Source: Ilumatobacteraceae bacterium
GTDB taxonomy: Bacteria > Actinomycetota > Acidimicrobiia > Acidimicrobiales > Ilumatobacteraceae
Reading direction: 5' to 3'
Assembly: GCA_023263695.1 (NCBI GenBank)
Contig: JALQUZ010000007.1
Coordinates: 1 to 49,024 of the forward strand
Length of the DNA: 49,024 nt
Both the position numbers and the translations under genes were made by a program. This document shows, piece after piece, positions 1 to 49,024 of the stretch. Position 1 is the first letter of the stretch. Each line of letters begins with the position of its first letter. The notes under the pieces were generated by a model that was not told where the DNA came from, searched no databases, and saw only the letters and a list, made by a program, of their open reading frames with translations.

Positions 1-1077
1 TCCGACCGTCACGGTCGACGCCCTGTGCTGGCGTTTTCAATTTTTGGCACGTCAGTGGGTTATGTGTTGTTTGCAATTGGAATTAGCACGGCAAACCTTC
101 CATTGCTATTCGCGGCACGCGCACTCGATGGGCTTACCGGAGGAAACCTGGCTGTTGCGCAGGCCGCAATTGGCGACATCAGCACTCACGAAAACCGTGC
201 GAAGAACTTCGGATTCATGGGAGCTGCTTTTGGATTGGGATTCATCATCGGGCCCTATCTGGGCGGAAAGCTCAGTTCACCAAGCGTCAGTTTTTATGGC
301 TTGTTCAATACGCCACATTGGTTTGGCGCAACTACTCCATTTTGGTTTGCAGCGATCATCGCGTTGATGAACTGCACAGCAGTAATCACCACATTCCCAG
401 AAACGATTAAAGAAAAATTCCATGGTGGAAAAATTAGAGTTGGACAAGCTGTCAACAACGTAGTGAACGGATTCAAATCAGATCGCTTGCGCGTGGTTTT
501 AATTTCAAGTTTCTTGTTCAGTGCTGGGTTTACCTTCTTTACCACGTTCTTTGGTGTGTACTTGCGCAACAAATTCGGTTTCAGCTCGTCAAAAATTGGT
601 GACTACTTTGCGATAGTCGGACTGTGCATCGCGCTGTCACAGGGGCTTGTTGTTGGTCGAGTAGCGAAGAAACTTGTTGACTACAAGGTGCTGCGGTTCT
701 CCATGTTCGGTACCGGTGCCATGATGCTTATTTACTTCCTCACTCCAACAACGAGTTCGATGTATTTATACATGGTCATTCCGTTCTTCTCCATTTTTAA
801 TGGCTTGTGCATGGCAAATACTTCGAGCCTGATTAGTCGTTCTGCAGAAATGGGAAGACAAGGTGAAGCCATGGGAATTTACGCCAGCGTGTCGAGCCTG
901 TCTCAAGTTCCAGCAGCGGTGTTGGTCGGATACATCACATCGTCAATCACATCGAGTCAGCCGCTGATTGTTGCTTCTGTATGCATCGGTCTAGCAGGAC
1001 TCTCGTTCTTGGTGTTGTTCAGACCGAAGTATGTATCGGGTGTAGTAGGTGCCGCTGACGGAATGCCGGTGCACTAA
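1..1077 (+). CDS. MFS drug/metabolite exporter, 5' end cut off by window edge
   Basis: A polytopic inner-membrane transporter of the major facilitator superfamily, probably a proton-coupled exporter of the TetA/multidrug (DHA1) type; the substrate cannot be told. The open frame continues to base 1: bases 1-27 read SDRHGRRPV, the conserved cytoplasmic loop 2-3 signature (motif A), so the GTG at 25 is internal and the first two membrane helices lie outside the window. About ten further hydrophobic segments follow, with a basic central loop near 420-500 that separates the two six-helix halves. The stop TAA overlaps the next start (TAATG at 1075-1079), indicating translational coupling. Family assignment is firm; substrate is unknown. 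Confidence 0.85.
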   Translation, partial: SDRHGRRPVLAFSIFGTSVGYVLFAIGISTANLPLLFAARALDGLTGGNLAVAQAAIGDISTHENRAKNFGFMGAAFGLGFIIGPYLGGKLSSPSVSFYGLFNTPHWFGATTPFWFAAIIALMNCTAVITTFPETIKEKFHGGKIRVGQAVNNVVNGFKSDRLRVVLISSFLFSAGFTFFTTFFGVYLRNKFGFSSSKIGDYFAIVGLCIALSQGLVVGRVAKKLVDYKVLRFSMFGTGAMMLIYFLTPTTSSMYLYMVIPFFSIFNGLCMANTSSLISRSAEMGRQGEAMGIYASVSSLSQVPAAVLVGYITSSITSSQPLIVASVCIGLAGLSFLVLFRPKYVSGVVGAADGMPVH

Positions 1078-1499
1078 TGCCAAGCAATTTTGCACTCAAG
1101 TCAATGAATGGAATTCATCGCCTTATTCTTGGCGTTACTCGTGGTAAAGCAGGTTGGACTGCAGGCAATATGCCCGTACTCGAACTGACCACGATCGGTC
1201 GCAAGAGTGGCAAACCACGTAGTTGCATGCTGACTTCGCCAATACAGGAAGGCGATTCAATTGTGATTGTTGCTTCACGTGGTGGAGACGATTTTCATCC
1301 AGCGTGGTATTTGAACTTGGTTGACAATCCAGAAGTGCAGGTGCGTTACAAAGGCGGACCTAGCAAAATGATGACGGCTCGCACAGCTACAGCAGAAGAA
1401 CGTGCTCGCATGTGGCCGATTGTGGAGAAACAGTACAAGGGGTATGCCGGGTATCAGCAGCGCACTGACCGCGAAATCCCGCTTGTCATCCTCAACTAA
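1077..1499 (+). CDS. Ddn-like deazaflavin (F420)-dependent nitroreductase family protein
   Basis: A 140-residue split beta-barrel protein of the DUF385/Ddn family, whose characterised members use the deazaflavin F420H2 to reduce quinones or nitro compounds. The family pattern is visible: LTTIGRKSGKPR near residues 37-48, the GGDDFHPAWYLNLVDNPEV block at about 70-88, and a C-terminal Tyr-rich stretch ending in PLVIL. Length is normal for the family. The ATG overlaps the stop of the upstream MFS gene by one base, so the pair is probably translated together. The physiological substrate is unknown, and F420 rather than FMN use is inferred from family membership. Confidence 0.85.
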   Translation: MPSNFALKSMNGIHRLILGVTRGKAGWTAGNMPVLELTTIGRKSGKPRSCMLTSPIQEGDSIVIVASRGGDDFHPAWYLNLVDNPEVQVRYKGGPSKMMTARTATAEERARMWPIVEKQYKGYAGYQQRTDREIPLVILN

Positions 1500-1520
1500 G
1501 ACCCAGTTATTCGCGAGGGG

Positions 1521-1532
1521 TAGCGTGGGGGT
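1521..1532 (+). promoter_or_regulatory. Leaderless -10 element for acyl-CoA dehydrogenase gene
   Basis: TAGCGT at 1521-1526 followed by exactly 6 nt and then ATG at 1533. The G-rich stretch 1527-1531 is too close to the ATG to be a normal ribosome site, so a transcript starting at or next to the A of the ATG is the simplest reading. No clear -35 is visible. Confidence 0.5.
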
Positions 1533-2855
1533 ATGCCAGCACCCGGAATGTATTCAGGAGTTACCACTGACGATGCAATGAACTTGGCCATGTCGGCCAA
1601 AGCGGTTCCTTTGTATAACGCGGTAAAAGAATTTATTGCTAACGAAGTGGAGCCAGTAACCGAGAAGTATTTCGAACTTGGTGAAGGTCGGCCAGATCGC
1701 TGGCAGTACGGCGAAGGCCAGCTTGAGTTGCTGGACGAGCTAAAGCGCAAAGCGCGAGCAAAAGGATTGTGGAACTTTTTCTTGCCAAACTCCGAAACAG
1801 GAGAAGGTCTTTCAAACCTTGACTACGCATACATTGCTGTCGAACTTGGCAAAAACCCAATTGCATCCGAATCAATGAACTGCAGTGCACCAGACACAGG
1901 AAACATGGAAGTGTTGGAGCGTGTTGGAACGCCAGAACAAAAAGAGAAATGGCTGAAGCCATTACTAGCTGGTGAAATTCGCTCGGCATATGCAATGACC
2001 GAGCCGGACGTTGCATCGTCTGACGCAAAGAACTTGGAATGCCGCGCTGAACTTGACGGTGATGAGTGGTTGATAAACGGCGAGAAGTACTACATCTCTG
2101 GTGCTGGCGACCCACGTTGCAAAATCATGATTTGCATGCTGCTCACCAGCCCTGATGCGCCGCCGCACAAGCGCCATTCACAGATTTTGGTACCGATGGA
2201 CACTCCTGGTGTTCAAATTCTTGGCCCAATGGAAGTATTCGGCGAAGACGATGCTCCACATGGTCATATGCACTTGCGTTTTACCGATGTTCGTGTTCCG
2301 GCATCAAACATGTTGCTAGGAGAAGGTCGTGGATTCGAAATTTCTCAAGTTCGTTTAGGACCAGGGCGCATTCACCACTGCATGCGTTCAATTGGTGCAG
2401 GTGAACGAGCACTTGAATTAATGATTCGCCGTGGTCTGTCACGCGAAGCATTCGGTAAGCCAATTGCACGTTTGGGTAAAAACACCGAAACGATTGCCAA
2501 AGCACGCATTGAAATTGAAGCAATGCGCCTAATGGTGTTGCGCGCTGCAAAGGCTATGGACACCATGGGCAACGCAGAAGCCCGCGTGTGGGTGAGTGCC
2601 GTGAAGGCCATGGTTCCTGAACGCGTGTGCAAGATCATTGACGAAGCCATTCAGGTGTTTGGTGCCACGGGTATTTCGCAGTGGACTCCACTAGCTCGTT
2701 TGTATGCAGGTCAGCGCACCTTGCGTTTGGCTGACGGACCAGATGAAGTGCATTGGCATGTTGTGGGTCGTGCCGAAATTAACCGTTACGAAGACGACAA
2801 ATCTCCAGTAACGACGTACGAGCGAATGGGTGGAATGTTCTCAGGCCCGGCCTGA
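1533..2855 (+). CDS. Acyl-CoA dehydrogenase (ACAD10/11-like)
   Basis: A cytoplasmic FAD enzyme that introduces the alpha-beta double bond into acyl-CoA. All three acyl-CoA dehydrogenase domains are present in 440 residues: N-terminal helices, a central beta domain with YAMTEPDVASSDA (about 150-162) contacting flavin and substrate, and a C-terminal helical domain with QVFGATGIS near 370. RLADGPDEVHWHVVGR near 400-415 carries the acidic residue expected to act as catalytic base, and the wording is typical of the ACAD10/11-type branch rather than short-chain enzymes. Chain-length preference is unknown. The start follows a TANNNT-N6-ATG arrangement. The gene ends directly against the convergent MFS gene with no spacer. 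Confidence 0.9.
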   Translation: MPAPGMYSGVTTDDAMNLAMSAKAVPLYNAVKEFIANEVEPVTEKYFELGEGRPDRWQYGEGQLELLDELKRKARAKGLWNFFLPNSETGEGLSNLDYAYIAVELGKNPIASESMNCSAPDTGNMEVLERVGTPEQKEKWLKPLLAGEIRSAYAMTEPDVASSDAKNLECRAELDGDEWLINGEKYYISGAGDPRCKIMICMLLTSPDAPPHKRHSQILVPMDTPGVQILGPMEVFGEDDAPHGHMHLRFTDVRVPASNMLLGEGRGFEISQVRLGPGRIHHCMRSIGAGERALELMIRRGLSREAFGKPIARLGKNTETIAKARIEIEAMRLMVLRAAKAMDTMGNAEARVWVSAVKAMVPERVCKIIDEAIQVFGATGISQWTPLARLYAGQRTLRLADGPDEVHWHVVGRAEINRYEDDKSPVTTYERMGGMFSGPA

Positions 2856-4025
2856 TTAGGCAGCAACTAGGACTGGCTTTTGTAGCCATTTCTTGCCAAC
2901 GAGGAAGCAACCGAGTGCAACGAGTATTGCCATTGCAATTCCCGTTGCGGTGAACGCAAACTTTTGCCCGAAATGCTCGTACATGGTTCCAGCGAACATG
3001 GCCGCAACGCCACCGGTGAGAGTTTGCATTCCACCGAGTAATCCAGATGCACCGGCTTGACGTTCGGGTGGAGTGGCTTGTGCAACGGCAACGCCAATTC
3101 CGGTAACCGTGAGCGAATCGACCATGGATTGGGTGAGCCCAACACCAAGCATGAAATACGGCATGGTCATGAAGCCATAGGAAGTCATATACAACGAACC
3201 AAGCGCTAAACCGAAAGCACTTACTCGGAGTGGCCCATGCTTCTGAGCAATTCTGCCGCCGAGTGCGCCAAAGAAAATCCATGGCAATCCGAATAGTGCA
3301 ACGCCTGCGTTGCCGACCCAGTGTGGCGCCTTCAAGTCGTCCATGATGATGACCCACAGCGAGTCGTACACGCCGATCATGACGAACAGAGCAAGTCCAA
3401 CGAGGATGGAGCCAAGCACTGCACGATTTTTTAACAGGTCGATTGCGAATCGCTCGTCGGTGCGATCTTCAATCGCAGTCTCGGTGATGCTGAGTCTGGC
3501 AATGATGACGCCGGTGATGGCGATGAGTACGGCGATAAGTATGAATGGGGCAGCAAGGTTGATGGAGTCAACCGTGAGTGCGGCGATCACCGGACCAATA
3601 GCGAAACCACCAACTTCAATAGAGACACCTCGACCAAGATTGCCACCCATGTTTTCTGGATCGCTCACAATGACAATTCGCTTTATCGCTGGAATGGCAA
3701 TTCCCGCACCGACACCCATGATGAAACGTCCCAGCAAAAATGCAGGAAGTGATGTTCCGAAAGCCATCAGCAATGCGCCGATTGCGTTTGCTGCCATGCC
3801 AACAGTCATCAACTTCCGAGCGTGGCCTCTGTCGGCGTACGGAGCAATGGTGAGTTGGGCAACAAAAGAGGTGAAAAAGCCCACCGCAATAATCATGCTG
3901 AGGCCAGTTTCTTGAATGCCATACGCGGTGCGCCAGTCATCGAGCATGGTGAACATGACGCCATACCCAGCAGCCAACACGCCCATAGCTATCTGAAGCG
4001 TGAGGATTAATCGCTTCGTATGCAC
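2856..4025 (-). CDS. MFS transporter
   Basis: A 389-residue twelve-helix major facilitator protein. After the first helix comes a motif A-like loop (PYADRGHARKLM, about residues 62-73), then helices with GRFIMGVGAGIAIPAIKR, typical of the motif C region of drug/proton antiporters. Gly- and Ala-rich helices continue to the C-terminus. Start is GTG at 4023-4025, preceded on the minus strand by TAATGT and a 6-nt gap, suggesting a leaderless message. It is transcribed divergently from the oxygenase gene and ends flush with the acyl-CoA dehydrogenase stop. The substrate cannot be inferred. Confidence 0.85.
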   Translation of the reverse strand: MHTKRLILTLQIAMGVLAAGYGVMFTMLDDWRTAYGIQETGLSMIIAVGFFTSFVAQLTIAPYADRGHARKLMTVGMAANAIGALLMAFGTSLPAFLLGRFIMGVGAGIAIPAIKRIVIVSDPENMGGNLGRGVSIEVGGFAIGPVIAALTVDSINLAAPFILIAVLIAITGVIIARLSITETAIEDRTDERFAIDLLKNRAVLGSILVGLALFVMIGVYDSLWVIIMDDLKAPHWVGNAGVALFGLPWIFFGALGGRIAQKHGPLRVSAFGLALGSLYMTSYGFMTMPYFMLGVGLTQSMVDSLTVTGIGVAVAQATPPERQAGASGLLGGMQTLTGGVAAMFAGTMYEHFGQKFAFTATGIAMAILVALGCFLVGKKWLQKPVLVAA

Positions 4026-4037
4026 TGTGCCACATTA
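4026..4037 (-). promoter_or_regulatory. Leaderless -10 element for MFS transporter gene
   Basis: On the minus strand TAATGT (4037-4032) is followed by 6 nt and the GTG start at 4025. No Shine-Dalgarno sequence fits this start. Confidence 0.5.
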
Positions 4038-4082
4038 CTGATTTGCGGCATGGCATGAGTGGCGGTCGCATCTGATCAGCCG

Positions 4083-4095
4083 TAGTGTGGAAGGT
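4083..4095 (+). promoter_or_regulatory. Leaderless -10 element for 2OG-Fe(II) oxygenase gene
   Basis: TAGTGT at 4083-4088, then GGAAGGT, then ATG at 4096. The GGAAGG is only one base from the ATG and cannot act as a normal ribosome site, whereas the TANNNT-N7-ATG spacing matches other starts in this window. Confidence 0.5.
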
Positions 4096-4947
4096 ATGGA
4101 CGTCGCTGTAGTCGACTACTTATCGCCAGATGCACCCAAGCAATTCACCAAATCGCTTCGTGAAACAGGCTTTGCTGTACTGATTAATCACCCCATTCCA
4201 TACGACATAGTTGTGCGCTTGCAGAATGAGTGGCACGATTTTTTCCGTTCTGAGCGCAAGTGGAATTATTTGCCAAGCGAAACAGAACAAGATGGTTACC
4301 GACCTCTTGAAGAAGCAGAGACTGCTGTTGGCGCAGAGGTGAAAGATATTAAGGAGTATTACCACTGGTATCCGTGGGGTCGTCAGCCAGAACACGAGTC
4401 GGCAAGCGCTGCCGCGGTATATGAAGCAGGTTGGTCGCTTGCCGCAGAGTTACTTACATGGGTCGAAGCAAATACACCAGAAGAAATTTCGAAGAATTTT
4501 TCGATGCCACTTTCTCAAATGATTGAAGGCACGCGCCGCACATTGCTACGAATATTGCATTACCCACCATTGCGCGGCGATGAGCCAGCAGATGCGGTTC
4601 GTGCTGCTGCTCATGAAGACATCAACATGATCACGGTATTACCGGCTTCAAATGAGCCAGGGTTACAGGTGCGCGACCTAGAGGGCAAGTGGCACGATGT
4701 TCCTTGTGACCCGGGCAGCGTGGCAATTAATGCAGGTGACATGTTGGACTACGTAACAAATGGGTATTACCCAAGCACGACACACCGAGTGAATAATCCT
4801 GTTGGTGAAGCAGCCAAGCGTGCGCGAATTTCAACCCCGCTGTTTTTGCACCCAGCCGATGATGTGCTGATTGCCGAAAACAAAACGGCCTTCGAGTTTT
4901 TACGCGATCGTATTAAGCAGATTTCTGGCGTTGAGTTAACGAAGTAA
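4096..4947 (+). CDS. Isopenicillin-N-synthase-like 2-oxoglutarate/Fe(II) oxygenase
   Basis: A soluble non-haem iron oxygenase of the IPNS/2OG-Fe(II) family, 283 residues from the ATG at 4096. The facial triad is visible as H173-x-D175 (AHEDINM) and H230 (TTHRV), and R244-x-S246 (RIS) fits the pair that binds the 2-oxoglutarate carboxylate. The N-terminal DIOX_N-type region (SLRETGFAVLINHPI) is present. Such proteins hydroxylate, desaturate or cyclise small molecules; the substrate here is unknown. An in-frame GTG at 4087 exists but falls inside the proposed -10 element, so I prefer 4096. The 3' end overlaps the convergent doxX gene by 35 nt. Confidence 0.85.
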   Translation: MDVAVVDYLSPDAPKQFTKSLRETGFAVLINHPIPYDIVVRLQNEWHDFFRSERKWNYLPSETEQDGYRPLEEAETAVGAEVKDIKEYYHWYPWGRQPEHESASAAAVYEAGWSLAAELLTWVEANTPEEISKNFSMPLSQMIEGTRRTLLRILHYPPLRGDEPADAVRAAAHEDINMITVLPASNEPGLQVRDLEGKWHDVPCDPGSVAINAGDMLDYVTNGYYPSTTHRVNNPVGEAAKRARISTPLFLHPADDVLIAENKTAFEFLRDRIKQISGVELTK

Positions 4948-5326
4948 CTGCACTATTTTTCGCCACCTGCATAGCTGTCCATAAAAAGAGCAATTGGAAT
5001 GGGAGTCGTACCCACGACACCACTTGTTCTGCGGTAGAGCGGTCGCGCCAGTCCCACACCATGTACAGGTTTGCGGGGTACACGGCGATAAATAATGCGA
5101 AAGCTGCCCATCCTCCGAGACGGCGATATTTGGGAAGCAAGACAGCAATGCCGATGACGATTTCGGCAAGTCCACTGATGTATGTCCAGAAGCGCTCACT
5201 TGGCGGCAACCATGGGGGAACAATGGCGTCGAAAAAGTCGGGGTTTGCAAAGTGGGTGATACCGGCTAGCAGTACAAATATGCCGAGTGGAATCCAGAGT
5301 TTTTCTTTCAGTGATGAGCGTGTCAT
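4913..5326 (-). CDS. DoxX family membrane protein
   Basis: A 137-residue protein with four hydrophobic helices, resembling DoxX/DUF417-type small integral membrane proteins. Helix 1 is LWIPLGIFVLLAGITHF, helix 2 starts near YISGLAEIVIGIAVLL, and helices 3 and 4 follow after the basic loop KYRRLGG. The chosen ATG at 5326 has GAAGG 7 nt upstream, a good ribosome site; a longer frame opening at 5404 would add a poorly hydrophobic 26-residue leader. DoxX-like proteins are linked to thiosulfate:quinone oxidation or redox stress in some organisms, but nothing here points to a specific role. It overlaps the oxygenase gene at its 3' end. Confidence 0.75.
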   Translation of the reverse strand: MTRSSLKEKLWIPLGIFVLLAGITHFANPDFFDAIVPPWLPPSERFWTYISGLAEIVIGIAVLLPKYRRLGGWAAFALFIAVYPANLYMVWDWRDRSTAEQVVSWVRLPFQLLFLWTAMQVAKNSAVTSLTQRQKSA

Positions 5327-5421
5327 GGAGATACCTTCGCATATGAATACATTGCGCGTGAGGTATTCCACGCCTACGCAGAAGATTCTGGGACAATGGA
5401 TCAACGCAATGAGGAGGCGCT

Positions 5422-5958
5422 GTGACCGACAGTATTGATGTCAAAACCAACTGGCTTGACCCGCAAACTCTGAATGATGTGCGCGGCCAGGTGCCCCTTG
5501 TCTATGTCGACGCTGTGCCGGTGCGGGTGAATGACATGGGAGAGGTAACTCATGTGGGCATGTTGTTGCGTCAGGCGCCAGACGGGTCGATCAGCCGCAC
5601 TGTGGTTTCAGGTCGGGTGTTATTGGGCGAACGTATCCGTGAAGCGATTTTGCGACACCTAGAAAAAGACTTAGGTCCACTTGCACTGCCACGAGTGCCA
5701 CTTGAGCCAGCCCCATTTACAGTCGTTGAATACTTTCCCGACCCAAGCATCAGTGGATTTCATGATCCGCGGCATCATGCCGTGAGTTTGGCCTACGTAG
5801 TTCCCGTCTCTGGTGATTGCCAACCAACGCAACAAGCTTTAGACCTTGGATGGTTTACACCCGCCCAGGCAACTTCGGAACAAATGGTGAAAGAAATGAC
5901 CAGCGGTCACGATCGCTTGGTGCGACTGGCTCTGGCCTCAGTCGGCCAACTTCCATAA
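5422..5958 (+). CDS. DUF4916 Nudix-like hydrolase with altered Nudix box
   Basis: A 178-residue cytoplasmic protein resembling the actinobacterial DUF4916 branch of the Nudix fold. The segment corresponding to the Nudix box (about residues 64-86, GRVLLGERIREAILRHLEKDLG) keeps the leading Gly, a Glu at the right distance and the final Gly, but the metal-binding REXXEE core reads RHLEKD, so ordinary pyrophosphohydrolase chemistry is doubtful. Start GTG at 5422 is supported by GGAGG 4-5 nt upstream. It is divergent from doxX and converges on the small gene at 5976. Function unknown; Nudix-like assignment is moderately sure. Confidence 0.7.
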   Translation: MTDSIDVKTNWLDPQTLNDVRGQVPLVYVDAVPVRVNDMGEVTHVGMLLRQAPDGSISRTVVSGRVLLGERIREAILRHLEKDLGPLALPRVPLEPAPFTVVEYFPDPSISGFHDPRHHAVSLAYVVPVSGDCQPTQQALDLGWFTPAQATSEQMVKEMTSGHDRLVRLALASVGQLP

Positions 5959-5961
5959 CTC

Positions 5962-5988
5962 TAGAACCCTTATATTTATTGGGTTCTA
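5962..5988. terminator. Possible bidirectional terminator hairpin
   Basis: TAGAACCC (5962-5969) and GGGTTCTA (5981-5988) form a perfect 8-bp stem around an 11-nt AT-rich loop, between the stop of the Nudix-like gene (5958) and across the last codons of the convergent small gene (stop at 5976). There is no strong U tract, so the termination role is inferred from position. Confidence 0.4.
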
Positions 5989-6266
5989 CGGCGTTTCCTG
6001 ACCACTCTTAATCCACTATTTCGCTTGCTTGGTGCGGGCGAGTGAACGGTGAGATGGTCGTTTACTTCAACCGTGATGCCATCGTGATCGATATCAATTG
6101 GATCACTTGACGCTTCGATAACAACGGCAACTTCTTGTTTTGGTTTGCGCCCAAGCAATTTGTCAAACACCACCATTCCACCCGCGAGCATCGCGCCGAC
6201 AGTTCCGTAACGTTGCGCTGCTCGTCGAACGAGTGGGTCTTGCGAATCATCGTGTGTGTCATTCAT
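5976..6266 (-). CDS. Small hypothetical protein, 96 residues
   Basis: I do not recognise this protein. From the ATG at 6266 it reads 96 residues, with a possible short hydrophobic or amphipathic stretch (YGTVGAMLAGGMVVFDKLLG, about 21-40), an acidic middle and a strongly basic C-terminus (RVVRKRRRTQ). The start is chosen because GAGGG lies 8 nt upstream; the same frame can be read further upstream, but that part overlaps the divergent glycosylase gene and has no protein-like character. The basic tail could bind nucleic acid or anchor to membrane phosphates, which is speculation. Confidence 0.55.
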   Translation of the reverse strand: MNDTHDDSQDPLVRRAAQRYGTVGAMLAGGMVVFDKLLGRKPKQEVAVVIEASSDPIDIDHDGITVEVNDHLTVHSPAPSKRNSGLRVVRKRRRTQ

Positions 6267-6299
6267 GGGGTGATCCCTCAAACTACATGGTGGGGTGAA

Positions 6300-6311
6300 T
6301 AATCTTTCCTC
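6300..6311 (+). promoter_or_regulatory. Leaderless -10 element for glycosylase gene
   Basis: TAATCT at 6300-6305, 6-nt gap, ATG at 6312. An in-frame TAA (6300-6302) lies just upstream, so no longer N-terminus is possible and the ATG at 6312 is the first available start. Confidence 0.55.
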
Positions 6312-7229
6312 ATGCTTGAAGTCAACTCGGTTTATCGCACCGCAGTTGCTCTTCGCACCGCTCTCATCGGCAAGCAAACATTGGCTTTTGATGCCCTTGG
6401 TTGCGATGGAATTCGGCCTGTTCTTGGACACACCATTGAAGAAGTGCGCACGTTTGGCAAGAACATTGAAATGGTCTGGGATGACGGCGTGGTATTGCAT
6501 TCAACCTTTCGCATTTCTGGTTCGTGGCATTTGTATCGCCGTGGCGAGCAGTGGTCAAAACCACGTGAACGTGCGCAAGTAGTCATTGCAGTTTCAGATT
6601 GGATTGCCGTGTGCTTTGGTGCAGTCAGTTTGGAAACGTTCCGCGACTACGACCCACGTCGACACCCAATACTTGGCAAACTTGGACCCGATTTGTGTCA
6701 TCACGATGTTGATATTGAAGAGTGCGTAGATCGCATGATGCAATACGAAGATAAAGATGCAACAGTTTCAGAAGTACTGCTTGATCAACGCGTGGTATCG
6801 GGAGTAGGCAATGTGTTCCGTTGCGAAATCATGTGGGCATGCGAAGTGCATCCGTGGGCACGTATTGGCGAAATGAAGCGCGCAGAGTGCCGCGAGTTGT
6901 TGCTTCTGGCCCAAGAGTCACTACTTGCGCACATGCATTACGAATCTAAAGATTCAGTTTCATCCAATGAAATGGCCGTTTATGGGCGTCAGGGTAAGTC
7001 ATGTCAGCGATGCGGAGACCTCATTCGTGTTGCACATCATGGCGAAGCAAGCCGCGTGTTGTACTGGTGCCCGGGTTGCCAAACAGGTCATCAGCCATTG
7101 GTAAGCCCTAACTTCACTCCGCTTTCAATTGATCGCACACCTGCATTTGGTGACAGACATCCTGCATCGCAAATTTTGATGAATGAATTTGCCACCATGC
7201 GTGGTGACGGACAAGATTCGTTTAACTAA
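6312..7229 (+). CDS. Fpg/Nei family DNA glycosylase with Leu at the catalytic Pro position
   Basis: A base-excision repair enzyme of the formamidopyrimidine/endonuclease VIII family, 305 residues. Visible hallmarks are Glu3, Lys50 in the FGK element, the helix-two-turn-helix segment VSGVGNVFRCEIMW (162-175, Asn168) and a zinc finger with C231, C234, C253 and C256 plus Arg248 in the hairpin. The family nucleophile is Pro2, exposed after Met removal; here codon 2 is CTT (Leu), one transition from CCT (Pro). An in-frame stop just upstream rules out another start. It may be a monofunctional or DNA-binding variant, or a sequencing error. About 45 C-terminal residues after the finger look disordered. 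Confidence 0.85.
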   Translation: MLEVNSVYRTAVALRTALIGKQTLAFDALGCDGIRPVLGHTIEEVRTFGKNIEMVWDDGVVLHSTFRISGSWHLYRRGEQWSKPRERAQVVIAVSDWIAVCFGAVSLETFRDYDPRRHPILGKLGPDLCHHDVDIEECVDRMMQYEDKDATVSEVLLDQRVVSGVGNVFRCEIMWACEVHPWARIGEMKRAECRELLLLAQESLLAHMHYESKDSVSSNEMAVYGRQGKSCQRCGDLIRVAHHGEASRVLYWCPGCQTGHQPLVSPNFTPLSIDRTPAFGDRHPASQILMNEFATMRGDGQDSFN

Positions 7230-7637
7230 CTATTCGTTAGTTGTCGTTACGCGACCCATAATTCGGTCGACAGAAATAATGATGGCCACACGGTTATCGC
7301 GTTCTTTTGGTTGACGGTAACGCTGCGCATAACGAGCACATGCTTCGTTCACTTCCGCATTGTCGCTTTCGCGCGTTGCTAAACGCACGGTTCCCTCGAG
7401 TGTGAGCCAGCGACCACCGTCAACTTGCGATACCACTGCGCGCCCACCGCGTTGCGCATGTTTAGCTTTCTGCGATGGTGCAAATGTAATCACGCGTACT
7501 ACATGCTTGACTTCGTCGTAGGTGAACCCCACAGGCACCACATGGGGTGATCCATCTGGTCGCAGGGTAGTAAGTGTTGCCAAATGTCGTTCCCGAAGGA
7601 ACTCCAGCATCTCTGGCGTCAGATCTGCTGGGGTCAT
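7230..7637 (-). CDS. PPOX-class F420/FMN-dependent split-barrel oxidoreductase
   Basis: A 135-residue pyridoxamine-phosphate-oxidase-like split barrel, of the actinobacterial group commonly annotated as PPOX-class F420-dependent oxidoreductase. The N-terminal LATLTTLRPDGSPHVVPVGF motif (about 19-38) and RAVVSQVDGGRWLTLEGTVR (about 66-85) are characteristic of the barrel and its cofactor pocket. Its start overlaps the stop of the ABC permease gene by one base (TAATG on the minus strand), so it is the last gene of the ABC operon. Its stop abuts the convergent glycosylase stop with no spacer. Cofactor and substrate are inferred only from family. Confidence 0.8.
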   Translation of the reverse strand: MTPADLTPEMLEFLRERHLATLTTLRPDGSPHVVPVGFTYDEVKHVVRVITFAPSQKAKHAQRGGRAVVSQVDGGRWLTLEGTVRLATRESDNAEVNEACARYAQRYRQPKERDNRVAIIISVDRIMGRVTTTNE

Positions 7638-10177
7638 TACGCAGTGGTAATTGCTGAAAGCAGGTTCACGCGTGTAGCTCGCCAGGCTGGGTAGACAGCG
7701 GCAAGAACGCCAATGATGAAAGCCATGATCAGAATTGACACGGTGGAGCCAACAGGAACGGAGAAGGACGAAAGGCCTTGGTCACGCAATGCGTACACAA
7801 TGACCCAGCCCAAACCGACACCAAGAACAATGCCGACAACTGCACCAAGCAGGGATGTAATCACGCTTTCCCAACGCACGGTGGTACGCACTTGACTCTT
7901 GGTCATGCCCACAGCACGGAGAAGACCAATTTCACGCTGACGTTCGAACACCGAGAGCAACAAGGTGATGATAATTCCGACCACAGCAATGATGACTGAC
8001 AAGAAGAGCAAGCCGTAGATCAGACCAAGAAGTTGGTTGACTTGGCCTGATTGTTTGTCGATGTATTCACGTTTCGAAAGCAATGTTCCTTGACCGTATT
8101 TGTCAACTGCTGCTTGTAGAACTGTGCGCGCCGACTGATCGGAAACCCCGGATTTCAACTTGATGTATACCCCCAAGTCAAAGTTGATCACCGTGGAGTC
8201 CTTGGTGAGATCACGGCTGACGGTGTACTTTCCCGCGATGTCATCAAACTCATAGATTCCTGCGATAGCCAGAGTTTTTACTTGAGCATCGGCAAGTGAT
8301 ACTTGAATAGTGTCGCCAAGTTTTGCGTTGTTGTTCTTTGCATACTTCTGAGAAACAAAAATAGTTTCAGGAGTGAGATCTGCGTATGTTCCTGAAACAA
8401 GTCCAAGGTCAAACACACCTTCAACCGTCGCTGGATTAATCGTGGTGAGGTATTGACCTTTGCCGTCAATCTTTACGGTGAGCAAACCAATTCCCGTTGC
8501 GCGTTCAACTTCTGGAAGCGTGTTGATGTCGTCTGCCAGTGAAGGGCTGAGGCCACCGAAACCACGAGCATCGGTGCTAATTGCATAATCACCCTTAAAT
8601 TGCTCTGTGAAAACACCATCAAGTTGTGTACGAATACTTGCGGCAAGGGCTGCGACTGCAGTAACCAGTGCAACACCAATAAGTACTGGAGAGGCTGTGC
8701 GCGATGTTCGCTTCGGATTACGCGCACTGTTTTGGCGTGCCATGGTGCCTGTTACTCCGCGAAGCTTTTCTGCCGGCTTGCCCAGCATCAATGCAACTGG
8801 TCGAGCAATGACGGGACCAAGCGTGATGGTGCCAGAAAAGACAAAGAGAATTCCAAGACCCAACCATTTGTTACTTGCACCACTCGTTACCGCAAGGATG
8901 GTTGCAGTGCCAAGTGCAATCAGTAACAAACCAAACAGTGTGCGTCGACGACTAAGCGCAACAACTTCAATCGCGGTTTCACGCATCGCTGCAAGAGGCG
9001 GGACTCTGCCTGCACGACGCGCTGGAAGCCAAGCCGAAGCAACAGTCACGATGAGACCGACCACGATGGTGCTGATGATTGCTGACCTTGGCACCACGAG
9101 CCCACCGCTTGGAAGATCAATGCCTGCAGCTTTTAGTAACGCACTAAGTGCTTTTGAAAGTCCAATGCCTGCAAACAACCCAATAGTTGAGCCAAACAGA
9201 CCAACTACAACCGACTCAATCATCAGTGCGCGCGTTACTTGTTTCTTCGACGCACCGATTGCTCGCAGGAGAGCATTTTCGCGTTGGCGCTGTGCCGCGC
9301 TAATGGAGAACACGTTGTAAATGACGAAACTGCCTACACCGAGTGCGATGTAGCTAAATGTTGAAAGCAAAATGCTAAAGAAACTGAGAGCCGTTCCGAT
9401 TTGGTCCTGCGTCTCCTTGGTGATTTGGGCACCAGTTAATGTCTCGGTTTTGTATGAGCTTGGAATTGCTGCGTTAATTGCCTTGGCTAGTTCTTCGTCG
9501 GAGAGAGAGCCATCACCTGAAACCAAGATGTCGTCAACGAAACCTGGCTTGGCAAGAAACTCCTGAGCAGTAGTGAGATCAAAAAGCGCAAACGTTGCTC
9601 CACCCGGAGACCGAACATCTCCGTAACTCGCAATTCCGACAAGTGTGAACTCACGACTGCCAGCTTGAGCAACAACTTTCACTTTGTCGTTGAGTACAAA
9701 CTTTCCGGCTTTTGCAGAGGCCTCGTCGAGGACGACCTCGTTTGGACCTGCAGCGAATCGACCCTGGCTAATGGTCCAAAGTGCGCCTTTAAATTCTTGA
9801 CCAACGCCACCAAATGTTGGTGGGCCTGCACCCTCAGAGCCGAGCGGTTTGCCGTCTTTACCAATAATTCGTGCGAATGCCTGAATATCGGCTTGCACAT
9901 CTGCAACACCAGGGACCTGTTTCACCATGTCAACTAATTCGACAGGAATTCGCTGACGCTCTTGTGCGCCGAAGTCGGCTTCAATTACCTGTGTTGATCG
10001 AACATAGGAATCAACATTGCGAAATACATCGGAGAACAAGTTGTCAAAGGTGCGGTTGAGCGTCGCAGAAAACACCGCGGTTCCTGACAGAAATGAAGTA
10101 CCCAAAATGACGGCAAGCGATGTGAGAACTAAACGAGCCTTACGACCCAAGATGCCTTTGAGAGCAATGCGCCACAT
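7637..10177 (-). CDS. MacB/FtsX-type ABC transporter permease
   Basis: An 846-residue inner-membrane permease with two FtsX-like cores. The N-terminus has an amphipathic start and helix (KGILGRKARLVLTSLAVILG), then a large extracytoplasmic MacB-type periplasmic-core domain, three helices around residues 260-390, a fourth pair near 410-460 and a second copy after residue 490 with its own external domain and three C-terminal helices (VNQLLGLIYGLLFLSVIIAV onward). The duplicated layout is typical of DevC/MacB-like exporters or lipoprotein-release systems of Gram-positives, which act by mechanotransmission rather than by a classical pore. The ATPase gene is 3 nt upstream and the oxidoreductase gene overlaps downstream. 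Confidence 0.9.
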   Translation of the reverse strand: MWRIALKGILGRKARLVLTSLAVILGTSFLSGTAVFSATLNRTFDNLFSDVFRNVDSYVRSTQVIEADFGAQERQRIPVELVDMVKQVPGVADVQADIQAFARIIGKDGKPLGSEGAGPPTFGGVGQEFKGALWTISQGRFAAGPNEVVLDEASAKAGKFVLNDKVKVVAQAGSREFTLVGIASYGDVRSPGGATFALFDLTTAQEFLAKPGFVDDILVSGDGSLSDEELAKAINAAIPSSYKTETLTGAQITKETQDQIGTALSFFSILLSTFSYIALGVGSFVIYNVFSISAAQRQRENALLRAIGASKKQVTRALMIESVVVGLFGSTIGLFAGIGLSKALSALLKAAGIDLPSGGLVVPRSAIISTIVVGLIVTVASAWLPARRAGRVPPLAAMRETAIEVVALSRRRTLFGLLLIALGTATILAVTSGASNKWLGLGILFVFSGTITLGPVIARPVALMLGKPAEKLRGVTGTMARQNSARNPKRTSRTASPVLIGVALVTAVAALAASIRTQLDGVFTEQFKGDYAISTDARGFGGLSPSLADDINTLPEVERATGIGLLTVKIDGKGQYLTTINPATVEGVFDLGLVSGTYADLTPETIFVSQKYAKNNNAKLGDTIQVSLADAQVKTLAIAGIYEFDDIAGKYTVSRDLTKDSTVINFDLGVYIKLKSGVSDQSARTVLQAAVDKYGQGTLLSKREYIDKQSGQVNQLLGLIYGLLFLSVIIAVVGIIITLLLSVFERQREIGLLRAVGMTKSQVRTTVRWESVITSLLGAVVGIVLGVGLGWVIVYALRDQGLSSFSVPVGSTVSILIMAFIIGVLAAVYPAWRATRVNLLSAITTA

Positions 10178-10180
10178 GGT

Positions 10181-10912
10181 TTAGTGGCCCAGATTCTTCA
10201 TGTAATCCAACACGAGTTCCGGAGTTGGCTGCTGCAACTCGCCTGCGATTTTTCCGTCTTTCAAAAACACAATGCGGTCTGCGTAACTTGCAGAAACAGG
10301 ATCATGCGTCACCATCACGATGGTTTGACCTAATTCGTCTACGGCTTTGCGCATGAACGAAAGAATTTCATTTCCCGTTGTTGAGTCCAGGTTTCCGGTT
10401 GGCTCGTCGGCGAAAATAATTGCTGGTTCGCTGGCAAGAGCACGGGCAACTGCAACACGCTGTTGTTGTCCACCGGAAAGCTCGCTTGGACGGTGAGTCA
10501 ATCGATCTTGCAAGTGAACAGTGTTAATGACTTTCTGGATCCACTCTTCGTTGCCCTTGTTGTTTCCAAGCAGCAGAGGCAGACGAATGTTTTCGTCTGC
10601 TGTAAGTGTTGGCACCAAGTTGAACGACTGAAAGACAAAGCCAATTTTGTCTCTGCGAAGTTTGGTGAGCTCCTTGTCTTTCAAACTCGCGATGTCGATT
10701 TCGGCAATGGTGACTGAACCCTGTGTCATTTCATCGAGACCCGCCATGCAATGCATGAGAGTGGACTTGCCAGAGCCGCTTGGCCCCATGATGGCAGTGA
10801 ATTTTCCGGTTTCAAACTGCACTGACACATTGTCAAGTGCTCGTACTTCACTGTCTCCGTGACCATAAATTTTGGAGACGTTGGTTGCAGTCGCGGCTGA
10901 GGGATTAGTCAT
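10181..10912 (-). CDS. MacB/LolD-type ABC transporter ATP-binding protein
   Basis: The ATPase partner of the downstream FtsX-like permease. From the ATG at 10912 it is 243 residues. Walker A (GPSGSGKST), the Q-loop (FVFQSFNLVPTLTADEN), the signature LSGGQQQRVAVARA, Walker B (IIFADEPTG) and the switch His (VTHD) are all intact. The sequence order and the NLVPTLTADEN wording match the MacB/LolD/FtsE branch. A TTG at 10933 could extend the frame by seven residues, but the proposed -10 hexamer TAGGCT lies inside that extension, so the ATG is preferred. It forms an operon with the permease. Confidence 0.92.
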   Translation of the reverse strand: MTNPSAATATNVSKIYGHGDSEVRALDNVSVQFETGKFTAIMGPSGSGKSTLMHCMAGLDEMTQGSVTIAEIDIASLKDKELTKLRRDKIGFVFQSFNLVPTLTADENIRLPLLLGNNKGNEEWIQKVINTVHLQDRLTHRPSELSGGQQQRVAVARALASEPAIIFADEPTGNLDSTTGNEILSFMRKAVDELGQTIVMVTHDPVSASYADRIVFLKDGKIAGELQQPTPELVLDYMKNLGH

Positions 10913-10925
10913 ACCCCTCAGCCTA
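10913..10925 (-). promoter_or_regulatory. Leaderless -10 element for ABC ATPase operon
   Basis: On the minus strand TAGGCT (10925-10920) is followed by GAGGGGT and the ATG at 10912. The G-rich run is one base from the ATG, too close to serve as a ribosome site. Confidence 0.5.
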
Positions 10926-10956
10926 CGACCCAATAAATGTGGACGTTAAGTCGCGC

Positions 10957-11589
10957 TTATTTTGGCTGCGGCAACACGCGAAGGTAAGGCTTCACGGTCT
11001 TCCAACCACCAGGGAAGAGGGTTTTTGCCTCTTCGTCGGTAACTGCAGCACCGATGATGACGTCGTTGCCGTCTTTCCAGTTTGCTGGAGTTGCCACTTT
11101 GAATTTTGCGGTGAGTTGCAACGAGTCAATAACACGAAGCACTTCGTCGAAGTTGCGGCCAGTTGATGCTGGGTAGGTGATGGTGAGCTTCACCTTTTTG
11201 TCTGGTCCAATAACGAACACGCTGCGAACCGTGAGGGTGTCGTTTGCATTTGGGTGAATCATGTCGTACAAGTTGGAAACATTGCGATCGGGATCACCGA
11301 TCATGGGGAAGTTCACAGGGGTTCCCTGTGTTTCTCCAATATCGCCTTCCCACTTTTCGTGTGATTCAACACTGTCAACTGAAAGTCCGATTACTTTTAC
11401 ATTGCGCTTGTCGAACTCTGGCTTGATCTTGGCTACATAACCAAGTTCCGTGGTGCAGACTGGTGTGAAATCTTTCGGGTGGCTAAACAGCACGCCCCAT
11501 GAATCGCCCAACCATTCGTGAAACTTAATTTCACCTTGGGTGGTTTGTGCGGTGAAGTCAGGGGCGACATCGCCAAGACGTACGGACAT
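10957..11589 (-). CDS. 1-Cys peroxiredoxin (Prx6-like)
   Basis: A 210-residue cytoplasmic thiol peroxidase reducing hydrogen peroxide and organic peroxides. The peroxidatic motif is SHPKDFTPVCTTELG with Cys45, the only cysteine in the protein, so this is a true 1-Cys enzyme that must be recycled by an external thiol. Thr42 and the downstream Arg expected for the active site are present, and the extended C-terminal domain (KVATPANWKDGNDVIIG) is characteristic of the Prx6 group. The ATG has AGGAG 7 nt upstream, a conventional ribosome site. It lies upstream of the ABC operon, which has its own putative promoter in the 44-nt gap. Confidence 0.92.
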   Translation of the reverse strand: MSVRLGDVAPDFTAQTTQGEIKFHEWLGDSWGVLFSHPKDFTPVCTTELGYVAKIKPEFDKRNVKVIGLSVDSVESHEKWEGDIGETQGTPVNFPMIGDPDRNVSNLYDMIHPNANDTLTVRSVFVIGPDKKVKLTITYPASTGRNFDEVLRVIDSLQLTAKFKVATPANWKDGNDVIIGAAVTDEEAKTLFPGGWKTVKPYLRVLPQPK

Positions 11590-11646
11590 GTTGGTCTCCT
11601 TATTGATCGTGGAGCCGTCACGATATCCGAATCCCGACCAATTTTG

Positions 11647-12534
11647 TCAACTATTGCTTAAACCCACTCCGTACGCGGATTTGAAGGCATGGAAGTAGTC
11701 CGAATCGTGCTCGGAGGCAGCCATAGCAACCCAGTCTTGGTCCGACTGGGCAGCACGACCAGCAACAATTTCAGGCCCTGCCCACGAGCACGCATAACGC
11801 AACTGTGGAGTGTCGGTGGTGATGGCGTGATGAATGAGTGCACCAACTTCTTCTGCAGGAGTGGCATTGCTTATTCCTGCGGCATAAAACGCGAACATAC
11901 GTCGATAGTGCGCGTCGTATGCACCGCTTTGATTTGGTGCATCGATGTTTTTCGCAAAGATTGACGACTTGGTAACACCTGGTTCAATAATCACCACACG
12001 AATTCCAAACGGCGCCAATTCTTGCGCGAGTTCTTCACTGACACCTTCGAATGCCCACTTTGATGCGACATATGGCGCCTGAGCAATTGCTGCAAATTTG
12101 CCAACAACAGACGTGATATTCACAATGGTTCCACTTTTTCGTTCACGCATAGTTGGCAGCACTTGTTGAGTACAACGAACGGCACCAACAACGTTCACGT
12201 TGAATGCATCGTGGTACATCTGCGAAGTGCTTTCCTCGACCACACCGTTGCCTCCAATACCGGCATTATTCACCAACACGTCAATACGATTCGTTGCGCG
12301 AAAAATGTCGGCGAATCCGCGTTGCACCGACGCATCATCTGCAACATCGAGTTCGATAAGTTCGACCGAAACGCCAAGCTCGTTCGCACGAGCTTGCAGC
12401 TTGCCCGCTTTGTCCAAAGAACGAACGGTGCCAAAGACGCGATAACCCTGCTGGGCCAAGTGCAATGCTGTGGCGCGACCAATGCCTGAATTGGCTCCAG
12501 TAACAACGGCAACTTGTGGTGAAGAAGTAGTCAT
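11647..12534 (-). CDS. Short-chain dehydrogenase/reductase (classical SDR)
   Basis: A 295-residue NAD(P)-dependent oxidoreductase. TGANSGIG (residues 12-19) is the dinucleotide-binding loop, LDVAD (62-66) the adenine-contact region, NNAGIGG (89-95) the structural motif, and Ser142, Tyr155 and Lys159 form the catalytic group (YVASK). VRS after the second strand could favour NADP(H) through its Arg. The C-terminus is longer than in the minimal SDR and resembles the retinol-dehydrogenase/oxidoreductase branch, but the substrate is unknown. It is divergent from the MoxR-like gene with 58 nt between the two starts, each having its own TANNNT element. Confidence 0.9.
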   Translation of the reverse strand: MTTSSPQVAVVTGANSGIGRATALHLAQQGYRVFGTVRSLDKAGKLQARANELGVSVELIELDVADDASVQRGFADIFRATNRIDVLVNNAGIGGNGVVEESTSQMYHDAFNVNVVGAVRCTQQVLPTMRERKSGTIVNITSVVGKFAAIAQAPYVASKWAFEGVSEELAQELAPFGIRVVIIEPGVTKSSIFAKNIDAPNQSGAYDAHYRRMFAFYAAGISNATPAEEVGALIHHAITTDTPQLRYACSWAGPEIVAGRAAQSDQDWVAMAASEHDSDYFHAFKSAYGVGLSNS

Positions 12535-12546
12535 GAACTCACAATA
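12535..12546 (-). promoter_or_regulatory. Leaderless -10 element for SDR gene
   Basis: On the minus strand TATTGT (12546-12541) is followed by GAGTTC and the ATG at 12534. Confidence 0.55.
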
Positions 12547-12580
12547 AACGCTCGCCTATGCCGCTTGTGCAGGCGGCAAG

Positions 12581-12592
12581 TATCGTCGGCGC
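12581..12592 (+). promoter_or_regulatory. Leaderless -10 element for MoxR-like ATPase gene
   Basis: TATCGT at 12581-12586, 6-nt gap CGGCGC, ATG at 12593. No purine-rich ribosome site is present in the gap. Confidence 0.6.
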
Positions 12593-14020
12593 ATGGCCAA
12601 CGCCCACACTTCCACACACTCATTGCCTGCAACTCTCGGAGCACTTCGCGCCTCGGGCTGGCAATCCATTCCCGTTAAAGAGGAGTTGCGACGCAATGCT
12701 GTTGCGCGAATTTCGTCAGGACAGCAATTGTTTGAAGGTGTGTTGGGTTACGAAGACACCGTGATGCCACAACTTGAAAATGCATTGCTCGCTGGACACG
12801 ATGTGATTTTTCTTGGAGAACGAGGTCAGGCAAAAACGCGCATGATCAGATCGCTTACCGGTTTGCTCGACGAATGGATGCCAATCATTGAAGGCAGCGA
12901 AATTAACGATGACCCATATAACCCAGTGTCGCGACACGCACGTGAGCTTGTAGAAAAAATGGGCGACAACACACCAATTTCGTGGGTGAATCGTGAAGAT
13001 CGTTACGGTGAAAAACTTGCCACACCCGACACGTCAATTGCAGACCTCATTGGCGAAGTTGACCCCATCAAAGTTGCTGAAGGGCGTTACCTCAGTGACG
13101 AACTCACTATTCATTACGGGCTTGTTCCACGCACGAATCGCGGCATTTTCGCTATCAACGAATTGCCCGACTTGGCAGAACGAATTCAAGTGGGTTTGCT
13201 GAACGTACTCGAAGAGCGCGATGTACAAATTCGTGGTTACAAAATCCGTTTACCACTCGATGTGATGTTGGTGGCTTCGGCAAACCCCGAGGACTACACG
13301 AACCGTGGTCGAATGATTACGCCGTTGAAGGACCGTTTCGGAAGTCAAATTCGTACGCACTATCCACTAGAAGTGGAGACAGAAATGAACATTGTTCGCC
13401 AAGAGGCTCGTGCGTCGAGCATCGGCAACGTGGTGGTTACCTGGCCATCATTTATGGAGGAAGTGGTGACCACGATTAGCCACATCGCTCGATCAAGTAG
13501 TCATGTGAACCAGCGCAGCGGAGTCAGCGTGCGGTTATCGGTCAGCAACTACGAGACGCTTGCCGCCAATGCTGTTCGGCGTGCATTGCGCATGGGTGAG
13601 ACACAAGTTGCACCACGTGTGAGTGATCTTGCATCGCTCGCAGCATCAACCGCTGGAAAAGTGGAATTTGAAACCACCGAAGACGGTCGAGAGTCTGCAA
13701 TTTTGGAAAACATTGTGAAGACCGCAGTGCTTCAGGTTTTCAAACAACGCGTAACCGGTGAAAAGATTCGCGAAGTGGTTGAAGCATTCGACAGTGGAGT
13801 GGTGTTGCACGCTGGTGAAGACGTTGAGTCTGTTGCCTACGGCGCAATGTTCACTGACATTCCTGCATTGCGCGATCTGGTGGCACAAATTGTTGGAGCA
13901 GATGCATCGCCTTCAGTAGTGGCAAGTGCTGTGGAGTTTGTGCTTGAAGGATTGCATCTTTCGAAGCGCTTAAACAAAGACTCAACAGGTTCACGCGCCA
14001 CGTATCGCTCGCGCGGGTAG
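12593..14020 (+). CDS. MoxR/ChlI-like AAA+ ATPase
   Basis: A 475-residue cytoplasmic AAA+ protein resembling the magnesium-chelatase I subunit and MoxR group, often annotated as a sigma-54-interacting regulator although no sigma-54 contact loop is seen. Walker A is GERGQAKT (75-82). The Walker B segment is GIFAINELPD (184-193), with Asn at the usual metal-coordinating Asp and the catalytic Glu retained. ANPEDYTNRGRMITPLKDRF holds sensor 1 and the arginine-finger region. MoxR ATPases act as chaperones with von Willebrand factor A partners; the VWA gene 600 nt downstream is the obvious partner. The client is unknown. Confidence 0.88.
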   Translation: MANAHTSTHSLPATLGALRASGWQSIPVKEELRRNAVARISSGQQLFEGVLGYEDTVMPQLENALLAGHDVIFLGERGQAKTRMIRSLTGLLDEWMPIIEGSEINDDPYNPVSRHARELVEKMGDNTPISWVNREDRYGEKLATPDTSIADLIGEVDPIKVAEGRYLSDELTIHYGLVPRTNRGIFAINELPDLAERIQVGLLNVLEERDVQIRGYKIRLPLDVMLVASANPEDYTNRGRMITPLKDRFGSQIRTHYPLEVETEMNIVRQEARASSIGNVVVTWPSFMEEVVTTISHIARSSSHVNQRSGVSVRLSVSNYETLAANAVRRALRMGETQVAPRVSDLASLAASTAGKVEFETTEDGRESAILENIVKTAVLQVFKQRVTGEKIREVVEAFDSGVVLHAGEDVESVAYGAMFTDIPALRDLVAQIVGADASPSVVASAVEFVLEGLHLSKRLNKDSTGSRATYRSRG

Positions 14021-14033
14021 GGCTAAATTAGCC
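14021..14033. terminator. Short palindrome between convergent stops
   Basis: GGCTAA (14021-14026) and TTAGCC (14028-14033) are inverted around one base, straddling the stop of the nucleotidyl cyclase gene and 1 nt after the MoxR-like stop. As RNA only about four pairs can form, so termination is a weak guess. Confidence 0.2.
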
Positions 14034-14579
14034 AACAAAAGGTGAGCGATTCCACACTTCATTGATGTCTGAACGACTATCGATAAGTGGTTCGCCAGCA
14101 AGAATTGCAACGTCAATTGGTTGAGCAAATCCAGGCAGAACTACGGGTTCGTGAGGCACGGTGTACACGCCAACTGGCAAATCAATTGCTTGATCAAGCG
14201 GAATGAGCGTGCCAAGTCCAGCTGCGGCGTCGCACAAGCGAGCTGCCATGTTTGGCGCAGAACCGATGTAGTCCTGACCTTCGAACAGCATGGTGTCGCC
14301 GGTGGCAATACCAATGCGTAATGACAATGGCGCACACGCCACTGCTGCATTGCGTTGCAGCATCATGGCAAACGTGATGCCGTCTTCGGCCTCTACAGCA
14401 ACAGCCATCAGACCGTCACCCAAGTACTTGTCAATTCGCACACCTTGGTGTGATCCAACTGCGCGAGCAACGCCACGAAAGTTGGCGAGCAATTGCGCGG
14501 CGGCGCCATCACCGAAATTTTCGGTGTAGTCCGTAAATCCGGAAAGGTCTACGAAGATGAACGTCCGTCTGAACCGCAT
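14028..14579 (-). CDS. Class III adenylate/guanylate cyclase catalytic domain protein
   Basis: A stand-alone class III nucleotidyl cyclase domain of 183 residues from the ATG at 14579. The two metal-binding aspartates are visible as Asp11 (FIFVDLSGFTDYT) and Asp55 (KYLGDGLMAV), and PNMAARLCDAA contains the Asn and Arg expected to stabilise the transition state. GIATGDTMLFEG is the strand leading into the dimer interface. There is no membrane or sensor domain, so it either works as a soluble cyclase or is a degenerate regulatory domain. The longer frame from 14618 would overlap the VWA start; GAGGT 5 nt before the ATG supports 14579. It sits antisense between a MoxR-like gene and its VWA partner. 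Confidence 0.8.
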   Translation of the reverse strand: MRFRRTFIFVDLSGFTDYTENFGDGAAAQLLANFRGVARAVGSHQGVRIDKYLGDGLMAVAVEAEDGITFAMMLQRNAAVACAPLSLRIGIATGDTMLFEGQDYIGSAPNMAARLCDAAAGLGTLIPLDQAIDLPVGVYTVPHEPVVLPGFAQPIDVAILAGEPLIDSRSDINEVWNRSPFVG

Positions 14580-14599
14580 ATCTGACCTCAGCCTAGGGG

Positions 14600-14611
14600 T
14601 ATGGTTCGCAT
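14600..14611 (+). promoter_or_regulatory. Leaderless -10 element for VWA gene
   Basis: TATGGT at 14600-14605, 6-nt gap, ATG at 14612. A minus-strand TAGGCT (14596-14591) that could serve the cyclase gene lies immediately next to it, so the two divergent promoters would be packed within about 20 bp. Confidence 0.5.
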
Positions 14612-16540
14612 ATGGCATCTCGGTTTACTTATTCGCGATGGGACGGTACTCAGCGAGGGTTTGAGATTGATGCAGATTCGCTCCTCGACGAACTTGCGGA
14701 CGATCTGACCTATCACGGCGACATCAATACGGCGATGCGCAAGATGATACAAAACGGAATGCGTGACGCCAATGGCAACCAGATGCCAGGTTTACGCGAA
14801 TTGATGAAGCGGCTGCGTGAACAGCGTGAGCAAATTCAAGAACGCGGCGACTTGGGTGGTGTGTATTCCGAAATTGCCAATGAATTGAATGACATCGTGG
14901 ACGAAGAACGACAAGTTGCAGGTAACAACTTCACACTCGACATGTTGCCCGACGATTTAGCGGGCAAAATTCGCGAACTGCAGCACTACGAATTCGAATC
15001 TCCTTCTGCGCAACAGCGTTTTGAATCGCTCATGGACAAATTGCGAGAGCAATTAATGCAGCAACAATTGGACCAAATGTCGAGTGCGGTACAAAACATG
15101 TCGCCAGAACAAATGGCGCGCACGAAAGACATGATGGCCGCATTAAACGACATGTTGGAACGTCGCAAAAAAGGCGAAGACCCCGAGTTTGAGCAGTTCA
15201 TGGAAAAGTTTGGCGATTTCTTTCCAGAGAATCCGCAATCGCTTGACGAATTACTTGAACACATGGCACAACGCATGGCAATGGCGCAAGCCATGTTGAA
15301 CAGCATGACACCAGAGCAGCGAGCGCAGTTGCAACAACTTTCCGAGCAATTGTTAGAAGACATGGACTTGCGTTGGCAGATGGATCAGTTGTCGCAAAAT
15401 TTGCAAGGCATGTTTCCTCAAGCCGGGTGGAATAAGCAATACGACTTTTCAGGTCAAGAGCCAATGGGTTTCCAACAAGCCATGCAATCAATGCAGGATT
15501 TATCCGATCTTGAGCAGCTTGAAAACCTCATGAAAAACGCCAGCAATCCAGCCTCTTTGGCTGAGGCCGACATGGATAGAGTGCGCGACCTCCTAGGCGA
15601 CGATGCCGCAAAATCGCTTGACCAGCTATCGAAATTGTCGAAGATGATGCAGGACGCCGGACTCATCGACCAGCGCGAAGGCCGCATGCAACTCACTCCG
15701 CGGGCTATCCGCAAACTTGGCGCCAACGCTTTGCGCGAACTGTTCGGCAAGCTGCGCAAGGACATGGTTGGCCAACACAAGATTGATGCAACTGGCATCG
15801 GTCACGAACGCGCAAACGACACCAAGCCGTACGAATTTGGAGATCCGTTTCGACTTGACCTTCATGGAACACTGCGCAACGCGTTGAGACGAAATGGATC
15901 TGGGTTACCGATCGGTTTATCACCAGAAGATTTTGAAATTGAACGCACCGAACATTCCACTCGTTCGTCAACGGTGTTGTTGTTAGACCTATCGCTCAGC
16001 ATGCCGATGCGTGACAATTTCTTGCCTGCCAAGAAGGTGGCAATGGCCTTGCACCACCTCATTTCGTCCCAATTTCCAAGGGATTATTTGGGTGTTGTGG
16101 GCTTTGGCGAAATTGCTCGTGAACTGAAACCCGAGAGCATTCCGGAGGTGTCGTGGGACTTTGCATACGGCACGAACATGCATCATGCTTTCACGCTTGC
16201 GCGAAAAATGTTGTCGCGACAAACAGGAACGAAACAAATCATCATGATCACCGATGGAGAGCCAACTGCGCACATCACACCAAGTGGCGAAATCTTCTTC
16301 AATTACCCTCCCGTCCATGAAACGGTGGAGGCAACACTGCGAGAAGTAATGCGCTGCACGAAAGAACAAATTCGCATCAATACCTTCATGCTTGATGCCG
16401 ATAATGGGCTTCGCAGATTTGTAGAACAGCTCACAAAGATCAATAAAGGCAAGGCTTTTTTCACTACTCCAGACAATTTGGGTGACTATGTGCTCGTCGA
16501 TTTCTTGGATCACAAACGAACCATGGCAGGTCGTCGCTAG
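14612..16540 (+). CDS. VWA-domain protein, partner of MoxR-like ATPase
   Basis: A 642-residue soluble protein with a C-terminal von Willebrand factor A domain. The metal-ion-dependent adhesion site is complete: DLSLS near residues 458-462, Thr in YGTNMHH near 518, and Asp in ITDGEPTAH near 547. The N-terminal two thirds are helical, rich in Gln, Met, Glu and Leu (about 60-330), and look like coiled-coil or TPR-like packing. Such proteins pair with MoxR ATPases (as in RavA-ViaA or ChlI-ChlD) to remodel or metallate a client. The MoxR-like gene lies upstream on the same strand, separated by the antisense cyclase. The client is not identifiable here. Confidence 0.85.
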   Translation: MASRFTYSRWDGTQRGFEIDADSLLDELADDLTYHGDINTAMRKMIQNGMRDANGNQMPGLRELMKRLREQREQIQERGDLGGVYSEIANELNDIVDEERQVAGNNFTLDMLPDDLAGKIRELQHYEFESPSAQQRFESLMDKLREQLMQQQLDQMSSAVQNMSPEQMARTKDMMAALNDMLERRKKGEDPEFEQFMEKFGDFFPENPQSLDELLEHMAQRMAMAQAMLNSMTPEQRAQLQQLSEQLLEDMDLRWQMDQLSQNLQGMFPQAGWNKQYDFSGQEPMGFQQAMQSMQDLSDLEQLENLMKNASNPASLAEADMDRVRDLLGDDAAKSLDQLSKLSKMMQDAGLIDQREGRMQLTPRAIRKLGANALRELFGKLRKDMVGQHKIDATGIGHERANDTKPYEFGDPFRLDLHGTLRNALRRNGSGLPIGLSPEDFEIERTEHSTRSSTVLLLDLSLSMPMRDNFLPAKKVAMALHHLISSQFPRDYLGVVGFGEIARELKPESIPEVSWDFAYGTNMHHAFTLARKMLSRQTGTKQIIMITDGEPTAHITPSGEIFFNYPPVHETVEATLREVMRCTKEQIRINTFMLDADNGLRRFVEQLTKINKGKAFFTTPDNLGDYVLVDFLDHKRTMAGRR

Positions 16541-16669
16541 GGAGTACTGAAGTCGCGAAACCCTGTGTATTTGCATTTTCCCCATATCTTTGCCACAATG
16601 ACACCGTTGTAATTACCTCGGTGTAGGCGCGTCATCGCGACTGTTCGAGGAACTAGGGAGGAAAAATTC
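16541..16669 (+). promoter_or_regulatory. Intergenic leader of whiB, 129 nt
   Basis: This gap contains the 5' region of the whiB gene. It ends in GGGAGG 8-9 nt before the GTG start, a strong ribosome site, so this gene is an exception to the leaderless pattern. A T-rich stretch and TGTAATTA near 16608-16616 could contain the promoter, but I cannot fix a -10/-35 pair. No small gene is evident. Confidence 0.4.
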
Positions 16670-16945
16670 GTGGAAGAAGATCACATCATTTTGAGCGCAG
16701 ACCGTGCGTGGCAAGACCAAGCAAACTGCCTCGGTGTAGATCCTGACCTCTTCTTCCCAGAGCGTGGTGCTTCAACTCGAGAAGCAAAAGAAGTGTGCCG
16801 CGGGTGTGTAGTTCGTGGCGAATGTCTCGAATACGCATTGGCTAACGGCGAAAAGTTTGGCATCTGGGGCGGACTCTCCGAGCGTGAACGTCGTCGTTTG
16901 CGTCGCCAACGCGCACAAGCAACGCGCAACACTGCAACAGCGTAA
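16670..16945 (+). CDS. WhiB-family Fe-S transcriptional regulator
   Basis: A 91-residue actinobacterial WhiB-like protein that binds a [4Fe-4S] cluster and usually acts by contacting the primary sigma factor. The four ligands are Cys20, Cys43, Cys46 and Cys52 (C-X22-C-X2-C-X5-C). FGIWGG (63-68) is the conserved turn and SERERRRLRRQRAQ the basic DNA-contacting tail. The sequence is closest in feel to the WhiB2/WhmD group involved in division and septation, but I would not fix the subclass without a tree. GTG start is supported by GGGAGG upstream. WhiB proteins are diagnostic of Actinomycetota. Confidence 0.93.
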   Translation: MEEDHIILSADRAWQDQANCLGVDPDLFFPERGASTREAKEVCRGCVVRGECLEYALANGEKFGIWGGLSERERRRLRRQRAQATRNTATA

Positions 16946-16964
16946 TTTTTCGCGCTAGTTCGTT

Positions 16965-17765
16965 TTAACTGTGCAACGCTCTGTTGCGTTGTGCAAGTTT
17001 CCACTCAATCGTTTTCTCATTCGATAGATCGAGTTCCGTCCAACGGGCGCGTGGAATTTCTGCAAGTACACGTGCAGGAACCAAACCAACAAGTTCTGCA
17101 CGATCAATTGGTGCAAGTGCAGCAACAGCGTCATAAACCGCCATTGGCCCAGTGATTTCAGGGGCAATCAGGTTCATGCTTACCTGTGCGCTTGGGCCAA
17201 CTTGCAATCCGAGTGTGCGCACCGAATCACTACGTAATTGCTTACAAATATCTTTCGCAGTTTGCAGCGTTGAGTCTTTCAACCAAATGTTGTACGCCAC
17301 CAAAATTGGTCGTGCGCCAACGCACATTGCTCCAGCAGTTGGGTGCGGATTTGCCGGGCCGTAATCGGGAAGCAAATCGATAAATGCGTGTTTGCGAATG
17401 TAGGGAAGTGTGCGCTCTGGTCCGTACAAGAAACACGGCACACCGAGTTCTTCTGAGGCAAATTTTGCAAAATCGTTTCGTGCTGCAATGGCATCATCGA
17501 ACGTGCTTGGTTCAAGCGCAACGAAAGGAACAACGTCAACAATGCCAACTCGTGGGTGAACGCCATCGTGTTTCGAAATATCGAATATTTTGAGTGCTTC
17601 GCGTGCGAGCACGCGGGCAGATTCGGTGCCAGCAAGTGTGAACACGCTTCGGTTGTGATCGGCATCGCTATGCAGATCGAGCAGGTCCGATCCGAGAGTG
17701 GTGGACAGGGCCTGGAGCAGGGAGGGGTTACCACCCTCGCTGATGTTGATGACGCATTCGAGCAT
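16965..17765 (-). CDS. Glutamate formimidoyltransferase N-domain-like protein
   Basis: A 266-residue protein matching the N-terminal and middle parts of the formiminotransferase domain of FTCD, which transfers a formimino group from formiminoglutamate to tetrahydrofolate. VINISEGGNPSLLQALSTTL at the start, DADHNRSVFTLAG (about 36-48), HPRVGIVDVVPFVAL (about 80-94) and the GAMCVGARPILVAYNIWL segment are recognisable. There is no cyclodeaminase domain, as in many prokaryotic forms. No histidine degradation genes are nearby, so a different folate or one-carbon role is possible. It is divergent from tatA with 46 nt between the starts. Confidence 0.75.
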   Translation of the reverse strand: MLECVINISEGGNPSLLQALSTTLGSDLLDLHSDADHNRSVFTLAGTESARVLAREALKIFDISKHDGVHPRVGIVDVVPFVALEPSTFDDAIAARNDFAKFASEELGVPCFLYGPERTLPYIRKHAFIDLLPDYGPANPHPTAGAMCVGARPILVAYNIWLKDSTLQTAKDICKQLRSDSVRTLGLQVGPSAQVSMNLIAPEITGPMAVYDAVAALAPIDRAELVGLVPARVLAEIPRARWTELDLSNEKTIEWKLAQRNRALHS

Positions 17766-17799
17766 CTCTCTTGCTTATCGCATGGAGTGCACCCCGTGC

Positions 17800-17811
17800 T
17801 ACCCTGTAACC
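17800..17811 (+). promoter_or_regulatory. Leaderless -10 element for tatA
   Basis: TACCCT at 17800-17805, 6-nt gap GTAACC, ATG at 17812. The frame is open further upstream with several possible starts, but those would place an unrelated hydrophilic leader before the TatA helix. Confidence 0.55.
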
Positions 17812-17985
17812 ATGTTCTCCGGTTGGGAAGGTATCGTCGTCATCGTTATCGCTGTTGCTTTGTTTGGCTCGCGCCTCCCAAAGATTGCTCGCAATCTTGG
17901 ACAAGCACAGCAAGAGTTCAAGAAGGGTCAGTCTGCAGGCGCAGCCAAGGACGAAACCCCGAAGAACGACACGCCACAGGCGTAG
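17812..17985 (+). CDS. tatA: Twin-arginine translocase subunit TatA
   Basis: A 57-residue TatA-family protein forming the channel-like element of the twin-arginine export system. A single N-terminal helix (GWEGIVVIVIAVALFGSRLP, residues 4-23) carries the FG hinge at 18-19, followed by the amphipathic helix KIARNLGQAQQEFKKG and a short acidic, disordered tail. It is short for TatA but within the range seen in actinomycetes. No tatB or tatC is in the window. The start at 17812 is chosen because the helix begins there and the preceding -10 spacing fits. It converges with the ppx gene, whose stop is 8 nt away. Confidence 0.88.
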   Translation: MFSGWEGIVVIVIAVALFGSRLPKIARNLGQAQQEFKKGQSAGAAKDETPKNDTPQA

Positions 17986-17992
17986 TTGCGCT

Positions 17993-19549
17993 CTAGCTCT
18001 TTGAGCTAACGATTTTCAGACGCTTATTCAACACGTTGCTGAGCAACGCCTTGCGATCATTGGCCGCATACTCAATGAGTTCGGTTTCCAGTTTCTTGGC
18101 ACACGAAAACTCGATATTCACATCGTCTTCCAAAATATCAACAGACACTTTCTTCACACGGCCGTCATGAGTGCGGTCTAGGCCAACGGCAATTCGTAAA
18201 ATTCCTGCAAGCGAGCGCACGATATGGCGATCGTTTTCGTTTAGCGCTGCAAAAGGCGCGTGATCCAACTTCGGTTCGCCTTTGCGGTGATACCGAGCAA
18301 CTTGAGCGATGAGTTCTATTTCGCGGTCACTGAGGCCTACAAGCTCGGAATTGCGAATGACGTAATAGGAGTGCAGGTGATGCTTGGAATGCGAGATGAC
18401 GACCCCCACGTTTGCCAACAGGGAAGCAGCTTCAAGCAGCCTTCGCGAATCGGCGTCTAGGTCGAGCGCAGTTTGCATCTGATCAAAAATCTGCACTGCA
18501 AGCCGCGCAACATTTTCGGAATGCTCAATGCGATCGTCACACCGTTCCGCAAGCTGGCGAACACTGTGCAACGCAGGGTCGTGTTCATTTGATTGAGGAC
18601 CAAGACCACGGCGTCGTAATGTGTCGATCAGTACACCCTCGCGAAGGGCGTAGTCGCTAAACATCAACGTGCCAACGCCATACACGTCGCAGATGGCCTC
18701 AAGAATGATTGCCCCAGCCAAGATGATCTGTGCTCGGCTCTTGTCGATGTCGAACTTTTTTTGTCGTTCTTCAACAGTGGTACAGGTGGCAAGTGCCTTC
18801 ACCGTTTCCGATACCTGAATACGCGTGAATTCGAATCGATTCATGGTCTTTGGAGTTGGTTCACCCGAAAGTGCATGAATGATTCGGGCAACGGTTTCAG
18901 CGGTTCCCGACGATGCAACAGCAATGTCGTAACCAAGTTCGGCGATGTCGGGTTGAATCACCATCAGTGTGGAGCGCACAAACGCCCTGCAACTGCCAAC
19001 GGCGCTTGGGTGCAGCGTTTCCGATGCAAAGAACCGGTCGGTTAAGCGCACAGCGCCAAGCTTGAAACTTCGAGCAAGCAATTCTTCGTCGTCGCTACCG
19101 ATGACTATTTCGGTAGAACCTCCGCCAATGTCGCACAGAAACATTGCTGCTTCAGGTTGACCAATTCCGTGCAGTGCTCCCAAGTGAATGAGTCGAGCTT
19201 CTTCCACACCGGAAATTACTTGGATATCAATTGCTGCTTCACGTCGCGCTCGGCGAATGAATTCGCCCTTATTTTTTGCTTCGCGTACTGCACTCGTTGC
19301 TACGGCCACAATGTCGGCATTCAGTGAAGCAGCTATCTGCTGCATGCGGGTTAAACAGACAATGCCACGGTCTATTGCATCAAGAGAGAGTTCTTTCATT
19401 TCGCCAGCACCATGGCCTATGCGAACGCTTTCTTTTTCGCGGGCGATGACTTCAAAGCCTTGGTCTACGACTTTTGCCACTACCATGTGAAAACTGTTGG
19501 TACCAATGTCGAGGGCAGCAATGTTGTTGCTGTTTGTCCCTGATGCCAC
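17993..19549 (-). CDS. ppx: Ppx/GppA-type exopolyphosphatase with C-terminal HD-like domain
   Basis: A 518-residue phosphatase of the ASKHA fold that releases phosphate from polyphosphate ends or converts pppGpp to ppGpp. DIGTNSFHMVVAKV (about 14-27) is phosphate loop 1, VATSAVREAKN follows at about 82-92, and CDIGGGSTEIVIG near 139 is phosphate loop 2. The C-terminal 200 residues are helical and match the HD-like region of long Ppx enzymes. GTG start at 19549 has TAGGCT-N6 before it. It is downstream of the second whiB gene and separated by a divergent promoter from ppk1, so synthesis and breakdown of polyphosphate are encoded side by side. Confidence 0.9.
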   Translation of the reverse strand: MASGTNSNNIAALDIGTNSFHMVVAKVVDQGFEVIAREKESVRIGHGAGEMKELSLDAIDRGIVCLTRMQQIAASLNADIVAVATSAVREAKNKGEFIRRARREAAIDIQVISGVEEARLIHLGALHGIGQPEAAMFLCDIGGGSTEIVIGSDDEELLARSFKLGAVRLTDRFFASETLHPSAVGSCRAFVRSTLMVIQPDIAELGYDIAVASSGTAETVARIIHALSGEPTPKTMNRFEFTRIQVSETVKALATCTTVEERQKKFDIDKSRAQIILAGAIILEAICDVYGVGTLMFSDYALREGVLIDTLRRRGLGPQSNEHDPALHSVRQLAERCDDRIEHSENVARLAVQIFDQMQTALDLDADSRRLLEAASLLANVGVVISHSKHHLHSYYVIRNSELVGLSDREIELIAQVARYHRKGEPKLDHAPFAALNENDRHIVRSLAGILRIAVGLDRTHDGRVKKVSVDILEDDVNIEFSCAKKLETELIEYAANDRKALLSNVLNKRLKIVSSKS

Positions 19550-19561
19550 GTGGCGAGCCTA
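19550..19561 (-). promoter_or_regulatory. Leaderless -10 element for ppx
   Basis: On the minus strand TAGGCT (19561-19556) is followed by CGCCAC and the GTG at 19549. Confidence 0.5.
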
Positions 19562-19575
19562 CTTTGAGGCAATCT

Positions 19576-19836
19576 TTAGATTGAGACTGCCTTCACCTCA
19601 ATGCGGCGACGCTTCGCAATGCGACGTCGCTCGCGTTCGGAGCATCCGCCCCACACACCGTGATCGATGTGTTCTGCAAGGGCATATTCCAGGCACTGCG
19701 AAGTAACAGGGCACGTGGTGCAAATCAAACGGGCGCGGTCAACGCCTGCACCATCAGCCGGGAAGAACACCGCAGGAGGGAAATTCCTGCAGTTGCCTTC
19801 GTTCATCCACTCGGTAGACCGAATTGAATTGTTCAT
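19576..19836 (-). CDS. WhiB-family Fe-S transcriptional regulator (second copy)
   Basis: A WhiB-like regulator of 86 residues from the ATG at 19836, with Cys16, Cys39, Cys42 and Cys48 as cluster ligands, HGVWGG (59-64) as the turn and a very basic tail (RERRRIAKRRRIEVK). GAGG 8 nt upstream supports this start. In-frame ATGs at 19860 and 19905 would add up to 23 residues, and the longest would overlap the divergent 88-residue gene. Only 26 nt separate it from ppx, so it may be cotranscribed with it. It could link redox or nitric oxide status to polyphosphate metabolism, which is inference from position. Confidence 0.88.
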   Translation of the reverse strand: MNNSIRSTEWMNEGNCRNFPPAVFFPADGAGVDRARLICTTCPVTSQCLEYALAEHIDHGVWGGCSERERRRIAKRRRIEVKAVSI

Positions 19837-19869
19837 GGGGTTGGCCTCAACATAGCCCATTTTTGGCGA

Positions 19870-19882
19870 TATCGTAAGGGCT
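19870..19882. promoter_or_regulatory. Bidirectional promoter with overlapping -10 elements
   Basis: The sequence TATCGTA at 19870-19876 reads TATCGT on the plus strand (19870-19875, 7 nt before the GTG at 19883) and TACGAT on the minus strand (19876-19871, upstream of the second whiB gene). One near-palindromic AT-rich core could thus open DNA for both divergent units. Confidence 0.45.
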
Positions 19883-20149
19883 GTGTCAGAAGCAACAGCA
19901 GTCATCGAACCCTCCCGCGGACATGCCCGAATCGTGTATTTGGGCCCTGCATCGCCACATTGGGAGGTCTACAGCGACCACGGCGACGCCAACCTCCTCG
20001 AGGAGTTCCGCGCCCGCGTGTTAGCCCGTTTGGTGCTGTTGCCTCGCAACGACCCACAGTTCCGTCGCAATCAAGAGCGCGTGAACCGGGATGCTGAGCG
20101 TGAGCGCATCAGCGTTGAGTGGGAACTCGGCTACAACGACGCTGAGTAA
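19883..20149 (+). CDS. Conserved-looking hypothetical protein, 88 residues, ahead of ppk1
   Basis: I do not recognise a named domain. The protein is hydrophilic, with an N-terminal beta-like part (HARIVYLGPASPHWEVYSD, about 14-32) and a long charged helix rich in Arg and Glu (LLEEFRARVLARLVLLPRND and onward). It has no signal or membrane segment. GTG start at 19883 is preceded by TATCGT-N7. The gene ends 17 nt before ppk1 and is probably cotranscribed with it, so a role as a small accessory or regulator of polyphosphate synthesis is conceivable but unproven. Confidence 0.7.
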   Translation: MSEATAVIEPSRGHARIVYLGPASPHWEVYSDHGDANLLEEFRARVLARLVLLPRNDPQFRRNQERVNRDAERERISVEWELGYNDAE

Positions 20150-20166
20150 CTCTCGGTAAACAGCCA

Positions 20167-22278
20167 ATGACATCTTGGCGAAATTTCTTTAAAACCCGAA
20201 TAGTCCAACAAGCGGGTTCTTACGATTCAGGAATCGACGCTCGAATCATTAATCGTGAGCTCAGTTGGCTGGACTTCAACGCACGCGTATTGGCCATGGC
20301 TAGCGACACGGGTGTTCCGCTTTTAGAGCGTTGCAGGTTTGTTTCAATTTTCAGCAGCAACCTTGACGAGTTCTTTCAAATTCGAGTTGCTGCACTCAAG
20401 GGTCAGATTGCCGGAGATGTTCATGTCAAAACTCCAGATGGCCGAACACCACAGCATCAGTTAGACGACATTCGCAGAATTACCAAGAATCTTGTTGCCC
20501 AACAAGAATGTGTGTGGATGGATGAACTAATTCCACAACTTGCTGAACACAGCATTTGCATTTCAACCTGGAGGGAATTATCGGCTGCAGATCGTGAACA
20601 CCTCACGGGAGTCTTTGAATCACGAATTTTCCCTGTGCTTACGCCTCTAGCGGTAGACCCAGCGCATCCTTTCCCTTACATTTCCAATTTGGCACTCAGC
20701 CTTGCCATTGTGGTGCGCGACCCGAAGTCGGGCGAAGAGCGATTTGCGCGAGTAAAGCTGCCCCAAACATTCCCACGTTTTTTCCAATTGCCAGATTCAT
20801 TCACGTTTGTGAGCATTGAGGAAATTGTTAGCGCCAATTTGCCGCGCTTATTCCCGGGAATGGAAATTATGCAGTGTCATCCATTTCGTGTCACCCGCAA
20901 TGCCGACCTTTCGGTTGACGATGAAGACGCCGAAGATTTGTTGGTTGCAGTGGAAATGGAATTGCGTCGTCGTCGCTTTGGCAAGGCGGTGCGGTTGGAA
21001 GTTCCAGAAGCAATGTCAAGCGATCTCGTTGCACTACTTATTGACGAATTAGAAATTGAAGCCGATGATGTATCGCGACATGCATCATGTATTGATCTCA
21101 CTGCGCTCAATCAGTTTGCAAACCTCAACATTGCGCAACTTCGTTATGCACCGTGGGCACCGCTTACCGCTGGTCGACTTCAGGCTGTAGAAGAGGGCGA
21201 AAAGTCAATATTTGCAGTAATTCGCGAGCGTCAATTACTGGTGCATCACCCGCACGAATCCTTCAGTACTTCTGTAGAAACCTTTGTTAAACAGGCAGCG
21301 CTCGACCCAAATGTGCAGTCCATCAAAATGACCTTGTATCGCACATCGGGTGATTCGTCCATTGCCATGCACCTGATTAAGGCTGCAGAAATGGGCAAAC
21401 AAGTTGCGGTTGTACTCGAACTGAAAGCACGCTTTGACGAAGCACGAAATGTTTCGTGGGCCAAAGAACTTGAATACGCCGGCGTGCACGTGACGTACGG
21501 ACTGGTTGGCTTGAAGACGCACGCAAAATGCATTCTGGTTGTACGCAATGACCCCGACAAGATGCGTCGATATGTGCATATTGGTACCGGTAACTACAAC
21601 TCCACCACTGCGCGACTCTATGAAGACATCGGGTTCTTCACAAGCGAAGATGCCATCGGCTCCGATGTTGCAGAATTGTTTAATTTCTTAACGGGTTACG
21701 CACAAGAGCCCGACTATGAAGTGTTGCTTGTTGCGCCACATCAATTGCGTGATCGCATCGTTGCGCTCATTGATAAGGAAGCAACATTTGGTGAGGCCGG
21801 CAAAATCACCATCAAGATCAATTCAATTTCTGACCCGGAAGTAATTGAAGCCCTGTATCGCGCCAGTGGCGCAGGAGTAAAAATCAATCTAGTAGTTCGC
21901 GGAATTTGTTGTATTCGTGCTGGCGTTGTGGGAATGTCGGAAAACATTGTGGTGCGATCAATTCTTGGTCGGTACCTGGAACACTCTCGCATTTATCGCT
22001 TTGAACACGGCCTCGATAACAACGAACCATTGCACCTCATTGGCTCTGCCGACATGATGGGACGCAACTTGGATGGTCGTGTGGAAGCACTTGCGCCACT
22101 TACTCATCCAAAGCACCGAATGTGGCTCGATACGGTGCTTGGATTCTTGCTCGACGATGCGTCGACTCATTTCCTCCTGCAAAGCGACAATCGCTGGGAA
22201 CGCATTGGCTCCGTTGCGGAGTCAGGTGATGCTCAAAAAAAGTTGCACGAATGGGTCGTTGCCACTCAAGTGCGATAG
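20167..22278 (+). CDS. ppk1: Polyphosphate kinase 1
   Basis: A 703-residue enzyme that polymerises the gamma-phosphate of ATP into inorganic polyphosphate, reversibly. The N-terminal signature RELSWLDFNARVLAMA (about 28-43) and SSNLDEFFQIRVAALKGQI (about 61-79) are followed by the middle domain, then the two phospholipase-D-like C-terminal domains with KTHAKCILVV, where His452 corresponds to the phosphorylated His, and YVHIGTGNYNSTTARLYED. Length is normal. It follows the 88-residue gene by 17 nt and precedes phoU by 70 nt. Together with ppx upstream this indicates active polyphosphate storage. Confidence 0.95.
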   Translation: MTSWRNFFKTRIVQQAGSYDSGIDARIINRELSWLDFNARVLAMASDTGVPLLERCRFVSIFSSNLDEFFQIRVAALKGQIAGDVHVKTPDGRTPQHQLDDIRRITKNLVAQQECVWMDELIPQLAEHSICISTWRELSAADREHLTGVFESRIFPVLTPLAVDPAHPFPYISNLALSLAIVVRDPKSGEERFARVKLPQTFPRFFQLPDSFTFVSIEEIVSANLPRLFPGMEIMQCHPFRVTRNADLSVDDEDAEDLLVAVEMELRRRRFGKAVRLEVPEAMSSDLVALLIDELEIEADDVSRHASCIDLTALNQFANLNIAQLRYAPWAPLTAGRLQAVEEGEKSIFAVIRERQLLVHHPHESFSTSVETFVKQAALDPNVQSIKMTLYRTSGDSSIAMHLIKAAEMGKQVAVVLELKARFDEARNVSWAKELEYAGVHVTYGLVGLKTHAKCILVVRNDPDKMRRYVHIGTGNYNSTTARLYEDIGFFTSEDAIGSDVAELFNFLTGYAQEPDYEVLLVAPHQLRDRIVALIDKEATFGEAGKITIKINSISDPEVIEALYRASGAGVKINLVVRGICCIRAGVVGMSENIVVRSILGRYLEHSRIYRFEHGLDNNEPLHLIGSADMMGRNLDGRVEALAPLTHPKHRMWLDTVLGFLLDDASTHFLLQSDNRWERIGSVAESGDAQKKLHEWVVATQVR

Positions 22279-22336
22279 ATCAGGTTCGTTTACCTCGTAG
22301 TAATCTGTAGTTCGGTTGAACGTAACCCTGAGAGAA

Positions 22337-22348
22337 TAGGTTGGGCAC
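22337..22348 (+). promoter_or_regulatory. Leaderless -10 element for phoU
   Basis: TAGGTT at 22337-22342, 6-nt gap GGGCAC, GTG at 22349. A TTGAAC lies 15 nt upstream of the hexamer, which is short for a -35. No ribosome site fits the GTG. Confidence 0.5.
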
Positions 22349-23065
22349 GTGGAAGAACTTCGCAGTACGTTTCATAAAGAGATTGAAGAAATTCGTCAAG
22401 AAGTTATGGCGCTTGGAAAATCGGTCATCGAAGCCATTCCACGTGCAACTGCAGTGTTATTGAATAGCGACCTTGAAGGCGCAGATTATTTGTTGCAAGC
22501 CGACGATGAAATTGATGCCCGTGCAATTGACATCGAAGAAAAGTGCTTTCAGGAACTTGCGTTGCAATCACCAGTTGCTGGCGACCTTCGCGAACTTGTC
22601 TCCATGATCAAAATTGCCGGAGAGCTTGAGCGTTCTGCGGATCTTGCAGTGAATATTTGCAAAGCTGCTCGACGTATTTATGGTCACAAGATCGATCCTG
22701 AACTAAGTGACCTCATCGCAAAAATGAGCGAACAAGCACAACAGTTGTTTGTTTCCACGATGGAAGCATTTAATGACCATGACGCTGCAAAGGCAGCAGC
22801 AATTGATGACATGGACTCATTCCTTGACGGATTGCATCGACGATTTATTGCAGAAATTTTTGAGATTCATGCACGAGAAGCAATTGATTTGCAGGTCGCC
22901 GTTCAGCTGGCGATGGTTGCTCGCTTCTACGAGCGCATTGGTGATCATGCGGTAAACGTTGGCGAGCGCACTCGATTTATTGTGACTGGTTGGAAGCCAG
23001 AGTTAAAGGGTGCGGCACGATACCAAGCTCGTCTCGACGCCACTGGCGAAATTCGTAGGCCGTAA
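22349..23065 (+). CDS. phoU: Phosphate signalling protein PhoU
   Basis: A 238-residue cytoplasmic protein of two three-helix PhoU repeats that dampens the Pho regulon by bridging the Pst transporter and the sensor kinase. Metal-binding acidic motifs of the family are visible: the first helix bundle has DEIDARAIDIEEKCFQ (about 52-67), the second MARFYERIGDHAVNVGERT (about 188-206, with a one-residue Val insertion). The GTG start follows TAGGTT-N6. The response regulator gene follows 6 nt downstream, so the two are cotranscribed. No pst genes or sensor kinase are in the window. Confidence 0.93.
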   Translation: MEELRSTFHKEIEEIRQEVMALGKSVIEAIPRATAVLLNSDLEGADYLLQADDEIDARAIDIEEKCFQELALQSPVAGDLRELVSMIKIAGELERSADLAVNICKAARRIYGHKIDPELSDLIAKMSEQAQQLFVSTMEAFNDHDAAKAAAIDDMDSFLDGLHRRFIAEIFEIHAREAIDLQVAVQLAMVARFYERIGDHAVNVGERTRFIVTGWKPELKGAARYQARLDATGEIRRP

Positions 23066-23071
23066 GTTTCC

Positions 23072-23785
23072 ATGTCGGCCGATCTTCCCGTTGTCTTCCT
23101 TGTTGAGGATGAAGAGACGTTTATTGAGGCCCTTGAAATTGGATTAAAGCGCGAGGGTTTCCGCGTGCATGTTGCTCGCGATGGTGCAGAAGCATTGGCC
23201 ATGTTTGAAGGTGTGAAAGCTGACATCGTGTTGCTGGATGTGATGTTGCCAAAAATTTCGGGAACTGATGTGTGTCGGGAAATTCGTAAGAAGAGCCAAG
23301 TACCCATCATCATGGTGTCGGCTAAGGGTTCCGAAATTGACACTGTGGTTGGGCTTGAAGTTGGCGCAGACGATTACATCGTGAAGCCGTATCGACTTCG
23401 CGAACTTGTTGCCCGCATTCGTGCAGCGTTGCGTCGCAGTTCGCTTACGCCAACCGAAATTGAAGAAGTGGGTATTGGAACAGTCAGCATTGGCGATGTA
23501 TCCATTGACCCAGAGCAGCACATCGTTACGGTGCGTGGAGAAGTGACCAAGCTTCCGTTGAAGGAATTTGAGTTGTTGTACGTGCTGATGGCCAATGCCG
23601 GGCGAGTGCTGACGCGCGAAACGTTAATTGACCGTGTGTGGGGTACCGATTACTACGGTGACACCAAGACACTCGATGTGCACATTAAGCGCTTGCGATC
23701 CAAAGTTGAACTAGACCCAGCAGTGCCCACACGTGTGGCAACCATCCGCGGGTTGGGCTACAAATATGAGAAAGTTGTTGCATAG
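23072..23785 (+). CDS. OmpR-family response regulator, RegX3/PhoP-like
   Basis: A 237-residue two-component regulator. The receiver domain has the acidic pair in VEDEE (11-15), phosphoacceptor Asp56 in VLLDVMLP, a conserved Ser/Thr in MVSAKG, and Lys in YIVKPYRLREL. The winged-helix C-terminal domain ends with TLDVHIKRLRSKVE and VATIRGLGYKYE, typical of OmpR/PhoB proteins. Context after phoU and close to ppk1 makes it the likely RegX3-type activator of phosphate-starvation genes. The usual SenX3-type histidine kinase is not next to it, so the partner must be elsewhere or lost. Confidence 0.9.
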   Translation: MSADLPVVFLVEDEETFIEALEIGLKREGFRVHVARDGAEALAMFEGVKADIVLLDVMLPKISGTDVCREIRKKSQVPIIMVSAKGSEIDTVVGLEVGADDYIVKPYRLRELVARIRAALRRSSLTPTEIEEVGIGTVSIGDVSIDPEQHIVTVRGEVTKLPLKEFELLYVLMANAGRVLTRETLIDRVWGTDYYGDTKTLDVHIKRLRSKVELDPAVPTRVATIRGLGYKYEKVVA

Positions 23786-23829
23786 CAACGCTGACTAGTC
23801 CATTACAACGCCTATCGCGCGTTCACATC

Positions 23830-24924
23830 ATGATGGTTGCTGGCGAAGCAGCACTTGCGGTTTCTTTGGCAGACTCACTATTTCTGTCCATTAGCCCTGA
23901 TGCTGCGCGAAGCAAAGTGCTGTTGTTCCTAGCGTTTAGCTTTGCCCCGTTTGTAGTGCTGTCAAAAGGCATCAGCCCGTTCCTCGATCGCGTTCCCGGC
24001 GGCAGAAGAATGACGGTGTTTTTCGTTGGTATGTTGCGCGCATTGGTCGTCCTTGCAATGGCCAGATATTTACAGTCGTTGTTGCTGTTTCCGCTGGCAT
24101 TTGCGTCGTTGATTTTGGCCAAGGTGTATCAAGTGTCGCGCTCGGCAATGACGCCCACCGTGGTAAACGGTGATGCCGAATTGATGGCGGCTAATGGAAA
24201 ATTTGGCAGGCTCACGGGAATTGTTGGTTTTGTAGCAGGTGGACCTGCGGTGTTGCTCCAACACATCGATACACATTTGTCGCTTGTGATGTCAGCGATT
24301 GCGTTTGTGCTTGCTGCAACAATGACATTGAAATTGCCACGTCACGTAGCTGCAGTAACGAGCAAAGCAACTCGTGCAGAACGCGAGGAGATGAGCACTC
24401 CAGAAATTGTGCGCGCTGGTGTTGCCATGTCGTCGCTTCGAGCGACAAGTGGATTCATGATGTTGCACTTGGCATTTTGGTTGCGCAATGAAAAGGCGGG
24501 TCTTGCATGGTTCGCATTTGCCCTTGCTATCGGGTCTGCAAGCACATTGTTGGCAAATTCCATTGGTGCGTCACTTACCCGAAAGCTCAATCACCACAGC
24601 ATTTTGGTCAGTTCGTTGTGCATCATTGCAGGAACCGGAATCATTGCTGCTCTGAATGGAAGCATTACTTCCGGAATTGTGCTTGCTGGAGTGGTGAATG
24701 GTTTTGGTGCAATTGGCAAGCTGGCTTTCGATTCCATAGTTCAAAAGCACGCACCAGATGCCAACAGATCACGTGTGTTTGCGCAGTACGAGACTCGGAA
24801 CCAGCTATTCCAGGTTGGTGGAGGCCTGCTTGCAGTGCTGTTCGTACCAAGCGGCGCGGTGGGGTTTGCATTCGTAGGCGCCTATGCCACCATCGCTACG
24901 GCGTATTACGCGTTTAAGTATTAA
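23830..24924 (+). CDS. MFS-like multispan membrane protein
   Basis: A polytopic protein of about 364 residues resembling actinobacterial MFS-like permeases, with SPDAARSKVLLFLAFSFAPF near the N-terminus, the loop FLDRVPGGRRMTVFF, and about ten hydrophobic helices. The frame stays open upstream of the ATG at 23830 back to about 23770, and those bases read SPLQRLSRVHI, which looks like a continuation of the protein. The true start may therefore be an unusual codon (CTG 23791 or ATC 23827) or the ATG as listed. It follows the response regulator by 44 nt and may be cotranscribed. Substrate unknown. Confidence 0.7.
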   Translation: MMVAGEAALAVSLADSLFLSISPDAARSKVLLFLAFSFAPFVVLSKGISPFLDRVPGGRRMTVFFVGMLRALVVLAMARYLQSLLLFPLAFASLILAKVYQVSRSAMTPTVVNGDAELMAANGKFGRLTGIVGFVAGGPAVLLQHIDTHLSLVMSAIAFVLAATMTLKLPRHVAAVTSKATRAEREEMSTPEIVRAGVAMSSLRATSGFMMLHLAFWLRNEKAGLAWFAFALAIGSASTLLANSIGASLTRKLNHHSILVSSLCIIAGTGIIAALNGSITSGIVLAGVVNGFGAIGKLAFDSIVQKHAPDANRSRVFAQYETRNQLFQVGGGLLAVLFVPSGAVGFAFVGAYATIATAYYAFKY

Positions 24925-26133
24925 TTACTCGTTGATATCGCGCTGCTCAATGTTGAGGCGAGCAAGCCATAAACCAGGTGCATCCAATTCATTTGGTGTT
25001 GGCAGGTTTCCGGCAGCGGCAAACAGTGCTGCAAGACCTTCCTGGCCAGCTCGTTCCACCACACCTGCGGCAAATGCGTGTCCTCGTTCTACCTGTTGAC
25101 GGGTGAGACGCAGGCCAAGCAATTGCTCAACAAAGGTGTCGCTTGGTGATGCTTCAACTCTGCGGCGACGAACCGCCTCGCTAATTTGCGAGCTGCCGCC
25201 AAGCAACGATGCCGAAACGGTGTCTACTGCGTGGTCGATGTAGCCAATGATCGCTGCGATCATGGCGTCTAGCGAAGGAGCCTGGGCTTCTTGCGAGGCT
25301 GACCGCACCGCTCCAAGAATGATGCTGGGATCAGTAAGAAATTTTTGCATCATGGCCATGGGGTCAGTTGTGCCCATGTCCAAACTGGTGAGTCGCTCCA
25401 TGAGGGCGTTCGGGTTCGGAGAGAATCCACCGATATACGAACTGATTGCTGCACTTACTGCAGTGCGAATATGTGGGGAAGTAAGCACGGCGTGCGAAGT
25501 GAGTTCATGAATGAGTACCCACATGCGCATGTCATCTGCGGGAATGCTCCAGTCAATGGCAAACCCGTCAACATTTGTTGCAACGATGAGCATGTGATCG
25601 CGCGGTTCGCGCGGCAGTGGCAAGTCGTATTGCCCGAACGACTTAAGTGCAAGCTGACCAACCATGGTGCCTACTGACATTCCCATCATTGCTGGGGCCA
25701 TCATTTTGTTTAATGATGCCATCATGTTCATCATCGGATCGTCTTCTGGAATATCGAGCGAGTCTGTGGGGATAGTTGGTGATCCACTTAATGAAGTTGC
25801 AAGTTCGTTGAACAATGGCTTGTACGACTCAAGCGTGTGATGCACCCACATTGATCGGTTCACTACAACTACGTGTGGATCTTTGCCGGCTGGTGCGGTG
25901 TCGAGGCCCGTGTGATTGCGCACGTGCAGATCGGCAATGGGCACCAATCGCTCAATACCAACGCGAGAGGCCGGGTCTACGTTGGGCTCGGAGGAACTGC
26001 CAGAAAGGGCCGTCATCATTGCCGTTTGGCGGGCTACATCCCATTGCAGCGGCCCTTGGGAACTCATGGCTTTCGCCATATCGCCAAAGAATGGCAATCC
26101 CGAAAATGGGTTTTCGTTAGGGCTGTCCGACAT
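24925..26133 (-). CDS. DUF2342 zincin-like metallohydrolase with altered HEXXH
   Basis: An approximately 402-residue soluble protein of the actinobacterial zincin-like DUF2342 family, also annotated as coenzyme-F420-associated. NPFSGLPFFGDMAKAM near the start and the long helical C-terminus (SPSDTFVEQLLGLRLTRQQV and onward) match the family. The expected metalloprotease motif reads HELTSH at residues 209-214: the first His and Glu are present but the fifth position is Ser and the next is His, so zinc binding may be changed. Start at 26133 is preferred over 26160 because TAGGCT lies 8 nt before it and the family protein normally begins near there. It overlaps the upstream gene's end by 17 nt. 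Confidence 0.75.
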   Translation of the reverse strand: MSDSPNENPFSGLPFFGDMAKAMSSQGPLQWDVARQTAMMTALSGSSSEPNVDPASRVGIERLVPIADLHVRNHTGLDTAPAGKDPHVVVVNRSMWVHHTLESYKPLFNELATSLSGSPTIPTDSLDIPEDDPMMNMMASLNKMMAPAMMGMSVGTMVGQLALKSFGQYDLPLPREPRDHMLIVATNVDGFAIDWSIPADDMRMWVLIHELTSHAVLTSPHIRTAVSAAISSYIGGFSPNPNALMERLTSLDMGTTDPMAMMQKFLTDPSIILGAVRSASQEAQAPSLDAMIAAIIGYIDHAVDTVSASLLGGSSQISEAVRRRRVEASPSDTFVEQLLGLRLTRQQVERGHAFAAGVVERAGQEGLAALFAAAGNLPTPNELDAPGLWLARLNIEQRDINE

Positions 26134-26965
26134 TGCTTTCCAGCCTATGGAGTACGTCAACTATTTGGCGAGTGGGCACTACCCAGTGCGCCCCATCTAG
26201 TTCAACACACCAGCCAATGAGTTGCTGTGCCACATCCAGTGCAGCACCACGACAGTGATCGTGCATGATGTAGTCGATTGGCCACAGTTGTTGTTGCAAC
26301 GAAGTCGCAGTGGAAATTGCAATGCGTGCATCGTTCATTCCTTCAGTTGGAGAAGCGATAAAGAAATGTTGACCCTGACTCATTTCGCTGAGCACTGTTG
26401 ATGGTGGCGTAAGCCCGTGCGCAAGGTTGGTCAACTGATGTGTTGACGAATCAATTGCATGCAGCCAAGTGATTCCTGTAACGGGGTCAACTTCAAGTAC
26501 ACGAAGTAGCACAGTTGTGCCATCGGCAAACCGTGCTTCCACCTCGTCGTGTGGAAAAAGGTTGCTTCCGGTGCCCACGAAGAATCCAGATGTCGAAAGC
26601 GGAACGACCATGTCGCTTGCAGATGACATGGTTCCCAAAGAAAGTGGTGCCCCTGTGGCGTGTTGTTGCTTGGAGACCAGCACGGTTTGCCGAGCAACGG
26701 TGGGAGACGATGGGTGTGAGCGGGGGGTAACTACCCATAGCAGAACGAGAGAGATGGCGAAACTGGTGGCAGCTGCGTACGAGGCGATAGATCGAACAGT
26801 TCGCGACGGAAGCTGTGGCTCCGGAAGTAAACGTTGCGCCTGCTCTGCCACTTCGCTGGGGTGACGCCACTGCCTTTCGTACGGCGGAAGTGGTGAGTTA
26901 AAAACAATTTCACCTGATGGATCGGAATTCTCCGAGTGCTCATCGTTGTGGTGAAAGTTTGACAC
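26117..26965 (-). CDS. Membrane-anchored trypsin-like protein, apparently without catalytic triad
   Basis: A protein of about 282 residues with a cytoplasmic N-terminus containing PPYERQWRHPSEVA (28-41), a motif I associate with actinobacterial membrane-tethered trypsin-like proteases, one helix at about 59-79 and an external domain. The external part has the beta-rich look of a chymotrypsin fold (SGFFVGTGSNLFPHDEVEAR, then VLRVLEVDPVTGITWLHA) but no clear GDSGG or His-Asp-Ser set, so it is probably a pseudo-protease. The start is uncertain: GTG 26965 is preceded by TAACCT-N7; GTGs at 26983 and 27001 are alternatives. Coupled to the DUF2342 gene by overlap. Confidence 0.6.
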   Translation of the reverse strand: MSNFHHNDEHSENSDPSGEIVFNSPLPPYERQWRHPSEVAEQAQRLLPEPQLPSRTVRSIASYAAATSFAISLVLLWVVTPRSHPSSPTVARQTVLVSKQQHATGAPLSLGTMSSASDMVVPLSTSGFFVGTGSNLFPHDEVEARFADGTTVLLRVLEVDPVTGITWLHAIDSSTHQLTNLAHGLTPPSTVLSEMSQGQHFFIASPTEGMNDARIAISTATSLQQQLWPIDYIMHDHCRGAALDVAQQLIGWCVELDGAHWVVPTRQIVDVLHRLESNVGQP

Positions 26966-26978
26966 GAGGCGAAGGTTA
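26966..26978 (-). promoter_or_regulatory. Possible leaderless -10 element for trypsin-like protein gene
   Basis: On the minus strand TAACCT (26978-26973) is followed by 7 nt and the GTG at 26965. Less sure than the others because two upstream in-frame GTGs exist. Confidence 0.35.
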
Positions 26979-27016
26979 GTCACGCCAACTTCACAAGACA
27001 CGTCGCCCACCTCGGG

Positions 27017-27028
27017 TACGATGACTCT
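27017..27028 (+). promoter_or_regulatory. Leaderless -10 element for moaE operon
   Basis: TACGAT at 27017-27022, 6-nt gap GACTCT, GTG at 27029. Confidence 0.55.
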
Positions 27029-27526
27029 GTGACTGAACGCCGAAATCTCCATAACGGCGACACATGGATTGAGCTCACCGAGCAGCCATTGCAAGTGGGG
27101 GAAGCCTACGACTGGGCGTTATTGCCAAGTTGTGGTGCTGTCGTGGTGTTTTCGGGAACTGTGCGTGATCATTCAGATGGGCGTACCGATGTTCGCACGC
27201 TTACATACGAGGCGTACGAAGAAGAAGTAGTGCCAAAGTGCATTGCCATTGTTGACGAGATGCGCCGCCAGTGGTCAGACATTGGACGTGTTGCTCTGTT
27301 GCATCGAATTGGTGAATTACAACTCACCGAATCTTCAGTGTTAGTAGTTGTCTCGTCACCGCATCGACCTGCAGCATTTGAAGCTGCACGTTTTGGAATT
27401 GATGCATTGAAGTCAACTGTGCCAATTTGGAAACGTGAGTCGTGGGGTGATGGTGGAGATTGGGCGCAAAGCGCACAACACATCACCACGATCGAAGAAG
27501 TTGCGAAAACGAAGTCGCATTCATGA
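27029..27526 (+). CDS. moaE: Molybdopterin synthase catalytic subunit MoaE
   Basis: A 165-residue large subunit of molybdopterin synthase, which adds two dithiolene sulfurs to cyclic pyranopterin monophosphate using thiocarboxylated MoaD. GAVVVFSGTVRDHSDGR (about 36-52), LTYEAYEEEV and the active-site segment SSPHRPAAFEAARFGIDALK followed by VPIWKRESW with its catalytic Lys are all present. No moaD or other molybdopterin gene lies nearby. The GTG start is set by the TACGAT-N6 element. It overlaps the next small gene by four bases (ATGA at 27523-27526). Confidence 0.92.
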   Translation: MTERRNLHNGDTWIELTEQPLQVGEAYDWALLPSCGAVVVFSGTVRDHSDGRTDVRTLTYEAYEEEVVPKCIAIVDEMRRQWSDIGRVALLHRIGELQLTESSVLVVVSSPHRPAAFEAARFGIDALKSTVPIWKRESWGDGGDWAQSAQHITTIEEVAKTKSHS

Positions 27527-27738
27527 TCGCAATGACACCGTTCACCATTTTGTTTGCATCGATATCAGTTGTTTCGGCACTCACGCTTGCGTACCTGGTG
27601 TGGCAAGAAGGACAACGTGTGAATAAGAACAATGGAATGGTCGCTTTTCACCGACATTTAGATGCACTTTCTGATGATTCACGGTCACATTTGCGCCAGC
27701 AATTACAGGAATCTCGCGAACGGCAACAGAGGCGGTAA
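27523..27738 (+). CDS. Small single-helix membrane protein between moaE and mreB
   Basis: A 71-residue protein that I do not recognise. It has one N-terminal hydrophobic helix (FTILFASISVVSALTLAYLV, about 6-25) and a charged cytoplasmic tail rich in Arg, Gln and Ser that is likely helical. The ATG overlaps the moaE stop (ATGA), and mreB starts 6 nt after its stop, so the three genes form one transcript. A role as a membrane tether or regulator of the MreB filament is a reasonable guess from position only. Confidence 0.7.
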   Translation: MIAMTPFTILFASISVVSALTLAYLVWQEGQRVNKNNGMVAFHRHLDALSDDSRSHLRQQLQESRERQQRR

Positions 27739-27744
27739 TCCACA

Positions 27745-28749
27745 ATGGCACGTGACTTAGCTATCGACCTTGGCACCGCAAACACCTTGGTGTACATGCA
27801 AGGTCGGGGCATTGTGATCAATGAGCCTTCAGTTATTGCAGTAAATCGCAAAACAGGCGAGGTATTGGCAACCGGTCAAGAAGCATGGGGAATGATTGGT
27901 CGAACACCTGGTTACATCGTTGCGGTTCGACCGCTTCGCGGTGGTGCAATTACCGACTTCGAAATTACAGAAAAGATGATTCGACTGCTCTTGCAGCGTG
28001 CAGGAGTATCGCGTTTTTCGCGACCAAAGGTGTTGATATGCGTGCCTTCGGCAATTACCGAAGTTGAACGTCGTGCTGTTACCGACGCAACTCGTCGTGC
28101 AGGTGCAGCAGATGCGCAGTTGTTGGAACAACCGATGGCAGCAGCAATTGGTGCCGACCTTCCCATTAATGAACCAGTTGGCAACATGGTGATTGACATT
28201 GGTGGTGGAACTACAGAAACAGCAGTGATTTCACTGGGCGGAATTGTTGCGCTTGAGGCAGTGCGTGTTGGAAGTTTTGATATTGACGCTGCAATTCAAA
28301 GTCACGTGCGCCGCGAACACGGGTTGGCTATTGGCGAGCGAACAGCAGAAGAAATTAAAATCAGTATTGGTAGCGCTATGAAGACAGCAGACGATCGCGA
28401 CGCAGAAGTGCGCGGTCGCGACTTGGTGAGCGGATTGCCTAAGACCGTTATCTTGACTGCGCAAGAAATTCGCGAAGCTATTGAAGATGTTGTTGCACAA
28501 ATGGTGGCTTCGGTCGTTCGTTGTTTGGCCGTAGCGCCACCCGAATTGTCGCAAGACTTTCTCACTCGTGGAATGTTTTTAGTTGGTGGTGGAGCATTGC
28601 TCCGTGGCCTTGCACAACGTATTGAACGCGACACACGTGTACCGGTAAACATGAGCGATCAGCCACTTGAGGCAGTGGTCTTGGGTGCTGGGCACTGCGT
28701 GGAAAACTTCTCCGCTCTTCGCGGCATGTTCATGGACAGTCGTCGCTAG
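27745..28749 (+). CDS. mreB: MreB-like actin homologue
   Basis: A 334-residue rod-shape protein of the actin fold that polymerises on the inner membrane face and guides lateral wall synthesis. DLGTANTLVYMQGRGIV (8-24) is phosphate loop 1, VIDIGGGTTETAVIS (about 151-165) phosphate loop 2, and MFLVGGGALLRGLAQRI (about 276-292) the adenosine motif. Length is normal. The usual followers mreC and mreD are absent; the gene ends against the convergent thioesterase gene. It may be an Mbl-like second copy or the only MreB, which cannot be decided here. MreB is unusual in mycolic actinomycetes but common in Acidimicrobiia. Confidence 0.92.
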   Translation: MARDLAIDLGTANTLVYMQGRGIVINEPSVIAVNRKTGEVLATGQEAWGMIGRTPGYIVAVRPLRGGAITDFEITEKMIRLLLQRAGVSRFSRPKVLICVPSAITEVERRAVTDATRRAGAADAQLLEQPMAAAIGADLPINEPVGNMVIDIGGGTTETAVISLGGIVALEAVRVGSFDIDAAIQSHVRREHGLAIGERTAEEIKISIGSAMKTADDRDAEVRGRDLVSGLPKTVILTAQEIREAIEDVVAQMVASVVRCLAVAPPELSQDFLTRGMFLVGGGALLRGLAQRIERDTRVPVNMSDQPLEAVVLGAGHCVENFSALRGMFMDSRR

Positions 28750-28756
28750 AAGCGAC
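28742..28756. terminator. Hairpin between convergent mreB and tesB stops
   Basis: GTCGCT (28742-28747) and AGCGAC (28751-28756) form a 6-bp GC-rich stem around a 3-nt loop that includes the mreB stop codon; AAGTTATTT follows on the plus strand. It could act as a weak terminator for both genes. Confidence 0.4.
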
Positions 28757-28759
28757 AAG

Positions 28760-29614
28760 TTATTTCACCAGTCGTGTGAGCCCTTCTTGCACCACGGTGA
28801 CTGCGAGTTTGCCGTCTTTGGTGAAGATGTGACCCTGTGCAAGTCCGCGTGACCCAGAGGTAGAGATTGACGATTGCTGGTACAGCAACCATTCGTCGGC
28901 ACGGAAAGGCCGATGGAACCACATGGCGTGGTCGAGGCTGGCCATTTGCACCGATCCATCTGTCCATGCCAAACCATGTGGCAAAAGCGCGGTATCAAGC
29001 AGTGTCATGTCGCTCGCATACGTAACAATGCATGCGTGTAACACATTGTCGTCGGGCAAGGTGCCGTCTGCTCGTATCCATACACGCTGACCTGGCATTG
29101 GGTTGCCCTTGCGGCGGAACGGGTCTCCGTCGGCATATCGCTGGTCAATCGGTCGTGGCCTGTCATACCACTCGCCGAGTTTTTCCTTGTATGGCTCCAT
29201 GCGAGTTTTAAAGTCGGGAAGCGACTCGGGTTCTGGCGTATCTTCCATCATGGATATTTGATGCTCCAAGCCTTCTTCATGCTTTTGGAAGCTCGCGTGC
29301 AAATTGAAAATGTCCTTGCCGTGCTGAATTGCAACAACACGGCGAGTTGAAAAACTCTTGCCGTCGCGAATGCGATCTACTTCATACAGAATTGGTACGC
29401 CTGGGTCGCCTGCGCGAAGAAAGTATGCGTGCAGTGAATGCACGTGGCGTCCCGGTTCATCAATGGTGCGCGATGCCGCAACAAGTGCTTGTCCAGCAAC
29501 TTGTCCACCGAAAGCACGTTGCCGATTTTCATCAGGCGATTGGCCGCGAAAAATATTGACCTCAATTGCCTCGAGGTCGAGCAGAGTGACAAGGTCTTGA
29601 AGGGGGGAAGCCAT
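28760..29614 (-). CDS. tesB: Acyl-CoA thioesterase II (TesB-like)
   Basis: A cytoplasmic double-hotdog thioesterase of 284 residues from the ATG at 29614, hydrolysing medium- and long-chain acyl-CoA. The RAFGGQVAGQALVAA segment (about 30-44), HSLHAYFLRAGDPGVPILYEV (about 57-77), the FSTRRVVAIQHGKDIF strand and the second domain with SLDHAMWFHRPFRADEWLLY are characteristic of TesB. The conserved catalytic trio (Asp in LDHAMWFH, Thr/Ser and Gln) is plausible, with Ser in QSSISTSGSRGL. A longer frame from 29716 would overlap the divergent methyltransferase start and has no homologous look. Confidence 0.9.
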   Translation of the reverse strand: MASPLQDLVTLLDLEAIEVNIFRGQSPDENRQRAFGGQVAGQALVAASRTIDEPGRHVHSLHAYFLRAGDPGVPILYEVDRIRDGKSFSTRRVVAIQHGKDIFNLHASFQKHEEGLEHQISMMEDTPEPESLPDFKTRMEPYKEKLGEWYDRPRPIDQRYADGDPFRRKGNPMPGQRVWIRADGTLPDDNVLHACIVTYASDMTLLDTALLPHGLAWTDGSVQMASLDHAMWFHRPFRADEWLLYQQSSISTSGSRGLAQGHIFTKDGKLAVTVVQEGLTRLVK

Positions 29615-29670
29615 GCCTCTATGTTGCCAGTAAAGAGACCACGTATCGAACTGTTGTAGCGTGAAATGTT

Positions 29671-30312
29671 GTGACACAGTTGAGTGGCGTTCTGCGAGAA
29701 ATTGCATTGAGCACAACGGGTTTTATGCCCGAAAACGAAGGAGATGCACTGTTTGTCGCGGCGCTGAGCGCTGGAGTGGCATGCCCGGGTTTGCCCTTTG
29801 TTGAAATTGGCTCGTATTGCGGAAGAAGCACGGTGTGGTTTGGCGAGGCTGCGCGATTGTCGAACACCGTGTTACATGCGGTTGATCATCATGGTGGCTC
29901 TGAAGAAAATCAGCCAGGTTGGGAATGGCATGACCAAACATTGGTCGACCCTGCAACTAGTCGCCTGAATACGCTTCCACATTTTGAGCACACCATGCAA
30001 CGAGCAAACCTCGCTTCAGTAGTGAAAGCAGTGGTGGGAGATTCTCCGGTCATTGCAGGTTCATGGAACGAACCAATTGGCATGTTGTTTATAGACGGAG
30101 GACATGGTCGCGATGTTGCGCGCAATGATTATGTGGCGTGGACACCACATGTTGCTGTTGGTGGAACTCTTGCCATTCATGATGTATTCAGCGACCCGGC
30201 ACTTGGTGGCCAAGCGCCGTACGAAGAGATTTATCTTGCAGCGATTAATTCAGGGAACTTCATCGAAACGTCGTGCACCGGTTCGTTGCGCATTTTGCAA
30301 CGAGTGAAATAA
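29671..30312 (+). CDS. Class I SAM-dependent methyltransferase (Methyltransf_24 type)
   Basis: A 213-residue Rossmann-fold methyltransferase. FVEIGSYCGRSTVWFGEAA (about 43-61) is the SAM-binding motif I, VLHAVDHHGG holds the acidic/His motif II, and MLFIDGGHGRDVARNDYVAW (about 136-155) is the motif IV region with Asp, typical of the family that includes cephalosporin hydroxylase-like and O-methyltransferase proteins. GTG start at 29671 has TAGCGT 8 nt upstream. It is divergent from tesB and converges on the toroid gene with 4 nt between stops. Substrate unknown. Confidence 0.82.
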   Translation: MTQLSGVLREIALSTTGFMPENEGDALFVAALSAGVACPGLPFVEIGSYCGRSTVWFGEAARLSNTVLHAVDHHGGSEENQPGWEWHDQTLVDPATSRLNTLPHFEHTMQRANLASVVKAVVGDSPVIAGSWNEPIGMLFIDGGHGRDVARNDYVAWTPHVAVGGTLAIHDVFSDPALGGQAPYEEIYLAAINSGNFIETSCTGSLRILQRVK

Positions 30313-30316
30313 CGAA

Positions 30317-31357
30317 TCAGTCAAAAACTGTGCTGCTAAGAAACAGCTTGCTTGCAGGAGTTGCTTGCGAAATCGCATCTGCAGCAAGAATCACTGCAGC
30401 AGCGGTGTACGCACTGCGCTCATCGGCTGGAAACACAATTCTGCCCGGGTAGACAATTCCGGTGAAGTACGAACCATCGTCGTTGCGGTGCGCGCGAGTC
30501 CATGACAGCAATTCTTTTGCCTTTTCAATTTCTCCGGCTGCAGCGTGGGCAAGCGAGCATTCGGCGGTTTCTGCTGCAGTCACCCAATCTTCGTCGTTCA
30601 CGCAACGCACGCCACGACCATCAATGATGAACTCGTCCCACTGGTTAAGCAGGCGAGTTTTGGCCTCGGCTCCCATGGTCGCACCGGTCAAAACGGGGTA
30701 ATACCAGTCCATAGCCCAGCGCAGTTTTGGCTCAAACACGCTTTGATCGGTGCCAATGAGATGGTCAATCGTGTCGGCTGCAGCTCGCCATTCTGGCTGG
30801 CTATCGCCAATGATTGCGCCAAGGTTTGCTCCTGAATGAAGCGCATGACGGATGGAAGAAGAACCGGTGAGCAACGAGTAATTCCAAGGGCGTGAATCAA
30901 CTTCACATGCCCACAATATGGTTCCGTCGTCTTTACGCATTCCGAGAACCCATGTGAGCGCGCGCTTCACCGTTGGCCACATCGTGCGAATGAATACTTC
31001 GTCTGAGGTAACTAAGTAGTGATGCCAAATACCCGTGGCAATGTAAGCACACACATTGGTGTCGAGCTTGGAGTCTTCGAGTGATCCATCTGGCATGTAG
31101 TAGTTGTGCCAGCTGCCGTCTGGTCGTTGAATGCCGGCGAGCCACGCGTAAGCGCGGCGTGCTTCATCGTGCATGCCCATCACGTCGAGTGCCATCGCAG
31201 TTTCAACATGATTCCAAGGGTCGCAGTGACCGTTTGGAAACCATGGGATCATTCCATTCGGAAGTTGCAATGCTGCAATGGTGTTTGCGGTTGATACAAG
31301 TTCGTCGGTCGTGATGATGTCCACAAGTTCATCGTTGGATTGACCAGGAAAAATCAC
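30317..31357 (-). CDS. Alpha/alpha-toroid (six-hairpin glycosidase/prenyltransferase-like) protein
   Basis: A 346-residue soluble protein with repeated helical hairpins of the (alpha/alpha)6 barrel type, similar to glycoside hydrolase family 15 or terpene/prenyl toroid domains; related actinobacterial proteins are often labelled prenyltransferase without evidence. Repeated segments include AALQLPNGMIPWFPNGHCD (about 28-46), AWLAGIQRPDGSWHNYYM and TRAHRNDDGSYFTGIVYPGR, with several conserved Trp and Asp that could bind a sugar. No signal peptide is seen. It overlaps the methyltransferase gene by four bases and shares its operon with a glycosyltransferase. Enzyme activity cannot be assigned. 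Confidence 0.7.
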   Translation of the reverse strand: MIFPGQSNDELVDIITTDELVSTANTIAALQLPNGMIPWFPNGHCDPWNHVETAMALDVMGMHDEARRAYAWLAGIQRPDGSWHNYYMPDGSLEDSKLDTNVCAYIATGIWHHYLVTSDEVFIRTMWPTVKRALTWVLGMRKDDGTILWACEVDSRPWNYSLLTGSSSIRHALHSGANLGAIIGDSQPEWRAAADTIDHLIGTDQSVFEPKLRWAMDWYYPVLTGATMGAEAKTRLLNQWDEFIIDGRGVRCVNDEDWVTAAETAECSLAHAAAGEIEKAKELLSWTRAHRNDDGSYFTGIVYPGRIVFPADERSAYTAAAVILAADAISQATPASKLFLSSTVFD

Positions 31358-32082
31358 GATGCGCGTCCAGGCTTTTGTGAATACACGATGTAGCTCTTGC
31401 CGAGTACTGGCGCCAACACTTTTTCAAGAGTTCGCGTCAGCGTTGGAGCAGAGACAATGTCCCATTCCAAAAACTTTTTGTAGGCATTGACAAATTTGTT
31501 GTCCTCGCGCGCCGGGCCAACTGCGCAACGCAGCCACCAATACGGAGAATGCAAACCATGTGCACGGTGTTCGTCCTGTACAACGAGTCCAGCGGCACGC
31601 AGCTTTGCTTTCAATTCTGTACCCGAATAGATGCGCACGTGGCCACCTTGCACAAATGGAGCGTGATATTCATCCGACAACATCCAATTGATTTTCTCGG
31701 GAAACCACGATGGCACGGTTGCCGCAAGAACTCCGCCCGGCTTCAGGACACGCGAGAGTTCGTTCAGTGCAGCCACGTCGTTTTGAATGTGCTCGAGTAC
31801 TTCGGAAGTCACGATGCAGTCGAAAGTGTCGTCAGCGAATGGAAGTCGCGTGGCATCGCCACGAAGTACAGCAACCAGATTTTCCGACTTAATTTCTCCT
31901 GCTTCAAACATTGCAGCAAATGTTGCGCGAGTGACGGTGGTTTCCTCTTCTGCATAGTCAAGCGCTACAACGCGTGCTCCGCGGCGAGCAGCTTCGAACG
32001 CGTGTCGACCAAACCCTGCGCCGACATCAAGAAACATGGAGCCTGGGCCAACAGGCAAGTTGTCAAAACGTACGGTCAACAT
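31354..32082 (-). CDS. Class I SAM-dependent methyltransferase (Methyltransf_11 type)
   Basis: A 242-residue methyltransferase. MFLDVGAGFGRHAFEAARRG (17-36) is motif I, VVALDYAEEE gives the acidic residue at the end of strand 2, LRGDATRLPFADDTFDCIV (about 88-106) contains motifs II-III, and EVLEHIQNDVAALNELSRVL with KPGGVLAATVP completes the UbiE/Coq5-like pattern. The C-terminal extension has basic and aromatic residues. It is 3 nt downstream of the glycosyltransferase gene and overlaps the toroid gene (ATGA at 31357-31354 on the minus strand). A sugar or glycolipid substrate is inferred from this context. Confidence 0.85.
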   Translation of the reverse strand: MLTVRFDNLPVGPGSMFLDVGAGFGRHAFEAARRGARVVALDYAEEETTVTRATFAAMFEAGEIKSENLVAVLRGDATRLPFADDTFDCIVTSEVLEHIQNDVAALNELSRVLKPGGVLAATVPSWFPEKINWMLSDEYHAPFVQGGHVRIYSGTELKAKLRAAGLVVQDEHRAHGLHSPYWWLRCAVGPAREDNKFVNAYKKFLEWDIVSAPTLTRTLEKVLAPVLGKSYIVYSQKPGRAS

Positions 32083-32085
32083 TGG

Positions 32086-33378
32086 CTATTTCGCATCCCG
32101 TTTACGCAACTTTTCCACGTTGTGGGGCATGCTCAGCACTTCTCGGTATTGATCAACAGTGAGTTGGGCGCAATGCTTCCAACTCCATCGCTCCACTACG
32201 CGAGTGCGCCCCGCTGCACCAATGCGATTACGTAGCTCAGCATTATCCAGACCTCGACGGATGGATGCAGCCAATGCATCGGCGTCACCTGCAGGGCAAG
32301 ACAACACAGTGTCGTTATCGACACCGGTTACTTCAGGTAAAGCTCCACCAGTTGTTGCGACTAAACAAATTCCGGTTGACATTGCTTCAATTGCCGGAAG
32401 GCTGAAGCCTTCGTACAGGCTTGGCACCACAGCAAGTTCGCTCTCGGCGTACAGCTCAACAATGCGCTCATCGCTCACACCCGAAACATGGGTAATGCAG
32501 TCGGTGAGGCCAAGCTTGCGAATGAGGTCGGCATTGGCACCTTCGCGCGGGCGACCAATGATGGTGAGGTGTACATCGCGCTCGGTGCGAATTTTTGCGA
32601 GTGCCTCAAGTAGGTACGACAAACCCTTCAGCGCAACGTCTGCAGATGCGGTGGTAATGAGGTGTCCTGGTTTACGCGAAATGTGTGGAAGTGGTGTGAA
32701 GAGGTCGGGGTCAACGCCAACGGGCACTAGTTTCATGCGATCAAGCGAGACCTTCATGTCGGTATGAATGTCGGCAATAGAGTTTTCGCTCACCACGACA
32801 ACTCGCGGCATTTTGCTCGCAACTTTTCCTTGCATGTTGACGAATGAATACCAACGACTAATTGCTCGACGCTTAAACCACGTTTTCGTGTGTTCCATTT
32901 CCAATTTGCGGTCTTTGGTTATGGGGTGGTGCAAGGTGACAATGGTGGGAATCTTCTTTTCAATTTTTAGAATTCCATAACCCAGGCACTGATTATCGTG
33001 CACAAGATCAAAGTCGTTTACGCGCTTGCTCAGTTCGTTGTATGCACGAATGCTGAACGCGCGCGGCTCGCCAAATGTTCCTTTAAGAAACTGTGCGGTT
33101 TCAACAAAACTCGGCCAGTCTTTTATTTCCCAATATGCAGGAAATCGGCCGGGATATTGATCGTTAAAAATGTCAAGGCTCGGCAACTTGTGCAGCGGTA
33201 TGCGCGAATCAAGAATTGGGTACGGCTGTCCGCCGAACACTTCAACATGATGGCCAAGGTCGACTAATGCTTTGGTGAGGTGCCGCGTGTATACGCCCTG
33301 TCCGCCAACATGGGGCTTCCCTCGATACGTGAGGTAGGCGATGCGCAGAGGGCCGTTGGGGTCAAACGGCAATGACAT
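32086..33378 (-). CDS. GT4-family glycosyltransferase
   Basis: A 430-residue retaining glycosyltransferase of the GT-B fold. The N-terminal HVGGQGVYTRHLTKALVDLG (about 18-37) binds the acceptor side, and the C-terminal domain has VPVGVDPDLFTPL, then PSLYEGFSLPAIEAMSTGIC with the EX7E motif for the nucleotide sugar. It is cytoplasmic or membrane-associated. Next genes downstream are a methyltransferase and a toroid protein with no gaps, so the three probably act on one glycan or glycolipid. On the minus strand TAGGCT lies 9 nt before its ATG, within the 30-nt gap from lnt, so it may have its own promoter. Confidence 0.88.
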   Translation of the reverse strand: MSLPFDPNGPLRIAYLTYRGKPHVGGQGVYTRHLTKALVDLGHHVEVFGGQPYPILDSRIPLHKLPSLDIFNDQYPGRFPAYWEIKDWPSFVETAQFLKGTFGEPRAFSIRAYNELSKRVNDFDLVHDNQCLGYGILKIEKKIPTIVTLHHPITKDRKLEMEHTKTWFKRRAISRWYSFVNMQGKVASKMPRVVVVSENSIADIHTDMKVSLDRMKLVPVGVDPDLFTPLPHISRKPGHLITTASADVALKGLSYLLEALAKIRTERDVHLTIIGRPREGANADLIRKLGLTDCITHVSGVSDERIVELYAESELAVVPSLYEGFSLPAIEAMSTGICLVATTGGALPEVTGVDNDTVLSCPAGDADALAASIRRGLDNAELRNRIGAAGRTRVVERWSWKHCAQLTVDQYREVLSMPHNVEKLRKRDAK

Positions 33379-33408
33379 AAGGCTTTCAGCCTACCTGTGA
33401 GTAACTTT

Positions 33409-34878
33409 CTACGACTGAGCGGAAACTCTGCGTTTACGGGCAATGTATGCAAGCGAACCAAGCAATGTAACCATTGCCACGATGAATGGCAGGTCACCGA
33501 GGTTTGAATACAGCGTGCGACCCGCGCGCAAATTAATGGTGCGTTCAAGCACTCGTTGCTCACTTACGCCAGTTCGGTCATACACGTGACCGGTTGGCGA
33601 GATGAATGCGGAAAACCCGGTTGGTGACACCTGCACAAGCCAACGTCCGTTTTCAATTGCACGTAAACGAGAGGAAGCAATTTGTTGCGTTTGCAAAATA
33701 GTTCCTGTGTAACTGGATCCATTTGTTGGATTCACAAGCATTGATCCACCAGCCTCAACGCCTTCGTTTGCGCGACCGCTAAAAAAAACTTCCCAGGAAA
33801 TGACGACACCAACTGTGGTGTCGCCGACGTGGAGTTGTGCAATGTCTGAACCCGCAAGTGCGTCGCGAGGAATTCGGTCAACAGGTGCGCCAAGTGTTTC
33901 AAGCAGCCCGCGCAACGGAACAAATTCTCCGAAAGGCACTCGACGAACTTTGTCGTAACGATCACCGAGCGTTCCGTCTTCATTTACGACGATCTGTGCG
34001 TTGGTGAAGTAACGCGCATTCATGTCTTCGGTAATGCCTACAACGAACGGTGCGTGCAAACGAGCTGCTTGCTCGGCAACCTCGATACGTTCTGTGCTGG
34101 TGTAGAAGTCTGCAACGTCAATCACGTTTTCTGGCCAAATCACCATGTCGAGGTTGGTGCTGGTAATCGTGCGCGTGGCGGCAAGATGTCGCTCAACAAC
34201 ATCGCGTGGATTCGTATTAATAGCAAGCGTTCCCTGTGGCCCTCCACCTTGCACGGCTGCGATGTTGCGAGTTTCTCCCGTGTCATGACCATGTGGTGCG
34301 ACGATTCCTGCACAAACGATGAAAGCAATAAGCGCGCTGAACACTGCAATGTGTTTCATTCGTGGTGCAACGACAAGTTGTGACAATGTGAAACCAATTT
34401 GCAGAACACAGAAGGTGAGCAATAGCGGTCCGCCAATTCGCACAATGCCAACAAGTGGGGAAGCCGATTGCGAAATGGCAAGTGAAGCAAGCGGAACTCC
34501 ACCAAATGGAAAGGAGAAGCGGAAAGTTTCAGCTAAAGCATGGGCAAGCGGAAGTGCAACAAGTGGATATACGCTTCGCGAGCCAAGTACTGACGCAAAA
34601 CCATGGAAAGCAGCAAACAGCAATACGGCAATGACATAACCGGGCGGTGTAAGAAACCACATCCAACACATGCCTGGCGCAAACCAACCGAACGCGAAAA
34701 GTGTGCCCAGCAAAAACTGCGCGCGTGGACGAGTTGTTCCACTTGTAGAGATTCGCGCAAAGATCGCTACGCCGACAAATGCAAGCGGCCACCAACCCCA
34801 CGGCGGAAGGCTGAATGCAACAAGTGTTCCCGAGCCAAGGGCCGCAAAATAGCGGGCTCGGTTACTGCTCGGGGTCAT
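33409..34878 (-). CDS. lnt: Apolipoprotein N-acyltransferase-like protein with Ser for the catalytic Cys
   Basis: A 489-residue membrane protein that in active members transfers a third acyl chain to the N-terminus of diacylglyceryl-lipoproteins. About six N-terminal helices (10-195) precede an external nitrilase-fold domain and a last helix (about 462-480). The catalytic Glu is E250 (VIWPENV) and Lys is K310 (RYDKVRRVPFGEF). The nucleophile position, Cys in characterised enzymes within an ICYE-like motif, reads VISWEV with Ser361 (codon TCC, one base from TGC). E363 is kept. The enzyme may be inactive, altered or misread. The ATG overlaps the hemY stop (ATGA), so it belongs to the haem operon. 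Confidence 0.85.
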   Translation of the reverse strand: MTPSSNRARYFAALGSGTLVAFSLPPWGWWPLAFVGVAIFARISTSGTTRPRAQFLLGTLFAFGWFAPGMCWMWFLTPPGYVIAVLLFAAFHGFASVLGSRSVYPLVALPLAHALAETFRFSFPFGGVPLASLAISQSASPLVGIVRIGGPLLLTFCVLQIGFTLSQLVVAPRMKHIAVFSALIAFIVCAGIVAPHGHDTGETRNIAAVQGGGPQGTLAINTNPRDVVERHLAATRTITSTNLDMVIWPENVIDVADFYTSTERIEVAEQAARLHAPFVVGITEDMNARYFTNAQIVVNEDGTLGDRYDKVRRVPFGEFVPLRGLLETLGAPVDRIPRDALAGSDIAQLHVGDTTVGVVISWEVFFSGRANEGVEAGGSMLVNPTNGSSYTGTILQTQQIASSRLRAIENGRWLVQVSPTGFSAFISPTGHVYDRTGVSEQRVLERTINLRAGRTLYSNLGDLPFIVAMVTLLGSLAYIARKRRVSAQS

Positions 34879-36260
34879 GCGTCAATCTTGGCAAGTACAC
34901 GCGCTGCTGCACGATTTGCATCGGCAATGCACGATGGAATGCCAATGCCGCGATAACTGGCACCTGCAAACACCACGCCAGGAGCAGAAACATCAAATAG
35001 GTGTTCAAGTTGATCGACTGCTTCGAAATGGCCTGGTCGATATTGCGGGAATGACTCCACCCACCGCGTAATGCGCACATCGGTTGGCGCCAAATCGATA
35101 CCCAAGTGCCAGTACAAATCAGCGAGCGCCAGCTTCAACAAAGTTTCGTCGTCTAGATGGTGCATCGGCATGCCATCGCGACCAAGTGACACACGCAGCA
35201 CCATTGAATGGTCTGCAGTTTGCACGTGCGACCATTTGTTTGAAGCAAACGACACTGCTGTGACTGCGGTCTGTTCAGGCTTTGGCACCAAGTATCCGCT
35301 GCCAACAAGGTGTTGTGGCCACATGCTGCGTGGAACCGTAAGCGCAATGATGACAACCGACGCATGTTCGCGCGCAGCTAAGTGTTGTGCAACATCTTTG
35401 CTCAACGATTCAACAAGCGTTGCGCTGTGTTTGGCTGGTGAAGCCATCACCACTGCATCGCACAGCACAGTTCCATCATCGGTTTGAATGAAATACTGTC
35501 CGCGTTTTGGTTGTTCAATTGCGCGCACCGGTGAGGACAATTCAATAACACCACCGAGTTGTTTCACGCGCTCAGCAATCGCTGTCGTGAATGCGTGCAT
35601 GCCAGCTTGTGGTGCAGCAAAAATCGGTCCGCTGGAAACTCGCTTTGCCAGTGAGTCTTTCACCGAACTCATCAGGCTGCGCGGCTGCGCAAGCAAGTCG
35701 GCAATTTGTGGCATTCCTTTCACGCTGAACGCATCGGTGTCGGTTGCATAAATGCTTCCAACAAGTGGGTCGATAATGCGCTCGAGTACTTGATTGCCAC
35801 AGCGTGCACGCATTGCAGCTCCGAGGTTGTCGGTGTTGCGACCAACGCGGTTCGGCAATAACGGCTCAATTGATGCGCGCAGTTTTCCTGTCGCACTGAG
35901 AAGAGGGGTTGACCAAGCAGCACGGATAGAGCCCGGAACTCCGAGCATGGTGCCATGGGGAATTGGGTGCAGTCCGTCTTTCCAGATGTATGCCTCGCCT
36001 GTTGCTGGTGAAGTAAGCGCATCGGCAAGTCCAACTTGTTTTATCAAGTCCATCGCAGCTGGAGTTCGTGTGAGAAACGCATCGGCAGATTCATCAAGTG
36101 ATGCAATGCCTGCAAATGGAGAGGCATGAATTACTCCGCCTACGCGACTCTGTGATTCAAAGATTGTGACGCGCGGAGGGTTCGGGTCATTCAGAATGCG
36201 GAACGCTGCAGCAAGACCAGTGATGCCGGCACCAATGACGACGACGTGTTTGTCGTTCAT
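34875..36260 (-). CDS. hemY: Protoporphyrinogen/coproporphyrinogen III oxidase (HemY/CgoX)
   Basis: A 461-residue FAD flavoprotein that aromatises the porphyrinogen ring with oxygen. VVVIGAGITGLAAAFRIL (6-23) is the dinucleotide-binding fold, FESQSRVGGVIHASPF follows, VRAIEQPKRGQYFIQTDD lies mid-protein, and the C-terminus VVFAGASYRGIGIPSCIADA closes the FAD pocket. In actinomycetes this enzyme usually acts on coproporphyrinogen III (CgoX) in the monoderm haem route, which I infer rather than see. It overlaps hemH upstream and lnt downstream by four bases each, so translation of the run is coupled. Confidence 0.9.
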   Translation of the reverse strand: MNDKHVVVIGAGITGLAAAFRILNDPNPPRVTIFESQSRVGGVIHASPFAGIASLDESADAFLTRTPAAMDLIKQVGLADALTSPATGEAYIWKDGLHPIPHGTMLGVPGSIRAAWSTPLLSATGKLRASIEPLLPNRVGRNTDNLGAAMRARCGNQVLERIIDPLVGSIYATDTDAFSVKGMPQIADLLAQPRSLMSSVKDSLAKRVSSGPIFAAPQAGMHAFTTAIAERVKQLGGVIELSSPVRAIEQPKRGQYFIQTDDGTVLCDAVVMASPAKHSATLVESLSKDVAQHLAAREHASVVIIALTVPRSMWPQHLVGSGYLVPKPEQTAVTAVSFASNKWSHVQTADHSMVLRVSLGRDGMPMHHLDDETLLKLALADLYWHLGIDLAPTDVRITRWVESFPQYRPGHFEAVDQLEHLFDVSAPGVVFAGASYRGIGIPSCIADANRAAARVLAKIDA

Positions 36261-37177
36261 GATTGAGTGGCGGCAATTACCCGTTGGGCGAGGGCGGCCA
36301 TCACTACAGCATCATCGTTGACGCATGTGGTGCGATCGAACTGCAGTCCATGGTGGTCGGATCGATGCTTGGCTTCAATGTCCAAGTCGTACAACACTTC
36401 AAGGTGGTCGGCAACGAATCCACATGCACTGACGAGCACTGCATCTGCCTGTTTGTTCGCGGCAATGGTGTCAATCACGTCAAGAATGTCTGGCCCAATC
36501 CATGGCTCTGGAGTTCGACCGGCCGACTGCCAAGCAATTGCCCAGTCATCGCCTTCAACTAATCCAAGTTTGTTGGCAACTGCAGTTGCTGTTGCATGCA
36601 ATTCATGTGGATATGGATCGCCACCATCAATGATGCGTTGCGGCAACGAATGCGCGGTGAACAATACGCGTGTGCGTGCTGGAAGAGCAGCCTTCTTTGC
36701 CGCCATGTCTGTAGCAAGAAAGTTAATGAACGCTGGCTCAGTTGCCCACGATTCAATGCCAACGACGCTGATGCCATGACGCTCGGCTGCGGTTTGAGCA
36801 CGACCCACGTATTGGCCAATTGAATATGACGAGAAATGAGGTGCAAGGACCAACGCGATGATCTGTTTGATTCCTTGGCTCGCAATGTTCTCAACTGTTT
36901 CTTCAATCATTGGGTGCGCATGCTTCAACCCCAACTGCACATCAAATGTGTTCGGTGCAATGTTGTCGAGAGCGCGTTGCAATGCATCGCGCTGTGCTTC
37001 AGTACGCGCAGCAAGAGGCGAAATACCACCGATTGCGTCGTAACGAGCCGTGAGGTCGGCAAGTTGTTCGTCGGTTGGAGGTCGACCGCGACGAATATCG
37101 GTGTAATAGGGAAGAATTTCTTCTGGGCTGCGTGGAGTTCCATACGCCATGAGTAGAACGGCAGTTTTATTGCTCAT
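36257..37177 (-). CDS. hemH: Ferrochelatase (coproporphyrin type, CpfC/HemH)
   Basis: A 306-residue cytoplasmic enzyme inserting ferrous iron into the porphyrin. AVLLMAYGTPRSPEEILPYY opens the protein, GLKHAHPMIEETVENI lies near the active site, FTAHSLPQR contains the catalytic His, and WQSAGRTPEPWIGPD carries the conserved Glu. The whole chain has only two cysteines, so the [2Fe-2S] cluster found in some actinobacterial ferrochelatases is absent. The ATG at 37177 is preferred: it lies 4 nt after the hemE stop, while the frame from 37213 would overlap hemE. It overlaps hemY by four bases. Confidence 0.92.
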   Translation of the reverse strand: MSNKTAVLLMAYGTPRSPEEILPYYTDIRRGRPPTDEQLADLTARYDAIGGISPLAARTEAQRDALQRALDNIAPNTFDVQLGLKHAHPMIEETVENIASQGIKQIIALVLAPHFSSYSIGQYVGRAQTAAERHGISVVGIESWATEPAFINFLATDMAAKKAALPARTRVLFTAHSLPQRIIDGGDPYPHELHATATAVANKLGLVEGDDWAIAWQSAGRTPEPWIGPDILDVIDTIAANKQADAVLVSACGFVADHLEVLYDLDIEAKHRSDHHGLQFDRTTCVNDDAVVMAALAQRVIAATQS

Positions 37178-37181
37178 CGGT

Positions 37182-38225
37182 TTATCGTTTCGTTGTGTTG
37201 TGAACGTGTTCAACTATTGCAGCAAGCACGTCGGGGTTAGTAGGTGGCTGCACGCCGTGTCCAAGATTGAAAATGTGTCCAGGGTTTCCGCCATTGTCGG
37301 CGAGCACGGCATCGGTACCGGCAAGTGCAGTTGCAACATCGCCAAGAACGAGTTCGGGGTTTAAGTTTCCTTGAACGATGGTGTCTGCACCAAGCCTGCG
37401 TCGTGCATCGGTAATCGATGTGCGCCAGTCCAAACCAATGATTTGCGGGCCGGCCTGCTTCATCATTTCCAACAGGTGATCGCAGCCAAGCCCAAAGTGA
37501 ATACCTGGAGCATGCGGGTGCGATTTGGCGAGTTGCGCGAATACGTATGCCGAATGCGGCAACACCATGGTGCGGTATTCCTCATGGGTAAGCGTTCCGG
37601 CCCATGAGTCGAATAACTGAAACGCTTGCGCGCCTGCATCGAGCTGACTGGCAATGGATGCAACCGAATGTTCTGCAATTCGTTGCATGAGCGCATTCCA
37701 CAATTCGGGCTCATCACGCATCATCTGTTTGGTTACCAGGTGATCGCGGCTTGGCTTTCCTTCTACGAGATAGCTGCCGACGGTAAATGGTGCTCCGGCA
37801 AAAGCAAGCAGTGGCACTTTCAAGTCAACTGCGAGCATGCGCACGGTTTCTAATACATATGGTGTGTCGGCTTCTGGGTCGAGCGGACGAAGGCGCTGCA
37901 AGTCTGCAACTGTGCGAAATGGTTTTTCGGCAACCGGGCCGGTGCCAGGCGCAACATCAATGCCGAATCCAACGGCATGGGCAGGAACCACGATGTCGCT
38001 GTACAACACTGCAGCATCGACGCCGTAGCGAGCAACTGGTTGCAGAGTGATGTCGGCGGCCAATCGCGGTTGCTTAATGGCGTCGAGAATGCTTCCTTCG
38101 CCACGTACTGCGCGATATTCAGGAAGGCTCCGTCCTGCCTGGCGCATGAACCACACAGGCGTGTGTTCTGCTGGTTTGCCGGTTGCAACGTTAAGAAACG
38201 CGGTGGAAGAACTAGTGGCCGACAT
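37182..38225 (-). CDS. hemE: Uroporphyrinogen decarboxylase
   Basis: A 347-residue TIM-barrel enzyme that decarboxylates uroporphyrinogen III to coproporphyrinogen III. PVWFMRQAGRSLPEYRAVRG (24-43) is the signature with the substrate-binding Arg residues, YSDIVVPAHAVGFGIDVAPG follows with the catalytic Asp, and FQLFDSWAGTLTHEEYR and GLGCDHLLEM are typical. The ATG at 38225 has TAGCGT 8 nt before it, where the TAG is also the stop of the upstream protease gene. It heads the haem run hemE-hemH-hemY-lnt. Confidence 0.95.
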   Translation of the reverse strand: MSATSSSTAFLNVATGKPAEHTPVWFMRQAGRSLPEYRAVRGEGSILDAIKQPRLAADITLQPVARYGVDAAVLYSDIVVPAHAVGFGIDVAPGTGPVAEKPFRTVADLQRLRPLDPEADTPYVLETVRMLAVDLKVPLLAFAGAPFTVGSYLVEGKPSRDHLVTKQMMRDEPELWNALMQRIAEHSVASIASQLDAGAQAFQLFDSWAGTLTHEEYRTMVLPHSAYVFAQLAKSHPHAPGIHFGLGCDHLLEMMKQAGPQIIGLDWRTSITDARRRLGADTIVQGNLNPELVLGDVATALAGTDAVLADNGGNPGHIFNLGHGVQPPTNPDVLAAIVEHVHNTTKR

Positions 38226-38236
38226 CGCTTGTAACG

Positions 38237-39127
38237 CTACCTGTTGAGCATTGCGTCAAGCCGAGCCACGCGGTCAATTGCGGGCGGGTGTGACAACAGC
38301 ACGCGCGACAAAAACGGTGTTGGCTCACTTGCTGGGGTGCGATGAATGACACGAGTGAGTGCATAACGCAATTCGCGACCAAAGCCCATTGCATGTGCGC
38401 GACGGTCTGCTTGAAATTCTGCGCTACGTCCAACTATTTCACCGAGTGATTGTGCAAGTAAAAATCCGATGAGCAATACTCGCGACAGTGAAGTAAGCAC
38501 GATATTGATGACCCAGCCAACAAGTTTGAACGTTGCGTATTCCACTTCTAGTCGTTTTGAAATGCGAAGGCCAATATCGCGTGCGCGAATGCCAAGTTGA
38601 GCGAGTCCAAGAATAGGCATGCTCATCCATTGCGCGACAGTGAGTGCAATGGTGTGCCCACCAAGGTGGTGACTCAGTTCATGTGCCAACACACCGGTGA
38701 GTTCGTCTTCGGTGAGATGCTCAATGGAAAACGCTGACACCACCAACATGTGTCCACCACATGCGAACGCATTGATGTCGTCAACATCGGCAACCGACAG
38801 CACGAACCTACCGGGGCGAATGCCAACTTGCTGTTCCACAACTTTCCACGCTGGCTCGAGGTGTGCGCGTTCAATGTCGGTTGGTTGTCGTGCGCCAAGC
38901 AAGCGAACAAAGAGCACTCGCTGCACCGGCCTTGAAAACAACACAATTCCAAAGAGGAATTCGCCAATTGCAAAGTGTGTGAATGGCACGTCAAACAACA
39001 TTGCGCAGGGAAACCACAACAGTGCAACTGCGCCAAGCCATACGGGAAACAGGGCAAGAACTGGCGCAAATGCGGTAACTGCGGAGTATTCAACTCTGCG
39101 CTTTGACGAAGTCACCAGTTCATTCAA
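38237..39127 (-). CDS. M48-family membrane metalloprotease (HtpX/Ste24-like)
   Basis: A 296-residue integral membrane zinc peptidase. Two N-terminal helices (about 17-45 and 51-70) precede the catalytic part, whose HELSH (149-153, in GVLAHELSHHLGGH) is the HEXXH motif; FACGGHMLVVSAFS just before it is typical of M48. The third zinc ligand Glu is expected in AEFQADRRAHAMGFG near 237-251. Family members degrade misfolded membrane proteins. The frame opens at a TTG (39127), just after an in-frame TAG; a GTG at 39115 is an alternative. It is divergent from the hydrolase gene and immediately upstream of hemE. Confidence 0.85.
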   Translation of the reverse strand: MNELVTSSKRRVEYSAVTAFAPVLALFPVWLGAVALLWFPCAMLFDVPFTHFAIGEFLFGIVLFSRPVQRVLFVRLLGARQPTDIERAHLEPAWKVVEQQVGIRPGRFVLSVADVDDINAFACGGHMLVVSAFSIEHLTEDELTGVLAHELSHHLGGHTIALTVAQWMSMPILGLAQLGIRARDIGLRISKRLEVEYATFKLVGWVINIVLTSLSRVLLIGFLLAQSLGEIVGRSAEFQADRRAHAMGFGRELRYALTRVIHRTPASEPTPFLSRVLLSHPPAIDRVARLDAMLNR

Positions 39128-39168
39128 CCACCGCGTGAACTATCGTCGTCTACATAAGGGGGATAGGT

Positions 39169-39924
39169 ATGTCGTACGCGGTTATTCCAGGTGCAGAAGC
39201 GTGGTCACACGTAGGAACAGGCAATGTTGGTGCACTTGTTGTGCACGGGTTTACTGGCAACCCTTCATCGATGCGTGAAATCGCTGAAGTGTTCGGTGCA
39301 GCTGGGTTTCATGTTGAGTTGCCTCGATTGGCTGGGCACGGAACCAATGTTGAAGAAATGATGGATACACGCTGGGCCGACTGGTCGCGCGATGCTGAGA
39401 ATGCGTTAAACGAATTACGTAAACGTTGTTCAAAAATTGTTGTCGTCGGCTTGTCAATGGGTGGCGCACTTACGTTGTGGCTTGCATCGCGACATGCAGA
39501 CCTTTCGGGAATTGTGTGTATTAACCCAACGGCGAAATCATCTGCATCAAAACTTGCTGGTGCGCGACTTGCTGTGAAAACAGGAAAGAAGTCGTTGCCG
39601 GCAATCGGTAGCGATATTTCAGACCCTGCAGTAAAAGAAAGTTCGTATGATGCAACACCGCTCGCCGCTGCAGTTTCATTATTTGCAGATGGATTGAAAC
39701 CATTGTCAAAAACCTACGGATCGATAAAGGTTCCCTTGTTGTTGTTCACATCGACTAACGATCACGTAGTGAACCCGAAGGAAAGCGATTTCTTGGCAAG
39801 CAAGTACGCGGGAAGCATTGAGCGAATAGTGCTCGAGCGCAGTTTTCACGTAGCGACACAAGATGTTGAAAAGGAAACCATAAACGCGAAGGCGCTTGAG
39901 TTTGCGCGGCGAGTAACTGCCTAA
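39169..39924 (+). CDS. Alpha/beta hydrolase, carboxylesterase/monoacylglycerol lipase-like
   Basis: A 251-residue serine hydrolase. VHGFTGNPSSMREIAEVF (about 25-42) is the oxyanion region, GLSMGGALTLWLA (about 94-106) the nucleophile elbow with its Ser, TSTNDHVVNPKES holds the acid Asp and FHVATQD the catalytic His, so the triad is complete. The overall pattern resembles Est30-type carboxylesterases and bacterial monoacylglycerol lipases. A run of five G ends about 6 nt before the ATG and is a usable ribosome site. The lgt gene begins directly after its stop, so it may be cotranscribed with lipoprotein maturation genes. Confidence 0.87.
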   Translation: MSYAVIPGAEAWSHVGTGNVGALVVHGFTGNPSSMREIAEVFGAAGFHVELPRLAGHGTNVEEMMDTRWADWSRDAENALNELRKRCSKIVVVGLSMGGALTLWLASRHADLSGIVCINPTAKSSASKLAGARLAVKTGKKSLPAIGSDISDPAVKESSYDATPLAAAVSLFADGLKPLSKTYGSIKVPLLLFTSTNDHVVNPKESDFLASKYAGSIERIVLERSFHVATQDVEKETINAKALEFARRVTA

Positions 39925-40731
39925 GTGAATGTATTCGCATCAATTCCAAGCCCAAGCACAGGAGTGCTGCAGCTCGGTCCATTGAAACTCAATGCGTACG
40001 GCGCAATGATTGCGCTTGGAGTTGTAGCTGCGGTGTGGCTTTCGGGTCGACGTTTAGAACAGCGTGGCGCTGGAACCCGCGAAGACATGAGTGCGATTGC
40101 ATTGTGGGGGGTGCCAGCTGGAGTAATTGGTGGACGCCTGTACCACGTCATCACCGATTGGGAATTGTTTAGTGGTCACCCAGAACGCATCGTGCAAATT
40201 TGGAAAGGTGGACTTGGCATTTGGGGTGGCATTTTCTTAGGTGTTGTCGTGGGCATTTGGGAAGGTCGCAGACGTGGTATCTCTACTTCTGTTTTGCTGA
40301 CCTGCGTTGCTCCTGCGTTGCCGCTGGCCCAGAGCATTGGTCGTTGGGGTAACTGGTTTAACCAGGAACTCTTTGGCCGACCAACAACGTTTCCATGGGG
40401 GTTAGAGGTCTCCGACTTTCACACGAGGCAAGCGGGTTATCCAGTCGGCACGCTGTTTCATCCAACATTTTTGTATGAATCACTTGCATGCTTAGTGCTG
40501 TGTGGATTGTTGTTGCTGCTTGACAAAGTGGTGAAGCGCGGCGGCTATTTGTTTCTGTATTACACAGCTGGCTACACGTTGTTTCGCTTCTTCAATGAAG
40601 GTCTCCGCATCGACCCAGCGCATTCGGCCGGAGGACTCCGCCTCAATCAGTGGGTGTCCATTGTGGTGTTCGCCGTGTCGGTAATCATGTTGGTCATGCC
40701 ACGTCGCGCCAAATCTGATTTGCCCGCTTAG
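39925..40731 (+). CDS. lgt: Prolipoprotein diacylglyceryl transferase
   Basis: A 268-residue inner-membrane enzyme with about seven helices that transfers diacylglycerol from phosphatidylglycerol to the lipobox Cys of prolipoproteins, the first step of lipoprotein maturation. The Lgt signature is SIGRWGNWFNQELFGRPT (about 135-152), with its essential Arg and Asn; PLKLNAYGAMIALGVVAAVW opens helix 1 and WKGGLGIWGGIFLGVVVG is the actinobacterial form of the HGGL motif. The GTG start follows the upstream stop with no spacer. The lnt-like gene lies 5 kb away on the other strand. Confidence 0.93.
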   Translation: MNVFASIPSPSTGVLQLGPLKLNAYGAMIALGVVAAVWLSGRRLEQRGAGTREDMSAIALWGVPAGVIGGRLYHVITDWELFSGHPERIVQIWKGGLGIWGGIFLGVVVGIWEGRRRGISTSVLLTCVAPALPLAQSIGRWGNWFNQELFGRPTTFPWGLEVSDFHTRQAGYPVGTLFHPTFLYESLACLVLCGLLLLLDKVVKRGGYLFLYYTAGYTLFRFFNEGLRIDPAHSAGGLRLNQWVSIVVFAVSVIMLVMPRRAKSDLPA

Positions 40732-40749
40732 CCAATAGCATTACGGGTT

Positions 40750-41079
40750 GTGAGCACCCCGTCGTCAGGTTCGAGCCCAGCACGAATCACCTCTGAAGTA
40801 GTGGCCAAGGTTGCCAAGTTGTCCAGCCTGCATTTAAGCGATGCGGAACTGGCACTGATGACCAGCCAACTTTCTGGCATGCTCGATCACTTTGCCGACA
40901 TCGACAAGCTCGACCTCAGCAATGTTGAGCCACTTGCTCAACCGTTTCCTTTAAAGAACGTATTTCGCGAAGACGTTGTCGTTGCTGGTCTTGACCGGGA
41001 CGAAGTGTTGGCTGCTGCACCTGCTGCAGAAGATGGTCGCTTCCGCGTTCCGCCCTCATTGGGTTTGGGTGAACAGTAA
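40750..41079 (+). CDS. gatC: Asp/Glu-tRNA amidotransferase subunit C
   Basis: A 109-residue GatC, which wraps around GatA and stabilises the GatCAB complex converting Glu-tRNA(Gln) and Asp-tRNA(Asn) to their amides. VVAKVAKLSSLHLSDAELAL (about 17-36) and VEPLAQPFPLKNVFREDVV (about 59-77) are the characteristic stretches. GTG start at 40750 has TAGCAT 8 nt upstream. The stop overlaps gatA by one base (TAATG). Its presence suggests the organism lacks GlnRS or AsnRS, as in most actinomycetes. Confidence 0.93.
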   Translation: MSTPSSGSSPARITSEVVAKVAKLSSLHLSDAELALMTSQLSGMLDHFADIDKLDLSNVEPLAQPFPLKNVFREDVVVAGLDRDEVLAAAPAAEDGRFRVPPSLGLGEQ

Positions 41080-42506
41080 TGACAAAGCCTTTCGCCACCG
41101 TTGTTGACATTGCTGCAGATATAGCTTCGGGCAAAACTTCTGCAGTCGAAGTATTAGAGCAGCACCTTGCACGTATTACCGAGCGCGAAAGCGACATCCA
41201 CGCATTCAATTTGGTGACCACCGAGCAAGCTCGCGCAACCGCACAACAAGTGGACGCCGATATTAAAGCTGGCAAACCTGTTGGCCCTCTTGCCGGTGTT
41301 CCGGTTGCTTTGAAAGACAACATGTGCACCCGTGGAATTGAAACCACGTGTTCGTCAAAAATTCTTGAAGGTTGGAAGCCGCCGTACGACGCAACGGTGG
41401 TGACGCGTTTGCAACAAGCAGGCGCAGTCATGGTGGGTAAGACCAACCTTGATGAATTCGCCATGGGTTCAAGCACCGAGAACTCTGCATTTGGTCCAAC
41501 AAAGAATCCACTCGACACATCGCGTGTACCGGGTGGTTCAAGCGGTGGCAGTGCGGCTGCAGTTGCCGCAGGTTTTGCTGCAGCAAGTTTGGGTTCCGAC
41601 ACGGGCGGAAGTATTCGTCAACCAGCTTCTCTGTGTGGTCTTGTTGGTGTGAAGCCAACGTATGGTCTGGTTAGCCGTCAAGGCATCGTTGCATTTGCCA
41701 GCAGCCTCGACCAAGTTGGTCCGTTTACACACACGGTTGCCGATGCTGCATTGATGATGGAAGTTATTGGCGGACACGACCCACTCGATTCCACTTCGTT
41801 GTCACAACCAATGCCGTCGCTTACGAGCGTGCTTGGTCAAGGCGTGAAGGGCATGCGCATTGGTCGCCTTGCCGACATGCCAGACGGTTGTGAACCAGAA
41901 GTGCTTGCGCGAATGGATGCTGCATACGCTGCGTTGCAAGCTGCCGGTGCCACCATCGTTGATATTTCGTTGCCTTCATTGTCGTATTGCTTAACGGCGT
42001 ATTACTTAGTTGCACCTGCGGAAGCAAGCAGTAACTTGGCTCGCTACGACGGAGTGCGTTACGGATTGCGCGTAGAAACAGGCGACTTGCACTCCATGTA
42101 CGGCGCAACTCGCGCAGCAGGTTTTGGCGCCGAAGTGAAGCGCCGCATCATGCTTGGAACCTACGCATTGTCGGCTGGTTACTTCGATGCGTATTACGGC
42201 AAAGCATTGAAAGTTCGTCGCCTGATAGCCAACGATTTTGCTGCAGCGTACGAAAAGTGCGACGTAATTCTTACGCCAACTTCACCAACTGTTGCGTTCC
42301 CATTGGGCGACAAAACAAGTGACCCGCTCACCATGTATTTGTGTGACATTTTTACCATTCCAACCAACCTTGCAGGCCACGCAGCAATGAGTGTTCCGTT
42401 CGGAACTGGCGCGTACAACATGCCAGTTGGTGTGCAAGTGCTTGCACCAGCACTTGGCGAACAAACCTTGTTCCGAGTTGCAGCCGAATTGGAGCGTGCA
42501 TCATGA
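41079..42506 (+). CDS. gatA: Glutamyl-tRNA(Gln) amidotransferase subunit A
   Basis: A 475-residue amidase-signature enzyme releasing ammonia from glutamine for GatB. The Ser-cisSer-Lys triad is visible: Lys79 (VALKDNM), Ser154 (PGGSSGGSAA) and Ser178 (SDTGGSIRQP), spaced exactly as in the family. YFDAYYGKALKVRRLIANDF near the C-terminus is the conserved helix. It overlaps gatC upstream by one base and gatB downstream by four (ATGA), so the three subunits are translationally coupled and made in stoichiometry. Confidence 0.96.
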   Translation: MTKPFATVVDIAADIASGKTSAVEVLEQHLARITERESDIHAFNLVTTEQARATAQQVDADIKAGKPVGPLAGVPVALKDNMCTRGIETTCSSKILEGWKPPYDATVVTRLQQAGAVMVGKTNLDEFAMGSSTENSAFGPTKNPLDTSRVPGGSSGGSAAAVAAGFAAASLGSDTGGSIRQPASLCGLVGVKPTYGLVSRQGIVAFASSLDQVGPFTHTVADAALMMEVIGGHDPLDSTSLSQPMPSLTSVLGQGVKGMRIGRLADMPDGCEPEVLARMDAAYAALQAAGATIVDISLPSLSYCLTAYYLVAPAEASSNLARYDGVRYGLRVETGDLHSMYGATRAAGFGAEVKRRIMLGTYALSAGYFDAYYGKALKVRRLIANDFAAAYEKCDVILTPTSPTVAFPLGDKTSDPLTMYLCDIFTIPTNLAGHAAMSVPFGTGAYNMPVGVQVLAPALGEQTLFRVAAELERAS

Positions 42507-43966
42507 GCAATGCATCATCTGCTCCACAACACAGCTCCGACTTGCCAAACGGTTGGGAAATGGTCGTTGGACTTGAAGTGCACGTGGAATTAGATACGAA
42601 AACCAAGTTGTTTTCGGCAAGCCCAAACCATTTCGGTGACGAACCAAACACCAATATCGACCCTGTAACGCTTGGCCTACCAGGCGCATTGCCAGTGCTC
42701 AACAAGCATGCAGTCGAGCTGGCAATTCGTTTAGGTCTCGCACTCAACTGCACCGTGCAACCAAGCACATTCCACCGCAAGAACTACTTCTATCAAGACA
42801 TGCCGAAGGCATATCAAATCAGTCAGTACGACCAGCCAATCAACATTGACGGTTACATGATGTTGCCTGGTGACGTGCGCATTGGTATTGAACGCGCTCA
42901 CCTCGAAGAAGACACCGGTAAGTCAACGCACATTGGTGGCACCAGCGGTCGAATTCACGGCAGCGACTATTCACTTGTCGACTTCAACCGCGCAGGTGTT
43001 CCACTTGTTGAAATTGTTTCGCGTCCAGACATTCGAAACTCAGATCAGGCACGTCAATACGTTGCTGAACTGCGTTCCATTTTGTTGGCAGTAGGTGCAA
43101 GCGACGCAAAGATGGAAGAGGGTTCGATGCGTTGCGACGTAAACGTGTCGGTACGTAAGCCTGGTGCACCCTTTGGCACGCGTTGCGAAATCAAAAACGT
43201 CAACTCCATTCGTGCAGTTGGCAAAGCAATTGATTACGAGGCACGTCGTCAAATTGATGTGTTGGAATCGGGCGGAACCATCCGTCAAGAAACGCGCCAC
43301 TGGGACGACGGTGAAGGCCGTACACACACATTGCGCACCAAAGAAGATGCCGACGATTACCGGTATTTCTTAGAGCCAGACTTGGTGTTGCTCGACCCAG
43401 ATCAAGAGTGGATCGAAAGCATTCGCGCATCGTTGCCAATGTTGCCTGCGGCTCGTCGCGCACAACTTGCAGCGCTGACTGGCGCGAATAAGGAAAGCGA
43501 ATCGGTGTATGTCATTGTTGAACGCGGTCAGGACGATTACGTTTCCGCAGTTGCGCAAGCAGGCGGCGACGCCGCACGCGCGTTGGTATACGTGCAACAA
43601 GCTTTCGCAGAAGAAGGCGCTACACCAAAAGTTGCTGCAAGTGATATTGCAACGCTCACGCAAATGGAACGCGATGCAAAAGTGACTGCCACTCAAGCAA
43701 AAACCATTTTGTCTGAAATGGTTGCCAATGGTGGAGGAGACCCAGTTGCTATTGCAGCTGCGAAAGGTTTCGAAGCACTTGACACCAGCGCAGTTGAGGC
43801 AATGGTCGATGCGGCAATTGCACAGCAAGCCGACGCTTGGGCGAAGTATTGCGCGGGCGAAGAAAAAGCTATGGGTGCTCTGGTCGGCGCCATTATGAAG
43901 GCATCCCAGGGAAAGGCAGATGGCAAGGTAGTGACGGCCATCTTGCAGGCTCGCCGTGCAAAATAA
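42503..43966 (+). CDS. gatB: Aspartyl/glutamyl-tRNA amidotransferase subunit B
   Basis: A 487-residue kinase/transamidase subunit that activates the misacylated tRNA with ATP and adds ammonia from GatA. GLEVHVELDTKTKLFSASPN (about 24-43) is the family signature; FHRKNYFYQDMPKAYQISQY, ERAHLEEDTGKSTH and DYSLVDFNRAGVPLVEIVSR continue the catalytic cradle. The C-terminal YqeY-like tail domain follows after residue 340 and ends at KVVTAILQARRAK. Length is normal. It is the last gene of the gatCAB operon; a palindrome and the iron-permease promoter follow within 50 nt. Confidence 0.96.
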   Translation: MSNASSAPQHSSDLPNGWEMVVGLEVHVELDTKTKLFSASPNHFGDEPNTNIDPVTLGLPGALPVLNKHAVELAIRLGLALNCTVQPSTFHRKNYFYQDMPKAYQISQYDQPINIDGYMMLPGDVRIGIERAHLEEDTGKSTHIGGTSGRIHGSDYSLVDFNRAGVPLVEIVSRPDIRNSDQARQYVAELRSILLAVGASDAKMEEGSMRCDVNVSVRKPGAPFGTRCEIKNVNSIRAVGKAIDYEARRQIDVLESGGTIRQETRHWDDGEGRTHTLRTKEDADDYRYFLEPDLVLLDPDQEWIESIRASLPMLPAARRAQLAALTGANKESESVYVIVERGQDDYVSAVAQAGGDAARALVYVQQAFAEEGATPKVAASDIATLTQMERDAKVTATQAKTILSEMVANGGGDPVAIAAAKGFEALDTSAVEAMVDAAIAQQADAWAKYCAGEEKAMGALVGAIMKASQGKADGKVVTAILQARRAK

Positions 43967-43983
43967 GCCTTTCGTGACACAAG

Positions 43984-44018
43984 TTGCAACTGCTGTTAGG
44001 TATGCCTAACATCTGCTA
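43984..44018 (+). promoter_or_regulatory. Leaderless promoter of iron permease (-35 TTGCAA, -10 TAACAT)
   Basis: TTGCAA (43984-43989), a 17-nt spacer and TAACAT (44007-44012) make a near-consensus primary-sigma promoter; the ATG at 44019 comes 6 nt after the -10, so the transcript would begin at the start codon. A palindrome AGTTGCAACT (43982-43991) covers the -35. Confidence 0.65.
43995..44010. promoter_or_regulatory. DtxR/IdeR-like iron box
   Basis: GTTAGGTATGCCTAAC is an inverted repeat (GTTAGG/CCTAAC around TATG) that closely resembles the known DtxR/IdeR operator core TTAGG-N3-GCCTAA. It overlaps the spacer and -10 of the promoter for an FTR1 iron permease, so iron-loaded repressor would block RNA polymerase directly. 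Confidence 0.7.
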
Positions 44019-44822
44019 ATGACCTCTAGCTTCCTCATTACTCTGCGCGAAGGGCTTGAAGCTTCGCTCATCGTCGCCATTTTGCTCACGTATTTAAGCA
44101 AGACAGACCGCAAACACGATGCGCGTTATGTGTGGTTTGGTACCGCCTCAGCAATTGTCGGTTGCTTAATTGCTGGCACCGCAATTTATTTGGCAGTCAG
44201 TGGTTTGAACGGCAAAGTTGAAATGGCAGTTGAAGGCACGATCGCACTCGTTGCTGCAGCAGTGTTAACACAAATGATTTTCTGGATGCGCAAGAACTCA
44301 CACCATCTCAGTGCAGAGCTTCGAGCCAAAGTAGACAAATCGGCAAAAACGGCATTGTTCACCATCGCATTTGTTGCAGTGGTTCGTGAAGGCTTGGAAA
44401 CCGTGCTGTTCTTGCTCAGCGCAGAAACTACTTCTGCGTCTGGTGCATCAGTTGTCATTGGCGGATTAATTGGCCTTGCAGCTTCGGTAGTTCTTGGCGT
44501 TGCCATTTTTGCAGGTGGCCGAAAAGTCAATCTCAAACAGTTCTTCAATGTCACTGCAGTGCTACTCATTTTGTTTGCGGCCGGACTAGCGGGCAAAGCG
44601 GTGCATGAATACCGTGAACTCATTGGTTGGGAAAACGGTTGGCTCGTTCAACCAGCTTGGGATATCAAGAACGGCATGTGGGCATCAGGCACCTTCTATG
44701 ACTTCATGAAGGGATTCTTTGGCTGGCACTATGCGGCCGAAAACATTCGTGTCATCACCTATTTCGCATTCCTTTTGCCAACGCTGTACTTCTTCCGAAA
44801 GCCAGTGAAGTCAGCAGCATAA
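44019..44822 (+). CDS. efeU: FTR1-family iron permease (EfeU-like)
   Basis: A 267-residue seven-helix high-affinity iron transporter. Two REGLE motifs, the iron-coordinating elements of FTR1/EfeU, lie at residues 10-14 (LREGLEASL) and 123-127 (VREGLETVL). The internal loop YRELIGWENGWLVQPAWDI and the last helix are typical. EfeO and EfeB partners, which oxidise and feed iron in the EfeUOB system, are not adjacent, so this is a solitary permease or uses distant partners. An iron box over its promoter supports iron-repressed expression. Whether it moves Fe(II) or Fe(III) cannot be told. Confidence 0.88.
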   Translation: MTSSFLITLREGLEASLIVAILLTYLSKTDRKHDARYVWFGTASAIVGCLIAGTAIYLAVSGLNGKVEMAVEGTIALVAAAVLTQMIFWMRKNSHHLSAELRAKVDKSAKTALFTIAFVAVVREGLETVLFLLSAETTSASGASVVIGGLIGLAASVVLGVAIFAGGRKVNLKQFFNVTAVLLILFAAGLAGKAVHEYRELIGWENGWLVQPAWDIKNGMWASGTFYDFMKGFFGWHYAAENIRVITYFAFLLPTLYFFRKPVKSAA

Positions 44823-44846
44823 GTTACGCAAGTAGCCTTGTGGCTA

Positions 44847-46556
44847 ATGACAAAGCCAACGGAAACCCCAGTAGACGTCAAGCCACGTAGCCGCGACGTA
44901 ACCGACGGAAATCAAAAAGCTGCAGCGCGCGCAATGTTGCGTGCAGTGGGCTTAACCGATGACGACTGGCAGAAGCCACAAATCGGCATCGCGTCGTCAT
45001 GGAATGAAGTCACGCCATGTAACGCATCGTTGCGCCGTCTTGCTGACAGCGCAAAAAAGGGTGTTCGCGCAAATGGTGGTGTGGCTCTTGAATTTGGCAC
45101 CATCACGGTGAGCGACGGAATCAGCATGGGCCACGAAGGTATGCGCGCAAGCTTGGTGAGTCGCGAAGTTATAACCGACAGCGTGGAAACCGTTGTTCAT
45201 GCCGAACGCTTTGACGGTTTCGTTGGCCTTGCAGGTTGCGATAAGAGCATTCCTGGAATGCTCATGGCTGCAGCGCGCCTGAACTTGCCTAGCGTGTTTG
45301 TGTACAACGGCTCCACTATGCCTGGTGTGCATAACGGTAAAAACATCGACATCACCACCGTGTTTGAAGCCATAGGTGCGTGCGCTGCAGGAACTATGTC
45401 GCAAGAAGAGCTTGGCGAAATAGAACGTGAAGCGTGCCCAGGTGAAGGCGCATGCGGCGGAATGTTTACCGCCAACACCATGAGTTCCATTGCCGAGGCA
45501 CTCGGTATGAGTCTTCCTGGCACCGCTTCGCCACCGGCAATCGACAAGCGTCGCGAAAGCGATGCAGAGCGTGCAGGTGCAGCCGTGATGAACCTTGCAA
45601 TGAAGGGCATTTATGCACGCGACATCATGACGAAAAAGGCATTCGAAAATGCCATCGCCATGGTGAACGCGTTGGGCGGTAGTACCAATGCGGTATTGCA
45701 CTTGCTTGCAATTGCCAACGAAGCTCAAGTTGATATCGACCTCGATGACTTCAATCGCATTGCGGCAAAAGTTCCGCACATTGCCGACACAAAACCAGGC
45801 GGCAAGTATCACATGACCGACATCGACCGAATTGGTGGCGTGCCAGTGGTGTTGAAGCATTTGCTTGACGCAGGTTTGTTGCACGGCGACGTGATGACGT
45901 GCACCGGAAAAACGATGGCCGAGAACTTGGCGGAAATTAACCCGCCAGCACCAGACGGTGATGTTGTGCATCCACTGAGCGATCCAATTCACGCAGAAGG
46001 CGGCATCAACATTCTCACCGGCTCACTTGCGCCGAAAGGTTCGGTGGTGAAAGTTGCCGGTCTCACCAAAGATCAAATGTTGTTCGAAGGTGAAGCACGC
46101 GTGTTCGACGGCGAAGACGGCGCAATGGCTGCTGTGCTTGCTGGCGAAATTCAACCCGGAACCGTCATTGTGATTCGTTACGAAGGTCCAAAGGGTGGCC
46201 CGGGAATGCGCGAAATGCGTGCCATTACTGGTGCGTTGAAAGGTGCTGGCCGCGGTTCAGACTGCGCACTCATTACCGATGGTCGATTCAGCGGTGGCAC
46301 ATGGGGATTCTGCATTGGTCACGTTGCACCAGAAGCAACCGATGGCGGTCCAATTGCGTTTGTAAAAAATGGCGATCGCATTCGTATCGACGTGCATACC
46401 AAGAGTTTGAACTTATTGGTAAGCGACGACGAACTTGCAAACCGACGTAAGGGCTGGAAGCCAAACCCACCGCGTTACACCAGTGGTGTTTTGGGCAAGT
46501 ATGCCAAGTTGGTGCAAGGTGCCGAGACCGGCGCCATCACCAACATCATTAGCTAG
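44847..46556 (+). CDS. ilvD: Dihydroxy-acid dehydratase
   Basis: A 569-residue Fe-S enzyme converting 2,3-dihydroxy-isovalerate and -methylvalerate to the keto acids in valine and isoleucine synthesis. [20 protein letters not shown] (about 130-149) and [18 protein letters not shown] (about 197-214) hold two cluster cysteines, and SWNEVTPCN holds another conserved Cys, as in [2Fe-2S]-type enzymes. [19 protein letters not shown] near 480 is the C-terminal signature. ATG at 44847 is preferred to the TTG at 44838; TAGCCT lies 8 nt before it. No other ilv genes are nearby. The 3' end overlaps the DUF3054 gene by 8 nt. Confidence 0.95.
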
Positions 46557-46896
46557 TTTTCGTAGTTAACTTTCGTGATAGACGGCGGCCAAGTCCGAGC
46601 AACACGCCAAGTGTGATGGTGGCAACAATGATGAACGCGGTAGCAATGCCACGATCAAACACCAGTCGTCGTAGTAACAGACCCACAAATACGGTGATTA
46701 CCCAAGTAGCCACAAATGATGCGCGATTGAACGGGTCGCGCCACGTGCGCAGTCCAATCCAAGACGCACCAAGCGCAATGAGGAACGGCGCAGCAACGCT
46801 GAGCACTCCAGAAAGTGCGGTGCCTTCGTCGTGATTGCGTCGCCCAATGGCAACGAACACGACGACTGCAACAACATCAACAAACGCCGTTGTCAT
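46549..46896 (-). CDS. DUF3054 small membrane protein
   Basis: A 115-residue actinobacterial membrane protein with four helices. It matches the DUF3054 pattern: [20 protein letters not shown] at the start, [17 protein letters not shown] in the middle, [20 protein letters not shown] and a last helix with GLGRRLSRK. Function unknown. ATG at 46896 gives the usual N-terminus; a TTG at 46938 would extend it by 14 residues into the end of ino1. It lies 13 nt downstream of ino1 and may be cotranscribed with it. Confidence 0.78.
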
Positions 46897-46909
46897 AACG
46901 GCGCGTTGA

Positions 46910-48235
46910 CTAAGCCTCGTCGTAATATTCGCGTCCAAGGTGTGTGATCTGGTCTTCGTTCATCATCCAACGCAACGTGTTCTTCAACTTTGCAAGCTGA
47001 ACAAACAAGTCGTGTTCTGGGTGAAGTCCTGGTGCAACCTGTGGGCTCTTGTAATAGAACGACAACCACTCTTGAATTCCACCAAGGCCTGCACGTTGTG
47101 CCAAGTCCATGAACAACACGAGGTCGAGTGCAAGTGGGGCAGCAAGGATGCTGTCGCGGCACAAGAAGTTGACCTTGATCTGCATTGGGTAACCCAACCA
47201 TCCGAAGATGTCGATGTTGTCCCAGCCTTCTTTGTTGTCACCACGTGGTGGGTAGTAGTTGATCTTTACGGAGTGGTACACGTTGCCGTATAGCTCTGGG
47301 AACAGGCTTGGCTGCAAGATGTCTTCGAGTACACCCAACTTCGACTCTTCTTTGGTTTTGAAGTTGTCTGGATCGTCGAGTACTTCGCCGTCGCGGTTGC
47401 CAAGAATGTTGGTGGAGTACCAACCCGACAAACCAAGAACACGAGCCTTCAACATTGGTGCAAGCACGGTCTTCATCAGGGTCTGACCTGTCTTGAAGTC
47501 CTTGCCCGAAATGGCAACCTTGCGCTCGGTAGCAAGTTGACGCAATACCGGAGTATCGACTGCCAAGTTTGGAGCGCCGTTCGCGAATGGAACGCCTTCC
47601 AAAATTGCTGCGTAGGCATACAACATGCTTGGCGCAATCATTGGATCGTTGGCATCGATTGCTTTTTCAAATGCTTCGAGGTTCTGGTGCTGTGGTCCTG
47701 GCTCAATGAAGATTTCGGTACTTGCGCACCAAATCATGACCAGGCGGTCAACCTTCTTTTCGTCACGGAACTTGTTGATGTCTGCGCGAATCGCATTCAA
47801 CATTTCACGCTTGGAAATTTTGCCCATGATGTTTTCGGCATCGATGTTCTTTACATAGTTGCGCTCAAATGCAGCTTTCATTGGGCGAATTTCGCGCAAG
47901 GTGTCGGAAATTGCTTCCAGGTGCTTGCCGCTTTCCAACACGCCTGCGCGCGTTGCTGCTACATAAGCGTCATCCGGAAACGGATCCCATGCTCCCCACA
48001 CGATGTCTTCAAGACGTGCAAGTGGCACGAAGTCTTTGATCATCGGGTTGCGGTTATCGGTGCGCTTACCAAGACGGATGGTGTCCATCTGGGCGAGTGA
48101 GCCAATTGGCGAGCCGAGACCGCGCTTGGCAAGCTCGACACCTGCGATGAGGGTGCTTGCAACAGCGCCGAGACCGACGGTGAGTACACCGAGGCGGCCT
48201 TCTGCAGGCGCGACGGTTGGTGAAGGTGTGGACAT
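46910..48235 (-). CDS. ino1: Inositol-3-phosphate synthase
   Basis: A 441-residue NAD-dependent enzyme that isomerises glucose-6-phosphate to 1L-myo-inositol-1-phosphate, the source of phosphatidylinositol and mycothiol in actinomycetes. VLTVGLGAVASTLIAGVELA (about 17-36) is the NAD-binding start; IWCASTEIFIE, AISGKDFKTGQTLMKTVLAP (about 223-242) and GWYSTNILGNRDGEVLDDPD are conserved active-site segments with the expected Lys and Asn residues. The ATG at 48235 has GGAG 6 nt upstream, so it is a classical ribosome-site gene; the frame from 48316 is a non-protein extension. It looks like the long bacterial form rather than the short mycobacterial one. Confidence 0.93.
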   Translation of the reverse strand: MSTPSPTVAPAEGRLGVLTVGLGAVASTLIAGVELAKRGLGSPIGSLAQMDTIRLGKRTDNRNPMIKDFVPLARLEDIVWGAWDPFPDDAYVAATRAGVLESGKHLEAISDTLREIRPMKAAFERNYVKNIDAENIMGKISKREMLNAIRADINKFRDEKKVDRLVMIWCASTEIFIEPGPQHQNLEAFEKAIDANDPMIAPSMLYAYAAILEGVPFANGAPNLAVDTPVLRQLATERKVAISGKDFKTGQTLMKTVLAPMLKARVLGLSGWYSTNILGNRDGEVLDDPDNFKTKEESKLGVLEDILQPSLFPELYGNVYHSVKINYYPPRGDNKEGWDNIDIFGWLGYPMQIKVNFLCRDSILAAPLALDLVLFMDLAQRAGLGGIQEWLSFYYKSPQVAPGLHPEHDLFVQLAKLKNTLRWMMNEDQITHLGREYYDEA

Positions 48236-48498
48236 GAATTCTCCTGAAAGTAGGGGCCACTGAGAGGGCCTCATAAGGCTACGCCGTAAACGGCCCATTC
48301 TCCGCAACCCCAACATTTACGGGCAATCAGGGTGCTTTCGGACCTGAGTCCGAAGTCGGGTCTTGCCACTGTGTGAATCGACCGCGTGACCCGTACACGT
48401 GTCCGAAGAAAAATTTGGTACACGGAAAAATATTGATGTCCCTTTTATGCGGGATACCCCTTGTGTCCTTTTTAATTTCGTTGTATATTCGCAACCGT
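48236..48498. promoter_or_regulatory. 263-nt divergent regulatory region between ino1 and RCC1-like gene
   Basis: This is the longest stretch without a gene in the window. On the minus strand TAGCCT (about 48276-48271) could be the ino1 -10, leaving a 5' leader of about 30 nt. A perfect hairpin TTCGGAC-CTGA-GTCCGAA spans 48337-48354. GTACACG occurs twice (48393-48399 and 48418-48424), the first inside the palindrome ACACGTGT. On the plus strand TTGTGT (48461-48466), 17 nt and TATATT (48484-48489) make a promoter 9 nt before the RCC1-like ATG. No small gene is convincing here. Confidence 0.4.
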
Positions 48499-49024
48499 AT
48501 GCGGCGGCATATTCAAAAACTCACCACCATTGCGTCTGTGCTCACGTTGTTATGCGTGAGCATCGTTCGTGCAGATGTAGGCGGCGGATCTACGTCGATC
48601 AGTCGCGAACGAATTGGGTATCTCTCGGCGGGAGACACCCACACATGCGTGGTGCTCGTTGACAACTCGGTGAAATGTTTCGGGTTGGGCAATGAGGGCC
48701 AACTGGGCAATGAATCCACATCAAACATTGGTGATGGAGTTGGAGCTTCGGTGGCCAGTTCGTCGGCGATTTCGCTCGGGCTGGGTCGTTCGGCCCGAGC
48801 GATCGCTACGGGTACGTCGCACACGTGCGCATTGCTCGACAACATGACGGTGAAGTGTTGGGGTTATGGAGCAGTAGGCGCAATCGGGTCCGGAAACACA
48901 ACGTCTCGTGGTGACAATGCAGGAGAAATGGGCGATGCATTGGCAGCAGTCGACCTAGGCAGCGGTCGTACTGCTTCGATGATTGCGGTTGGATCCAATC
49001 ATTCGTGTGCGTTGCTCGACAACG
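48499..49024 (+). CDS. Secreted RCC1-repeat protein, 3' end beyond the window
   Basis: The frame runs from ATG 48499 off the right edge (175 codons visible). Residues 1-25 are a signal peptide (basic MRRHIQK, hydrophobic ASVLTLLCVSIV, cleavage likely after VRA). At least three beta-propeller repeats of the RCC1 type follow, each with an H-T/S-C and a VKC half about 10 residues apart: AGDTHTCVVL with SVKCFGLGNEGQLG, TSHTCALLDN with TVKCWGYGAVGAIG, and SNHSCALLDN at the edge. Paired cysteines in each blade suggest disulfides in an exported propeller. Such repeat proteins are common in Acidimicrobiia; ligand unknown. Confidence 0.8.
   Translation, partial: MRRHIQKLTTIASVLTLLCVSIVRADVGGGSTSISRERIGYLSAGDTHTCVVLVDNSVKCFGLGNEGQLGNESTSNIGDGVGASVASSSAISLGLGRSARAIATGTSHTCALLDNMTVKCWGYGAVGAIGSGNTTSRGDNAGEMGDALAAVDLGSGRTASMIAVGSNHSCALLDN

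Follow-up and report, generated by a model that had tools for sequence, protein, structure and literature searches.

The iron permease gene FTR1 in the window, the whole 49,024-nt stretch of DNA analysed here, is very probably controlled by a half-size IdeR/DtxR-type operator fused to a leaderless promoter of the housekeeping-sigma type, on which one metal-loaded dimer would repress FTR1. Computation established which elements make up this unit, that they are conserved at a fixed spacing, that the genes downstream belong to iron import and that the regulator is present. Coordinates are positions in the 49,024-nt stretch (Table 1), and the source genome is 1.67 Mb, 91% complete and in 162 contigs.

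Table 1. Features of the FTR1 locus in the window
Feature	Position	Strand	Basis
-35 element TTGCAA	43984..43989	+	sequence; ttgcaa is the -35 motif in C. diphtheriae (PMC5784534)
Predicted operator TGTTAGGTATGCCTAACA, 18-bp palindrome with IdeR half site inside	43994..44011	.	sequence and family comparison
14-bp core TTAGG-N4-CCTAA, the one-dimer IdeR consensus TTAGGNNNNCCTAA	43996..44009	.	sequence; PMC8464063
-10 element TAACAT, overlapped by the operator	44007..44012	+	sequence; TAACAT in 50/54 leaderless-class relatives
Predicted transcription start, A of the start codon (leaderless mRNA)	44019	+	inferred from TANNNT-N6-ATG spacing and no Shine-Dalgarno match
FTR1/EfeU-type iron permease, 267 aa	44019..44822	+	PF03239, E 5.9e-52, 177 bits
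gatB, upstream neighbour, ends 52 bp before FTR1	42503..43966	+	
ilvD, downstream neighbour	44847..46556	+	TAGCCT-N8-ATG suggests a promoter of its own

A first-pass annotation of this DNA had described the layout TTGCAA-N17-TAACAT-N6-ATG before an FTR1 permease, and this can be read directly: 17 bases separate TTGCAA from TAACAT and six separate TAACAT from the ATG, and the product carries the FTR1 domain (PF03239) with two REGLE motifs (residues 10-14 and 123-127). The domain and both motifs are shared with EfeU/FTR1 permeases, but the protein scores below the NCBI EfeU equivalog cut-off and its gene has no adjacent efeO or efeB. Within TGTTAGGTATGCCTAACA, 16 of 18 positions are symmetric, and a shorter 16-mer, GTTAGGTATGCCTAAC, occupies 43995-44010. 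The predicted operator spans most of the -35/-10 spacer plus TAACA, five bases of the -10 element, and thus lies as in IdeR/DtxR-repressed promoters, where the operator covers the -10 element or the start. With TAACAT six bases before the ATG and no Shine-Dalgarno match, the gene also has the form of a leaderless one (TANNNT about 6 nt before the start codon). TANNNT was found 5-8 nt before a start in 17 of 41 window genes, compared with 6 of 160 control positions, an excess that is overstated because several starts were tried per gene. A generic sigma-70 scan did not report the FTR1 promoter because TTGCAA...TAACAT scores under the scan threshold; the evidence for this predicted promoter is its conservation, not the scan.

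Conservation was assessed in 201 genomes of one family, the acIV/Ilumatobacteraceae-type Acidimicrobiia; the closest named relatives are acIV, Ilumatobacteraceae and Acidimicrobiia metagenome genomes, many of them from lakes and reservoirs. The box (up to 3 mismatches) was detected in 83 of 89 FTR1 upstream regions of the family, and a reversed control pattern was detected in none (0/89). An 18-mer pattern with up to 1 mismatch gave 136 sites in 109 of the 201 genomes, compared with 6 sites for the reversed control. Position and sequence of the box are kept across many genera, and in the relatives the two arms of the palindrome show the same degree of conservation, the left arm too although it lies outside the -10 element. 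By these comparative data, which we regard as decisive, the predicted operator is far from a chance occurrence.

Two layouts were observed. In 54 of the 89 FTR1 regions the layout is leaderless, with the box 5-9 bases before the start codon and over the -10 element, which is usually accompanied by a TTGNNN -35 element at 17-18 nt, mostly TTGACA, TTGCAA or TTGCGA; no Shine-Dalgarno match was found in any of the 54. This layout was seen in g1, g3, g9, g10, g13, g14, g19, g21, g22, g23 and some of g25. In another 29 of the 89 regions one or more boxes stand further upstream; 21 of those 29 regions have a Shine-Dalgarno match.

The FTR1 unit had been called compact and complete, and its anatomy bears this out; its completeness is qualified by possible read-through from gatB, which lies on the same strand, and a search for a terminator between gatB and FTR1 found none. 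The operator might therefore work while gatCAB read-through also makes FTR1, so that regulation is only partial. We consider this a possible but minority outcome. Against it, both the promoter and the operator are retained in g21 and g10, where FTR1 has different neighbours, so they matter on their own. On the other side of FTR1, TAGCCT lies 8 nt before the ilvD ATG (44833-44849), a possible leaderless promoter 11 bp past the FTR1 stop.

We then consider the type of operator. The canonical IdeR/DtxR operator is 19 bp long, with four CCTAA repeats bound by two dimers. One dimer of S. erythraea IdeR can also occupy a 14-bp half site, TTAGGNNNNCCTAA, with a KD of about 78 nM; a natural half site there, C23S1, lies at nuo, encoding a respiratory complex, and its function was left open (PMC8464063). 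The IdeR papers of 2021 and 2023 leave half-site function and occurrence elsewhere for further study (PMC8464063, PMC10317159). The window site matches the half-site consensus exactly, and by inspection it has 5 mismatches to the canonical TTAGGTTAGSCTAACCTAA in the best register. Among 84 boxes compared with TTAGGTTAGSCTAACCTAA, the modal mismatch count was 6 and the 5-bp-offset repeats were not conserved. A full 19-bp box was therefore rejected in either register, since the repeats needed by a second dimer are not conserved. Of the operator previously proposed over the spacer and -10 element, what stands is a half site at that position, overlapping the -10 element; the full 19-bp operator does not. 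By sequence, the FTR1 operator is a predicted one-dimer half site rather than a classical two-dimer iron box.

The FTR1 operator shares the 14-bp core with C23S1, to which one IdeR dimer binds (PMC8464063). However, S. erythraea has one natural site at a respiratory complex, whereas in the Ilumatobacteraceae-type family the half site is the dominant operator at iron importers, sits on a leaderless -10 element and has extra conserved TG/CA flanks. With the canonical box of C. diphtheriae and M. tuberculosis it has in common the CCTAA repeats and the position over the -10 element of repressed iron genes, but it has two repeats in place of four. The DtxR-repressed promoters of C. diphtheriae resemble the FTR1 promoter in the operator on the -10 element and the ttgcaa -35 motif, and leaderless genes are common in that species; they differ in their full-size boxes and downstream genes (PMC5784534).

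The DtxR/IdeR homologue on which the first-pass annotation depended is present. P0002 (G000:C107:27758-28417) is the single protein in the genome with the full DtxR domain set, with PF01325 (DtxR HTH), PF02742 (metal/dimer) and PF04023 (SH3/FeoA) all over cut-off. In the PDB it matches M. tuberculosis IdeR best (E 2e-42); it scores 163 bits against the 290-bit cut-off of the NCBIfam iron-dependent repressor DtxR equivalog. Orthologues were found in 186 of the 201 family genomes. In the 25 orthologues compared, the ancillary metal ligands His79, Glu83 and His98 are invariant, and Glu105 and His106 of the primary site (Met10, Cys102, Glu105, His106) are retained. By contrast, Met10 is replaced by Glu in all 25 and Cys102 by Gly in 15; the source genome's regulator retains Cys102. 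The base-contacting Gln43 is likewise Glu in 25 of 25. Iron selectivity has been linked to two ligands, the sulphur ligand Met10 and Cys102 (PMC10317159). Because the primary metal site is non-standard in this respect, an iron-loaded regulator, with iron as the signal, is deduced from the target genes and not from the protein.

The same substitutions bear on a reading in which the operator and regulator are unchanged and the co-repressor is manganese or mixed Mn/Fe, with the permease off at high Mn/Fe. Glu at position 10 is acidic, as is Asp in MntR, and Gly frequently replaces Cys102; MntR-type sites have Asp/Asn and Glu at these positions (PMC10317159), and hybrid sites in P. gingivalis MntR bind Mn (PMC4805248). 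However, the sites of the family are found at iron importers, and the source genome's regulator keeps Cys102 together with an intact ancillary site. We therefore judge manganese unlikely, and iron the more plausible co-repressor of P0002.

No box was found in the 330 bp upstream of the regulator's own gene at 30 orthologous loci, and autoregulation in the source family was rejected. In a genome of another family (G390), a box lies 63 bp upstream of a DtxR-family regulator gene. In three sister genomes (G030, G084 and G155; 91, 83 and 77% complete) no DtxR-family gene was detected and the box has decayed, leaving TAAATT-N6-ATG in G030 and G084 and TAATTA-N6-ATG in G155. This association is suggestive and represents at most one evolutionary event. 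Six genomes with an intact box are likewise without a detected regulator, probably owing to incompleteness.

The genome also encodes two Fur-family proteins, one adjoining rubrerythrin with PerR as its best match and one Fur/Zur-like, and the palindrome could be read by one of these instead of the DtxR-family protein. This appears very improbable. Fur boxes are of the TGATAATnATTATCA type, unlike the TTAGG-N4-CCTAA core, and this 14-bp core reproduces the IdeR consensus exactly. In addition, the best fits of the two proteins are PerR and a Fur/Zur-like group, the box adjoins a DtxR-family gene in G390, and its decay accompanies a missing DtxR-family gene in the three sister genomes. P0002 is thus the favoured reader of the palindrome.

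Within the window, GTTAGGTATGCCTAAC is unique, the second listed match being its own reverse complement, and its chance expectation is 0.13 matches at up to 3 mismatches. When the genome was scored by pattern searches, the box at FTR1 was the sole match with 0-1 mismatches in 1.67 Mb; other near matches were mostly intragenic or away from iron genes. A large regulon in the source genome was rejected on this basis. The further copies of the 16-mer anticipated at iron genes were accordingly absent from the source genome at high stringency, but they were found at fbpA in relatives. A looser 1-mismatch pattern gave 11 matches in the single genome compared with 24 in the control, and because it fails to beat the control, the evidence from one genome is weak by itself. 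A chance palindrome over a genuine promoter, the reading this lack of excess would favour, has a negligible probability and is refuted by the comparative counts and the symmetric conservation of the arms, including the one outside the -10 element.

Other targets point to the same function. The box precedes fbpA, a ferric-binding protein gene, at 27 of 30 loci, often in two copies 20-21 bp apart. In the PDB the nearest matches to the fbpA product are ferric-binding proteins (E 8e-77); the phosphonate-type identity suggested by NCBIfam names was rejected because those matches were weak and disagreed with the PDB result. In other families the box precedes genes for a siderophore-type periplasmic binding protein and an AMP-ligase, as well as fbpA. 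In some genomes of other families (L286, L288 and other same-order loci), two boxes stand before FbpA-like lipoproteins at a spacing of 24-25 bp, which differs from the 20-21 bp of the source family.

Among the 201 genomes, 83 have FTR1 only, 75 have fbpA only, 10 have both and 33 have neither, counts uncorrected for relatedness and incompleteness. In the source genus, 16 genomes carry FTR1, 4 carry fbpA and none carries both. Where genomes of this genus have no FTR1, fbpA stands in its place after gatB: G005 and G169 have two boxes and fbpA-fbpB there, and in G003 fbpA-fbpB faces ilvD. These counts and gene orders indicate that FTR1 and fbpA replace one another, with the importers apparently swapped at the gatB/ilvD slot (L201, L194, L177) and the operator kept.

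Two further sites in the source genome were noted. At L012:1501-1534 (G000:C129:9121-9154), a multicopper oxidase gene is preceded, at a distance of about 170-190 bp, by a pair of TTAGG half-site-like elements spaced 20 bp apart; in close relatives the pair is the best-conserved island of the intergenic region, and it recurs in weaker form in a more distant relative. The pair may be an IdeR target, either activated or weaker, or the target of another metal regulator. At L055 (G000:C71), the near match TTAGGAAATCCTGA is located about 46-59 bp upstream of a PerR-like gene that adjoins rubrerythrin; a glycerol-3-phosphate dehydrogenase-like gene lies on the other side of the match.

For binding, co-repressor metal, repression and transcription start we infer the following. 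When cytosolic metal, most likely Fe2+, is sufficient, one P0002 dimer would bind TTAGG-N4-CCTAA, cover the -10 element and most of the spacer, and exclude RNA polymerase. Under iron shortage the metal would dissociate, the dimer would let go of the DNA, and transcription would begin at the A of the ATG or at an adjacent base. One dimer could switch FTR1 off because the palindrome sits exactly on the start signal. In C. diphtheriae, where 20% of genes are leaderless and ttgcaa is the -35 motif, every DtxR-repressed site overlaps the -10 element or sits downstream of the start (PMC5784534). From this precedent and the operator geometry we propose that the dimer represses by occluding the -10 element. 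Repression by iron-loaded DtxR/IdeR, as first suggested for this gene, is thus supported as a kind of control by the regulator, the conserved -10 position and the C. diphtheriae geometry, while its iron-loaded state is presumed, with Glu in place of Met10.

A literature search for FTR1 linked to IdeR, or IdeR to Acidimicrobiia, found nothing relevant. The mechanism itself is known; what is new is that a bacterial family is predicted to use a half-size IdeR operator as its main one for iron import. In a broader proposal, to which we give even chances, the whole family would control iron import through single-dimer half-site operators and a diverged IdeR (Glu10, Glu43, often Gly102) with a metal site and base contact unlike those of any iron sensor in the cited literature, with the operator staying at one slot while FTR1 and FbpABC are swapped behind it, and decaying when the regulator is lost. 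The family supplies many natural examples of half sites at genes of known role, where the geometry predicts one-dimer repression, and its regulator with a changed metal site is a test case for discrimination between iron and manganese by DtxR-family proteins. The hosts are abundant, mostly uncultured freshwater bacteria, and the family also occurs in other environments.
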